Part shown: piece by piece, positions 1 through 64,000 of the stretch
Position numbering within the stretch: position 1 is the first letter of the stretch
Layout: the number at the start of each line of letters is the position of its first letter
DNA from: Diphasiastrum complanatum
Lineage: Eukaryota > Streptophyta > Lycopodiopsida > Lycopodiales > Lycopodiaceae
NCBI GenBank assembly: GCA_029204225.1
Contig: CM055095.1
Coordinates: 47,194,510 to 47,258,509 of the forward strand
Length of the DNA stretch: 64,000 bases
Direction: 5' to 3'
Position numbers and translations under genes: made by a program
Notes under the pieces: model-generated
The model's database searches: none
Seen by the model: the letters and a program-made list of their open reading frames with translations, nothing else
Told to the model about the DNA's origin: nothing

Positions 1-1410
1 TATTCTTGGTCTTTATTGATCCCAAAACAAGAAACTCTCTCATTAGTTGACAGATTCCTGAATTTTCAACTAAAAGTGAAAGGAACTGTGACACCTTAAA
101 AATGTAACTGATTTCAACTCAGTAAGGTCATTCACTTTACAAGTGATTTCTGTTTGATCAATAACCAATGAATTTGAACAAATTCACAACATTCATGGTT
201 ATTTCAAATTTTTACGTAAATTGAGATTTTTAAATTCCGTTTGATATGGACCTAAACTGTGAAAATCAATCTATGGTAGTTTCACAGTTACCATCACATT
301 TCAAAAAAAATTCGAAACATCCGGAATGCATCAATATGACATGCAGTGATTTCTAAAAATAGATCAATTTTTTATGTAAATTGCAAATCAGCTTTTTGAA
401 CTAGAATTGTCAAAAATAGCTTCATAATGAAAATTTCTCTGATCAATCTTTTAAACACCCATGTACCATGCATCCAAACATGCATATAGGTCTATCCATA
501 CATTTCAACAACAGAAGAGCACTACACTAAGTTGCATGCATGCATGCATCAGAACAATTCAGAAAATTTTCAAATTTTAGTTCAAAATTTTTCAAACTTC
601 CGATAGCCATAACTTTCTCTACAGGACACCAAATTGGTCGTTGTAAAGCATATTACATAGGGAGATAGGTCTACAAGACACTTGTCATGTCACCTTGCCA
701 CCTAGGCTTCACATGTGTGAACCGTAACTGATCTGGATTCAAACAGGAGGGCGCACTTCTACAAGGTGATTTCATCATAAATCCATTTCCAACCCAATAA
801 GCATCCAATTAGAGGTTACAATCACTCTACTAAGGTTCATTAGAGAGGCATAAAGGCTTCTATCAATTCCATCAAGCAATCATAGGCTCAGATCATGCAA
901 AAAATACATTTTTGGACTCCTTCAACAAGCAAAACTTCAACATAATGGTGCCTAAGTCCCGCACAACCAAATTGGATGCATGCTGGCTCAAAACAGAGGC
1001 AATCCATCATATCTTTAAGTTTGTAATGAGATTCAATAGGTTTAGACCACCATTTGATAGGTATTCATGCTCAAAAGTCCCAAAAAAAATACACTATTCT
1101 TTGACTTTTTGAGACCCTTAACGGTGTCTCCCAATCCTCAACAAAGTTCATCAAAGACTTAGAAAAGCTTCGTTACCCTCTGAAAACGTGCATTCAAAGT
1201 ATTGGCCATGAATTTTATAAAAAAAAAATGGACCCCAAAATTAGTACAAAAACCATTAAAAAAAACCATGTCTTTTACTAATTTTAACCAAAATTTGTGG
1301 ATCCAATTCACAATTAAGTGCAATCAGACCCAAATCCATGTAAATCAATTACATGCAAGCACCTTATTTCAGTCAACTACAGTTCTTATAGACTATTTGT
1401 AGTCCAAAAA
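1..1410. other. no recognisable gene
   Basis: I see no open frame with family resemblance on either strand. The stretch is AT-rich and has a short GCAT tandem run near 533-548. Its style, with short phrases about twenty bases long also typical of retrotransposon leaders around 600-660, suggests decayed transposon sequence, but I cannot assign it. Confidence 0.5.
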
Positions 1411-2250
1411 TGTCGGAGAAAATTTGTTTTTCTCTCGGTGCGTGCACTACTGGTGACTTAGTAGGCAAACACAAGAACATAATTATTTTAAAGCTTTTAA
1501 TGCATGGTGATAGCGGAAGTGATGAGCAGACAACTAGACAAATCAATCAGATGGCTAGACAGAACATAGAATATCATTGCAGTATTGACACAAATCTGAA
1601 CGTAGAAGACAAAGTTGTAATCAGATTAAGTATAACAAAATATACAAGTCAATAATGCAAGTGAGGACAAGACAATAGCGGGCAAAACTGCGTACTCACA
1701 AAGCTAACTACAATTTGTAAAGGTTATGAACTTATTACTAACAATCTGTTTGAAAGAAGGAATCAATGCGTGAAAGCATCTACAATGTTTGTCTCACATG
1801 TTACGAAAATCAGGCTTACTGATTTCGCTTATCTTGCTTGTTTGCTTATACCTGAATACCAAGATGGTATTAACTATATACATAAATTTTACAGGTGTGC
1901 AGATGAAGAAGGTATAAAAGTGGTTGTGTCGTTTGTAGGAGATCGTGGGTGGCTGTTGTTGTTGTCAAATTTGATCGCATAGTGCATAGAACGAGCATGA
2001 AGAGACTGCGACATCGGGCTTCGCCAAAAATAACGTTGCATTTTTCACCTATTCAAGTTTACTTGTAAATATGCAGGCGATGCAACAATCGTATTTTTTG
2101 CTTGTCATAAATTTTGAGTAAAAATACAGACTGTTGCAATTGTCGTCTTTTTCGCCTGTCTTATTTTACATGTAAATATGCAGACTGTGGGACATGCAGC
2201 AGCATGAATGGAGGCAGATTAACATAGGATTTAGGAGAGTAGATCCAACA
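1411..2250 (-). repeat. probable Copia 3' LTR
   Basis: On the minus strand this begins TGTTGGATC immediately after a purine-rich tract, as a 3' LTR does, and could end ...CTCCGACA at 1411. The start is well supported by the adjacent polypurine tract and by the Copia RNase H ending just upstream. The other end is inferred only from a terminal ACA, because no second LTR copy lies in the window for comparison. Confidence 0.45.
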
Positions 2251-2262
2251 CCCCCTCTTAAT
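2251..2262 (-). other. polypurine tract (plus-strand primer)
   Basis: The minus strand reads TTAAGAGGGGG directly before TGTTGG, the standard arrangement of a polypurine tract and LTR start in Copia elements. It lies within the last codons and stop region of the RNase H frame. Confidence 0.6.
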
Positions 2263-3572
2263 CTGGATCTGTGAATGCCTTGATCTTCAAACTAAGCAAT
2301 GCACAAAACTTGTTGTGTGCATTAACACTTAATGCCTTTGTAAATATATTTGCAACCATGTCCTGCGTTCTACAGTACGTCAAGCTTATCTCCTTGTTGA
2401 GAACTTTGCCCATGATATAGTGATATCGGATCTCAATGTGCTTACTCCTAGAGTGAAATCTAGGGTTGGTCGATAAGCCAATAGCACTCTGATTATCATA
2501 GAATATGATAGTAGGGCTGTACTGATTCAAACTAATGTCTGACAGTAAATTTCTCAACCAAAACGTTTCTTTTATAGATTGAGAAACAGCAATGTATTTT
2601 GCTTCTGTAGATGAAAGAGCGATAGAGGTTTGCTTGCGATTGTTCCATGAGATAGGACTGTCGTTGAAGAAGAATGTAAATCCAGATGTGGACTTGCGAT
2701 TGTCTACATCTCCTCTCCAACTTGCATCAAAAATATCCACTGAGCTTATGAAGATTGTCGTTATTGACTTCTCCATAGCAAATGCACTGGTTCATGGTAG
2801 CGCGAATATACCTCATGACTCTTATGAGAGCCTTCCAATAAGTAATGCCAAGATTAGCCATAAATTGGCTGAGTGAGCTTACTGCAAAAGAGATGTCTAG
2901 TCTTGTATAGACCATTGCGTACATGAGAGATCCGAGTATCGATCGATAAGGATACTCTCTCATATGCTCCTCTTCCTGCTTGGTCTGGGGACATTGGTCC
3001 TTTGACAAACGCAAGTCTAGATCCATTGGTAAGTGAGCTAATTTACAATTCATTAGATTGTATCTATCAAAAACATTGTGAAGATACCTTTGCTGAATGA
3101 TATAGATCAGTTGTCTCACTCTGTCTCTGTGGATCTGTATGCCTAGACAGAAGTGAGCTTCGCTTAGATCAGTCATGTCGAACTCAGAAAACATCATCTT
3201 TTTAGAATCCTTGACCAAATTGGTATTGTTGCTGAGAAGCAATGTATCATCCACGTATAGAGTGATGATAATGAAGGATTGTTGCACCGACTTGGAATAG
3301 ACGTTGCAATCAACAGTGCTTGGTTGGAAACCTTGTTCGATGAGGAATGTGTTGAACCTTTGAAACCAAGCTCTAGTAGACTGTTTCAAGCCGTAGAGTG
3401 CCTTATGGAGTTTATAGACATGATTTTTCATACTTTCCAGAATGCATCCTTCGGGCTGGATCATGTAGATGTCTTCTTGTATAACTCCATTCAGATAAGC
3501 TATTTGTACATCAAATTGATGCACTTTGAGGTCGGCAGCTGCAGCATATAATAAAAGGACTCGTAATGTCAC
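2258..3572 (-). pseudogene. Copia pol fragment: reverse transcriptase + RNase H
   Basis: A 298-residue frame (3623 to 2727) followed by a 172-residue frame (2776 to 2258) gives a near-complete C-terminal Copia polyprotein. RT shows the HQFDVQIAYLNG block, LYGLKQS, the catalytic YVDD within LYVDDTLLLS, and an FCLGIQIHRD-like stretch. RNase H shows DWRGDVDNRKSTSGF-like residues (here SWRGDVDNRKST), SSTEAKYIAVSQ, DNQSAIGLS and the SKHIEIRYH / IFTKAL ending. The two frames overlap near 2750, so one frameshift separates the fingers-palm region from RNase H. Gag, protease and integrase are missing: at 3561-3572 the frame runs instead into sequence encoding a DNA methyltransferase. It is non-autonomous and inactive as it stands. 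Confidence 0.9.
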
Positions 3573-4901
3573 TACCGCTAAATAGATCCACAACCCAATC
3601 AGTTGGATGAGAAAAAATATCAATTAAATGATTAATTAATTGTTGTGGCTTTTGGTAGGGACAAGCCACGGAACCCGTCATTGGATTCTTTTGTTTCTTG
3701 GTCATGGCTGGATACTGGAAGAAGTTTCCAAAACTTGTCAATCCAGAAGTGTTGTAATGAAGCATCGAACGTTTGTCATCCAAAGAATAATAACCGATGG
3801 TTATGTATTCTATTTCACTAGCTTTAAAATAAAAAATTTAAAATATAATTATGAATTAAAATACGAATCAATAATTAAGGAACTTAAAAACTTACCACAC
3901 AACATTTTCTATTTCCACATTATAGAAAGTTAGTGGAGCTTTCTATATTGAAGTTGACTGCCAAGAAGAATGAAAAATAACAACTCTCCAAGCTGGAAAA
4001 GTTGTGACTTTGAGAAAATCTTGCATGAAACTATGGATTTTAGTGAATTTGAAGGGGAAATCTTCATTTAATGATTCCTTCATCTGAAATCCATATGGTA
4101 TATCGGCAATGCAGAGTGTATAAGGCTTTTTTTTTTAATTTTGAAATTTTTCTATAATCGTCCTCCTCAACTGAGTAAAAGCATGGTTGATCATCGACAC
4201 TTTTGGGAAGGTAGGTCTCTAATGGATCCTCCTCCGCAATGGTCTCACCCCGTGCTAATCTCTCTGTGTCTCTTTTTTCTGCTTTTGCCTTTGAAATATG
4301 TCTCTTGAATTGCTTTGGAAGGACTTTGTTTTTCTTATATTCGGGAGACTGAAAAAGAAAAAGCTATGCTTAGCATGGGAGACATAAAATATAAAATAGA
4401 ATAGGAGACTTAAAGTATCAAAAAGAAATAATTCAATAAAGAAAAAACTATGTTTAGCATAGGAGACATAAAATATAAAAAATAAACAATTAATAAGCAC
4501 CTATGCTAAGCATGGGTGAAATAAATACCATGTCTCTAAACAAAATCAGAAATGGACTCAAAGATTCATTTCGGCTGCTCAGAGGATAAAGCCTCTGGCA
4601 CTCTTCGAAATCTTGACAATTTAATCCTGTCACAAAGGCTTCTTGAACTTTCATAAATAATTTATGCCTGCATTTAAAAAGTATAATTGTTAAAAATCCA
4701 ACAAAATCATGAAAATCACTTTATTACAAAAAGTAACATAAAAATAAATATTTAGATTATGACTATTACCTTTGAAATTCTTTTCTCATTTCTGCCAAAG
4801 AAATTTGACCATTGGCAACTCTAGAAAGAACACTTATTATTAGCTCTGAAGAGCTAATCCCTTGCATCTTGAACTTGATCCATGGGCTGAATTGGTCTTT
4901 G
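3568..4901 (-). pseudogene. truncated beta-class DNA methyltransferase (N6/N4-type) gene with introns
   Basis: Four minus-strand segments join in phase by GT-AG splicing: 4901-4770 (start tentative), 4667-4529, 4348-3896 and 3817-3568. The introns are 4769-4668, 4528-4349 (acceptor after CTTTTTCTTTTTCAG) and 3895-3818 (donor GTAAGT). The third exon encodes ADIPYGF (4090-4104), matching the catalytic DPPY motif IV. The last encodes KNPMTGSVACPYQKPQQLI and then DWVVDLFSGS (3571-3588), matching motif X/I, the SAM-binding DxFxGSG loop. Catalytic motif before SAM motif is the permuted beta order of PF01555-like DNA methylases, unlike the DPPW of MT-A70 proteins. Defects: a 10-A run (about 4127-4136) is one base out of frame, there is an in-frame TAG near 3935, and the SAM loop is cut after SGS where Copia pol begins. 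A lysine/glutamate-rich linker precedes motif IV. Base specificity cannot be told from sequence. Confidence 0.72.
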
Positions 4902-4952
4902 CTGGTTCAAAAGGTGTGAAGATCAACCAATGAGCTTGATGTTGATCCGAGA

Positions 4953-5429
4953 TCACCATATCCATGATAGTGCTTCTTTGATGTTGACATCTTTGATGAA
5001 CTTGAGAGCTTTGCACCATCCTAGCACCTCCAAAATTGATTCCTTCCAAATTTTATGTAGATGCTTGACCTTGAGGCTTGCTCGTTCTTCATGTGCATGC
5101 TCCTCCATGAGGAAAGAAAGATTTCTTCTTGACTTATTAGGATCACAAAGATCCAACATCATGTTACCACGATCTAGAGAGTTAGACTCATCCAAATTGG
5201 CAAGACTATGCATGCTATAATAACAAAGTGTTTGCATCATATCTTCATGCTTGTTTACCATGCTAATCTCAGAGCCAATGAGGCTAAATACTTCATTATG
5301 GAGATAAGTGTCTTTAGAAGATGATTCACTTACTCTCATAAAGAGTTTATGATTTGTCTCAATACTTAAAAAAATGGATTGGTCTTCTTTTTGTAGCATC
5401 TTGAGGAAAAATATTCTTCCTTGCCACAA
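4953..5429 (-). pseudogene. unrecognised ORF of an LTR-like element
   Basis: This 158-residue frame lies about 55 bases downstream of the putative LTR end at 5485. I recognise no domain. A short stretch, SSSKDTYLHNEVFSL, resembles SNEDTYILKKVFSL in the ORF at 41824-42534, which follows a Copia gag; both are followed by a charged segment. This suggests a shared transposon-borne ORF of unknown role. Some of it also reads in a second frame (5049 to 4840). The frame ends close to where the methyltransferase exons begin. Confidence 0.35.
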
Positions 5430-5484
5430 AGGTTGCAGTTAAGATCCTTACTTGCCTTCAATATGATGCCACCTATTGATGCCA

Positions 5485-6720
5485 TGTGAATAAAAACTTG
5501 TGATATGATTCTACAAATGTAATTTGTGACTCTCAAGAGACTAGATTTGAGCGCACAAATCTAAGAATCAATCTTCACACTAATGATTAGTCACTTGGAA
5601 ACTTTGCTTTGATCACTAAGAAAAAAGCACACAATCTTTGAATCAAATCACAAAAGAAATCAGATCCAAACACTCCTATTGGATTCAACAAATACCAATG
5701 ACTCTTTCTTTTGAGAGTTGAAATGGATATGAAAAGATTTGACCCCTAGATTTTCCTGTTCACTTCACTAGTTCTCTCAACACTTCAGATTCTTGAACAA
5801 AAGATGGATTTTGTTTCAAAACACATAAAAATCAAACTTAATCACTTCTTTTGGACTCACTCTTGACCCAAATAATCTCACTCTTGAGATTTAGAATGAA
5901 TTTGATTTGATTTGACAACATACTTACTATACCACCAATTTTCACAAAACATAGGATCTACACTAGATCACTCAAAGTTGACAAGTACATTTGATTCAAG
6001 CACATAAAATTAAGATCCAATCACCCCTTTTGGAATCCCCAAAGAATATCACTCTTGAGATTTGGAATGGATTTGTAATAGTTTGATGACAACCTATGTC
6101 AAGAATTTTTCACCAAGCTTTAAAAATCAGACACAGAGAAATTCACAAAGATCCCAACCATGAATGAACACTCAAATATGGACTCCTCCTTGTTCTAGAC
6201 ATCCAATGGGATCACAACTTGACTCTCACACTCTCAGAAAGAAAGTTGAATACAACTAATCAGAGTTTCATACATACTATGTCAATTTTTGCTCAATAAA
6301 TTGAATTCATTCACCCTATTGGATTCCACCAATGACTCTACCTTTTAAGAGTTGGAATGAAATTCAAAATCAAAAGTTGTGATACTTCTTTCTCACTAAG
6401 ATATTGTGCTTCAAAGAGCTAATTCCACTTAGAAAGATTTGATCACCTAGGAGAAGACAAATTCTCCACCAATAACAACACAAAATGAGCTTCTAGATCT
6501 TGCCCTCTACAAAGGAAGAAACTCTTTCAAGCCTAGCAATCACTCAGACAAATTGAGTAGGGTTGAACAATGTGACTTGGATCTCAATCTCTTTTCTAGA
6601 ACTCTCAATTAAAGCCAATCTATGTCAAATTCTACAAAAGATTTGCATAGATGCTATATATGCACTAGAAACTCCCAAAGGTTTCACTTGGAAGACATAT
6701 CCAAAGATGTTTTCTAGCAA
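5485..6720 (-). repeat. LTR-like sequence with internal repeats
   Basis: On the minus strand the segment would start TGCTAGAAAAC at 6720, breaking into a Gypsy RT frame, and end ...TTCACA at 5485, followed by TGGCATCAATAGG, which resembles a primer-binding site. It contains four degenerate copies of a block (about 5676-5745, 5850-5925, 6020-6100, 6312-6380) built as CACCCCTTTTGGAATCC, then CTCTTGAGAGTTGGAATG. No matching second LTR is in the window, so both ends are inferred. Confidence 0.4.
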
Positions 6721-6728
6721 ATTGATGC

Positions 6729-7646
6729 TTATAAATCTGCATCCATCAACTTTTGCAACTCCTGCTTGATCAGCTCAGTATAATTCGGGTTGCAGCGGTA
6801 ATAACGGCTTACCTTGGGGACTGTTCCATCCACCAAGGGTATGGTGTGTTGGACTACTGTTGGTGGAATGCCCTTAAGGTCACTATAACTCCATGCAAAA
6901 TAGTCTTTATATTCTACCAACAACGATCGTAGTCTCTTGAACTATGTGGGTGTTAACTGCTCTCCCACATGCACTATCTTTTCTTCTTCTCTTGGCTCGG
7001 CAAGGTTCATTGGCTATGTTCGTGCAGGTCCCTCAAAGACTTCTTCTGCTGGTGCTTGACTTTGATCAGGTTCTCTCTGGGCTTGTGACATCATAATTAC
7101 CACGTCATCCAAGGTATAGTTCTTGAAAGTCTCAGGCATCTCGTGAACTGGCGCTCGTCGAGATTCCTCTTTCAGCATATTGATCTTAGCTTGATTGGTC
7201 ATTTTTTTATTTTCTCTCACTTGTGTAGAAGATGACGCTGTATCTGAGTCCAACTTGATTGACTTCAAGGACTCCAATACTTTCTTTTTGCTCTTTTTTG
7301 TCATCTTGGTGGATTTGTCCTTGCTATCCTTCATCGGGACTGCCGTGACATTTGCCTCATGGTTGCGAATATCCACATCCACTGTAGCTATCGCCTCATC
7401 GGGTAGATCACTCCAATGCATCGCCTAGTTGTAGCGCTGCTTCAAGTGATTCTTCTTATTCGCAGGTGCCTTGGGTGGATCGATCCTTGAGACCTTCACC
7501 ATAGCACACTTTTGCGGTGGGTGAGCTGGTACTTTCCTGATTCCATAACGATCTGGGTCCATGTGGTATAAGACTTGTTCATCAGTCAGCTCAATCTCTT
7601 TATTATAAGTTAGAGCATGCTGCCAAGGGACCAAATCATCGTCCAC
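6729..7646 (-). pseudogene. Gypsy pol: protease-RT linker and start of reverse transcriptase
   Basis: The minus-strand frames 7646-7425 and 7421-7014 form a charged linker rich in lysine and serine. The frame 6923-6729 gives YKDYFAWSYSDLKGI and then IPLVDGTVPK and NPNYTELIKQELQKLMDADL, the standard opening of plant Gypsy RT (pattern FAWSYxDLxGIxP ... HxIPL ... NPxY). The catalytic palm is missing because the sequence stops at 6729. Confidence 0.8.
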
Positions 7647-8290
7647 TGGTAGGTTCCGCTGACAGCCATGCTACGTTTATCATATTCACCCCAAATGTGA
7701 TGAGTGTGTCCATAGTGTAACACTTGGGTAAAGATGTACTAGGTTCTGGATCTGATTCATATTGACACGTCTGGCAATCGATAGTTGCTAATGCATCCGC
7801 CCATATCATGTCATCCGTCTCTGAATGATTGTGACCCCCCTTGGCTGCCCTTGGACGATCAATCGTGTGATCTATCGTGGATGATCCGTCATCAGCTTTG
7901 GGTGCAATAGGTTTCACCGCCCATGTGGTTGGATCAACCTTTACAGCCTGCTCTCTATTCTCGAAGGTAAGTTTCCATGTACCCCAGTTGTGTACTACTT
8001 GCGCAGTCCTCAACCATGGTCTTCCCAGGAAAACACGGTATGCAGATGGAGATTCAGGTATATCCATGACTACAAAAGTAATCACAAACTGCATGCCTGC
8101 TATCTTTACAGAGATATCGGCAACCACACCTTTTGGTTTCACACAGGATTGATCCGCTAGCTTGATGGTGAATCTTGTTGGCTTCAATCCTTGTAAACCC
8201 GTACAAAGTAATGGAGATCAAATTGACACCCGATCCTCCATCTACCGTTGCCGCTTCGTTCTCATATCTCTTGTGTTTGATTGGCAAAGT
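7636..8290 (-). pseudogene. Gypsy aspartic protease region
   Basis: Two overlapping frames carry a retropepsin-like domain. The catalytic-type motif reads VDGGSGVNLIS (8287-8054 frame), with DGG where active enzymes have D-S/T-G. It continues in the 8187-7636 frame as KLADQSCVKPKGVV, then VVMDIPESPSAYRVFLGRPW, the flap/second-half pattern of plant Gypsy proteases. The domain is split by a frameshift near 8150. The same product in copy B is split between 16740-16860 (plus) and 17840-17690 (minus). Confidence 0.8.
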
Positions 8291-8810
8291 GATGTTGTGT
8301 TCCTCACTTTCTCATGCTGCTCCGATGTGGAGGACGTTACTTGTTTCTTCATAGTCCGTACAATATATAGGCTCAAACACTACTGGATCCTCATCCACTT
8401 TGGCCCATTCAGCTAGAAGGATTTTTGCTTGTGGTGCAATCCACAGTAGTTCTCCGAGTAGTAAACTAGCACGGCTTGACAGTAAAAGTGCGAGCCTTTC
8501 AGTGCGTGGTTCCTCGGGCTCCACCATGTGAAAAGGTAGTTCATGTTCGTGCAACCGATCATTCTGATTAGTGCGTAGTGGTGAGCTTGTTTGCGGTTCC
8601 GTTCGACGCCAACTAGAGATTCCACTGGATTATCTCTTTCTTGCTCTTTTTCCTCCGCTTGTGCTTTCTATACCCAGTGCCTTATTTTCTGGTACTGTCT
8701 TCTTTCTTCCCTCACATTCAAATATGGCGCTGAAGTTGAGGGATGGTCATCAGTGACCGATGGTGGTAGTGAGGGAGCCACTTCCTTCCTCTTCTGTGCT
8801 CGCGTAACAG

Positions 8811-9551
8811 CTAACACAAGAGCGTGGAATGGTCGTCCTTCCGATGGCATCCCTGCTGGAACTGCTGGTTGTTGTATGGCAATGAGGTTAAGAGGTGCAT
8901 TGGTTCCAACTTTAAATGGACAATTCTTGTAACAGTGTCCATAACCGCATTCTTGGCAGAAGAATGTATATTGTTCCTTGTAGGGACATTCTGCAATTCT
9001 GTGTTATTCGCCGCATCTATAGCAGCCGTAGTTTCTTCCGCCTTGTCGCTGAGTTTGAGCTGCATAGGCCGCAACATATTCATTTATGGTAGGATTCATA
9101 AATGGTTCATCTGGTCCGTACCATTGCTACTACTCAGGTTTAGGTGGCATTTGCATCTCTGGTTCTGCTGCTGTCAGGTTTACATGGGCCACTTGTTGAT
9201 TGGCTGGCCCTAGTAGAGCAGGTAAGGCCATACGCTGTGGGTGATTTGGTGTGCCATACCTTGGTGCCGCGTTGGGTGCCCCTTGATGGTAAGGATAGGA
9301 AGTCTGATAAGCACTTCTCTTCTGTTGAACAATCTGGGGGTTGAATGGGCAAATGTCGTATCGTGCGATGTTGCATTGCACAGATGGTAGAATCTATGTG
9401 TCAATCTCAGATTTTGCTTTAGGACCGGACACTCGTTCGCTGTATGGTTTTGCGTGCACTCTGAACACCATACATTTTTTCGTCTTGGATACTGCAGCTG
9501 GTTTGGTTCTTTACCATTGGAATTGAAAATTTGCTGTCTGCGAGGATTCAC
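8811..9551 (-). pseudogene. Gypsy gag C-terminal region with zinc knuckles
   Basis: The frames 9551-9210, 9381-9130 and 9083-8811 together give the C-terminal gag also present in copy B. A first cysteine block reads VWCSECTQNHTANECPVLK, then HLCNATSH, a proline-rich spacer (YHQGAPNAAPRYG), a CYRCGE...HRIAECP knuckle (about 9040-9000, with an in-frame TAA) and an ECGYGHCYKNCP knuckle (about 8990-8935). The two knuckles approximate the CCHC nucleocapsid pattern that binds retrotransposon RNA. Two frameshifts and a stop make it non-functional. Confidence 0.8.
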
Positions 9552-10130
9552 TAGTACTTTTCTGTCTTTTTTTCACTGAGAACTCTTGCACAGGCACTTA
9601 GACATCAAAATAACTCTCGCAAGCTTCTCTGTGTCCTGGTCTCACTGAGATGGAACTTCAGAGGGCTCTGCAAGAGTTCTTATGAAGATTTAAATTTTTT
9701 TGGATTTTTTCAAGGGTTTTTTGAATTTTTTATGATTTTTCTCTGATTTTTACAATCTGCTTGGAACTAACTCTCGCAGGCTTCTATGTCGGTCTGGGAC
9801 ATTACCTTGGAGCTGTTGCCAGTCATGCAAGGGTTAATTCTCACTTATTCTAGAGATATAAAAATCTGATGAGATTTTAGACTCTTTTTTCCTCCAAAAT
9901 ACAGATTGGTGTGTTTTTTTGGATTTTTTGGCTGGTTGGTTTGGGTTTCAAGCTCTTAGAGGCTGTTTAGGGCCTCCTCTACCCTCTCACACTCCTCCGC
10001 TAGCTGTGAACAGTCCAAACACAAAAAAAATACAGAAAACTAACTCTAAACACCCAAAAATCTACCTAAAACTACTCTAAAAAACAAAAAAATAGTTAAA
10101 ATACAGCTAAACTAGTTAGTGGAAACCTAT

Positions 10131-10147
10131 CTCTGGCAACGGCGCCA
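10131..10147 (-). other. primer-binding site, Asp-tRNA type
   Basis: The minus strand reads TGGCGCCGTTGCCAGAG one base beyond the LTR end. It is nearly complementary to the acceptor end of plant tRNA-Asp, the primer used by several plant Gypsy lineages. Confidence 0.75.
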
Positions 10148-10148
10148 C

Positions 10149-10966
10149 TGTAGGGTCGAAGATCTTGCGTAGTATAGCCCTCCTGCCTATCAACAAGGGT
10201 TAGATCACTGGATAGGTACCTAACTATGCATAGATGCTATTTTTAGTTAGTTTCCTACTTTCTCCCTTAACTCTACTCACCACTAACACTACTCTCCCTT
10301 AACTCTACTCCTCTACACTAACACTCATCATGATTGTAGGTGAAAGGAAGGGGATGATTAGAAAAGATGGAGGGAAAAGAAGACAGAAGAGAGAGATAGA
10401 GAGAGGGTGGAGGTTAGCTCAAATGCACATTATACTTGCTAAAGGAGAAACATAAACTATTGAACCAAAAAGCATGAACTTGAAAGCAATAGAAAACAAC
10501 AAGAGCAATAGCAAGCATTGAATTGCAAATGAGGATGCTTCTCTTCCAAAATTGGTAGAGTTTCCTCCTTCTCATTAAGCATGAAAATAGTGTACAAATG
10601 GTGTCTTTTTATAAAAATGGGGAAGGCCCTTGCCCCTCAATCCTATTGGCTAATATTCACAATGATCATATCCATTCATCTTGGACCCATCTTGATCGAA
10701 GGGTCCACAAAAAGTACATTGGTAATCACAAGATTCATGTGAGTCCCAATTTGGACCCAACTCTAAAAAGTAATCTATAAGTTTAAAAATGACTTTGGGC
10801 CTCTAGTTTTATTTTGATTCCAAGGCCCAAGTCAAGTTTATTTATTTACAGCTTTACTTGCGTGCTCATTGGGCCATGGGCTTACGCGCGCAGGATGCCA
10901 TGCCCTCGCGACACATTTTAGTGAATGATTATATTTATTTACACTATGTTGGGAATACCCCCAACA
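10149..10966 (-). repeat. Gypsy copy A 5' LTR (818 bp)
   Basis: It starts TGTTGGGGG on the minus strand and ends CCCTACA. It aligns with the plus-strand LTR at 12299-13138, most clearly around GGGGCAAGGGCCTTCCCC followed by a TATAAAAAG-like box and ACCATTTGTAC. The first 23 bases contain a 7-base inverted repeat (TGTTGGG...CCCAACA). The TATA-like TTTTTATAAAAAGAC (about 10606-10620) probably marks the LTR promoter. Confidence 0.8.
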
Positions 10967-11690
10967 TTAACTGTAACCAAAATCCCATAAACAAGAAAGC
11001 TCAGAGCAGACGAGAGAGCGACAATAGCTCATCCTACGTGGAGAAACCAAAGTCCTCCAAGATGGCCGAAGACAGAGCCAACAATGGCAAGAACCCAGCA
11101 ACTTACTTGTGTGCTAATGTCTGTGTGACATCAACTTCAGATACACAAAAATAATTCTTGATTCAGGTGTGACATCACACTTCGTGGCAACAAAGCACAT
11201 GATCACTGATTATCAAGAATCAGAATCTTCCAGATACATAACTTTGGGAGATGTTCCAGACACAAAGTCAGCAGAGTTGGAGCGCTATGGTTAAGCACCA
11301 AAGGAAGAGACAGAAGGCTCGACGACACTCTATATGTGCCTACTCTTCAGAAGGACCTAGTATATGTTGCTAAGATGGTACATGCAGAACTGAGAGTCAC
11401 CTTTGAAGGCGATACATGCGAAGTAGTTGAATCTGCAACCACTCAGCTTGTCATAATGGGAAAGCGAAAGGGGAACATATATCACCTCAGGATTCGAGTA
11501 CTTTTAGAGCAAGCTCACCAGATCAACGAATCAATGGATATTACATGGCACAGGAGGTTGTATCACATGAATACAGTTGCTCTATACAATGCTAGCCGAA
11601 GCGGAGCATTCGCTGGTGTCAACATCAAAGATGCAGCATGATTGAAGTCTTGCGATGCCTATAACAAAGGCAAGATGTCACCTACCTTCA
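10967..11690 (+). pseudogene. Copia fragment: protease and GAG-pre-integrase
   Basis: Stops and frameshifts break the frame, but the order is clear. A lysine-rich gag tail (10980-11100) is followed by YLCANVCVTS, a protease motif readable near 11157-11200 as ILDSGVTSHFVATKHM, LGDVPDTKSAELE, VPTLQKDLVYVAKMV, then WHRRLYHMN and GVNIKDAA (11336-11641 frame) and SCDAYNKGKM, the zinc-binding pre-integrase end. It is cut on both sides, by the Gypsy copy A LTR at 10966 and by a poly-T break near 11690. Confidence 0.8.
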
Positions 11691-11903
11691 TTTTTTTTTT
11701 TTGCCTTTTTCAGGAAAAAATGAAGGTGCCTTTAAAAAGGCGACACTGTCTTTAAAATCTTAAAAGGGTCTTCAAGCAAAAGACGAAGGCCTGCAGCGTG
11801 AAGGCACTGTTCAACGGGCAAAAGGCAGCTAATGCACGAGCAAAAGGAGAAGGTCAAATGACACGATGCGACATGAAATTGTTCGCGACACAAAATTCTT
11901 TGC

Positions 11904-12298
11904 GCTCCAAAGGACCAAGAAGATCAAACAAGTACCATGTAGTACAGCTATCTGATCTGATATGAAGACGTCAACAGAAGAGCGTTAGGACGTGCCTAAT
12001 CTGTTGCTCTTGTAATCTGAGATTAGTTGTAGATCGTTTAATCTCTCTAATAAAAAATGTTACTCTGTATATATGTATTGCTAGATAGTCACGGACACAG
12101 AGTGAATTTATTAATTAGCAGTAGCTAGTCGTTTCCCCAGAGAGAGATAAATCTCCTCTTTTGGATGATAAGTGTAAAGTGGATAATGGAAGAGGTAAGG
12201 TGTGTAATATTCAGAATTGAATACCACAATGGAAAGGCTGGTTATCCAAAGATATTGATTTAAACTGGCATCTAGTAACACCAATGTGAAACGATTTT
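11904..12298 (+). repeat. Copia 3' end and LTR fragment
   Basis: Bases 11904-12100 match 45914-46110 almost throughout, including the LTR-type start GTTAGGACGTGCCTAATC (11983 here, TGTTAGGATGTGCC at 45996). The homology extends about 80 bases upstream of that start. The LTR is cut at 12298 by the Gypsy copy B LTR, so the Gypsy insertion is younger. Confidence 0.65.
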
Positions 12299-13138
<840 letters not shown>

Positions 13139-13144
13139 ATTTTT

Positions 13145-13162
13145 TGGCACCATTGCCGGAGA
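13145..13162 (+). other. primer-binding site, Asp-tRNA type
   Basis: TGGCACCATTGCCGGAGA, six bases after the LTR end, matches the copy A primer site with substitutions and the tRNA-Asp acceptor complement. Confidence 0.75.
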
Positions 13163-13375
13163 ATAGAGTAGCATTTTCTTGCTTTTTAGCTTGCAAGCAT
13201 TCATCTTGTGATTTTGCTTGTGGAATGGATGTGTGCGGGGTAGTTTAGTGTGGAGTAGAGGTTAGATTTGTTGTCTTTTCATGATTTGTTGCTTGTAAGA
13301 TTTGTGGAGAAAGATTGAGAGGTGAGAAACATCAAACCCCAACACCCTATCCCTTCCATAGATCGTAAAAATCAG

Positions 13376-13420
<45 letters not shown>
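13376..13420. repeat. 45-base A homopolymer
   Basis: A pure A run in the leader of Gypsy copy B. It could be a fossil poly(A) tail of a retroposed RNA or a replication-slippage tract. No adjacent retrocopy is recognisable. Confidence 0.9.
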
Positions 13421-13422
<2 letters not shown>

Positions 13423-13499
13423 AAGTAGTTTTGACAAACTGTCCAGAAAATAGTCAAAAACATCTATCAGACCTCATAACTTTCTACTCTGATCAAACC

Positions 13500-14290
13500 A
13501 ACCTTCGCCCACCTGGCAGTACGTCATGCCACATCATCAATACCTACAATTAGTCAGGCAAAGGTTATTTCCCAGCCAGTTTGCCAAATTTGCCAAAAAA
13601 ACAACTAGAAAAATGAAAAAACCTTTGTAAGAAAATGTCCAGAATCTCACAGTAGCCCAAAACACCCCAGACAACCTTAGCCCAGCTTCATTTTCAACAT
13701 CAGAGCCATTTTGGAGGTCGACGAAGCTTAATATTATGGCAAAGGTTCTTAGACACCAAAATAGGAATTTGCCATCAGAACCCTCGCCAACTTCAATATC
13801 TGTAAAAGTACTTATTGTAAACCTTCACCAGTTTGCTAGTAGCTACTTTTCCATGTTTTCTAGTTTCAGTGAAGTCGACGAAGGTTAATATTGAGAATAA
13901 GTGGTCAAGCAAACGTTCCCAGTACTCAGAGAAAAATTCAACCTTCATAAACCTTCGCCAGTATATCATTAATCTTCGTCGAACTCATAATAGTGATAAA
14001 ACATTGTTTTGAAGTATCTGTGAAGTCAGAAAGGGTTAATATTACCTGTAACTAGTCCGGCAAACGTTCTCAACTCTCAAAAGTGCTAAATTGCCTTTTG
14101 AACCTTCGCCAGATTATCTCTCGCCATGAGAACCTTTGTCTAACCTTCGCCAGCTCTTTGATCATCAATCTATACCTCTTTTCAAGTTGGCAAAGGTTAG
14201 TCTCCATCAGAAGTATATTGGCGAAGGTTCCCAGTCCAAATCACGCCCAAATTGCTTTCAGAACCTTTGTTGAACCATCCTTCGCCAACT
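13500..14290 (+). repeat. Gypsy leader field of AACCTTCGCC repeats, direct and inverted
   Basis: The word AACCTTCGCC occurs exactly at 13500, 13950, 14101 and 14142. Its reverse complement or one-base variants occur at 13557, 13738, 13877, 14189 and 14220, with looser copies between (for example 13820 and 14275). The copies fill the untranslated leader between primer site and gag. Mixed orientation allows many alternative hairpins. Copy A's leader is too short to contain this field. Confidence 0.8.
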
Positions 14291-14744
14291 GTTAAGAAAA
14301 TCCAAAAAAATTGTTAAAACTCTTTGATCTTATACAAATCATACCATTTAGTGCTGGGGGCCAGCGCAGTCCCTCAGACCCCTATGCTGGGGCCTCAGCG
14401 GAGAGGCCCCGGACCTTACCTGCCCCAGCACCATCGAGGCCATCTATCACTCACCATTGTTGCCAACTGCGCCGTTACAACATCCATTTTTTTGTGTGTG
14501 ATCAAATCCATTCAAATATGTATTTTGTGTTCCTTTCATCCTTTCCAATCATCAACCACTGATCAACACCCGAACAAGATCCACTTAGATCCATTGTTGT
14601 CACATACCTTCACATTGTATCAAATCTGCACAGTGAATGAGATTGAGATATGGTAGAATACTACCTACAGAAAATCTAAAGCTACATCAAGCAGCAACAG
14701 AAGAGATCCTACCAAATCAGCCAAATCCAATGGATCAAGATATT

Positions 14745-16253
14745 CCTATGCCAGCGGTACCTCTACAAGCAATCAAAAGGTCTCCCAATTGGAATTGCCC
14801 AAATTTGATGGATCCACAGATCCTATCAGATTCTTGCAGATCTATGGGCAAGAATGTGAGATATATGGTGAAACCACCCTAGCAGAGAAATTGAAGTTGT
14901 TTCCAATGTCCCTGACATGAGCGACTTTAGACTGGTTTTTCAATCAGACGACACAAGAACGAACAGGTTGGGAAGTAGTAAAAGCAGCTTTAATCACCAT
15001 ATTTAAGCCGCGAAAGTTTCTTGAAGATCCATTCCTCTTGCTTAGCAAAATCAAGATGGGAAAAAGAGAAAGAGTCAAAGCTACATCGAAAGGATCAAAC
15101 ACCCAAGATCCGAATGTAATGTGGATCTTACTCCTAATCATGCGGTCATTATGTGGTTCCTAGTGGGACTACCTAGAAGCATCCGACGAGAGCTGAAAAG
15201 ACGGGAGCAGTATGTTACATTGCACGAAGCTATGGAAGACTCAATGAGAGAAGAAGATGAAGAATCAGATGATGATTCCACACCTGGAACTACATCTCTT
15301 CATGCTTCAACTCCTTCAATTGTATCAACCTTAGCTTCTACGAGCTCAATGAATCGATGATGGAACAGATCACAAAGTTACACAAGCAGCAGATGGAGCA
15401 GCTCACAGTCCAATTTGACCAAAAACTGAAGGCTCTTCAGAATACTGCAACACCACAACCAGATCCTTATCAGCAGCAGTATCCTCGATGGAACAATGTT
15501 TGGTGTCCCATTTGTACCCAAAATCACACTTCCAACAAATGTCTGGTACTGAAGTAGAATTTGAAGCTAACGCACAAATATTGCCATCTGTGCAATGCAT
15601 CCTTGCACAACATTGTGTATTGCCCCTACAACCCACGGATCATACAACAAAAGAGAGCTCAATTCCATACCTCTTATGCTTACCATCAAGGAGCACCTAA
15701 CACAGCACCAAGGCTTGGACTAGGCCCTCAGCAACAAAGAATGGCACTGCCAGCACCACCAGGGCCAAATAACCCTCAAGCAGCCCAAGTGAATCTCACA
15801 TCAGTAGAAACTGAAACATTTTCTCAACAAGAAATGCAACAATGGTATGGACATGATGAACCTTTCATCGATCTCGCTATTAATGAGTATTATGCCACAT
15901 ATGCTGCACAACCACAACGCCAAGGGGGCAGACTATATGGATGTTATGGATGCGGAGAAGGACATAGGATTGCTAAATGTCCAAACAAAGGAGTTTATAC
16001 GCCCTTCTGTCATGAGTGTGGATATGGACACTGCTACAAGAATTGTCCATTGAGAGCCAGCACCAGTGCACCATTGAATTGGATTGTAGTTCAATCAGCA
16101 GGCCCAAGCACAGCGCCACCCTCAATGGTACCAAGGAGACCTCCCTATCCTAACGTTCCAGTGTTAGTTGTTACACGAGCACAAAAGCACAAGGAGGTAG
16201 CTCCATCATACCACACTCTGTATCAGTGCCAGCTGATCAACCTTCAATATTAG
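14745..16253 (+). pseudogene. Gypsy copy B gag
   Basis: The matrix/capsid part reads KFDGSTDPIRFLQIYGQ and EKLKLFPMSLT, then FFNQTTQERTGWEVVKAA and IFKPRKFLEDPF (14800-15050), the plant retrotrans_gag pattern. The nucleocapsid part follows: WCPICTQNHTSNKCLVLK (15488-15557), then in the 15561-16253 frame YHQGAPNTAPRLG, knuckle CYGCGEGHRIAKCP and knuckle CHECGYGHCYKNCP. At least three frameshifts and several stops are present. The glutamate-rich stretch at 15240-15290 and the glutamine-rich stretch near 15370-15400 look like a spacer. Confidence 0.85.
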
Positions 16254-16599
16254 GAGGAGCAAGATTACCTTATCCGAATGTGAAGGATGAGCAAAGACGA
16301 TATTAGAAGATCAAGCATTGGATACAAGAAGCACAAGTGGAGGAAGCTGCTCAAGTTGCACATCAACCCATAGCTCCTCAAGACACTGCACCAGAAAGAG
16401 ATCAACAAGCGAACACACCGCAAGGTTCACCACACAGATCAGATGTGGACATGCGACTACACCATTGAGAAGAACCATTCCATATGGTAGAACCCGAAGT
16501 TCCAAGGACGAAAATGTTGATGAGCATCTTATCCAGCAAAATGAACATCAAGCAAAGGGTGTCTTGTCAGATTGGTTGAACATCGAATCAGACATACCT

Positions 16600-16860
16600 T
16601 CCAAAGAACCATTCTTTTGCGTCGATTTCGAAGAAGCCAACAATGTTCTGAATGGGAGAGCAGCTTGGGAGAGTGAGCAGCACAATATAACTCTTCCTAT
16701 CAAGCACAAACTCTTCGGAGAAAAAGCTGCTATTGTAGATGGAGGATCGGGTGTCAACCTTATCTCCACTACCTTGTATGAGAAATGGAATCTACAAGGC
16801 CTGAAAGCTGCCAAGTTTGTCATCAAATTAGCCGATCAATCATGTGGAGTGAAGTAGACT
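16600..16860 (+). pseudogene. Gypsy copy B protease, first half
   Basis: In the frame 16318-16857 the sequence reads NITLPIKHKLFGEKAAIVDG and then GSGVNLISTTLYEKW, ending KLADQSCGVK and a stop. This equals the copy A protease up to the point where copy A continues with KPKGVV. The continuation is found on the opposite strand at about 17840 (MPKEIVEDIPVKIAGVQF). Confidence 0.8.
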
Positions 16861-17224
16861 ATGGCAAAAGTCTAACGTGAAAGTGTGAAGAGCGCTTAAA
16901 AACTGGATAGATCTTGGAGTTGCATTTAAAGAGTTGGAGCGTTATTTATAGGGTATGAATTTTACCATGCCCTTATTAAGTTAGTGTCGTATTAGCACTT
17001 GTCAAATGATCCTCACATTTATTTTTGTGGTTGTACATCATCATTGCAAATAGTTTTTGTCATTATTTTGACTTTTGATGTTCACAAAGAGGTGTTGAAT
17101 TTTCACACGTGTGGGAATGCCACTGTGATTTGATTTCCTAAGACTTTGTGATTGAACCTAGATCAAGTGTAGATTGATAATCAAAGTCAAACACCCAATT
17201 CTATGGCAAGAGCACTAATCGTGG
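16861..17224. other. unassigned spacer in rearranged Gypsy
   Basis: No gene seen. A phrase on the minus strand, CACACGTGTGAAAATTC (about 17100-17118), resembles Copia LTR text elsewhere in the window. It may be foreign sequence introduced before the inversion. Confidence 0.4.
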
Positions 17225-17850
17225 TGTAGGATCTGCTCATCTGTCAGCTCAGTTTCCTCGTCATAGGACAATGCATGTTGCTAAGGAACTAAATCATCTT
17301 CAACAGGTTCCGGAATAGATTTCGATGACATCCATGCTACGTTTATCATGTTCACCCCATATGAGATAGGCATGTCAAGGGTGAATCCTCTTAGTGGTGA
17401 TTCGTTGGGTTCTGAATCTGAATATGGATCTGGATGACATGTATGCCCAGCCATATAGTCAATAATTGCCAATGCATTCGTCCACAACACGGCGTCTGTT
17501 TGTGAATCATAATGAACACCCATTGAAGTTTTCGGACGATCAATGCTATGGTCCGTTGTGGAAGAAGTGTCATCAGCTTTGGGTGGTACAGGCTTCACAG
17601 CCCATGTGGAGGGATCCACGTTTACTGCCTGCTCTCTGTTCTCAAATGTGATTTTGCCGCTCCTCCAATCATAAATAACTTGTGCAATTCACAACCAGAG
17701 TTGTCCCGACAAAACTAGACAGACAGTGGGTGTTTCAGGAATGTCCATCACCACAAATGTAATGACAAATTGTACCCCTGCTATCTTGACTGGAATGTCT
17801 TCTACAATCTCCTTTGGCATGAGCATGTCTCGAAGCAAGATCCTATCCAT
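17225..17850 (-). pseudogene. Gypsy protease second half and linker, inverted
   Basis: The minus-strand frames 17913-17689 and 17619-17281 read EDIPVKIAGVQFVITFVVMD, IPETPTVCLVLSGQLW, DPSTWAVKPVPPKADD, and FTLDMPISYGVNMINVAWM. Each matches the copy A linker (8187-7636) residue for residue with few changes. The order is what should follow 16857 on the plus strand, so this piece is either inverted relative to copy B or a separate truncated copy facing it. Confidence 0.8.
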
Positions 17851-17852
17851 GT

Positions 17853-18086
17853 TTGCCACACGATGAAACAACCGCTTGCTCAAGCCCCTCATCTTCCTCC
17901 TTTGCTTCAGCATTCATGTTGGCTCTGGCTCTTGTCTCCTTTGATGCGCAAACATCTTTGGGCCATGTTTCCCTTGAACTGACACTCTCAAAACGGGAAT
18001 CCCTGGATCCATTTGCGCGGGAAGCGCTTGCTGGATGCTTAGGTGAAGCGCATGCATCTGAAGAAGCCAGGGACGGTCAACATTAA
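17853..18086 (+). other. unrecognised 77-residue ORF
   Basis: An alanine/serine-rich start (SSPSSSSFASAFMLALALVS) is followed by SLELTLSKRESLDPFAREAL. I do not recognise it. Base composition is richer in GC than the surroundings. It may be the remnant of the same element as the endonuclease-like frame at 18463. Confidence 0.25.
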
Positions 18087-18462
18087 TGTTGTTTACAACC
18101 GACGATCACCCCCAGCATCGCGCATGTTATTATGTCTAACTTTTCACAAGCATGCATGCATTCGCGCTAATTCAAACAAATGTCTTTTGCTATTTTATAT
18201 TTTAGATGCATTCATGATTTTGAGATTACTTGCATGTGGAATTGTTCAACCATTAATTAAGGTCCAAATGCTTTCCAAAAAATGCAAGACCAAAAATGTT
18301 TTTCAAAAAACCTACAAGCAGGACCAAAAATGCTCTCCAAAAAGAGAGCAAATCTCCAAATGTAGAGGACACTAGAAACCAGCTCCCTTTATTTAACTAA
18401 AAGAGAAAACACCTCTTGTTATCCACCTCCTCCGTTGTTCTTCTAGGAGTGAGCACACAACT

Positions 18463-19038
18463 ATGCATGATGTTGTTAGAGATGCAGCGGCCGCTATAGC
18501 CAGAGATGGAGGATTCCATGTCCTCAGAGAGCAGTCTCATGTCCTTCCTTCTTCCACGTCTCACTCTTCCCGCAGGCGTGTTGACATTGTCCTCTCTCGG
18601 GATGGGCTTCGTACTTTGGCAGATGTTGTTGTTATTGATCCCACGCGTGGTGACCTATTGCCTCGCTCTGCCTTGACACTAGGATAAGCGGCAGGCGTGG
18701 CAGCACAAGAGAATGAAAAAAACTACTCCAATAGGCACCCCACTAATGCTTTCCTTCCCCTGGCAATTGAGACTTATGGCACTTTGCATCGACGCTTTGA
18801 GGATTTTCTTCGCATGTGTTCTCATCAGGCAGCAGAGCGTCAAGGTATTCCTGGTTCTATTCTCGTGGCTTCTTACAAACAACGTATTTTCATTGCCCTG
18901 CAACGTGCTCAGGCCCTATCAATTTTACAACGGACGACGGTGGTTGGGTCTGCTGCATCTCCTCGCCCTTCATTAGTCGACTCACCACCTCTTCACTTTT
19001 TTAATCTGTTGCAGTCAGTTAGCAGACTCCCAAGTTAG
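18463..19038 (+). pseudogene. restriction-like endonuclease domain relic (retroelement type)
   Basis: One frame of 192 codons with a single TAA at 18685. Key residues follow the PD-(D/E)XK-like layout seen at the C-terminus of some eukaryotic RT proteins: MHDVVRDAAAAIARDGGF, then RRRVDIVLSRDG, then ADVVVIDPTRG, and a downstream QENEKNYSNRH in the position of the catalytic lysine helix. It is followed by LPLAIETYGTLHRRFEDFL. The family match is from pattern memory. It ends about 100 bases before the thioredoxin-like gene. Confidence 0.5.
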
Positions 19039-19141
19039 TAGACTCCCACTGACATCATCATAGTTTATGCACTTTTATTTTTAATGCCCGCAAGCTTCGC
19101 TCTTGTTTAAGATTACTTTTGTTTAAACTTCCCTTTTCGAG

Positions 19142-20273
19142 ATGTATATATCTTTTTCATTAATGTACTTAGTACTTTTTACTATGAATAAATGCACGAG
19201 AGGGTGTTTCTTCAAAACAAGCTTAAGAAATGGTTTTACGACGATGAAGGATGGCGATCCAAAACGTAACGAGGATCGCAAATCCTCGCTTTCGTTGCAG
19301 CAATTTTCTATTTTTGCTGTGGATACAAATCAATGGATGTGCATCAAATGGCCTTTCCCAACACAAACGCAATCTGATACTAGTTCAAGCTTGAACAATC
19401 TAGGTTGTAAGCTGGAGCTGCCATGGCCTTTCAAAACCCTAAAGCTTCTCATGGATCGGATGCAGCACCGGTCCAGGATCTCTTCTTCTTCTTCTTCTTT
19501 ATCTTCCTTACAATATCTTCTGCAGCAAAAGCAGAAGCAAAATTCTGGAAGTATGGCAACGTATGATGATACTAGCATGGAATCCTCTCAATCCTTCATG
19601 AGCATTGCGTCTGTGCCTTTTATGAAGAAGATGTTCTCGACAGCGCAGGATTTAAGCAAAAATATTAGAGGTTACGGAACGACGAAGGGTGGACCTAAAG
19701 CTGGATTATCGGCAGAAGATCAGGGAGAAGCCGAAGAGCGAGCGCTTGCACTTGCATTGGCAAGTAGAAAACGAGCAGTTCTTCTTGAGTTTTACTCCCC
19801 GAAATGTAGTTTGTGTCAGTCGCTACTCAAGCTGGTGATGGGAATTGAAAAGAAAAATCAAGATTGGCTTGCAATTGTAATGGCAGACGTTGAGAACAAA
19901 CGATGGCTTCCGGAGGTTACAATTTTCTCTGATAGTGAACTTTATTTATGAAATAGTTTAGGCTTCTGTCCGTGATCACTCGCATCAATCTCTCTTCTTT
20001 TCTGCTTATGACATAATGTGTGTTCTGTCTTCAACTTTGCAGGTTTTGCATTATGATATAAAGTATGTGCCTTGTTTCGTACTTCTTGACTACTACGGTA
20101 ATGCTTTGGCGAAGACTGGGGTGCCTTACAGCCGCCAGCATGTCATCCAAGGATTGTCATATCTTCTAGAGAGTATGAAACCAATCAAGAGGAGGGTAAA
20201 ACGCATTTCACCATTAGCAGAAGAGGATGCCATAAAGGAAAGCGATGATTCTCACCCAAAACCGTCCACCTAA
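19142..20273 (+). CDS. thioredoxin-fold protein (plant thioredoxin-like superfamily), two exons
   Basis: Exon 1 (19142-19915) and exon 2 (20043-20273) flank a 127-base GT-AG intron and join in phase 0, giving 334 residues. The C-terminal domain is thioredoxin-like: [17 protein letters not shown] carries the redox pair C222-S-L-C225, [13 protein letters not shown] follows, and after the splice [16 protein letters not shown] supplies the cis-proline (P268), then [20 protein letters not shown]. Plants have a family with just this CxxC variant and ending, distinct from the WCGPC of classical thioredoxins. Its substrate is unknown to me. Residues 104-137 are serine/arginine/glutamine-rich; starting at M104 (19451) would give an organelle-transit-like N-terminus, so the true start may be there rather than at the upstream ATG. 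The basic tail ([15 protein letters not shown]) follows the domain. No stop or frameshift interrupts it, so it is the one gene here that looks functional. Confidence 0.85.
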
Positions 20274-20444
20274 GTCTTACATGAGCAATTGGAGGCTCTG
20301 TTTGGTACTCTCTTTAACATCATGAAATCACTGTTGAACATATTTTTGGATGTATTAGTGCTTTATCTCACGGCCAAACAGTGATGATAGCTGTTATAAC
20401 AGCCCTTTTTTTCCATGATCCGTTGGTGCTAGTTTCAGTCTGTC

Positions 20445-20450
20445 AATAAA
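20445..20450 (+). terminator. polyadenylation signal AATAAA
   Basis: AATAAA lies 172 bases after the stop codon of the thioredoxin-like gene, in an untranslated region free of ORFs. It is the best candidate for its 3' end signal. Confidence 0.5.
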
Positions 20451-20975
20451 ACTTAGGAATATGCACACGGTATATCAATCAGCTGTATGAGGAGGCGATT
20501 CTCTTCTTGTAAGTCTTGTGCCATTGTCCTAAATTTGGCCGTTGACCGAAAATTGGGACCACGTTGTACAGCCAGTATATTTACTTGTTCTCTGAGAAAT
20601 TGGTTGGTTGGCTGTTATAACATGCAGGGTGGAAAAATATTTTGACAGCTACCATGAAGATTTTCTTCAACCTGTTTCAAGTGTAAGCCTTCAGAGATGT
20701 TATCCAGAAAACATTTATGTTTCTGGTAGAATAGGTTTGTGAGTACATTCACGCGATTTTACCAAGACCAATAATTATGGTTTGATGGTTGTCTGTGGTC
20801 CAACAACAAACAGCAGATTTTCTTGTGGAACACCTAACCTGAATTACTATGATTCTTATTCAGACAACGGACATGATAAAAAGTAAGTCTGTTAAGGCAA
20901 TCTCTTTCATAATAATAGTCAGGCACCGTGCATCCAATGACAATCAACATTTCTTAGTTGGGGACTCAAGTTTGA

Positions 20976-21488
20976 TTGAGCATTATGTTATTTAATCGTT
21001 ATCCCTTACCTCGGATGGACGATCTAATGGATCGATTGAACGGTGTTAAGTATTTCACCAAATTGGACCTTAGGTTAGGGTACCATCAAATCAAAATCCG
21101 TGAGGATGATGTTTCCAAAATCGGTTTTTGTTCTAGGTATTGCCATTATAAATTTTGATTTTTACATTTTGGTCTAACTAATGCCCTAGCTACTTTTTAG
21201 CAAATGATGAACGATATTATTCATTTTTATCTGGGAAAGTTTCTGGTGGTATTTTCGGACGACATTTTCATTTATAGCAAGACCCTTGAGGAGCATGAAA
21301 CACATTTGTGTATGGTCTTAGACATTCTAGGTAGATAAAGCTCTATCCTAAGGAGTTTAAGTGTGAGTTTTTTCAAAAAAAAAGTACTTGGGACACATCA
21401 TTTTCGATCGAGGTCTTGAGATCGATTATGATAAGGTCGAGAAAGTTTGTGATTGGCCTATCTTGAAAACCATAAGAGAAGTTTTTTA
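20976..21488 (+). pseudogene. Ty3/Gypsy reverse transcriptase fragment
   Basis: RYPLPRMDDLMDRLNGVKYF and LDLRLGYHQIKIREDD open the RT palm. After a TGA and a TAG the frame continues with MMNDIIHFYLGKFLVVFSDD, where FSDD occupies the catalytic YxDD position, then IFIYSKTLEEHETHL. A shifted frame carries YPKEFKCEFFQKKVLGHIIF and KVEKVCDWPILKTIREV. Two stops and a frameshift disable it. It ends about 70 bases before an LTR-end-like sequence. Confidence 0.85.
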
Positions 21489-21560
21489 ATTTTGAGTTTT
21501 AAGAGATCTTAGAGCTTTTCTTTGAGAGCTTTTTTGATGGAGAAAGTGGTTCATGAATGG

Positions 21561-21596
21561 ATTAGATGTTTGAATGCTAAGATTGGCACATGACAA
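21561..21596 (+). repeat. 36-bp direct repeat, copy 1 (putative 5' LTR end)
   Basis: Identical over 36 bases to 27683-27718. It ends in CACATGACAA and is followed three bases later by a primer-site-like sequence. I read the pair as the terminal parts of two LTRs of one element. Sequence upstream of the two copies is not alike, so most of at least one LTR is lost. Confidence 0.55.
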
Positions 21597-21599
21597 TTT

Positions 21600-21611
21600 T
21601 GGTATTAGAGC
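21600..21611 (+). other. primer-binding site, initiator-Met type
   Basis: TGGTATTAGAGC differs by one base from TGGTATCAGAGC, the complement of the plant initiator-Met tRNA end. It directly follows the LTR-end-like 36-mer. Confidence 0.6.
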
Positions 21612-21883
21612 ATTAGATCCTTTTCCTATCAGATTTGGTGATTTTTTTAAAGTTTGGTAGAGTTTCTTGTTCAAGTTTTCTTGTTTTTTCAATTTTCAAC
21701 AAGTTTTAATTTTATTTTTGACCATTTAATCCTCAATTTTTGTGTAGATTCTTGTTTTAGATCAGTAGATCTTCTTTTAGCTTCCGAGAGGTACTAAGAT
21801 TTTCTGATTTGGAGCTATAATGACCAAGAGCAAATTTGTGATTTTACCAGTGAAATTTGTAATTGTTCTAATTTCATTCAGTT

Positions 21884-22380
21884 TTGTGGACCCATAACCC
21901 ACAGACTACTTGTCACTATACCATGGACACTGATAATGAATATATGTCTGATTATAAAGATCAATGGGATGGAAATGATTATGAGTACGATAACCAAAGT
22001 GACGGGTATGATAATGGTGGTGATGATTGCCAACAATATGAGGAGGAATGTGCGGATGGTGGCGATTGTCAACAAGATGATTAGCAATGTGATGATACGG
22101 ACGAGCATGAACAATATTCCGATGGGGATCATGTTTGTCAACTACAGGATCAGGAATATCAGCTTGGTGATGCAGACGAATATAATGATGGCCTAGATGA
22201 AACCAAGTATGACATTGTTGATTATGAGAGTCATAATCATTCTGAATGGCAACATGAGGACCAATATGAGCCTACAGGTCAACCAAATAATATCTCTGAA
22301 AGTTGTGATTATGATGAAGAAAATCCAACGGTTCACAACTTGTGCAACAAAAGATTACATTGTCAAGAGACAGAAGTTTG
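21884..22380 (+). pseudogene. acidic low-complexity ORF of a Gypsy element
   Basis: A frame of 165 codons with one TAG (22082). It is extremely rich in D, E, N, Q and Y, for example NEYMSDYKDQWDGNDYEYDN and later EYQLGDADEYNDGLDETKYD. No known domain is visible. It lies between the primer site and the gag core, the position of an N-terminal gag extension. Confidence 0.5.
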
Positions 22381-22611
22381 AATACCAATCTTCTCTTTGT
22401 ACAATGGCATTCAACGATACATCCATGCAAACAGAAGATGCTTCCTCTATGGCCCTTAAACCAATTGCTGGAACCACTAGGTTACGGATAGGAGACAATA
22501 CTAGTTATGGGAGCATAGTGACCATTTCTAGTTCCTGCTACAATGGTGAGAGCAGTCGTCAGAGGCAAATCAACATCAACAAATCAATACTCAACGAAAT
22601 CCTGACGATGT

Positions 22612-22784
22612 TCCTTTTGAGAACATACCAACCTTTGAAGGAGAAATGATTTCATTACATATTAATGACTGGTTGTCTATTGTTGATGAGAATTTTCGAC
22701 TACATTCTATCTCTGATCAAGGCAAAATTTCCATAGCAGTATCCTACTTTCGAGGAAAAGCCTATGATTGGTGGCAAGTAGTGT
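22612..22784 (+). pseudogene. Gypsy gag, first part (interrupted)
   Basis: FENIPTFEGEMISLHINDWL, then HSISDQGKISIAVSYFRGKA and YDWWQ match the retrotrans_gag core (FxG ... WLxxxExxF ... DxxKxxxAxxxLxGxAxxWW). At 22780-22784 the frame is cut by a Copia LTR. The remainder resumes in phase at 26061. Confidence 0.85.
22780..22784 (+). repeat. 5-bp target site duplication AGTGT, left copy
   Basis: AGTGT precedes the Copia LTR at 22785 and recurs at 26061-26065 directly after the 3' LTR. Removing one copy plus the element restores an uninterrupted gag reading frame (WWQVVLRHPKYEPKSW). Confidence 0.9.
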
Positions 22785-23086
22785 TGATAGAAATAAATGA
22801 CTATGGTAAAGTTAATCCATAGGTTATTTTGACCCAAAAGGTCAAGATTTGTGTAACCATGGGTATTTAGTTATTTAGGCCATGTTAAATTTGTCTTAAT
22901 TTGTGATGGACCTAATTTTGCTCATGTACTGACTCGTGGGTCCTTAGAGGTCTGATTTGGTTTAGGGGCCCTATCTTGACTTTTGGGGGTGTCCTACATT
23001 CAGTAAGTAGGTAGAGTACATATTGGCTTTATGTGTCACATTTTTCTCTTTTGGCTAAGCATTGCTCCTCATTGCTTGTGTTGCTG

Positions 23087-23173
<87 letters not shown>

Positions 23174-23260
23174 AGGAGGGCGTCCAGCCTCTTCTCTCTT
23201 GTGTCTTGTGGAGATTGATTGATAGCTAGATCTTGGTGCCTTGACTCTTGTTTTCCTACA
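22785..23260 (+). repeat. Copia 5' LTR (476 bp) carrying a CT microsatellite
   Basis: It runs from TGATAGAAAT to TTTTCCTACA. It shares about 380 bases with the 3' LTR (for example CATGTACTGACTCGTGGG and GGGGCCCTATCTTGAC). A CT run of 81 bases occupies 23091-23171. Its first 80 bases (ATAGGTTATTTTGACCC and on) also resemble the minus-strand LTR at 61485-62015. Confidence 0.9.
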
Positions 23261-23272
23261 TGGTATCAGAGG
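23261..23272 (+). other. primer-binding site, initiator-Met type
   Basis: TGGTATCAGAGG directly follows the LTR terminal TACA. It differs by one base from the canonical initiator-Met complement. Confidence 0.85.
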
Positions 23273-23504
23273 TACCGGATCTACAACAAACTTGTATGTT
23301 GGCGCCCTATCAAAAGAGGAGCTACTCTACTTTTTGTTCTAAAATTTCAGCATCTTGCTGATTTTTCCAAGTGGAGTTTGGATCAGCTTCTTTGTCTCTT
23401 TTCAGAAGGGCGCTCATCATGGATTTTTGAAGAGCAATTTTTGGCACCCAAAAATCAGCATCTCAAATCTGATTTTTTGCAGCTAGTAAAAGAATTCATT
23501 AGAT

Positions 23505-25641
23505 GTGGCCCCAACTCATATCTTGAAGGGGGATAGCCCACGTAGTGTGAATGTTGAAGTTTTTCCAGATTTGGTACCATCCTCTATTTCAGGAGATAAG
23601 GGGCAGCAATCAACCAATTTTGAACTACCCAACACCTCATCAAGTTTAGAGCCTAATGTTCATCAAGAACCACCCATTGTTGCTCAAAATCAGCTTGTAG
23701 GAACTGTTGGACAGCAAGGACTAGTTTTGGAAGATCTTGGACAGCCAAGTGTAGTGTCGGAAGATCTTGGACAACAAATTGCAAGAAGAGACATGGTTGT
23801 TGGACAACCTAAAACAGTCCCACGGTGTCTGTTGTCGACTTTGGGGGACATCAAAGTAAGTTCATTTTATCATGGAAAGACACACGTGCCTCTACAAAAT
23901 CAGTGGACTATACTGATTTTTCAGATTTTGCTCTTACATCTCATGAAGATGTTGCAGAAGAACTTGTTTTTTATGAGCAAGCCATGGGAGTAAAATGTTG
24001 GGAGGATGCGATGCAAGATGAGTATGGCTCACTCATGAAGAACCGGATTTGGGTTCTTGTTGATCTTCCTCATGGGAAGAAGGCAATTGGTTCTAAATGG
24101 GTATACAAAATCAAGTATAAGGCAAATCGTACCATTGAAAGGTACAAGGCAAGGCTTGTTGCCACAGGCTATGCTCAGCAAAAGGGGATTGATTATGAGG
24201 AGACTTTTTCTCCTACTTCTTGGATGACTACCGTGAGGGTAGTAACCTCTTTGGCTGCCCATTTTGGTTGGCATTTGCGGCAACTTGACATAAAGACATT
24301 ATTCCTCAATGGTGATCTCAATGAGGAAGTGTACCTTCAACAACCTGCTCTGATCTCTGTGGGCATGTAAGCGTCGTCGTAGTAGTCATCATCCTCGGGT
24401 ACTGAAACACGTAATCTCCGTCTGAAGGGTGAAAAATTCGCTCACAGATCGAAAGAAAACAAAAAAGACAAACTTTATCTTCTTGGCCTAAATTTTGGTG
24501 AGAAGGCCAAGAAAATAAAGTTTGTCTTCTCAAGAAGGCACTTTATGGACTAAAGCAAGCCCCAAGGATCTGGTATCAAAAGATACATGCCTACTTTTGT
24601 GATCATGAGTTTACTAATAGTCCTAGCGAATCTACTCTTTATGTCAAGCATACTTCAGATTATATCATCATTATTTTGCTTCATGTTGATGATATTATTA
24701 ATACGGGAAGTAATAAGCAGCAGATTGATGTCGTAATATTTGATCTGGGTATGGTTTTTGAAACCTCAGATTTAGGCCTATTGCACTTTTATCTTGGTCT
24801 TGAATTTGTACAAGGAGGAGTTGAAATTTTCATCTCTCAAGAACACTACATTGGGCAGATTTTGAAGTAGTTCAAGATGGAAGATTGCAAGTCGGTTGCT
24901 ACACCTATGAAGATAGGCTTGAAATTAAGTAGTCAAAGTGATGGGGAACCATTTGATACTACTTTTTATTGTCAAGCTATTGGCTGTTTCATTTACCTAT
25001 GTAATTTAAGATCAGACATTTCTTATAGTGTCTCACTCATGAGTCAATTCATGCATGCCCCGATGACATCACATTGGAAAGCGTTGAAGGGGATCTTTTG
25101 ATATCTTCAAGGAACAAGAAGTCATGGATTGGTTTTTCCTGCGTGTGATGATGCATGTTTGGTTGGTTTTAGTGACTCGAATTGGGGTGGAGATCAAGAC
25201 ACTAGACACTCTACAAGTGGACATTGCTTTTTTTATGGAAATTCTGCAATTTCTTGGTGAAGTAAAAGGCAGCCCACTGTTGCTACTTCTTCTAGTGAGG
25301 CAGAATATAGAGCGATATTTTCAGCCACAACGAAGTGTTTATGGCTGAGAAGACTACTTGTTGACATTAAGTTTGGCGAGCCCTCAACCACTCTTATCCT
25401 ACGTGATAGTCAAAGTGTTATTGCCATTGCACAAAATCCTGTTTTTCATGCGAGGACGAAGCACATCGAGATCCATTGTCACTTTGTTCGGGAGAGACTT
25501 CATGATCGAGACATTTTACTTTAGTATTGTCCTACAGAGGATAATATTGCGGACCTCTTCACTAAGGCATTGCCTAGAGAGAAATTTGAAGCTTTATGCA
25601 AAGCTTTAAATTTAAAACCACGTGGTGGCTTTGTTACATAG
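23505..25641 (+). pseudogene. Copia reverse transcriptase + RNase H, broken
   Basis: A spacer (23505-23820) is followed by the RT opening WEDAMQDEYGSLMKN, then VDLPHGKKAIGSKWVYKIKY, RYKARLVATGYAQQKGIDYE, LDIKTLFLNGDLNEEVYLQQ (24370 end). A foreign, partly palindromic insert lies at about 24340-24504. RT then resumes with KVCLLKKALYGLKQAPRIWY, LLHVDDIINTGSN (HVDD in place of YVDD), SDLGLLHFYLGLEF, and RNase H follows with STSGHCFFYG, SSSEAEYRAIF, DSQSVIAIAQNP, RTKHIEIHCHFVRE and IADLFTKALP. Several frameshifts and stops are present. Confidence 0.88.
24466..24527. repeat. inverted repeat inside Copia RT
   Basis: Arms 24466-24488 and 24505-24527 are reverse complements with one mismatch and a 16-base spacer. 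The right arm is native RT sequence; the left arm belongs to an inserted stretch starting near 24340 that is not Copia in its own orientation. Confidence 0.85.
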
Positions 25642-25888
25642 TGAAGATTTTTTTTTTTTTTTTGCATTGTCATTTAGGCCATGTTAAGTTTGTCTTAATT
25701 TGTGATGGACCCAATTTTGGTCATGTACTGACTCGTGGGTCCTTAGAGGTCTAATTTGGTATAGGGGCCCTATTTTGACTTTTAGGGGTGCCCTACATTC
25801 AGTAAGTAGGTAGAGTACATATTGGTTTATTGTGTCACATTTTTTAGTTTTGGCTAAGCATTGCTCTTCATTACTTGTGTTGTTGTTT

Positions 25889-25974
<86 letters not shown>

Positions 25975-26060
25975 AGAAGGGCGCCCAGTCTCTTCTCTCT
26001 TGTATCTTGTGGAGATGGATTGCTAGCTAGATCTTTGTGCTTGACTCTTGTTTTCCTACA
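25642..26060 (+). repeat. Copia 3' LTR (419 bp), 5' end replaced by poly-T
   Basis: Homology to the 5' LTR runs from CATTTAGGCCATGTTA (about 25671) to TTTTCCTACA. The first 90 or so bases of the 5' LTR are missing and a T run (25648-25663) stands instead. The CT run (25893-25972) is nearly the same length as its partner. Confidence 0.85.
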
Positions 26061-26065
26061 AGTGT

Positions 26066-26223
26066 TACGTCATCCAAAGTATGAACCCAAGTCATGGGAT
26101 GATTTCAAAGAGTTTTGTGCAGAAATATTCATAGATTATTATATGGACTTTTGGTATATGCTGGAACAAACTAGTTCAGTGAAGGCATATAATGCGAGGT
26201 TCCGTTTGATAGTATCTAATTAA
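26066..26223 (+). pseudogene. Gypsy gag, second part
   Basis: VLRHPKYEPKSWDDFKEFCA, then EIFIDYYMDFWYMLEQTSSV and KAYNARFRLIVSN continue the retrotrans_gag core cut at 22784. A stop follows at 26221. Confidence 0.85.
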
Positions 26224-27530
26224 GTGGCTTAATGAAGAGCTATCCATCCAACACTATCTACGTGGTCTTCAAGATCACATTCGTCAACATTTGGATAAAG
26301 TATTTCAAGTAAATCCAACTTTGGCAGATGTATGCAAAAGGCGTTAATTCAAGATCTAAGGTTAAGACAACAAAAGATGCAATTATAGATCAAGTTGGAG
26401 TCTCAACATGAAGAAATTCCTACACCAGTGTGTTCAACTCTTCATCAGCAAAACTCTCAAGAACTGTCAATATGCCAATTCCAAGCTCACCAAAGTGTTG
26501 GTTTGAACAAAGGTATTTTAGAGAAAAATTCTTGAACTGATGAAGGATCGAAAGGGATCAAAGAATTGCATCATGTGACTCTTAATCATCCAACCGAGTC
26601 TCAATATCAACAATAGGTGGCTCATGACATATCCTTTGAGATTACTAATCCAAGAGTTTTTGGGCTTAATACTACGACTGACTATCCTTATATATATAAC
26701 AAATTTATCTTTGGGGATTGAACTGAAGATAATCACTGCTTACAGCATTGTGTATATGACAAATTTATCTTTGGGGATCGAACTGAAGATAATCACTGCT
26801 TACAACAAAATGAATATGAGTTGTTTAGATTCCAAAATAATAATGCTCTTTTTGAATAGAATGATGAGTTGGAAATGACTAGAATGTGGCCAAATCTGGA
26901 CAATGAATCAATTAATTTGGAGCATTACTATTTCGATTTATCAAGAACTGTATCCATCACTTCACTCACAAAGGAAATCAATGGACCTATGGCCATCCAT
27001 CTTCAGCAAGATAATGCTACCAATATTGCTCAAATTGATTTGACAAGACGAAACTGCAGTGCTCAATCAGATAACTTGGATGAAATCATTGCTTTAATCA
27101 ACGCTTTGGAGTTACAAAAGAATATTTGTGATCCTCATCAAGGAGCATTGCATAAGGCAATAAAACCAGATGTAGGGACAAGAAAATATGTATCTGGAAT
27201 TGGATAGCCTATCCAATCAAGGGAGATATTGAGGAAGAAGACTATCGACTGTCGTGTTGCTTGGAACCTGTCAACCCATGCAGAACTATGCAACTTGAGG
27301 CTTTCTTATGTTTCATCAATCTCTTCTTCAGTGATCTTATCAAATATATGGGATCAGTTTGTAGATTAAAGGTTTTCCAAAGAAATTCCGCTGCAACCTT
27401 GTTCTACAACAACAAGCTAAAAGCTGAACCTGAGGCAGTGAAATCTAACGAACAAAAGATGGCCATTTATGAGAATAATACGTGGAAAGATGTTCCGCCA
27501 AAAGAGCTATGATCATGCTCTAGAATCAAG
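26224..27530 (+). pseudogene. degraded Gypsy gag tail
   Basis: A glutamine/asparagine-rich, stop-ridden frame continues from the gag core (RLRQQKMQL, SQHEEIPTPVCSTLHQQN). A 60-base in-frame tandem duplication lies at about 26691-26810, repeating NKFIFGD.TEDNHCLQ. A 112-codon open stretch (26869-27207) has no recognised domain. No protease, RT or integrase follows before the 36-bp repeat at 27683. Confidence 0.55.
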
Positions 27531-27682
27531 CCCCTATCCTTTGAATGATCTCCATTCATTAATAATGGAACCTTACTTTGCCTAATTTGGTGAAGGTTTG
27601 CTACATTTGTCTAGTTTTTTGATTTTTGGTTTATTTTTTTGATTTCTTGCATTTCTATTATAATTTGATGTTAATGAATAAA

Positions 27683-27718
27683 ATTAGATGTTTGAATGCT
27701 AAGATTGGCACATGACAA
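27683..27718 (+). repeat. 36-bp direct repeat, copy 2 (putative 3' LTR end)
   Basis: Perfect match to 21561-21596. It marks the far end of the pol-less Gypsy element that hosts the nested Copia element. Confidence 0.55.
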
Positions 27719-28850
27719 CATCTTAGCATTTGGGCTGTTACGTTAGAGTCTATACATTAGATTATTGTTACTTATTTGGTGCAGTATTCTATGATGTAAT
27801 GGAGGAACACGTGTACGAGGATATGAGTTTGAGAGTGCACAAAGGAGTGTAATAGCACTATTCTAAGAAAAGAGTCAAAGCTTGGGTCTTTTATTCAGAC
27901 TTTGTTACATACCAGTGCCATGTATTAGCATGGCAATATGGAGAACATTTTATCAGTTTTTAGGTACTTCACTCTCAAGTTTGGTCCTTTTTTACTACTT
28001 TGAAATTTGTATAATCAATGATTCTTTGTCAAAATACATTTTGCATTATCTAGTCCATGAAGCAAATTTAAAACATGCTCATAAATCTCTTCATATTTAA
28101 TGGTCATAAATCAGTAGAGCTCCCAACCTAATAGCATTCCTCTAGCAAAATCCTTTAATGGGAAATGTGATTCCCATCATTACTCATTAGAAGGGTTTGT
28201 CCAAGTCCTTATAGTAGCCATCTTAGAATGCTGAAATAGTTCATTTCTTGAAATTGAATAATCGTTTAAGGAAATTCATTCAAAGTAAATATTGATGAAT
28301 GGGCAACACTAATTACTCAACTACTGACTTTATTTTCATTAATTTATTCAAACCACGTTTATGCCCTTTCAATTAGCTAGTGAATCAACTACAACAAAGT
28401 CCTTTTGTCTGCTTCATCCAACTACTTAGTTGTTCATGGTCGTCAGTTATGAATCGATTGTCATGGCTCCTTTATCTTCTTACAATTATTTATCCTAACC
28501 TAGAAGTTTTTTTCTCTCTACATATATGCATAGATGCACCACATTCCAGAATGTTTCCAAATTTTAGGTTGTTTATTCAAAGCAAAACATTTTCTTTTCT
28601 CGGTTTTCTTTGTAGAAAAATTTAGGTGTCTTAGGGAAGAGAAAAAAAAAAGAGTGAAGAACGTTAAAAAAAAAATAGTGATAGGTATTAGGTGTTGGAG
28701 ATATCGATTATACACATAGTTGCATCGGAATTAAGTTTGCTTTGCTACATTTTTTAATCACGCAAAGCATTGAATAACATTGAACCCTTGTATATCTACG
28801 CTCTATGGTTATGACCAATATCCATGCACCTGGAAGACATTTTGACAACT
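27719..28850. other. no recognisable gene
   Basis: AT-rich sequence with short stop-bounded frames only. Nothing assignable was seen on either strand. Confidence 0.5.
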
Positions 28851-28859
28851 CTTTTAAGT

Positions 28860-29800
28860 CATGTTGGGAATTCTTCTACTAAGTCATACCTTGTTGCACG
28901 TCATGTAAGGTCTTATGTTCTTTAACACATACGGAACGAGCAATTACTAAAGCGATCTTAATCAAATTCCAAAATGACAAAACTTGGTCTTGATAAGATT
29001 TGATTTCTTCTCTTGGTAGCACTCCTTCCTCGACACTCTAGATTTTTTACATGCAAGATTTGGCCTTGATATCATTGAGAAGGCATGACAAGGAGTCACT
29101 AACTTGACATAGATGTGCTACGCACAATAGAGTTTCCTACATTTTGAAACTTACCATTGCTCCTAGCTTACGTGTCTTCTATTAGGGTTCCACTTCTTGT
29201 AAAATTTTTATAATCTGGAATGCTATGCTTCTAGAACGTCGTTTGACACAACTTAGTATATATGTTATCAGCTTGTATGGCCTTGGCTATGAGGTAGTGG
29301 AGGCCCATTGTCAAAGTGGTCAATGTTGGAATATCTTGGGCGCTACATGTCAAAATGACCCTGTTAATCAAATTGTCTTCTTTTTCATTTTGTAGAAAGT
29401 AGCATGATACAAAATTTTCATCACCAATGACTTCAGAGTTTGCTTGATAGACTTTAAACTAGACAATAAATTTCCAAGATGTAGTTGTAATTGTCTAAGA
29501 ATATGGCTTCAAGTCTCACTCCTCTTGGCACATCCCAATGAAAAGGCCACTAAATCCATTGGGAATTGAGGTTGATATGGGATTGCAATGTTGGCTAAAT
29601 AAATAGAATTTTGCTAACTACATTTTAACAAGAGTTGACATTCTCACCAACAATAATTTTTGAAGTTCCTACCACATTCAAGCTTGGAATAGAATGTAAT
29701 TAACAAGTTTAAACACTTTGCGAGTAAAGCAATTGTGAGTTTCACAAGTGGCTTGGTGATCATGGGGGCAATTTGAAAACTCTAATAAAAATAAATCCTA
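28860..29800 (-). pseudogene. decayed coding-like region, family unknown
   Basis: One minus-strand frame keeps protein-like composition over several hundred bases despite about ten stops: YQPQFPMDLVAFSLGCAKR, then LRQLQLHLGNLLSSLKSI, MKILYHATFYKMKKKT, PYKLITYILSCVKRRSRSIA. A second frame also looks protein-like near 29180-29310 (TMGLHYLIAKAIQADNIYTK). I cannot name a family. Its position beside the palindromic repeat field suggests a transposase relic. Confidence 0.25.
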
Positions 29801-29859
29801 CACCTAGATAGGTACATGGCTTATTCTAGTACAGCTAACGATCACTCAAACAAAACATG

Positions 29860-30400
29860 GAGTAAAGGACGGCCAAAAATTGCCCTTTCTTTTGCATAAA
29901 GGGCTTCTTTTGAAGTCCACCCTTCATGTAAAAAAAAATGCCCTTGTGCAGCATAAAGGCCGACGAAAAATGTCACCCTTTGTACGACATAAAGGGCAAC
30001 AAAATAAAGAACCACCCCTTATATAGAATAAAGGACGACCAATAAATATGCCACCTGTGGAAGAAAAAACAGCAAAAAAATTTGCCTTTTGTACAAAGAA
30101 AGGGTGGACCAAAAATATCAATTCATGTGAAAGAAGCGGCAGCCTAACAAACTGCCCTTTTTGGTCAAAAGGAAGTGAAAGAAAGTGCAATTTTGTGTTT
30201 GTTTATAACATAAAGGGTGTAAAAATAACACCCCTAGGCTACATAAAGAGCATAAAAAAATTGCTCTTTATTTTTCACAAATGACTTTGTTTTTGTCATC
30301 CTTAATGCGACATATAGGGTGGCCTAACTGACCCCCTTTAGAAACAACGACATAAAGAAAGGACGTCCTTTATGATGCGCAAAGGCCACAATATTGATTG
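29860..30400. repeat. field of short palindromic repeats, AAAGGGC type
   Basis: About ten copies of a unit built as TAAAGGGC(G)AC...AAAAATTGCCCTTT in both orientations (for example 29868-29893, 29957-30010, 30088-30115, 30140-30170). Such arrays are typical of subterminal regions of CACTA/En-Spm transposons, where the transposase binds. No matching termini were found. Confidence 0.5.
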
Positions 30401-30721
30401 ATTCTTCAAAGAGTGTTTCTTTGTTTTATCTACTATTACATGACATTGATTTATGGAATCAATCGCCACATACGTGACATTTTTTATATACAAAGTAGAC
30501 AAAGAAAAAAGCTACAACATTTGTGCATCACACACTATCCATATGTTAATTCAAGGTACAACCATTTGCTTTTGACTTTTAAGGAAAAAATTTGCATACA
30601 TATAACCCATTACTTACAAGACATAATAATGTTGCATGATAGACATACATTGAATATTATACCATACATTGAAACATCCAAATGAAGAGCACGTACTTAA
30701 AACCTATGAGTTAATTATATA

Positions 30722-31230
30722 CACTAGGCCAAAATGGGATAGAAATGATGGCCAAAAACTATCATTCAAACTATTCTAAATGAAGGCATTTAGTTTGTCA
30801 TTTAATCCAAGTCATTAAAACCTGGTTGAAATGATGACCAAAAATCGTCATTTAAACCACCTTCAATGGCAACCATAAAGACTTGTCATTTGAATTGGTT
30901 TGTTTGACAGCCATAAAAGTCATCATTTAAATCATTCAATAATGACCATAAAATACCATCATCTAAACTCGTTTAAGGGACAAGAAAAAAATTCATCATT
31001 CATACTAGCTTAAATGATGACCATGAAATTTATCATTCAAATCATCTTGAATGATGACCAAAAGATCATCATTTATACTAGCTTAAACGGTGACCAAAAA
31101 AATGTGTCATGAAAATTGTTTTGAATAATGGCCATAAAAAAATCATATGTCAATTGAAGTGGTTTAAATGATGGCCATGAAATTCATCATTGAAACTGCC
31201 TTCAACAATGACCATAAAAAAACACGACGA
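30722..31230. repeat. field of short palindromic repeats, AAATGATGACC type, beginning CACTA
   Basis: About twelve copies of AAATGATGACCAWAAA with inverted partners (TCATCATTTAAA) fill the segment. It begins CACTAGGCCAAAATGGG at 30722, compatible with a CACTA terminal sequence. The repeat word differs from the neighbouring field, so two elements, or two ends of different families, may be present. Confidence 0.5.
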
Positions 31231-31239
31231 TAAAAGTCC

Positions 31240-33888
<2,649 letters not shown>

Positions 33889-34563
33889 TGTTGGCAAATC
33901 TAGCCATGTAGAATATTGTACATTTTCTCTATATTTTTTGTTTGACACTTGTATGGCCAAAGTGCCACATGGCAATCTACACCTAATGTAGGTTAGCATG
34001 AGTCAAGAGGAGTGGTTGTGTCCATTTGGTAGTGATTCCTACTTTGTAGGATCTAGACCTTGATTTATGATGAGATTTCTACCAACCATGCACCTACCAG
34101 GCATGACTCTAGGATCTAGGCTAGAGTTTCATTTTAGGGTAAGAAAGTTGAGTCTACTTCCTTATTACATGCTGAATTTCACCTAACTTTCGCAAAGGAA
34201 GTGAGTTTTACTGTGTATTCCCTCTCTTCATAGTGAGAAGATAGAATATTTTTGGAAGACATTGGCAACTCGAGTTTCTACTCTCATGTACATTGGTTTT
34301 TGATGATCCAAATGAAGCCAACACTTTGAACACTTCAAACTCAGCTTGCAGGCTGTACTACAGCCTGTAGTACACACATGCCAACTCGGATTTGTGTCTA
34401 TGATCTGTATTTTCATTATCAATGCTTGTTGTTTGTAAACCTGCCAATCTAGATCAAGTTTTTGGTAACTAGTTTTCTGATAGATTGGTAATCAAGCACA
34501 TAATAACTCTTGTGGATCATTTAAGATCCATTTTTGGTCCCCAAAGTACTGTACTTTCACACA
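33889..34563 (+). repeat. Copia-type LTR, lone copy
   Basis: It runs from TGTTGGCAAATCTAGCC to GTACTTTCACA and matches the minus-strand LTR at 36189-36800 over nearly its whole length. The upstream phrase GTGAAAAATTGCC resembles the sequence preceding the related LTR at 37694, so it is more likely a 3' LTR of a deleted element than a clean solo LTR. Confidence 0.75.
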
Positions 34564-35884
34564 AACTTGAAACAATTAACACAATTTCCTATTGAATTGG
34601 TAATGGAAAAGGTTTCCCCTAATAAGATTCTCTCTAAAAGTTGAATAAATCAATGCTTGAAAAACCCATTGTGTTTTTGCGTAAAAATAAATTTATGATG
34701 ACCCAATTTTCGTGTATTGTGAAGATTTTGATGCACATAAAAAATACCAAAACTTTTTAAGATGAAGTTTTAGGACTATATATATGGATTCTATAAATGA
34801 TTTAAAGCAAAAAAAAAAAAAAAAAAGGGAACAATACTTAAATTAGATTGCAACTAATCTCCTAAAGCAACAAGCAACAATCACAAGCACAAGCAACAAG
34901 CAATGAAAGCAAGCAACCAATGAAAGCATGAGCAATGAAAGCATAAGCATAAACAATGAAAATGAAAAATGAAATGAAATGGAAATGGGTTGCTAAAATG
35001 CTAATAGATGTCGAAAGTGGATTTCAAATCGAGTGTTAACGATGAACTGTCCATATTTAATAGTGATGTTTTTATGTAAGTAGTGACGTTATTTAGTGTA
35101 TAGCAACAATTATCTGAAAAACAACGATGTTATTAGAGAGAGACAATAGGTGTAAATTATTGTAAGTGAGAAATTAGAATGACCATCAAGGAATTTGCTA
35201 GTTACTTGAATTTTGTAAGAAAGACAAAAACTTGTGTGCATCCAAAAAGCCTAAGGGTGTGAAGTTGAGAACATGCATTTGCAAGGAACCCAATTAGTGC
35301 CTCATCAGTCATTCTCGGCAAAATGATGCATCTAGTATTTTCAAAGTTCCTCATGAGTGTTTTGCAAGAGCTAAAAGAGTTTGATCTCTAGCCTATTTGG
35401 TACAAAGGCCTCATATATTTTAGTGTAAGTGATGCCAATATTCTGTAATGGCTCCATGGCAACAAGAGCAACAGTAATATTTCATATTTCATATAGGTGA
35501 ATATCATACACATCTTGTAAGCTCAGCAAGCCTCAAGATAACAATCAGATATACATGTCGTACATTGTTCATTGAAAGCTCACAAAATGAACTTCTAGAT
35601 GCAGTAACAAGTGTTGCTATAGCATCATCACTACCAGGACAAAATAATATATCTTGTATCCACAAGATTCATATCATTAAAAAAGGCCAAATGTGACGAA
35701 CAAAAATAAAAAGTGGACAAATGGAGAGTTAGAAACATAACAGCAACAATCAGTCGGAGCACGAGACAGAGAAAATATTCTAAATAAACCCAAAATTTCA
35801 AACACCCACAGCCATAAAAATACTTGATGAAAAAACAATGTTGAAATATTGAAATATTCACAATTCAAGGTCCACTTTGTAAAA
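34564..35884. other. unassigned sequence; target region of a Copia insertion
   Basis: No gene seen. At 34860-34980 runs of AAGCAACAAGCA/AATGAAAGCA form a loose tandem repeat. The block at 35734-35850 recurs at 44615-44735 on the far side of the Copia element at 35885-44601. Confidence 0.5.
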
Positions 35885-36120
35885 TGTCAATAATTAGATA
35901 AACACTATCAAGCATTCACCATAATCAATCACCATGAAGAGGAGGAAGAAGAACACATCATCACACACTATTACACTGAATAATGAAGAGTACAATAAAC
36001 CTTGAATATAGAGAGAGAAACTAGTAATTGACTATAGACTAGCCTACAACTACTTACAGCTGGTAACAACTGTCAGCAGTAAATCGTAAACAGTAACAAA
36101 TTTGTCATTGGTTTCTAACA
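35885..36120 (-). repeat. Copia 3' LTR (236 bp) with polypurine tract at 36121-36131
   Basis: On the minus strand TTGAGGGAGAG immediately precedes TGTTAGAAACC, the hallmark of a 3' LTR start. It is the partner of 44366-44601. Confidence 0.85.
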
Positions 36121-36188
36121 CTCTCCCTCAATGATAAAATTACATTCTTCTATTCCTAATAAAGTTCAAAACTTTTCAAATTTACATA

Positions 36189-36800
36189 TGTGAAAGTATA
36201 GTACTTTGGGGACCAAAAATGGATCCTTAATGATCCACAAGAGTTATTATGTGCTTGCTTACCAATCTATCATAAACTAGTTACCAAAAACTTGATCTAG
36301 ATTGGCAGTTTCACAAATAACAAGCAATGAATGGAAATACAGATCATAGACACAAATTCGATTTGGCACGTGTGTACTACAGGCCGTAGTACGGCTTGCA
36401 AGCTATTTTTGAAGTCTTCAAAGCATTGGTTTCATTTGGATCATCAAGAATCAATCTACATGAGAGTAGAAACTTGAGATTGCCAATGTGTTCCAAAAAT
36501 AATCTATCTTCTCACTATGGAGAGATAGAGTACATAGCAAAACTCACTTCCTTTGCTAAGTTAGGTGAATTTCCAACATATAATAAGGAAGTAGACTCAA
36601 CTTTCTTGCCCTAAAATGAAACCCTAGCCTAGATCCTAGAGTCATGCTTGGTAGGTGCATGGTTGGTAAAAATCTCATCACAAATCAAGGTCTAGATCCT
36701 ATAAAGTAGGAATCTCTACCGTACCACTCCTCTTGACTCGAGCTAACCTACATTAGGTGTAGATTGCCATGTGGCACTTTGGCCATACAAGTGTCACATC
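36189..36800 (-). repeat. truncated Copia LTR
   Basis: It matches 33940-34563 (plus) in reverse orientation and ends TACTTTCACA at 36189. It lacks the first 50 or so bases and abuts the end of another LTR at 36801. Confidence 0.75.
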
Positions 36801-37694
36801 TGTGGAAATCTGCAAAATTGGACCAAGAATGGATCCTAAAATGATCCACAAGAGTGATTGGATGTTAGATACAATTGATCTATCGATCTACACAAGATTT
36901 AGATCAATCTAGATCAAATTTAGATGAGAAAATCTAACAAGAACAATCATAAATGAAAGGGAATTGTACTTGCTGGTTTCACACATGTGAAGACCTGTCA
37001 GAGTACGGACTCTAGCCTAAAAGAAAATTACAATATGATAGGAACTCAAAACTATCAAGAAAAATCAAGACAAATGATGAAATTGACAAGAATTGCCTCC
37101 AAAACCAAGATTGGTGTTGCTTGTTGATTATGGCCAAATGTGGCTCTATATATACAAAAAGTGGGAGCTCATGGTACTGACCATCCCTCTGATCCCACAT
37201 GTGTGAGGGTGCTTTGTCATGTGATGATTCATCATGCAAAATTGACACTTGGACAAAACCTTCTATTCTGAGCACTTTTGGTCCATTTTTCTTCTATGTA
37301 GAGAACTAGGAAAAACTCTTCTAGAAGTGCAAATTCGACTTCCTCAGCTTATTCCACACGTGTGAGTAGACCTCTACATATGGGATTTGACACCTAATCC
37401 CATGATGTGGCTTCATGCAATCTCTAGATTGATGCCATGTGGCATATGACTAAAAAACATGATTTTGGCCTTTTTAGCCAATAGAACTTGATTTAAATAT
37501 ATGTACAAGCTATATGATTGTACTACATGAAAAGTACATTCATTTCACACGTGGGAACAAGCTCCACACATGTGTAATCATCCTATATACATAGATTTGG
37601 CCTTGACCAAGCATAATTTTTTGCATTTTGCACAACATCAAATTATGGACAAAATGTACAATATTCTACATGGCTAGATTTGCCAATGTTTGCA
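36801..37694 (-). repeat. Copia LTR, related subfamily
   Basis: The start (TGGCAAATCTAGCCATG) and end (GGATCCATTCTTGGTCC, then TTTCCACA) match the LTR family at 33889 and 36189, but the middle does not. It directly follows an RNase H C-terminus at 37700-37960, so it is a 3' LTR. Confidence 0.65.
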
Positions 37695-37695
37695 A

Positions 37696-37960
37696 TTTTT
37701 CACACTCATCCTCAAATCTAGCCTTGGAAACAATAATGTTTCTATCAATCACTCCAATTGAAGATCTAAGCTTGATAAATGAATCTTTAGGTAAAGATTT
37801 AGTAAACAAATCAGCCAAGCAACTTGATGATCGCACATCTTGGAGCTTGGTCTCCTTGGCTTGCACTTTCTCCCTCACAAAATGATGAGCAATCTCGATA
37901 TGCTTGCTCCTTGCATGGAATGTAGGATTAGTAGCAAGTGATTGTTTACATATCCGAAGG
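37696..37960 (-). pseudogene. Copia RNase H C-terminus
   Basis: The minus strand reads SLATNPTFHARSKHIEI, then AHHFVREKVQAKETKLQDVR and CLADLFTKSLPKDSFIKLRS, the standard end of Copia RNase H. Upstream, near 37960, the frame joins unrelated sequence (to about 38900), so the rest of pol is deleted or displaced. Confidence 0.85.
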
Positions 37961-39163
37961 ATCTGTTTACTACGGTTCTTTTGATCCTTTGCTTTCAGCT
38001 TCTACGACTTGGTATTCTGCCTGTTACCAGGCTTCAGGGCATTCGTTATGTGTGCTCTTGATATTACGATGTCAAACCAGGCAAAACGAATAGATTGACG
38101 TTGTAGTATAGATTTTTTCCTGCCTGTTAGAGGACTACTCAGGGTCGAACTCTCTTGAACGCACTTACATTCATACATAGATGCAAGCCAAGAACGCTCA
38201 TTCACAGATCATAGTGCAGCCCAAATGAACATTTAGCAGATTCTATAGCTACCTACTCTTAAAATGAACTGAATCATATCCTAAGTATTACTAAACTGAG
38301 CTACACTTGCATAAATTGACAAAACAAGAAACAAGAACTAATCTACAACATTTTAGGAGTCCAAGAATCAAGATACCAACCAGCCTTTTAATTTTTGGAC
38401 ACTCCAAGAACATCAAGAACTGGAATGTCAGAGAATATGCAGGATTTACACCACAGATCTAGCCTATTTAGTTTACCTGAATGCTGGTTCCTACATTAAT
38501 CCACAAACAAGAAAAGAAGCTAATCCACTCGACGAAAGCAAAAAATCTAATCCACTCTACAATCCACAACCACACACAAAAGGAGGGAAGGGCAAGATCA
38601 TAAATGCATCACTCAATAAACAAGCATAATCAAGGAGCTCAATGGATGCACCAAACTCATGAAGGCTCTTCTCATTTCAGCATGGAGTTGATACAATTCA
38701 CAAAAAGCTCCTCTTCACAAAGAGGGAGTCCCTTAAATAAGCAAGAGAGCTCCTTAGGTGGCCTCCTAGTGGAATTTCCACATTTCACAAATTACAAGTG
38801 GAATAATGCTCTCCACTAGAGGTCACCATCAAAAGGTGCCTCACTCTACTTTCTTTAAGAGAGCTTTACTTGCATTTATTACATTTGCCTAGAAATACTA
38901 GTTCCTACATGGTCATTCCATCTTACGGGATTCACCATGAGGCTTACACAGTTCCTGCTTGTCATTCCTAACTAGCATTTCTCGGCTCTCAGTCTTCATT
39001 AGTCTCATCTTCTCAGAGACCTCCTCGGTCTAAGGTGAGAGGTGCTCTTGAGTTGCTCTGTCCGAGTATCTTGGGGATTCGTCAGAATCAGCCAACAGTG
39101 ATTGGGTTGATTGGTTGTTACAATAGATGGTTGGGATCTCATCCTCCATGACATGAAGCTTCA

Positions 39164-39981
39164 TCAATAGCCTTTTGAACCACAAGATGAGACATTTTGA
39201 TGCAAAATGTCATTTCTTTCCACATAAAAAGCATTTGAAATGGATTTGTCCTTGATCTTGCCCTTTGAGCTTGATGCATTATCCTCTTTATTGGTCTCCT
39301 TGAAATGCTTCTTCTTTCCATTGGTCTTCTTCTTGCCTTTGAATGAGAAATTGGCTTTCTCATCACCATCCTGCAAAAATGTTGAGTTCATTCTTGCATT
39401 GGTGTGCATCATCCTATACTCTTCAACCACTAATACACTATGAAGCTTTTCTATACTAGGCAAAGTGTCTTGGATTGCAAAGCTTTGGACCAAATTTGAA
39501 AAGCCACTCCCTAGACCATTAAGGACAATTGAACAAGCTCTCCATCTTAAATCTTCTCTCCAATGGAAGCCAACTCCCTATTTAGATACTTGATTCTGAG
39601 CACATAATTTTGTGCACTCTCTTCACTTCTCTTCATGCTTTGCAAAATCTAATTTCTAAGCATGAGAAGCCTTGAAGTGTTACTAGATTCATAGATTGAT
39701 TTTAAAGACTCCCAAGCGTCTTTAGCACTTTTACATGATGATAATTTCTTCAAAAGATCATTGTTCGCATTCATTTTCACACAATGAAGTGCTAGCCTAG
39801 ATCTCTTGTTGTATCTCACTAATTCATGTGCACGTAGAGGTTCCTCTTCATCTTCAATTAGAAACTCGTAAAGGCCTTGGAGCACCATGAGTGACTCCAT
39901 CCTAACCTTCCAAATTGCATAATTAGTAGAATTTAGTCTCTCACTAGCTTCTAGAAGGTATGCTCCAACAGGTCCCATCAT
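39164..39981 (-). pseudogene. Copia gag
   Basis: The frame 39981-39649 reads LNSTNYAIWKVRMESLMVLQ and KDAWESLKSIYESSNTSRLL, the Copia UBN2-type gag. The frame 39493-39164 carries a lysine-rich segment and a decayed zinc knuckle (FYVERNDILHQNVSSCGSKG, where a CxxC pair is lost). It belongs to the unit whose primer site is at 40590. Confidence 0.85.
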
Positions 39982-40589
39982 ACTAGTGAAATTCTACACA
40001 TAAGAAATAGATTTGATTGAACTTGAAACTTACAAAGGTTTCTAACTTGTAGTTTTTCACTCAAATTTGATTTCTAATCCAACAAATGGACTTGTAATCA
40101 CAGTTCTATCACTCCCTCACAAAGCTGGAATGAAGATAAGATGATGCTCTCAAGCAAATCTTGCCAATCTTGGCTATTTTGGACCCAAAAAAATGACTTC
40201 ATCTCTTTTTTCCTCCTTGGTATACTTTCAAGACCTGTATATGACCTTAATAGGACTTGAACTCAGCCTATATTAATTAGATTCCATGAAACAAATTCAA
40301 ATCTAATCAATGGCAAATGATCTTGATAGATAATTTTAGGATCTCCACCAAAAATTACACCAAAACCTCTTGAATTGAATTTTTGGTAACCAAATGAATA
40401 TTGTGCAATAAATGCAGGTTCAGAAGTACCCACACGTGGGAACAATATGGATTTTGATCAGTTTCAACTTAGAGATCAAATCCCCTCACCAAAACTTGGC
40501 TTCTAGCTCGCCCTCACAAGATTAGTTTTTAGCACACAAAACTACTAAAAATGGATTTGAATGGTTCTATGATCAAAGCTCTTGTACTT

Positions 40590-40602
40590 GGCTCTGATAC
40601 CA
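40590..40602 (-). other. primer-binding site, initiator-Met type
   Basis: The minus strand reads TGGTATCAGAGCC right after the LTR end TACTTTCACA: the canonical initiator-Met primer site. Confidence 0.88.
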
Positions 40603-41529
40603 TGTGAAAGTACAGTAATTTGGGGACCAAAATGGATCTTTAATGATCCACAAGAGTTACTTTGTGCTTGCTTACCAATCTATCAAAAAACTAGTTATGA
40701 AAAATTTAGCAACTTCACACGTGTGGGGAACCACAACAAAAGTGTGAATGATCTTTACCATGCTTTATGGTGGCACACAGATCACCTGCAGAGTAATACT
40801 ACAATCTACCAACAGATCTGAGACTAGAGCACAATCTAGAATGCTACAGATCAAAGCTTCATTAATTCCTCACAAATAGGAAAAGTACACAAGCAAAATA
40901 ATGTATGAAGAATACACTAATCTCGAGTTAGAGAGATAATACCAAAAACAAGCAAAATAGCATGAGATCCAATTTAGACATTATGACCTTATCAAAGCTT
41001 GATTCATCATTGAAAATGAATGAGAACCATATGTACATATATAGGAGAGCATAAATTCGTGGTACTACTAGCATTCAATGCATTTCCTACACCTATTCAA
41101 GTGTAAACTACCACTATATTGACACCTAACAGCTTGCATGCAGAAATTGCACCTAACTTTTACCTACTTTTTCCAAATGTCAATTTCTCAACTAGATATG
41201 TATAAAACTACATGCATGTGTCCATTACTATATTTTCATGCCTTGCATGTCACAATGGAAACTTAGAAATCAATGCATTTATGATGGCTCGAGTTCCTAC
41301 AAGGTCATATTAGACCAATTCTATGTGTATTACACACATGTCATACTAGACCAACTAGACTTTATGCATGTCAATGGAACTTGATCTACCTAGCTCAAAC
41401 TTGCCCTATTCTACAATCGCCCTATTCTACAAGGATATGTGCTCAATTCACACACCTTGAATATGTACAAACAATTTACATGGGTAGAACCCCCCAAAAT
41501 CAACATATGTAAGATAGATATGTTTTACA
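40603..41529 (-). repeat. Copia LTR (about 927 bp)
   Basis: It ends GTACTTTCACA before a primer site, and its terminal 80 bases match those of 33889-34563 and 36189-36800. The start is taken at TGTAAAACATATC because GTGTGAAAAAT precedes it, as before the LTR at 37694. Having a polypurine-like stretch upstream and a primer site downstream, it may be an LTR shared by two tandem units. Confidence 0.6.
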
Positions 41530-41723
41530 ATTTTTCACACTCCTCCTTAAAATATATCTATATGATGTTGATGAAGATCCTTTGTGTGTGGATTATTTGT
41601 TTTGCATTTGAAGTGAAGATCCAAAGAATCCATCATAGCAGCACCCTTACCAAATCCACGATAAGATTTCTTTGATAGAAATTTTTTCCAAATGCCTTTG
41701 AAAAATTTTCCATCAATTTGCTA

Positions 41724-42534
41724 CTATGTCAAAATGCCTCCTCCATGCTTGATACTGATCTCGGATTTGAGAAGTCCACATGCATGAATATGGTTGCATA
41801 AGAATCTGAAAACTACGAGGCTCTTAAGCCTCACCATGATCACAAAGATCATATAGAACAAAATTATACCATGAGTAATATTCAAGATTAAGCACACTAG
41901 CTTTTTTAGTCCAAACACTATGAACTCTATCCAAAATGGATCTAATCTTGAAACCATACTCAATCTTGATCTTATTGAGGCTAAATACTTTCTTAAGGAT
42001 GTAAGTGTCCTCATTGGATGTTTCAATTACTCTCAAAAGAAGTTCACAATATGCCTCAAAACATGAAAAAACTCCTTTTTTCAAACTATGAGTACTAAAC
42101 CCATTATTGCTCTTAGTCAATTTAAGAGCATACAAATAATGATACCTTTCTAGATGTTTTGGAAACATAATCAAGTCACCAATGACAAGAATTAATTCCA
42201 AACTAAAGACTTCATTTAAAGCTAGAATAGTCTTACTTGATCTTTGAGATGAACAAATCTCAATTAAGCAAGATACAACATCAACCAAAGAAAGTGAAAC
42301 GTAGGTGAGTACAATAGAATGAATACCACCTTCACTTATCCTTTCTTTTTCATGAAATAAGAACATCAAGGACTCGGCCTTGTGACATGAAGATCTTCTT
42401 GGATATGCATGTTGAGGATACTCCTCCTCAAACCTCGACCCCATCATAAGTTGACCATTCATAATAGAAATAACTTGTGATGTAGAAGATTCTCCCGTGT
42501 GGCAATGCTTGTCACAAACTATGAGGTGACTCAC
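41724..42534 (-). pseudogene. unrecognised serine-rich ORF following Copia gag
   Basis: Frames 42534-41824 and 42026-41724. No known domain. Internal repetition is visible: SSQRSSKTILALNEVFSLEL and ETSNEDTYILKKVFSL share a pattern. The second also matches SSSKDTYLHNEVFSL at 4953-5429. It occupies the place where protease, integrase and RT should be. It may be an element-specific ORF of a pol-less Copia lineage, or heavily rearranged captured sequence. Confidence 0.4.
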
Positions 42535-42583
42535 TCAAGTTGTTCAATGTCAATTGCATGATCTCACGATCTTGTACTCGCCC

Positions 42584-43006
42584 TCAAACGACAACTAGTT
42601 GATCACGGATCTCCTTTACCTTTAATAGGTGATCAGCAATGGTTGCACCATCATCCATTCTTAATGTGTGTAGCTTCATCTTCAGGAACAACACTCGAGA
42701 TGTGTTTGTGGTCTCAAACCATGCCTTCAACGTATCCCATGCTTCTTTTGGTCCTTCTGAATCTGAAATGTAGGGAATAATTGCATCTTTGACTAACAAG
42801 TTGATGGCATTCCGTGCTTTTCATTTTCTCCTGTCAAATGTCCGCTGATCTTTTTCAATTAGTGGCCTTGTCTCTTCACCTGTCACAATCTCCCATAGCT
42901 CCTTTTCCATCAAAATGTTCTTTAGTTTGAATTTCCAAACTACATAGTTGTCAACTCCTTCCAATGAAAAAAACTTGCAAAATTGACAAATGGCGTCTCT
43001 GACCAC
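42584..43006 (-). pseudogene. Copia gag (N-terminal half)
   Basis: Frame 43006-42821 reads FSLEGVDNYVVWKFKLKNIL and MEKELWEIVTG; frame 42799-42584 reads AIIPYISDSEGPKEAWDTLK and LKMKLHTLRMDDGATIADHL. Both are the conserved Copia gag halves, separated by a frameshift and a stop. Confidence 0.85.
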
Positions 43007-44352
43007 TTTCCAATCCGAGCTATAGATTGAAAGTTATGCCAAATTGAAGATTTTAGTCTTAAAATGGCTCACAACTGTCCTTAAGCCTGAAAAATGACAA
43101 TTATTGCCAAACTGTCATTTTTGAAAATTTTCTCCGTCGCGCACAGATCTCCGATTTTAGAGATTTTTATATCAGCACATAGCCCTTTGTACCAACATAG
43201 ACCTGTCTAATCAGATCCCAAAAACAATCTCTCCAGCTAGGTCAAATTTTCACTCTATTTTTTGCTTACCTGCAAAAAGAGCCCTTAGAAAGAATGGGCC
43301 AGTCCCAAAGACTACGAGCATTTGTGGGACCCTTCAATCTGAAATGAAATTTGAAGACTATTTTCTTCAGTTGATATGAGCCATTGATCTAGGACTCATG
43401 GACAGTCCAGATTGATCTGACTTTTCCTTACTAACACATGGCAAACTCGGACTGGTGCGCTTTCACTCATCTGCTGCTCTAAGGACACTTCCATACAAGT
43501 TTTTAGAGATGTTCAACGCACGAAGGAGGCATTTCGTGAGTTTCTGGCCGCGTTTCTGGCAAGTTCTTGGTGTTTCGGGCATGCACCCTCACTTTTTGGG
43601 TTAGCTAACAACCGATTCAGGGCAATTTGATGGCATTTCGGACACTCTTGCTAGCATTTTGGACCTGTTTCCCGCATTTTAGACCTGTCTTGTACCTTTC
43701 CAGCAACAAAATACAGCCAACAAACCTACAAAACACTGTTTTCCAGTTAAAAATTTATGTTTCTCACTCAAATCTTCACCAAAATCAACGATTTTTTTAT
43801 GGAATGAGCTACTAATCCAACTCTCCTTGCAGTTGGCTATCTCCAAACACTATCCTCACTGCAAATGATGGAGAATATTGAGTTTTTCATACCTATCCTA
43901 CTTGCTTGCACAAGTTTCACAAAAAATCACAAAAGTAGGCTAAAACTCAATAAAATCACAGTTTTTCAGTTCCTAAATGCTCATAACTGTGAAAGGCAGT
44001 ACTAGACACAGTCTCGTGTGATTTAAAGTTTCCCAAACAAACAAATGAGAGATTTCTTGGCAAAACTTCCTCACAAATGGCACTTTTCACAAAAAAAACT
44101 AGGAAGTATTGTCAAAATCTCCCCACTCAACAAATTTTCAATTTGTCTGATGCTACCCTGGCCTTTTTGATGCCTCTGGGACTATGTCTTCATTCCTCAT
44201 TGATGATTCTAAGCTCCAAACCTGCAAAATGCACCAAAGAATTTCTTCCAACTTTTGCCTCTCCAAGCTTTCACCTCCTGTGAAGGACTTTCACACTTCA
44301 TTGCGGAGCCTATAACAAGCTGTATCCATTGATCAGGCATGCAAGACTATCA
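43007..44352 (-). other. Copia leader region
   Basis: About 1.35 kb between primer site and gag, longer than usual for Copia, with no ORF that I can assign. Confidence 0.5.
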
Positions 44353-44365
44353 GAATCTGATACCA
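44353..44365 (-). other. primer-binding site, initiator-Met type
   Basis: The minus strand reads TGGTATCAGATTC immediately after the LTR terminal TTGACA. Confidence 0.8.
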
Positions 44366-44601
44366 TGTCAATAATTAGATAAACACTATCAAGCATTCAC
44401 CATAAGCAATCACCATGAAGAGGAGGAAGAAGAACACGCCATCACACACTATTACACTGAATAATGAAGAGTACAATAAACCTTGAGTATAGAGAGAGAA
44501 ACTAGTAGTTGACTATAGACTAGCCTATAGCTACTTACAGCTAGTAACAGCTGTCAACAGTAAATCATATACAATAAGAAGTTTATCATTGGTTTCTAAT
44601 A
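44366..44601 (-). repeat. Copia 5' LTR (236 bp)
   Basis: Partner of 35885-36120, roughly 92% alike by eye. The terminal CA on the plus-strand right end has changed to TA. Confidence 0.85.
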
Positions 44602-45311
44602 TAAACTGATCGTGAACATAACACCAACAATCAGTTGGAGCACAAGACTAAAAAAATGTTTTAAATAAACCCAAAATGTCAAACACCCACCACTCCCACA
44701 ACCACAAAGATATTTGATGAAAAACCAATATCGAAAGATACAGAGAAAAAAGATAAGCCTATGTTTACATTATAAAGTACTGACACAATTAAATCCGAAG
44801 GCTCCAAGATTGTGGCATAATAGTGATGAGGAGACCAACAAATTAGAGAACATTCCACAAGGAAAAGGGACGTGCATGAGATTTTTTGAGTGTATGAGAG
44901 ACAAAGTTTGCACATTTATGTTATGCAACACACAAGAATCATCATCTTGAATTGATTTATGACAAATCTAAAGAGCAACGAAAAATTGATAGAAGGCAGT
45001 GGTGTTGATCACATAAGGCTAAGCTTTTCCAACTGAACTGGGAAGCTGAGCTTGAAGATGCAACAACAAAGAATCATGATGAAGAAGATGAAAGTGATCA
45101 TGTTGAGGAAAATCATCTAGAGGGGAATCCACACAATAAAGAAGATGAAACAATCAATTATTTCATGGCGCCAAACGAGCACAATGATCAAGATGTCAAT
45201 GACAACAACAAAAGAGTTGAAAGTGAAAGAATAGATCATTTTTTTGAAATTTGTGAAAGAATAAGGCTACTAGATGCGTGTGAAATGACGGAAATGAGTA
45301 AGATGATGAAC
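44602..45311 (+). pseudogene. degraded coding-like region, unknown family
   Basis: A first frame (44714-44950) reads YKVLTQLNPKAPRLWHNSDE and CMRFFECMRDKVCTF. A second (from about 44930 to the TAG at 45309) reads HHLELIYDKSKEQRKIDRRQ, a TGA, and KAKLFQLNWEAELEDATTKN, then a strongly acidic stretch and RIDHFFEICERIRLLDACEM. I recognise no domain. The first 120 bases duplicate 35734-35850. Confidence 0.35.
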
Positions 45312-45719
45312 TAGCGGCACTTCTGTGTATTTTAGGATGTATACGTAGACTTGAGCTACATTTAGACTTAGAATTTGCTCCAAACATGATTATAGATCAT
45401 GCAACACAGTAACACAGACCGAAAGCACTCTCCACTCCAAGCTCACGTAGCAACTATATTTCTCAAAACCAAAATACACTGTACATATAGTTTTTCACTA
45501 TGGCAACCCATGCATGGCCTAGGTTGCCGTTGACAGGACGTGTGTCCCGTCGACTAGCCTCGTGGCGAGGCCAACTAGTCGTTATCCACTGATAGGACCC
45601 ACAATACAGTAACACAGTAGTTCTACTTTAATTCTAACTCTCTCCCTAGAAGTAGAATCTGAAGAAACAAAGTGTTTCTATTACCAAAGCTCTGCTAGCT
45701 CTTGACTCCCAACCTAACG

Positions 45720-45830
45720 AATGTCTCGAAGAACTCGAACACCTTGAAAATGAAGAACTCGAACAACTCAAAGGCGAAGAACTTGAACAACTCGAGTTCG
45801 AAGAGCTCAAAGAGCTCAAGGGAAAATGTT
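45720..45830 (+). repeat. Glu-Leu minisatellite
   Basis: Degenerate 9-15-base units of GAAGAACTCGAA encode EELEQLKGEELEQLEFEELK in one open frame, which would be a coiled coil. It sits upstream of a Copia LTR. Confidence 0.6.
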
Positions 45831-45995
45831 CGCAAACGACAGCTCAGCCGAAGGTCGAACGATGCGAAACGAAAATGTTTGAGAACCTCGAAGGTCGAAT
45901 ATCTTTGACACCCCACGCTCCAAAGGACCAGGAAGATCAAACAAGTGCCATGAAGTACAGTCTCGTGATATGATATGATGATGTCAATAGAAGAG

Positions 45996-46551
45996 TGTTA
46001 GGATGTGCCTAATCCGCCACTCTTGTAATTTGTGATTAGTTTTAGATTGTTTAATCAATCTAATGGGAAATGTTGCTCTGAATATATGCAGTTGCTAGAT
46101 CCACTAGTGAAAATAGAAGAATAGATACAGAATAGAACAATCCGCCAATGAGTGAGACATTGTAAGCAGGATCCACAGAGATCCAAGAAGTCTGCTAGTA
46201 AGCGAGACATTGTTCGTGGGAGAACATCGCTTCTCTCATGCCAATGCGCTATGTGGGTCTGTCACACAGTGCTCGAACAAGAGGATCAATAGATGATGTT
46301 GTAGTTGTTAAGCACATATCATTCAAATTGTCTGATCTAGATTGAACTATTGTTTGCTTGTTGTTCGTGTATCTCATTCGCTTGTTTTATCTATTCCACA
46401 CATAGGTTCAATTTTGTTGAATGCTGAATTAACTTAAACATAGGTCAGTAGTGTTTGTCTACATTCTGGAGGACTGTAAGAATGATATAGCAGGCAGTGA
46501 CTAGCAATCATATCTGAACTCCATCTGAATTAATCGCGACATCAGTTCACA
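45996..46551 (+). repeat. Copia LTR (about 556 bp)
   Basis: It starts TGTTAGGATGTGCC and ends CAGTTCACA, followed by a primer site at 46556. Its first part, plus 80 bases upstream, matches 11904-12100. The internal region downstream is not recognisable. Confidence 0.7.
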
Positions 46552-46627
46552 TTAGTGGTATCAGAGCTCGATTCCCATCAGCGATGTCAGTTCGCATCAG
46601 TGGTATCAAAGTCGGGCAGTTAGCTCC
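46538..46627 (+). repeat. 45-bp tandem duplication of LTR end plus primer site
   Basis: GACATCAGTTCACATTAG plus TGGTATCAGAGC (46556-46567) is repeated 45 bases on as GATGTCAGTTCGCATCAG plus TGGTATCAAAGT (46601). Two primer-site-like sequences therefore lie in tandem. Confidence 0.75.
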
Positions 46628-47056
46628 CCGTAAGAGATAGCTAACTGCCCACCAAAAGACCGTTAATACAGTGTGGTAGACAAACCAGGAAATGCATCAA
46701 TCAAAAAAGTTTGTTTATGATAAGGCAAAATTTATCCCTCATGAAACCATTTTTTTTAAAAACATTTAGCAAGATTGCTACCTCTTTTATAAAAGTATCT
46801 TGATTGTTGCAGAATAATCACTTTGTAAGAATTGTAAACTGGTCTATTGGAGGCCAGATGTATGTATTGTAAATACTGAAAAGGTAAATCTCTTCTTTTA
46901 TCAAACTTTGAGAGACAAGAAACCCCCGCTGCGAAATTAAAGGCAATTGAGATATTCAGAAAACTAGTGGTATTTGCTTCACAAGACTTCTTTTCAATAT
47001 CAAGAAAGTCTAATGGATAAATCTAGAAAGGGTTTTATGGTGTTCTTACATAATTC

Positions 47057-47476
47057 TTATCCATAAATCGTACTTACATATAAAACTAGGGTTGTGTTGT
47101 GCCTTGTCAATGCCATTGATGAAGAGAAAGTTTGTGAGCCATGTTTTTTCATTTTTAGCAATTTGTATTTAGCCAACTTTGTTTTTTGATATTTTCTAGG
47201 GCAATGTTTCTCAAGGCAAGTAAAGACTTTTCTGATATGCAGATTGAAAAATCTTTTTTCTTCCTCAAAACATTCGACAAATTCATTAAGCCTGCCATAA
47301 AGATTTTCTACCAAACTCAAAGTATCCTTTTTTTTAACAAATTCCAGATAGATCCACTGTAAAGCACCATAAAGCATAACCACTCTCAAAACGTCCAGCT
47401 GATACCTGCCACCATCCCACAACACATAACTGCACGAGTTAGTATAGTAGGGAAGACATGTGTCATAGCTGAGCAT
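47057..47476 (-). other. 139-residue ORF, unrecognised
   Basis: The frame has ordinary protein composition (LEFVKKKDTLSLVENLYGRL, RKVFTCLEKHCPRKYQKTKL). No motif known to me. A possible acceptor AG lies before YQLDVLRVV at about 47402. It could be an exon of a host gene or part of a transposon. Confidence 0.3.
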
Positions 47477-47479
47477 TAG

Positions 47480-49030
47480 TTGTTATCCATGTTCAAGAGA
47501 AGCTATACCACATAACAACATAAATAGCATTTTAAATCATAGTCCAGTCTTCCCAAATGAAAAGAATGTTTTTTAGCGATAGGCCAAGCCCTGCCATTAC
47601 TGTATCAGGGCGAGTGCCATGCTAATCAGTTTTTGGGCATTGGTCCATATCAGTTTGTTTTATTTTGTGCAAAAGTCTGAATAGTTTTCACCATATATAT
47701 TATTTATCGCTAAAAGATATGACGGACATGTGTGTAGGTGTTAGAGCAAATCCATTCCATGCTAACCCTGGTGACTATGGTTTCGAAAACAAGTCACGCA
47801 CTACTGTCCATACTCCTGAGCAAATCCATGCTTTCCAGTCGTATCTCACCATGCTCTGATTAGATAACTGAATGGGTAATATTTTGTAGAAGCCATGATT
47901 GAATATTGTTGTTTTGAATGAACTTGCGTTTTAACCCCATACTCAACCTGTGGTATTGCGACCTTGTTTTGGATAGGTTGTATATTACCGGTGAGGTCTT
48001 CGTGGTTTTTACAAGGTATCAGGGCAGATCCGTGCCATTCTAATCCTTTTTGTAAGAATCGTTTATCTTATGCAAATCCATGCTGTCCAAGATATAATAA
48101 AAACCTTTTAATAGGACAACACTTATGTCATCATTATCAGAGTGGTTACGAGTTGGTAGAAGATATGTAAGTAAGAAAAGACTTTTTTAAGCATCCAAAG
48201 TCACAACAAGCCAAAGAGAATTAAATATATCCATATACCAAGAAGCTTCTCCCCTTTTGAGCGTAAGTGGCTTATGCACAAACTGAATTTTGTTTCGAGA
48301 CATTGTACCTGGATGATCGCAGATGTATTATCTTGTGAGGATGCCATGTTAATCCTTCGAGTGCTTCTTGCTTTCTTAAGAATCAAATCATTCATAACAT
48401 TATTGTCAAGAAAAGTAATTCCATCCTTGTTAAAAACAAAAATCAATATGTCAAAAACAACCTTTCATCAATTGCTATATTAATTAGGAGCAAAAGTTTA
48501 TGTATATATACCTATGCAATGCAAACGCTTATAGAATTATGGTTTGAAACCGAACCTAACCGAAAAAGACTGTCGTAGTAATAATTGATGCTACACGAAG
48601 CGCATGTTACTTCCGTTAGTAATTGAATACTAGTGTTCTCTTTGAAGTAGAAACCAGTAGACAATATGCTAGCAGCCTAACTAAAGCATGATAGATAACG
48701 AATAACACCAGCACATGTAAGCTTTTGAGTTGTAATTCTTGTATGCTAGAATGCAAGCATAGTTGGTTCTTGTGAGTAATCTTTCAAAACTAGAATCCGA
48801 TCGAAAAGACATTCTATCTCTCGCCGGATAGTAGTGCTTATTGTGTGTTATATGATTATCACAAGATCATCCTTCATAAATACATGCAATGATTGTAGAA
48901 CATAAGAGTGCTTCATCGCTGGTATTTTGGACCATAAACATACTTTTGTCACTACACAAATGGTGTGACACATGGTCGTCGTTGGCATGCGGTGATCATT
49001 ATTAGTTTAAGTGTGTGGATAGAAGCACTA
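47480..49030. other. unassigned; repeated TATCAGGGC-type phrases
   Basis: At 47607, 47741 and 48016 related phrases (TATCAGGGCAGATCC and variants followed by TGCCATGCTAAT) recur in the same orientation, resembling decayed Copia primer-site regions. A minus-strand frame at 48446-48201 is unassigned. Confidence 0.35.
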
Positions 49031-49240
49031 GTCCATCGCTGGTCCATCGCACAACGGACTACTTTTATCAACTTTATCAAGCAGAAGCCATGATAGATCC
49101 ATCGCTAGTCAACGGATCAAAATACATCAAATATGAACCATTCACTTGAGCCTATTCCATCACTGCGCTAAACAGTGGAATAACCCATTCCAAAAAGTGC
49201 CACAAAAATGGAAAGTGATCAATCGCTGGGATAGCGGATC
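49031..49240. repeat. tandem 60-bp units, each centred on an imperfect hairpin
   Basis: Four units with hairpin cores at 49031-49060, 49096-49118, 49154-49181 and 49217-49240, spaced 65, 58 and 63 bases. Each core has the form GATCCATCGCTAGT...ACGGATC or a compensated variant (TTCCATCACTG...CAGTGGAA). Further weak relatives are at 48814-48831 and 48911. Confidence 0.65.
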
Positions 49241-49607
49241 AACAAACAAGCATAAACCTTCAAAAGGGATGCAAGCTTTATTATCGTAGAGATATGAATG
49301 CACCAAAGATAAGAGAGTTAAACCACACACCATATATCAGAAACGAATGAACCAAAGCTTGATAGGGTGCGCTCTCTGTTATGAGCAAAACTCCAAATCG
49401 TATAGTAGAAAAGCTTTAGTCGAAAACATGTGATATAGTAGTTCACGAGGAAGTTTCGTGGAAGAGCCCTTCTAACCAAAATGGTGGGAAACTTTATTTT
49501 GAATAAAGCCACACAAGGCTGGGTTTGAAAAAAAAGCCTTAGGACCTCTAGATAAGTAATTTTTATTTATTTGACCAGGGGACGTACTTTAAAATAAAGA
49601 AGAGTCC

Positions 49608-49707
<100 letters not shown>

Positions 49708-49837
49708 GATTCCTCCTCCACCTCGGCTATTTCGCATGCTCCCCGTCTCACATTCTTGCAAAGGTTGGCGTAGAGGAGACAACAACGGGGTGGGTGGGCG
49801 CTAGCCACCTCCTGCTTGCTTTTGTCCCTCAAATTGA

Positions 49838-50032
49838 TGGATCCGCAGAAGGTGTTGGATGGACTCAAGGCCCAGGAGTAGGATACCATTTCGAGTCTAA
49901 GGGAGGAGAATCAAAAGAGACATTGAGCAACATGAGGGAGGTGTTGTTGGGCGAAGAAGGTAGGGAAGGGAGCGAAGCCGACTTTTGCTCGCTTGGAACT
50001 TGCGTTGGGTGAAAATGGTGGCAGGGTTTCAG
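49838..50032 (+). other. short broken ORF between two AG tracts
   Basis: A frame starting ATG at 49838 reads [14 protein letters not shown], a stop, [14 protein letters not shown], a stop, and GKGAKPTFARLELALGENGG. It is protein-like and helical but interrupted and unassigned. GC content is higher than in the flanks. Confidence 0.25.
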
Positions 50033-50049
50033 GAAAATAAAAAAGGTCG

Positions 50050-50050
<1 letters not shown>

Positions 50051-50132
<82 letters not shown>
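50051..50132. repeat. AG microsatellite (82 bp)
   Basis: Uninterrupted AG, starting after GGTCGGCG and ending before TCAAATGC. Confidence 0.95.
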
Positions 50133-50135
<3 letters not shown>

Positions 50136-52324
50136 AATGCACATATGTACAGTTTTTAATTTATCAAACATCAAATCAAAACCCTTTTATCTTAATGGAC
50201 ATCTACACTCCACAATATGCCACATGGCTATTGTGTTTGAGCAAAGAGGTTGAGGTTCGACATAGGACAAAATTGTCAAAATTAAGAGCCCTGACAATAT
50301 GCACTCAAAACACAACAGCTCTTTGCATCAAACTAGTCCCCCTGGGCATTGTGAGCTACAAGTAGGCTTTTGGGAAAATGCAACAACTCTTTGCATCGAA
50401 TGAGTCCCCATGGGCATCATGGCCTACAAGTAGGTGTTTGGGAAAACCCACAAAGTTCAAGAATGGAATCTACATTTTTTCTACAAAATTGTTTATATAA
50501 ATAATTTTTTTCAAAACAGACCCTATAAAAAACCTTTGACTCTACATTGGAAGAGCCAAAATACAAGTGTAAAACCTCTCAATTGGAAGTTCAAAAGCTT
50601 CAACAAAAGGTGAGAACCCAATTATCTTGCATTTTAAGAATTGGCCTTCAAAGAGATATCATCTGGCCATTCTCTCTCTCTTTATTGACACGTTTCTTAG
50701 AATTAGGGTTCCAGTCCACGTCTTCCCATTAATCTTTTTCCTCACCCTAAAGTCGTTCAAAAGTTTATTCTGGAATATTTATTGTAAAGCACCGGTCCTT
50801 TATATATGAAACCTGGGGTTAAAGTATAAATTTCATATGGGTCAAATCTGACAAGCCACGTGCTATACCCTAGAGAATAGGGTACTCTAAGCTCGACTAG
50901 GGCTTCAGAATTACCCTAATGAAAGACGTGGTATTGTGGAGTCTACGTGCCTCTCCATTTTAGGGTATCAATTGTGTTTCTCTTTCTTTCTTTTTCTCTC
51001 TCTCTCTCTCTCGCTCGTGGCCGGCTATGGCATTCCCTTCCTGGTGTGTGAGCGTAGGCAGCAGCTCATAGATCTACTACCCTTTGCGTTTCTTCTAAGG
51101 CTTGCCTGCTTTCATTTGCGATGCTTTAAGTCCACCCGACATACATACCCTCAGCAGCGCCACCAGCTTTTGGATCAGAATATCGATCGGCTTGGAGTCA
51201 GCGGATCTTGGATTTCTCTGTTGTCTAATCAGTATGTCAGACGCCTTTTTTCATCGGCTCAAGGTATGTAATAGTTTTCACACACGTGGTAGCTCCTGTT
51301 AGTTTCACAATTGTGAAATTGAGAGAACATAGGAGAGCCACTAGTTAGTGCCTTACAGTTTTTTAATGTGTGTTTATAAAGTTTCATGCTTATTTGTTGT
51401 AAGGAAGCTACGCTTTTAGGATTTGTTTCGACATGTTTGTGAATCGTAAGCGTTTTGTTGCTCTTTTAATGTACTGGTCGCAATTCTCATCCCACTGTTG
51501 CTACACCTTTTTTGTGTTTTAGTTTTCAAAGCAAAGAGACTAACAAACCCTGGGGAGCTTGGCATTAGTTTTTGGTAGTCACTTTGAAAGGTTGTAACTT
51601 GAGAGGCTCGTCTATATACAATATATTTGAACAATCTACATGACTACTTTATTTTTCTATTAGGAACTCATTTGATTGGGTTGGGTCTTCAATGTTAACA
51701 TTGATCACGACAAAGTCAGCTTTTTACCTTAGACAGAGTGATGAAAATCTCTTTATACATTTTCAAAAGCTAGTGAGGATGTATCTTGATGCATGTAACT
51801 TACACCCACTCGTGAGCAATGATGAAGTATTTAGAGATGTAGTTTATAGTTTTTGCTACACATGGAGTGGACAAAGCAATCAATCCCAACTATCCTTTTG
51901 AATAGATAGTATTATCGTTTACTCTAGACAGTTAGTACAATCGACTATCCGAGGCTATTAGTGTGATGAAGAGTACACAACTATCTATCATGCAGTCCAT
52001 ATAGTCAACTACATTAAGTTGGTCAACTACGTGCATGCAAAGTATAGACTTACATGTTGGATCATTTTACAGTTTGATAACATAAAGAAATAGTGTTGTA
52101 GTAATTAAGCTATAAAAAAAGTTATAATCAAACTAATATGGTAATATTACAAGGTAAAACAACTTCCCCCCTCAAGCATCGGACATCCTCGTTCCAAGGA
52201 CGTAGTAAAAGATGAGAAAATCTATCAACAAAAGTATCGCCATGGGTACTAATTGTGCTATTCATCTAGCAAATTTTTTATTTTATTTTATACTAAATTT
52301 GAGTTTCTGCAAAGATTAGTTTCT
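50133..52324. other. no assigned gene; possible 5' exon near 50936-51265
   Basis: A 111-codon frame (50936-51271) follows a pyrimidine-rich tract and ends near CTCAAGGTATGT, a good splice donor, so a host 5' exon is possible. The rest shows only short frames. Two 28-base phrases containing AACTCTTTGCATCRAA recur at 50318 and 50380. Confidence 0.3.
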
Positions 52325-52942
52325 TGTGGTACTTGTCCCATCTTATTGCATAAACTAACTCGTGCTAGAAGATACGTTGATGACATATTTGTTCCCAATC
52401 TTATTGATTTTGGTAGCTTTCTATTTTAGGAGATGAACGTTTTTAATGGAGGAATCTATCCTAAAGACTCATGTGAACTTAATTGCACAACCAATGGTGA
52501 TAAGTGCAAGGACCTTCTAAGCTAGTCTAGGTCAGGTTTTTTATTGGTTGATATTTTTGATAAAAGGTTGCAACTAGAATACAATAATGGTAACAAAATT
52601 TGCATGCCTCATAATGTTGGTGGGCTTTTAAAAAGGCACATTGTAGTGTACATTTCCATGAACAAAAAGCAAGCCATTTCTCAACCTTGTATGAGCTCAC
52701 ATGAGCCTAAATAAAAAATAGGAGCATATCGTTGTTCAAAACTTGCTTCGGAGACACACACTCGTTTACTTTGCAAGAATGATCAAGTGGCCTAAGAGCA
52801 TCCTCTTCGTGAAGTCTTCAAGGGACTTTTTAATAAGTTCTTGCATTCTTTACTTAGCTCTTTTGATTATGACAATCTTAGTGCACATGGTAACTTTGTT
52901 CTGAAAGCTTGTACTAGGCATAACTTTGTGAGGATTTGCTAG
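52325..52942 (+). pseudogene. reverse transcriptase relic, Penelope-like
   Basis: One unshifted frame of 205 codons with four internal stops. It reads LTRARRYVDDIFVPNLIDF (catalytic YVDD at 52373-52384), then GGIYPKDSCELNCTTNGDKC, FLLVDIFDKRLQLEYNNGNK and ICMPHNVGGLLKRHI. The layout RYVDDI / YP..L.....T / D.FDKR / PH..... is that of Penelope-like elements and related RTs, and unlike the Copia or Gypsy RTs here. No GIY-YIG nuclease is visible downstream. Confidence 0.5.
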
Positions 52943-53189
52943 ACTCTTCTACCGGTTGAAGCTGATTTTAGAATAATTTTATTCTAGTTCTTATTAAATC
53001 GTAAAAGACATTGACATTTGCTTTGATTATTTGGTCCATTTACCATTTTGGTCTTTGTGAACATCAATAGATGTAACGTAATCTCTCTCTCTCTCTTGCA
53101 GCTTGCTGTTTGTAGTTTACAGTTATATTGTTCATCTTTTATGCATATCTTTTTTTCTTGGAGACGTTTATATACGCTCCCATGGTTAC

Positions 53190-53275
53190 CACATACTTGA
53201 CATGTACTCTTACTATTCTTATATGCCTTTTGGCATGGAAAAGACATTAATAAAGCTTCTTCTTATTCTTCTTCT

Positions 53276-53346
<71 letters not shown>
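53190..53346 (+). mobile_element. truncated LINE 3' tail with CT tract
   Basis: CATACTTGACATGTACT, then TATGCCTTTTGGCATGGA, AAAGACATTAATAAAGC and TTCTTC match 57801-57875. A CT run (53280-53346) follows in both. This is a 5'-truncated copy of the same non-LTR family. Confidence 0.7.
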
Positions 53347-53349
<3 letters not shown>

Positions 53350-54751
53350 CGTGTGCGCGGTGTGCTTGTCAATCTTGTGAGTTAGATTGAGTGACTATGA
53401 TGATTCCTTCCATTACTATATGCATTCCCTTCGAGGACTATGATGGTGGCTCTAGGTGGAGAGTGAGCTCTAGGTGCATGGGATATCTTATTTGATTATT
53501 CTATATCTTGCATGGGATATCTTATTTGCTTATGCTGTGACGGATATTTCTTGCTTGACTTTGATACCTGGTTGTGGGAAAATGTTGTTTCCAACATTTT
53601 TTTTATAAGAAAGCATAGTTTCTACAATTCTACAATTCTCGAATTCTCCAATTGGGCAAACACACTCTGGAGATGTTACGTGGAAATGCTTTGGGTAATA
53701 TTTTCCCCATAACAAAAAGCATAACATTTGCTTAAAGGCAAAATTTGACCTTCTTTCCAGCAATATCTAGAGTCTCGTTGAGTTTCTTTCAACATGATTT
53801 CTCTCTTGCAATTTATATCACTTTTTTGCTCAATATCTTTGTCTTCCACATGCACTGATGCAATTAACTTGCTCTAGTATGCCTTTGTGATATGTCATGT
53901 TTCCTTGTTTCCCGGTTTCAATTTCTCAATAATTGTTTCTCATTTTTGAAGTGGAAAAGGTGTTCTAAAGTATGCCTTGATATTGTTCCAATTCATGATT
54001 GTAGCATGTTGGATAGTGTGGCATGAGTCTTGTTACGTATGGATGGCCTTCCTTTGTGTTGGCATATGTTGCATGGTGGCCTAATTTGCTAGTCTCGGGG
54101 AGTAGGGGAGTGTCTCTGTCTACAATTGAACAATACTTGATAAATGCTACAATTTTGTTTTTCATAAAATTTCAATAGCTCACACTGTTTGCAAGTTATT
54201 GCCTATTAAGGTATTGGCCTTTGCAGGCTTTTCAAGTGACTATGCACACATAGGCACTCACAAAATTTTCTCCTTTGGCTGAACTTCGATTTTGAAGATT
54301 TTTGGACAATTTGGCCTCAAAGGCGTTCTCCATGTCAAATTTGCTCTCTGTTTTGACTTTTCTACAATATTTGTGGTAGTGTATAGGGCCTTATAGTTCA
54401 AGGCTACCCTCAAAAGGACTCACTTGAAAGAAAAATGAGCTGAAACTTCAAGTGAAGTTTTTTTTAATGAAGAAGGTGATTTTTTCTGCCCTTTGGGCAA
54501 GGTTGCTTCACTAATTCAGACCAAATAGCAACTTGAATGATTTGAACTGAGTCTTTTACCTCACTGTCGTTTCAAAACTCTCAAAAACTTTGCAAGACTT
54601 GAGATGGCTCACATTTGAGCTCTCTCTTCTTCAAATTAGTTTTTCAAAACAACACTTTCGTACTAATGACTATTATCATGTACTTTTTGCTAAATGTAGG
54701 TAGTCATCAACATGAAAGTGATTTACTACTATAGATGATAAGAATCAATGA
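53347..54751. other. no recognisable gene
   Basis: Only short frames were seen on both strands. No family resemblance. Confidence 0.5.
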
Positions 54752-54895
54752 TTGATAGCAAAAGGCTATGCACAACAAGAAGCAAGAGATCATGTGGAAC
54801 ATTTGCTCAAGTTGAAAAAAATGACTACTATAACCATAAGAATGATATTAGCACTAAAATCGTACTTGCAGTTTGAGCTCTTATCGACTTTCTGA
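54752..54895 (+). pseudogene. small Copia reverse transcriptase fragment
   Basis: LIAKGYAQQEARDHVEHLLK and KMTTITIRMILALKSYLQFE match the Copia stretch LVAKGYAQQEGIDYEETFAP...MTTIRxxLALA. No other pol sequence adjoins it. Confidence 0.75.
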
Positions 54896-56400
54896 CGGTT
54901 TTTGAGGCAAAAGTGAGGTAAGAACCTTTGTTCTTAGCCAAATAAGATCATTCTAGTTGCTACTGGATCTGAATCAGTATTACGACCTTAGTAGTACATT
55001 AAGACAACAACAAATCTAAGAAAAATGGTGAAAATTTAAAATCTTCTTCAATGTTTCACTGAAGTGCATTTCATTTTATGAAACTCTGCTTCAAAAAGTC
55101 CGCTTCAAATAGATTTCAAAATTAGAGGAGAAAAAAAAAAACCTCCTAATGTGAGTGTGTGAAGGTTTGGCATTAAACTTTAATTTGAATTCAATAGGGA
55201 ATAGCAGAATTATGATTACCTTGTGGATGTTCATTGCATGATGTATCTCAATGTCTCATTGAGTCCTTAGTCATTCAAGTGTGTTGATTACCAATTGTTT
55301 ATATTGTCATTGTATAATGTCTAGACACTTATACAACACTTGATTTTCCTTTAAGAAAAGGCTATGAATAAAAACAAGCAAAAAGAAAAGCCCTAAATAG
55401 GTTTCGCCGTTTCTTTCTCGACAGAGCAATTTCTTTCGCGTTTCAAACGCATTTAAAACATGTTGCGAAAAGGCTTCTCAAAAAGGTCCACGAAACATTG
55501 ATTTTCTTAGTTTTTCAAGTCTTTGAGGGTGTATGGGAAAGTTGTATAATTCTTGTTTCTGCACCGAAATCATTGAGTGAAGGCTTGTTGGAAGGCGTTT
55601 TAGTAGGGCGACCTTAGAGAAGGCTGCTAGTAGAGCTCCTAACAGCTCAAGTCTGTCATCAATCAAGAGCCATAAAGAACTGAAGGATTTAGTACTCCTC
55701 ACCCAAGCAACACATAGGAACTATATTGAGTAACTAAATAATAAGTACATATAGTGAGCACTCATTTTTTTGGCCGGAGGTGGGGCGCTACATGGTAAAC
55801 ACTCCCCGTTACGAGACAACTATTTTGACTCTTTGAACTTGGGTGCTTTGTGGAACTCATCATTGTAGTATGCACTGAAGATAAAAGGTTACTAATAATT
55901 ACAATGAAAAACGTATCCATTAACGTTTTATGGTACCTTTCGAATCGCCTTTTCGAACTGGCAAATTGGTTTTAGGGTTTCTTTCCCCCCCCCGCCCCCC
56001 CTCCTCCCCCCTTAATTTCTACCCTTCGATTATGTCAAAAACAAGTGCTTTCTTAGTGTTAATGGGTAACATGTAGATTATAATTCGTGATTAATCATTA
56101 GTGAAATTCAAATCTTGATGCGGGACTTCGAACTTCCAACTCTTGAGTCTTGTTACCCAACAATACTTGTCACCTGTGGTTTAGGGTTCTTGATGTATCT
56201 GTTGCTTGCAGTTTTAGCTATGATCTATTTGATATCATCTGTGACATTAGCTAGTAACTACCAACTTCCATACATGACTAGAAAGATTGATCATTGTTAC
56301 TCGTCACTCAAAACATTAATGTTACACCATATACATTACAATGTACAATGTACATGGCTACTTAGTAGTAAATTAGCAAAGCTACGAAAACCCTCAAGGC
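54896..56400. other. no recognisable gene; C-rich tract at 55985-56012
   Basis: The C-rich stretch (TTTCCCCCCCCCGCCCC followed by CCCTCCTCCCCCC) would give four or more G runs on the minus strand and could form a G-quadruplex. No coding sequence was seen. Confidence 0.5.
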
Positions 56401-56428
56401 GCTCTCTCTCTCTCTCTCTCTCTCTCTC

Positions 56429-56512
56429 AATGGTCTGAGCAGGTCTGAGCGCGGTGGATCTGAGCGCGATGGTCTGAGCAGGTCTGAGCGTGCGGATATC
56501 TGAGCGGGACAA
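56429..56512 (+). repeat. TCTGAGCG tandem repeats in 5' region
   Basis: GGTCTGAGCAGGTCTGAGCG and GGATCTGAGCGCGATGG units recur seven times in 84 bases, just upstream of the ORF1 start codons and just downstream of a short CT run (56401-56428). Confidence 0.8.
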
Positions 56513-56525
56513 TCAGCATCGTTTC

Positions 56526-57631
56526 ATGGCTCCACGTAAGCGTGGGGGAGGTAACTCCCCCCGCTCATGCACCAACAACGGACTTCCGGCTCCAGCGCTA
56601 CCATCAGTGGCCTCCACCATTGCTGCCTCCAGTGCTACCTCTGTCTCCAACATTGTCCTCACTTCCAGCGCATCACCTCCAGCGCTACCCATCGCTGTGT
56701 CCAACACTTTCTCTGCCACCAGCAAGACTTCTACCTCCAGCGATGCCTCTACTTCTAGCGCTGATGGGAATAGCTCCAATGGGAACATACCTTCCCCACT
56801 TCCATATATGACTGGTTCTCATGTACCTTATGCTATTCCTCTCTCTCCCAGCTCTATTTTGTCTAATACTGAGCCTGCTACTGCTCTTCCTGTAACTCCA
56901 TCTCAAGAAGCGCCTCCATCAACCGAAACAATGCTTTTTGCATTCAGTGCAGAGTTTATAAGGGTTTTTGACCTTCTCTCCAATCATCGGAAAGAAATGA
57001 ATTCTCATCGGGAGATGATCCAATCAGTGCAAGCACACCTTCAGCAGGTTGTTTCATCCATTACAGAACTCAAGCAGGAACTTACAGCCATCAAATGTGC
57101 AGTACCCTCCCAAATAGCTACTTCAACTACGATCCAGGACCTCGAAAGTAAAGTGGAGCAGCATCTTACATCTAATCTTGGGCAGATATCCTCAAAGGTC
57201 CAGCGAAATCGGCGAATGCTCCAGTTTCTTTCATCTCTGCTACGCTTACTGAGAACCGATTGCGCAAGCAAAAGGCTCTCAATGTCCGTGTCAGAGGCAT
57301 CCCAGATTCTCAGGATGCTCTTACTGAAGCCAAATTTTTTTTGGAAGCTACTCTCCATCACGACAAAGGTTTGGACTCAGCCTGGCGTACCAAGAAAGAT
57401 GCTAATACCCTTGTCTTGCGCTTCACCTCGTTGGAATCACGACGGGAGGTACTGCGTCAAAGGCACAGACTAAAAGATACCAAGATTTTCCTGGACGAAG
57501 ACCTCACTTTTGTACAAGTGATGGAAAGAAAAGAGGCTCTGCAACAAGCTAGAGACACAGGGAAACATCTCATTTACAGAGACGGTAAAATCCGTTTTGT
57601 TGAAGCTAAGCGTTTAGCGGAAACAAAATAG
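56526..57631 (+). pseudogene. LINE ORF1-like protein
   Basis: The start at 56526 gives MAPRKRGGGNSPRSC; a serine/alanine/threonine-rich low-complexity stretch (to about 56940) follows. Next is a coiled-coil-like segment (LLSNHRKEMNSHREMIQSVQ, ITELKQELTAIK; 56970-57110). After a frameshift near 57235 comes the C-terminal domain: LRKQKALNVRVRGIPDSQDA, VLRFTSLESRREVLRQRHRL, KIFLDEDLTFVQVMERKEAL, DTGKHLIYRDGKIRFVEAKR. That order (coiled coil, RRM-like, CTD) is that of L1-type ORF1 RNA-binding chaperones. One frameshift separates the halves. Confidence 0.6.
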
Positions 57632-57800
57632 ATGATTTTATAGTTGGAGTTAGAATAGAGTTGAGTTAGTTTGCACTTAATATCCAGTTGACCTTGTAAA
57701 TGGTTGCTTTTTTCGTACCATATATTCCTGGACTAGTGCATAGTGGTTAGCTTTAGCTTAGTTTTCTTTTCTGGTTGACGGTACTGCCCCATCTTGTTCC

Positions 57801-57870
57801 CATCATACTTGGATGTACTGTTTTTGTCTTATATGCCTTTGGGCATGGAAAAGACGTTAATACAGCTTCT

Positions 57871-57963
<93 letters not shown>
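57801..57963 (+). repeat. LINE 3' tail with CT tract (about 88 bp)
   Basis: TATGCCTTTGGGCATGGA, AAAGACGTTAATACAGC and TTCTTCTT precede CT repeats from 57875 to 57963. Matches 53190-53346. Confidence 0.85.
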
Positions 57964-57969
<6 letters not shown>

Positions 57970-58089
57970 TTAAAATGTGCGCCCCAATTCTCACGATAGT
58001 CTTTTGGGAAATGTTAAGAAAGCGGTTCCAGTTTGAACCAAAAAAACGGTTTCCATGAAGATATAAACAGGGTTTACCATATTTTAACA

Positions 58090-58690
58090 CTCTCACTTAA
58101 AGCTCTATTTTATTTTACATAAATTGAGTTTTTCTCTAAAATATCTCAAATTTATTAGAACTTAAAGCTTTTGTAAATATATTAGCTAGCTGGTGGTCTT
58201 CAGTCTTGCAATGTATCACATCAATTTTTAATGAACTGATACTTAATCTCAATATGTTTAGTGCGTGTGTGAAATACAAGATTTCTAGCTAGTTGTATAG
58301 CACTCTGGCTATACATAAGGCTTTATGTTTTACTTTTGTAGTCGATAAAGCAATTATTTCCTGCTTTTTGCTTGACCAAGAGAAAGCACCATTACAAAAT
58401 TAAAGAGATCACCTATGGTGGATTTCTTGTCATCAATACTACATGTCCAATCAACATCTACAAAACCTTGTAATCTTGGCAAACCATGTTGTCTTCCATA
58501 CATCAAACCATAAGCACTATAGTAACAAGTTAACAACATAGCTAATGTTAGGATGTGCATAGTGAGGTAAATTAAACATCCAATCAGGTGATGAAACAAT
58601 GTTGCATCTACTAGCTCACTTTTATCCTCACTCAACAACTTCTTACCAATATCAATTGTGGTAGAGATTGGTTTACTATTATTCACCTTA
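58090..58690 (-). pseudogene. Copia RNase H
   Basis: Frame 58686-58354 reads LVDATLFHHLIGCLIYLTMH and QGFVDVDWTCSIDDKKSTIG. Beyond it, RTKHIEIKYQFIK (about 58235-58275) marks the end of the domain. Stops are frequent. Confidence 0.85.
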
Positions 58691-59080
58691 AGCTTTCTTT
58701 AGTTTGCATACTTTGTCTTCCTTGCCATGTACTACAAACCCACTTGGTTGTTGCATATAAACTTCGTCTTCAAATTCCCTATTGAGGAATGCTGATTTTA
58801 CATCCATTTGGTGTAGATTCCATCCACACATTGCCTCTAATGCGATGATCATACTTAGCTATGGGAGCAAAACTTTATTTATAGTCTATGCCCTTGCTTT
58901 GCGCATACCTCTTCACATGCCGTGTGTTCCACTAGGGTTCCATCTGCATTATACTTAGTTTTGAGCCCACATTTATTGCCAATGGGGTCTTTCCCTTCAG
59001 GAAAGTCAACTATTTCCCATGTTTCACGTTGTTTGATGGCCTTTAGCTTCTCTTACATTGCTTTTTGCCAAATTTCATCA
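58690..59080 (-). pseudogene. Copia reverse transcriptase, fragmentary
   Basis: Several frames give pieces of RT: IVDFPEGKDPIGNKCGLKTK followed by YNADGTLVEHTACEE (about 58990-58900), then EFEDEVYMQQPSGFVV and HGKEDKVCKLKKA-like residues (58790-58690). The catalytic palm with YVDD is lost. Confidence 0.75.
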
Positions 59081-59199
59081 TTCTTGACTTCTTGATAACA
59101 AGAGGGCTCCTTGGATTGAATATTGCTACACATAAGTGCAAGATTCACTAAAATCTATCAGGCTCCTCTTGTCTGTTAGGAACGCCGCAACTCTTCCTC

Positions 59200-59930
59200 T
59201 TTGCTAGACTTGATAACTTTATCTTCTTTGCCATCCATGAGTTTCATATATTATTAAGGTAACACTCATTGTGGCGATTCACTGTGGGGTAAATACCTGT
59301 CCTAAGGTGTATCCTTTTCCACTGTGAGGTGAATACCTATCCTAAGGTGTATCCTTTTCTGATCAATTCTAGGCTTCTTACCACTGAATGCCTCATCAAG
59401 TGTGCAATTTGGTACGACAATGGTAGGACTTCTATTTTGGAAGAATACAGTTGTTCTTATAGCTTAGGCTAAGAAAGAATCGACAATTCCCATGTGCATC
59501 ATTATTACCCTAGTAGCTTTAACTATTGTGCAATTCTTTCTTTTAGCTATCCCATTTCGTTGAGGTGATTGATGTCAATTCCATGCTCCTTGTAGAAATT
59601 AATAAAAGTTGTAAAATAATTCTCACCGCCACGATAAGAGCTAACACGTTGATTTTTGTACCTGATTGGTTAGTGCTTTCAAGCTTTTGAAACATTCAAA
59701 TGCTTCAGACCTCTCTGTAGATCCATGTCTTCTTTGAGTAATCATCACTGTAGGTCATAAAGTAAAAAGTTTTACCAATTGACATTACCTTCATTGCTCC
59801 ACACGATTATTTCTCGTCGTCCAAGCTAGGAAAACTTGTCCCATCTTGAGTTTTCAACATAATCTCAAGCTTTTGAAGTTTAAATGTCCTAGGCGTGTAT
59901 GCCACAAATCACCGTAAGATATTGACGTTC
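59200..59930 (-). pseudogene. Copia integrase, fragmentary
   Basis: The minus strand reads QRNGIAKRKNCTIVKATRVI and IRTTVFFQNRSPTIVVPNCT followed by LDEAFSG (59590-59390). This equals the pattern NGVAERKNRTIVEATR ... TAVYxxNRSPT ... TPxEAFSG. Upstream, RHGSTERSEAFECFK-like residues lie at about 59690-59730. Confidence 0.8.
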
Positions 59931-59938
59931 CTACTAAC

Positions 59939-60877
59939 CATAGTTGCATTCAAACGTGCCCACGTTTGAAACGCATTTGAAACGTGGGCATTTGCATCTG
60001 AAATTTTTTTGGGGCCCTAGCACTCCAAATGGGGTCCAAATGGCCAATGGACCATGTCTAGGGCCTACCTAAAAAACTACCTACCACAAGGCTGAGACAG
60101 CTCAGCCAGCCCTCATAACTCCTTCACTAACTGCTTCTCCATCGTGGACATGAAGTGCACCCTCCATTTCTTGATAGAATCTCGCTCTCCTCTCCATATT
60201 TTGCCAAGATTTCTTGTAGGCAGGGGTTTTGGACCATGCTGGGGTAATTGAGAGCATCAGATCAGAGTTTTGAAGCTTGGTTGAGGAGATACAAGTAGCA
60301 GTTGCAAAAAAACTGGTTGTGAGGCCAAAGAATCAATCAGTTCTCTTTGGTCACTGATCAGATTCAACTGAGATTTGGAGGCAGTCTTCTAGACTCTAGG
60401 GCTCCCCATTCTAGCCATTCACATCACCATCTGCTTGGCCAAATTTATTTTGAAGAACAGTTGCAGGTTTTGGGCTTTTTGCACAATTTTCAGATCTTAA
60501 CCTCAATTTTATCAATTTTCAAAATGCCTAAGCCAAAGTCTAATGAGTGGGAGGATGTTCTGATCATTGGGGAAGCTGGTAAGCAAGGCAAGGGTGGTGG
60601 AGGCATGAAATGGATGAAATGCCGTTATTGTCAACATCATTATCAAGGGGGACATCATCATTGTAATTCGTACATACTACTGTCTAGTGTCTACATTGAA
60701 TGCTTTATTTGGTAATTATTCAACCACTTTTATGTTATGTTTGAGGTTCCAACACTTAAATTAGCACTAGTTGCTTAAAAACTTGCAAAAAAATCAAAAC
60801 AAAGGATAGGATTTTGTTTCGAACATTTGAAAATTTCTTTCAAACGTGGACGTTTGAATCATTTGAATGCAACTTTG
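59939..60877 (+). mobile_element. hAT transposon derivative (939 bp), non-autonomous
   Basis: Terminal inverted repeats: left CATAGTTGCATTCAAACG, right (reverse complement) CAAAGTTGCATTCAAATG. Flanking 8-bp duplications are CTACTAAC (59931-59938) and CTACTAGC (60878-60885), one mismatch, as expected for hAT. Subterminal CAAACGTGGGC/GCCCACGTTTG words recur at both ends (59950-59985, 60839-60857). Only an N-terminal BED-finger fragment remains inside; the DDE/hATC core is absent. Confidence 0.85.
60524..60715 (+). pseudogene. hAT transposase BED zinc-finger fragment
   Basis: MPKPKSNEWEDVLIIGE, then a glycine-rich GKQGKGGGG and MKWMKCRYCQHHYQGGHHHC. The W-x-C-x2-C followed by GG and H is the BED-finger DNA-binding layout of hAT transposases. 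The usual RIKxHL helix is degraded and the frame stops at 60713. The longer frame begins at 60347, but the ATG at 60524 fits hAT starts. Confidence 0.7.
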
Positions 60878-60885
60878 CTACTAGC

Positions 60886-61201
60886 ACATTGCACTTTGTA
60901 ACCACAACATTTAACTTGTTTAAACCACCAGTTTTATCACGAAAACCATCAATAATTAACCTAAAACCCTGTTTCACGTCCTTGATTTGATACTTCTTAT
61001 TGTCAAACCCTACCTTCTTATGATCCATCACTGCAACCCTTTATTTGTTCATTAGTAAATTGAATAGTTACTGGGTCAACCCCATGGATTTGGCACTCAT
61101 CACCAGCCGCCTAAACAACTTCATCATTGGTTAGCTCCACTTTTTGAACCAAGATTTGTTGCTTGTCATATGCCTTGTTGCACTTGAATCCACAAGCCAA
61201 T
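60886..61201 (-). pseudogene. Copia protease
   Basis: Minus-strand pieces read INWLVDSSATRHMTSNKSWF (about 61203-61144; DSS in place of DSG) and HKKVGFDNKKYQIKDVKQGF (61025-60960), followed by LNKLNVVVTKCNVLVAK up to the hAT boundary. Confidence 0.8.
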
Positions 61202-61483
61202 TTATGTCATCAATGGAGTGTTGTGATGCCAATGCCGTAGGAAATGCCATGCTTTAATCTCCATGTTGCTATCAAGATTCTCTTCGGAAAGATTGGTCAA
61301 CCGCTTCACTTTGCTCTTCTTGATATCAGCCTTCTTCTTGCGACAATCTCTAGCCCAATGTCCAAGCTTTTGGTAATAGAAACATTTGCCCTTCTTCTTG
61401 CTTGATGAGGATCCTTGATCATCATCATTCGTATTGGATTTCTTTGGGAATTTTTTAAACTTGTGCTTCTGTTTAGCTAGCAT
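61202..61483 (-). pseudogene. Copia gag C-terminus with zinc knuckle
   Basis: KQKHKFKKFPKKSNTNDDDQ, then KKKGKCFYYQKLGHWARDCR: a CCHC knuckle with the second cysteine replaced by tyrosine. Followed by a lysine-rich linker. Confidence 0.85.
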
Positions 61484-61484
61484 T

Positions 61485-62015
61485 TGTAGGAAATATAAGC
61501 CTAAGGATCCAGAATCTTAACTATTCCATCACACAAAGCATTCTCAAAAGAAAGAGAGAGATGGCTAGGAATCCTCTTGTAGAAACTCGTGGACAGCCAA
61601 GGAGAATAGTCAGTATTGCTTACAAAAGTATCTCATACAAATGGGTTGCACACATATACATAGTCCAAGATGACTATCTAACTTCATGACTATTGGCTAT
61701 TCAACTACTTGACTATTGGCTATCCAACTTTCTCTAAGTTACATAGAAAGAATAAGGTACCTCCAATATGTCACAATGGTTCTTCTCGATGGTGTAGTCG
61801 CATGTTCACATCTGATCTGTGTGGTGAACCTTGCGGCGTTGGGGTACTTAATGTGACTATTAGGCCTAGTGGACCCATGAGTCCCTACCAAGTTAATTTC
61901 ATACTAACTTAGCTACCTTAGTAGGCTTAATATAATAAATGAACCATGGTTACACAACTCTCGACCTTTTGGGTCAAAGTAACCTATGGTATTTACTTTG
62001 TACCTTTAAAGCACA
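61485..62015 (-). repeat. Copia 3' LTR (about 531 bp)
   Basis: The plus-strand left end, TGTAGGAAATATAAGCC, is repeated at 63929 at the element's other end. The minus-strand start is taken at TGTGCTTTAAAGG, after a purine-rich AAGGAGAGGTGG. Near its start, ATAGGTTACTTTGACCC resembles the LTR of the nested Copia at 22785. Confidence 0.75.
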
Positions 62016-62044
62016 TATTGCCACCTCTCCTTATGGAGGGTGTA

Positions 62045-63915
62045 GGCCTTAAGGCACACTCATAGTAGTCGAAATCTCATCCCCAATCATGTCCAACATA
62101 TAAAAGGAAAAGAATGCATAATAATGAAGCAACAAGTCGAAGGGTGAGGATTTGCATGCTCCATCCGAAGTAGGAAACCAACATAAACTCGGCAATAAGT
62201 CGAAACATGGACTTGTAATCCATCATAGGCTTCCACATCACTCGATAAAACTTCTTACCATAAGGACAATAGAAAGGGTACCAAACTCTTTTGGCATCAC
62301 ATCCTCCCAAACCTTACCATCAATGACTTGCTCACAGAGAATAGACAATGTACCAACATCATGATGAAGAGTAAGTGTAGAACCAAAAAAATCAACAAGA
62401 GGTATTGATTTTAAAGTGGCATGTGCCATTGCTTCGTAGTAAGACATTTCTTTGCTGTCCTGCAAAGTCTCCAATAGCCGACAAGGAACTGTTATGGGCT
62501 GTTCAACACTTTGCTACCCAAAGTATTCTCAACATGGACCATGTTGTCCATAATCTTTTGCAGGCCGTTCCCGAAGCATAATGGACTGCTCCTGATGTAA
62601 AATGGGTTTGTAAATGACCAAGACAAGATGATTGAACCTGCTGTCCAACATCTTCATCGTAAAAATTTGGCAAACTATCAAGAAATGCATCAACAATGGC
62701 GTCATTAAAGCTGTCCTTGGAAGAGTTATGGGATGACATAGAAGATTCTTCAAGTAATGAAAAATTCTCTCCAAACAAATGCTCGCTCTTTACACTTTGA
62801 ACAAAAGTACTAATTGACATAGACGGTTTCAAAGAGTGCTCGAATTTTTCAGCCTTTTCACTAATGCATCCATCACATGCATCAACTTGCGGCGACTTGA
62901 AAAAAGAAGATTGCTTCAACAAACTTGAACTTGCAAAAGGATGATGATTCTTTACTCGGTACATCTTCAAAAGTGTTTCCCACGCACTTTTAGAAGTCTT
63001 GCAAAATCTAAGGTGTGGTAAGATAGATCTTGTTACCAATAAAGCAATCAAGGAATGGGCTTGATCATCACGCCGATTCCAAATCTTTTACTCTTCCGAA
63101 GGTGGTGATGTCGATGTAGAAGTGCTTGCACTTGAAGATGTAGAAAGAGCCAAGGTAGGTGGCCTCTCTTTGTCACCATTAACTACTTCCCATAAACCTT
63201 TGCCAATGAGTATATTTTTGAGCCTGCAGGCACAAAGAGTAGTTGGAGCCATCCAACCTATCTTCACCCAAAAAAATACCAATTGCTTCCGATTCTTTAG
63301 CCATAACATAAAAATCAGCTTGTAGTAGATAGGAAATAGACTTTCCAAGACAAAATCTACTCAAAGGGCAACAACCTTAAAGTTGAAATTATGAGCACAA
63401 TAGATTGCAATACTCCACATGCAATTTGCTCAACAAATAATGAAATAGGTGGCTGGTTTCTGCACAAAAAACAGAATGCTCACAAATAGGTAGATTTCAA
63501 ATGAAACCAAAACCAAAACCAAAAATTTGTGGCTAAAAAGAGTGCACATTATGTGCATATAGAGCTGATGATAGCGCCCTACTCCAAGCTCACCAACAGG
63601 GAAATTTCAGCAAGAAATGTGTCCAAAACACATATATCTTCATTTGTAGAAGGGCACCCTCCTACAAAGAAGTAAATTTGAAATTTTCAGCATGTAATTG
63701 AGTCAAAATCACATGCAATTGGTTTGAGCATGGGCGCCCTACTGCTAGCTCTCAAATAGGTGAAGGTGCCCTGCAATTTCCTGCAAAAAAGTTATAAGAA
63801 GATGAACAGATTCTTTTCCTGCAAAAATCAGCAGCTTGATGAGTTTTTGCTACCAAAAGGGGAAGAAGATAGCTTCCTATTGGGTGCCCTCCTGCAAGCA
63901 ATCTGATCACCTAAA
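62045..63915 (-). pseudogene. pol-less Copia internal region: gag start plus serine-rich ORF
   Basis: Gag pieces on the minus strand are LKNILIGKGLWEVVNGDKER (63348 frame) and LLVTRSILPHLRFCKTSKSA followed by WETLLKMY (63051 frame). The frame then runs, without pol, into a serine-rich segment (SSFFKSPQVDACDGCISEKA, ENFSLLEESSMSSHNSSKDS) to 62503. A last frame (62474-62238) ends in GKVWEDVMPKEFGTL, like the start of a Copia RT (WEDAMxxE). About 1.87 kb separates primer site and 3' LTR, so protease, integrase and RT are absent. Confidence 0.6.
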
Positions 63916-63928
63916 GGCTCTGATACCA
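63916..63928 (-). other. primer-binding site, initiator-Met type
   Basis: The minus strand reads TGGTATCAGAGCC immediately after the LTR terminal CCTACA: exact match to the initiator-Met primer site. Confidence 0.9.
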
Positions 63929-64000
63929 TGTAGGAAATATAAGCCTAAGGATCCAAAATCTTAACTATTCAATCACACAAAGCATTTTCAAAAGAAAGAG
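63929..64000 (-). repeat. Copia 5' LTR, cut by the window edge
   Basis: Matches 61485-61556 with a few substitutions. Only the last 72 bases of the LTR (minus-strand sense) are in the window. Confidence 0.85.

Follow-up and report, generated by a model that had tools for sequence, protein, structure and literature searches.

The methyltransferase fragment at positions 4867-3560 (minus strand) of the window, the 64,000-nucleotide stretch of Diphasiastrum complanatum DNA analysed here, belongs, in decayed form, to a DNA transposon of high copy number and is not a member of a host gene family. We consider it likely that it is the relic of a TIR transposon of ~9 kb, in which a DUF7869 transposase-like gene and a spliced beta-class DNA methyltransferase gene diverge from a central spacer. 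The first-pass annotation had described a PF01555 gene of bacterial type and permuted (beta) layout, interrupted by eukaryotic introns and present as a decayed copy, a description that the profile match, the beta order and the lesions bear out. Its placement in a plant is supported by LEAFY SAM-domain matches elsewhere in this genome. It had assigned the family to the host, whereas the gene turns out to be one of two in a DNA transposon, the second beside the transposase-like gene, and the transposon is bounded by TIRs and target site duplications (TSDs). Occurring in a land plant, with numerous copies, ends that can be read and an evolutionary record to draw on, the element bears on the question of why some transposons carry DNA methyltransferases. 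It also calls for caution, in that a PF01555 match in a plant genome may belong to the cargo of a transposon and not to a host enzyme.

The relic has lost both ends and carries a 2-bp frameshift, one stop and a deletion of ~83 bp, with a truncated Copia element adjoining. Its features, from the 5' side of the gene, are as follows.

4770..4867, minus strand: exon A remnant, MQGISSSELIISVLSRVANGQISLAEMRKEFQR, truncated mid-exon on its 5' side
4668..4769, minus strand: intron 1, GT-AG, frame preserved
4529..4667, minus strand: exon B, HKLFMKVQEAFVTGL...ILFRDM, from sister-copy comparison and spliced translation
4349..4528, minus strand: intron 2, GT-AG, frame preserved
3896..4348, minus strand: exon C/D, a single exon in sister copy L044, carrying motif IV ADIPYGF (4107-4087)
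3820..3895, minus strand: intron 3 remnant, donor at 3895 retained
3560..3819, minus strand: exon E remnant, ...SEIEYITIGYYSLDDKRSMLHYN...GSVACPYQKPQQLI...DWVVDLFSGS (motif I), matching PF01555 profile positions 134-192
2258..3569, minus strand: truncated Copia (Ty1) reverse transcriptase/RNase H frames, a separate mobile element that joins the remnant of the methyltransferase gene at ~3560

Homology extends from ~4867-4870, within an exon, to ~3560. The ATG at 4867 was considered as a start codon and rejected: it is internal because the homology begins mid-exon in a piece cut at both ends, and upstream of the cut the sister copy L041 runs on (...EMGISEWKN). Once the introns at 4769-4668 and 4528-4349 are spliced out, the frame is continuous (MQGISS...FQR/HKLF...RDM/SPEYKK, with slashes at the junctions). 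Within intron 2, a short direct repeat occupies window positions ~4485-4438 and ~4401-4354. Three phase-keeping GT-AG introns had been proposed at first; these two are intact, but the third has lost its acceptor, 83 bp being absent at ~3821 in comparison with four aligned sister copies, and with them the true AG acceptor and ~15 codons of the exon that follows (YKPNVRNSGGARLCN). The paralogues are collinear with this reading. The change of frame ahead of ADIPYGF is a 2-bp deletion (~4139) within one exon. We accordingly rejected an intron separating the YTLHC segment from the ADIPYGF segment, the frame being open in L044; exon C/D is further broken by an in-frame TAG (3945-3943). The adjoining Copia element has a 5'-truncated reverse transcriptase whose match to RVT_2 (E 2.6e-46) sets in at about 3569 and covers profile positions 63-242; the RNase H part of the element was assigned by us from the reading frame. 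Also rejected was the idea that the 3' cut arose when a whole Copia element inserted into the gene: the Copia lacks its own 5' part at the same breakpoint, which is therefore a junction of two truncated elements.

The window segment scores 34.3 bits against PF01555 (curated cut-off 26.7), with E values of 3.1e-8 (last segment alone) and 4.3e-8 (last two segments together), so the expectation that the joined segments would match this family is upheld; sister copy L044 reaches 44.5 bits. The motif layout first noticed is also confirmed on the minus strand, with ADIPYGF upstream of DLFSGS (3588-3571) and CPYQKPQQLI (from 3663) before this SAM motif, and motif IV ahead of motif I is the beta order. 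Across 33 distinct loci, DIPY is the commonest state of motif IV (22 loci), followed by DISY (3), YIPY (3), NILY (2), DIP* (2) and NIPY (1), with DPPY in none. When the profile was compared with solved structures, the best match was CcrM (PDB 6pbd, 3.4e-8) and then RsrI, MboIIA and DpnA, all of which we take to be adenine methylases. These top matches, CcrM and other beta-class N6-adenine methylases, are bacterial, whereas the element's enzyme belongs to a plant genome. CcrM and its beta-class relatives have a DPPY motif and no introns, and (D/N/S)-x-P-Y variants of the motif are known among N6 methylases. Against NCBIfam, no match was at or above its cut-off.

One copy of the element was read end to end. 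It measures 9,108 bp, has TIRs (AACACGATGAC...GTCATCATGTT) that are complementary at 10 of 11 bases, is flanked by 4-bp target duplications and contains two divergent genes. TSDs (AACT, TTAA and GTAG) were found at 3/3 independent sites, a count that takes in sites with both ends readable, the right end lying beyond the fetched stretch in three other copies. Once the element (9,108 bp) and a single AACT are taken out, a Gypsy integrase frame runs on unbroken, which gives an empty site. The copy L048+L044 has the TIRs, the TSD and DUF7869 rather than the reverse transcriptase and LTR/LINE structure of DNMT-carrying retrotransposons. Copy number is high. The window protein has at least 187 matches in the same genome (150 scored of 3,120 candidates); a genome-wide PF01555 search placed 150/150 scored matches, of 1,605 candidates, above cut-off, and the 5' end of the element was recovered at 95-100% identity in 40/40 scored matches (of 1,097 candidates). 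The methyltransferase copies are scattered over C1-C24. Stretches of 10 kb were read at eight sister loci, and all eight match parts of the window piece at 83-94% DNA identity; the copies are alignable across exons and introns, mostly at 84-95%. A common right edge is found in L042, L043, L044 and L046, and a common left edge in L047+L041 and L048+L044; two of the eight stretches (L039 and L040) have only fragments in common with other copies.

On the strand opposite to the methyltransferase, the element contains a transposase-like gene matching DUF7869 (PF25273, E 1e-45), which has relatives among molluscs and in the plants Adiantum and Riccia. Across 58 aligned relatives, D, N, H, T and D residues are invariant, and because of the copy number and the invariant acidic residues, DUF7869 is predicted to be a DDE transposase. 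Among the loci listed, six have divergent DUF7869-methyltransferase pairs, 5.2-7.0 kb apart, with two of the six representing a single insertion that was duplicated, and two (C12:34.80 M and C15:37.78 M) have same-strand neighbours. This pairing drew on 150 DUF7869 rows, 40 five-prime ends, 40 full-match three-prime rows and 33 hand-picked methyltransferase rows, two short three-prime matches being omitted. The element is probably of the Sola kind, and its 4-bp TSDs agree with those of the Sola (Sola1) superfamily. In Sola1 the TSD is 4 bp long. The same length has been given for Sola2 in the available text of PMC3627910.

Outside the genome, a single named protein was found, CBR_g2669 of Chara braunii (P0004), which shows 26% identity across 73% of the query length. 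Like the element's enzyme, it has a conserved N-terminal half followed by PF01555 with WCKPN..GGPR, GSVRCPYQKP and LSGSGT; unlike it, its motif IV region reads DFLY in the protein model. DLFSGSGTTSA and CPYQKP are common to the diverged copies L006 and L003 and largely to Chara, where the motif IV D and Y are present as well. A tblastn search of phages with the methyltransferase gave six records, all below 40% identity.

The sister copies decay almost neutrally. For 24 copies picked by their non-coding DNA (34 fetched, 6 near-identical ones collapsed to give 28, and 4 with fewer than 100 codons dropped), dN was 0.079 and dS 0.094 (dN/dS 0.83), and 14 of them have a stop in exon E. At codon positions 1/2/3, exon E differed by 0.075/0.089/0.074 over its first 100 codons and by 0.109/0.101/0.040 over its last 42, and exon D by 0.075/0.086/0.059; the intron differed by 0.094. 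In contrast, the deep copies L006, L008, L003 and L002, drawn from among the highest-ranked PF01555 matches, a choice that favours well-kept proteins, and known from the methyltransferase gene alone, differ from the 24 at dN 0.13-0.23 and dS 1.0-2.1, giving dN/dS of 0.09-0.14 (one undefined dS for L002 excluded from its mean). Third positions differ at 0.38-0.50 against 0.09-0.15 for second positions in L003, L006 and L008; in the less diverged L005, L007, L009 and L025, third positions differ at 0.06-0.14. Between the close kin L006 and L008, dN/dS is 0.45 (0.081/0.180), dS being near saturation for the other deep copies. A first selection test (35 rows including the window; positions 1/2/3 at 0.09/0.07/0.17) was discarded as biased, because similarity of the protein or the PF01555 score had decided which rows were included. 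The methyltransferase gene seems to be kept by selection, because the deep copies differ from their near-neutral sisters at such low dN/dS. Free decay of single copies, combined with strong constraint between diverged ones, leads us to think that the enzyme seems needed by the transposon and is not merely cargo.

Near-neutral decay, frequent stops in exon E and the differences given above for codon positions and the intron would also be expected of a host or bacterial gene captured once by a transposon, as in Pack-MULEs, and copied passively without any role. We nevertheless hold this to be quite unlikely in view of the constraint on the four diverged copies, the excess of third-position differences in L003, L006 and L008, the Chara homologue with the same order of parts and a multi-exon structure retained over about 3 kb. 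It is still more improbable that a host DN4MT-like family was spread by ordinary duplication with transposons adjacent by chance: this would suit a spliced PF01555 gene in a land-plant genome, but it is contradicted by copies bounded by shared TIRs and TSDs, by the empty site, by the putative transposase gene within the same repeat in the directly read copies and by the dispersal over C1-C24. That the fragment is contamination from bacteria, or that the assembly contains a bacterial gene of recent arrival, is practically untenable although the PF01555 domain is typical of bacteria, since introns, chromosome-size contigs and many copies already contradict it, and no relatives were confirmed among 32 pattern matches in bacterial and archaeal genomes (0/32) or among the viral-contig candidates (0/121, 0/59 and 0/4).

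For an enzyme retained by the transposon, we tentatively propose that the element may write its own non-5mC mark (6mA/4mC) through a self-encoded, selection-maintained methyltransferase, setting its own DNA apart from host 5mC silencing and amounting to a transposon-made second methylome. Intact master copies would produce the methyltransferase, and its N-terminal half would direct it to the element, where it would deposit N6-methyladenine, the more probable of the two, or N4-methylcytosine. The mark may then protect the element against 5mC/small-RNA silencing, or it may license excision; either would account for retention of the gene through subfamily turnover. We infer the modified base and the function, and methyltransferase activity is not certain, because motif IV is DIPY and not DPPY or SPPY, and is DFLY in the Chara model. 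These same features, together with the conserved long N-terminal half, could indicate a DNA-binding or transposition cofactor that has lost catalysis and modifies no base. Such a role appears unlikely to us given the conservation of DLFSGSGTTSA and CPYQKP in L006, L003 and largely Chara, the motif IV D and Y shared with Chara and the variants noted above for N6 methylases.

Within the literature searched, a land-plant transposon of such layout looks new, the algal layout being already published. Sola1-1_Ec32 of Ectocarpus, as described in the available part of PMC12477816, is likewise a large DNA transposon with an accessory ParB-like/N4-N6 methyltransferase (predicted N4mC or N6mA), including a second domain, encoded on the other strand from the transposase. 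It differs in measuring 21.5 kb in a brown alga, against 9.1 kb in a land plant here, and its product of 1,104 aa has a recognised ParB-like domain, which was undetected by HMM in our element. The accessible text of PMC5890265 describes LINE/DIRS retrotransposons of Symbiodinium/Klebsormidium that bear DNMT, with Dam genes in DIRS; these are also mobile elements with their own DNA methyltransferase, but they are retrotransposons with C5-cytosine or Dam-type enzymes, whereas the element described here is a DNA transposon with TIRs and its enzyme a beta-class amino-methyltransferase. Bdelloid rotifer N4CMT, according to the portion of PMC8885841 available, is a eukaryotic spliced PF01555 enzyme of bacterial origin too, but it is a host gene with a chromodomain fusion that acts on transposons, whereas here the transposon owns the enzyme. 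ParB, Sola and methylase are unmentioned in the part of the giant-transposon review PMC6431247 available to us.

The long N-terminal half of the methyltransferase is possibly ParB-like. PF02195 (ParB) gave 0 HMM matches genome-wide, while 11/14 control genomes did match, and 0/4 in the methyltransferase homologues; this negative is weak, since P1 and N15 ParB themselves have no PF02195 match. Profile-profile comparison with P1/N15 ParB (hhalign) gave a probability of 0.3%, against 0.6% for a control comparison, and the N-terminal region had two plasmid matches (E 4-5) among phages and plasmids. A ParB-like pattern, FVxGGxHSxxARxQL...GLTxEEAKLLAWDHN, can be made out in it by eye only.

The methyltransferase copy in the window is what remains of a single gene on the minus strand (4867-3560), preserved as four remnants; of the introns that divide them, two are complete with GT-AG borders and only part of the third survives.

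Methyltransferase remnants and further Copia fragments in the window
4867-4770, minus strand, exon A remnant of the methyltransferase gene
4667-4529, minus strand, exon B remnant of the methyltransferase gene
4348-3896, minus strand, exon C/D remnant of the methyltransferase gene
~3819-3560, minus strand, exon E remnant of the methyltransferase gene
23813-24367, plus strand, Copia fragment (RVT_2, E 1.3e-31)
62506-63087, minus strand, Copia fragment (Retrotran_gag_2, E 2.1e-8)

The PF01555 assignment proposed in the first-pass annotation is borne out by the last segment, which scores 34.3 bits (cut-off 26.7), as is the permuted beta layout, with motif IV (ADIPYGF) preceding CPYQKP and motif I (DLFSGS) on the minus strand; of the three introns described there, two stand intact, but the third has lost its acceptor. 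Lesions were called from an alignment with four sister copies from the same genome: exon C/D changes reading frame where 2 bp have been lost near 4139, a TAG stop occupies 3945-3943, and an 83-bp deletion near 3821 has removed the third acceptor together with about 15 codons. The 5' side is cut in mid-exon, and the 3' cut coincides with the start of a Copia reverse transcriptase, itself lacking its first 62 profile positions. The copy is decayed, as had been suggested, and is dead.

The paralogues predicted for a plant gene family were found as many collinear copies, but these copies are those of a transposon bounded by shared ends, to which the window relic belongs. In the 1.745-Gb genome (5,176 contigs), all 150 scored PF01555 matches among 1,605 candidates passed the cut-off and the window protein gave at least 187 matches (150 scored of 3,120 candidates), counts that are lower bounds, although loci of the chromosomes recur on some small contigs and a single element copy can yield two matches; the two lists combined cover every chromosome, C1 to C24. 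LEAFY SAM-domain matches in this genome (7, from 39 candidates) mark its source as a land plant or a close relative of land plants. Six of eight 10-kb stretches (L041-L046) align with each other at length through exons, introns and intergenic DNA, and the other two (L039, L040) only in fragments. The shared edges are AACACGATGAC on the left and GTCATCATGTT, in one copy GTCATCATATT, on the right. Among six further copies examined at both ends, the left end was read in all six and both ends in three, with AACT, TTAA and GTAG as target-site duplications (TSDs). The AACT copy (C17:38.03 M) has flanks identical to those of the copy at C17:38163575-38172682, which implies that a single insertion was copied together with the DNA around it; counting this pair once leaves three independent TSD sites. 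Excision of the 9,108-bp element with one AACT restores an unbroken Gypsy integrase frame, ...WGIDFMGPIHPASSSRKHHIVVATNYFTKWAE..., and 180 bp from the left end recur at 95-100% identity in 40 of 40 scored places (1,097 candidates). The two C17 regions (38.033-38.043 M and 38.163-38.173 M) carry the element in opposite orientations, ~120 kb apart, and its 180-bp 5' end is 100% identical in both; the region was recently duplicated in inverted form, and the two copies do not stem from separate insertions. Elsewhere, C22:12333634-12347569 (minus strand) carries four PF01555 matches at ~4.5 kb spacing, a tandem array of methyltransferase segments.

On the strand opposite to the methyltransferase gene, the element also encodes a product matching DUF7869 (PF25273; E 1e-45 to 1.8e-49). 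Among its 122 relatives, which include sequences from Adiantum, Riccia, bivalves, lancelet and sea anemone, the 58 aligned share invariant D, N, N, H, T and D in LDNxxRENKN and GHTHDxIDQMF, and we read the product as a putative DDE-type transposase. DUF7869 domains are in turn numerous in the genome (150 of 150 scored matches above cut-off, 2,953 candidates), a count that pools this family with any others. When 150 DUF7869 matches were compared with part of the methyltransferase matches, divergent pairs 5.2-7.0 kb apart were found at six loci (two, on C17, being the duplicated insertion), and two other neighbouring pairs lay on the same strand. The C-terminal part of the DUF7869 gene, ...LVALLASENNEGHPFWIAKVLGC...RVRWL (L041:1-98 and, in another stretch, L047:3430-4000, minus strand), has a PWWP/Tudor-like look by eye and gave no Pfam match up to the cut-off. 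Between the two genes lie imperfect palindromes (L042:2717-3173, reverse-complement count; L043:2955-3178; L044:2463-2813) with arms about 70-85% identical and variable among copies, a candidate regulatory or origin-like region. Assignment to the Sola superfamily is probable, given the TSD length of 4 bp and the Ectocarpus element already described. Since a methyltransferase-bearing DNA transposon is a kind already known, according to the Ectocarpus paper (PMC12477816), and a search of the open-licence literature, partly aimed at that question, found no land-plant report of such an element, the novelty would, as far as that literature shows, be limited to the land-plant host and the evidence of selection. 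The elements of Symbiodinium and Klebsormidium (PMC5890265) are retrotransposons with C5-methyltransferases, in contrast to the beta-class enzyme in a DNA transposon here.

The METHYLTRANSFERASE gene joined from sister copy L041 spans six exons or more and encodes 894 residues, with an incomplete N end. Its N-terminal half is conserved across three ENA-origin proteins (35-39% identity over that half) and Chara braunii CBR_g2669, which bears PF01555 and is 26% identical over 73% of the query. This half shows a ParB N-domain order by eye only; it is not matched by the ParB domain PF02195, nor did a comparison of profiles relate it to P1/N15 ParB. Among solved structures, CcrM gave the best match to the methyltransferase profile (3.4e-8), followed by RsrI, MboIIA, DpnA and others; the target base may thus lean towards N6-adenine, but weakly so, as the match falls mostly in the C-terminal half with the SAM motif. 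Motif IV, readable in 33 distinct loci, is DIPY in 22, DISY in 3, YIPY in 3, NILY in 2, DIP* in 2 and NIPY in 1. As DIPY thus predominates, DPPY occurs in 0 of the 33 and the diverged copies L006 and L008 also carry DIPY, DIPY is most plausibly the functional form in this family, and the other variants most plausibly reflect decay. The Chara model reads DFLY.

Selection was assessed in 34 copies picked by similarity of the non-coding DNA behind the gene, of which 28 were non-redundant and 24 retained at least 100 of the 142 exon E codons. Individual copies decay almost neutrally, as seen from a dN/dS of 0.83 (0.079/0.094) among the 24, stops in exon E in 14 of them, and differences at positions 1/2/3, across the 28, of 0.075/0.089/0.074 in the first 100 codons of exon E, 0.109/0.101/0.040 in its last 42 and 0.075/0.086/0.059 in exon D (the intron, 0.094). 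Against four deeply diverged copies (L002, L003, L006, L008), drawn from the top PF01555 hits and known here from the methyltransferase gene alone, dN was 0.13-0.23 and dS, near saturation, 1.0-2.1, giving ratios of 0.09-0.14, or 0.06-0.10 once within-family means were subtracted. Third positions differed by 0.38-0.50 and second by 0.09-0.15 in L003, L006 and L008; dN/dS was 0.45 between L006 and L008, which are related to each other, and 0.125/0.971 between L002 and L003. Such a pattern would fit a requirement for a functional gene in those copies from which new subfamilies arise.

Starting from the ends, genes, copies and constraint observed here, we infer an active enzyme that modifies a base in targeted DNA to the benefit of the element. 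In the most likely scenario, both proteins come from master copies, and the N-terminal half would guide the methyltransferase to element DNA, where it would place its mark. The mark could shield the element from host 5mC/small-RNA silencing, or it may permit the transposase to act on ends that are marked or hemimethylated, for which Dam and bacterial IS10 offer a precedent.

Apart from these elements, the window contains a 274-aa open frame at 19127-19948 (plus strand) whose thioredoxin match stays below threshold (E 2.4e-4), possibly a host gene exon.
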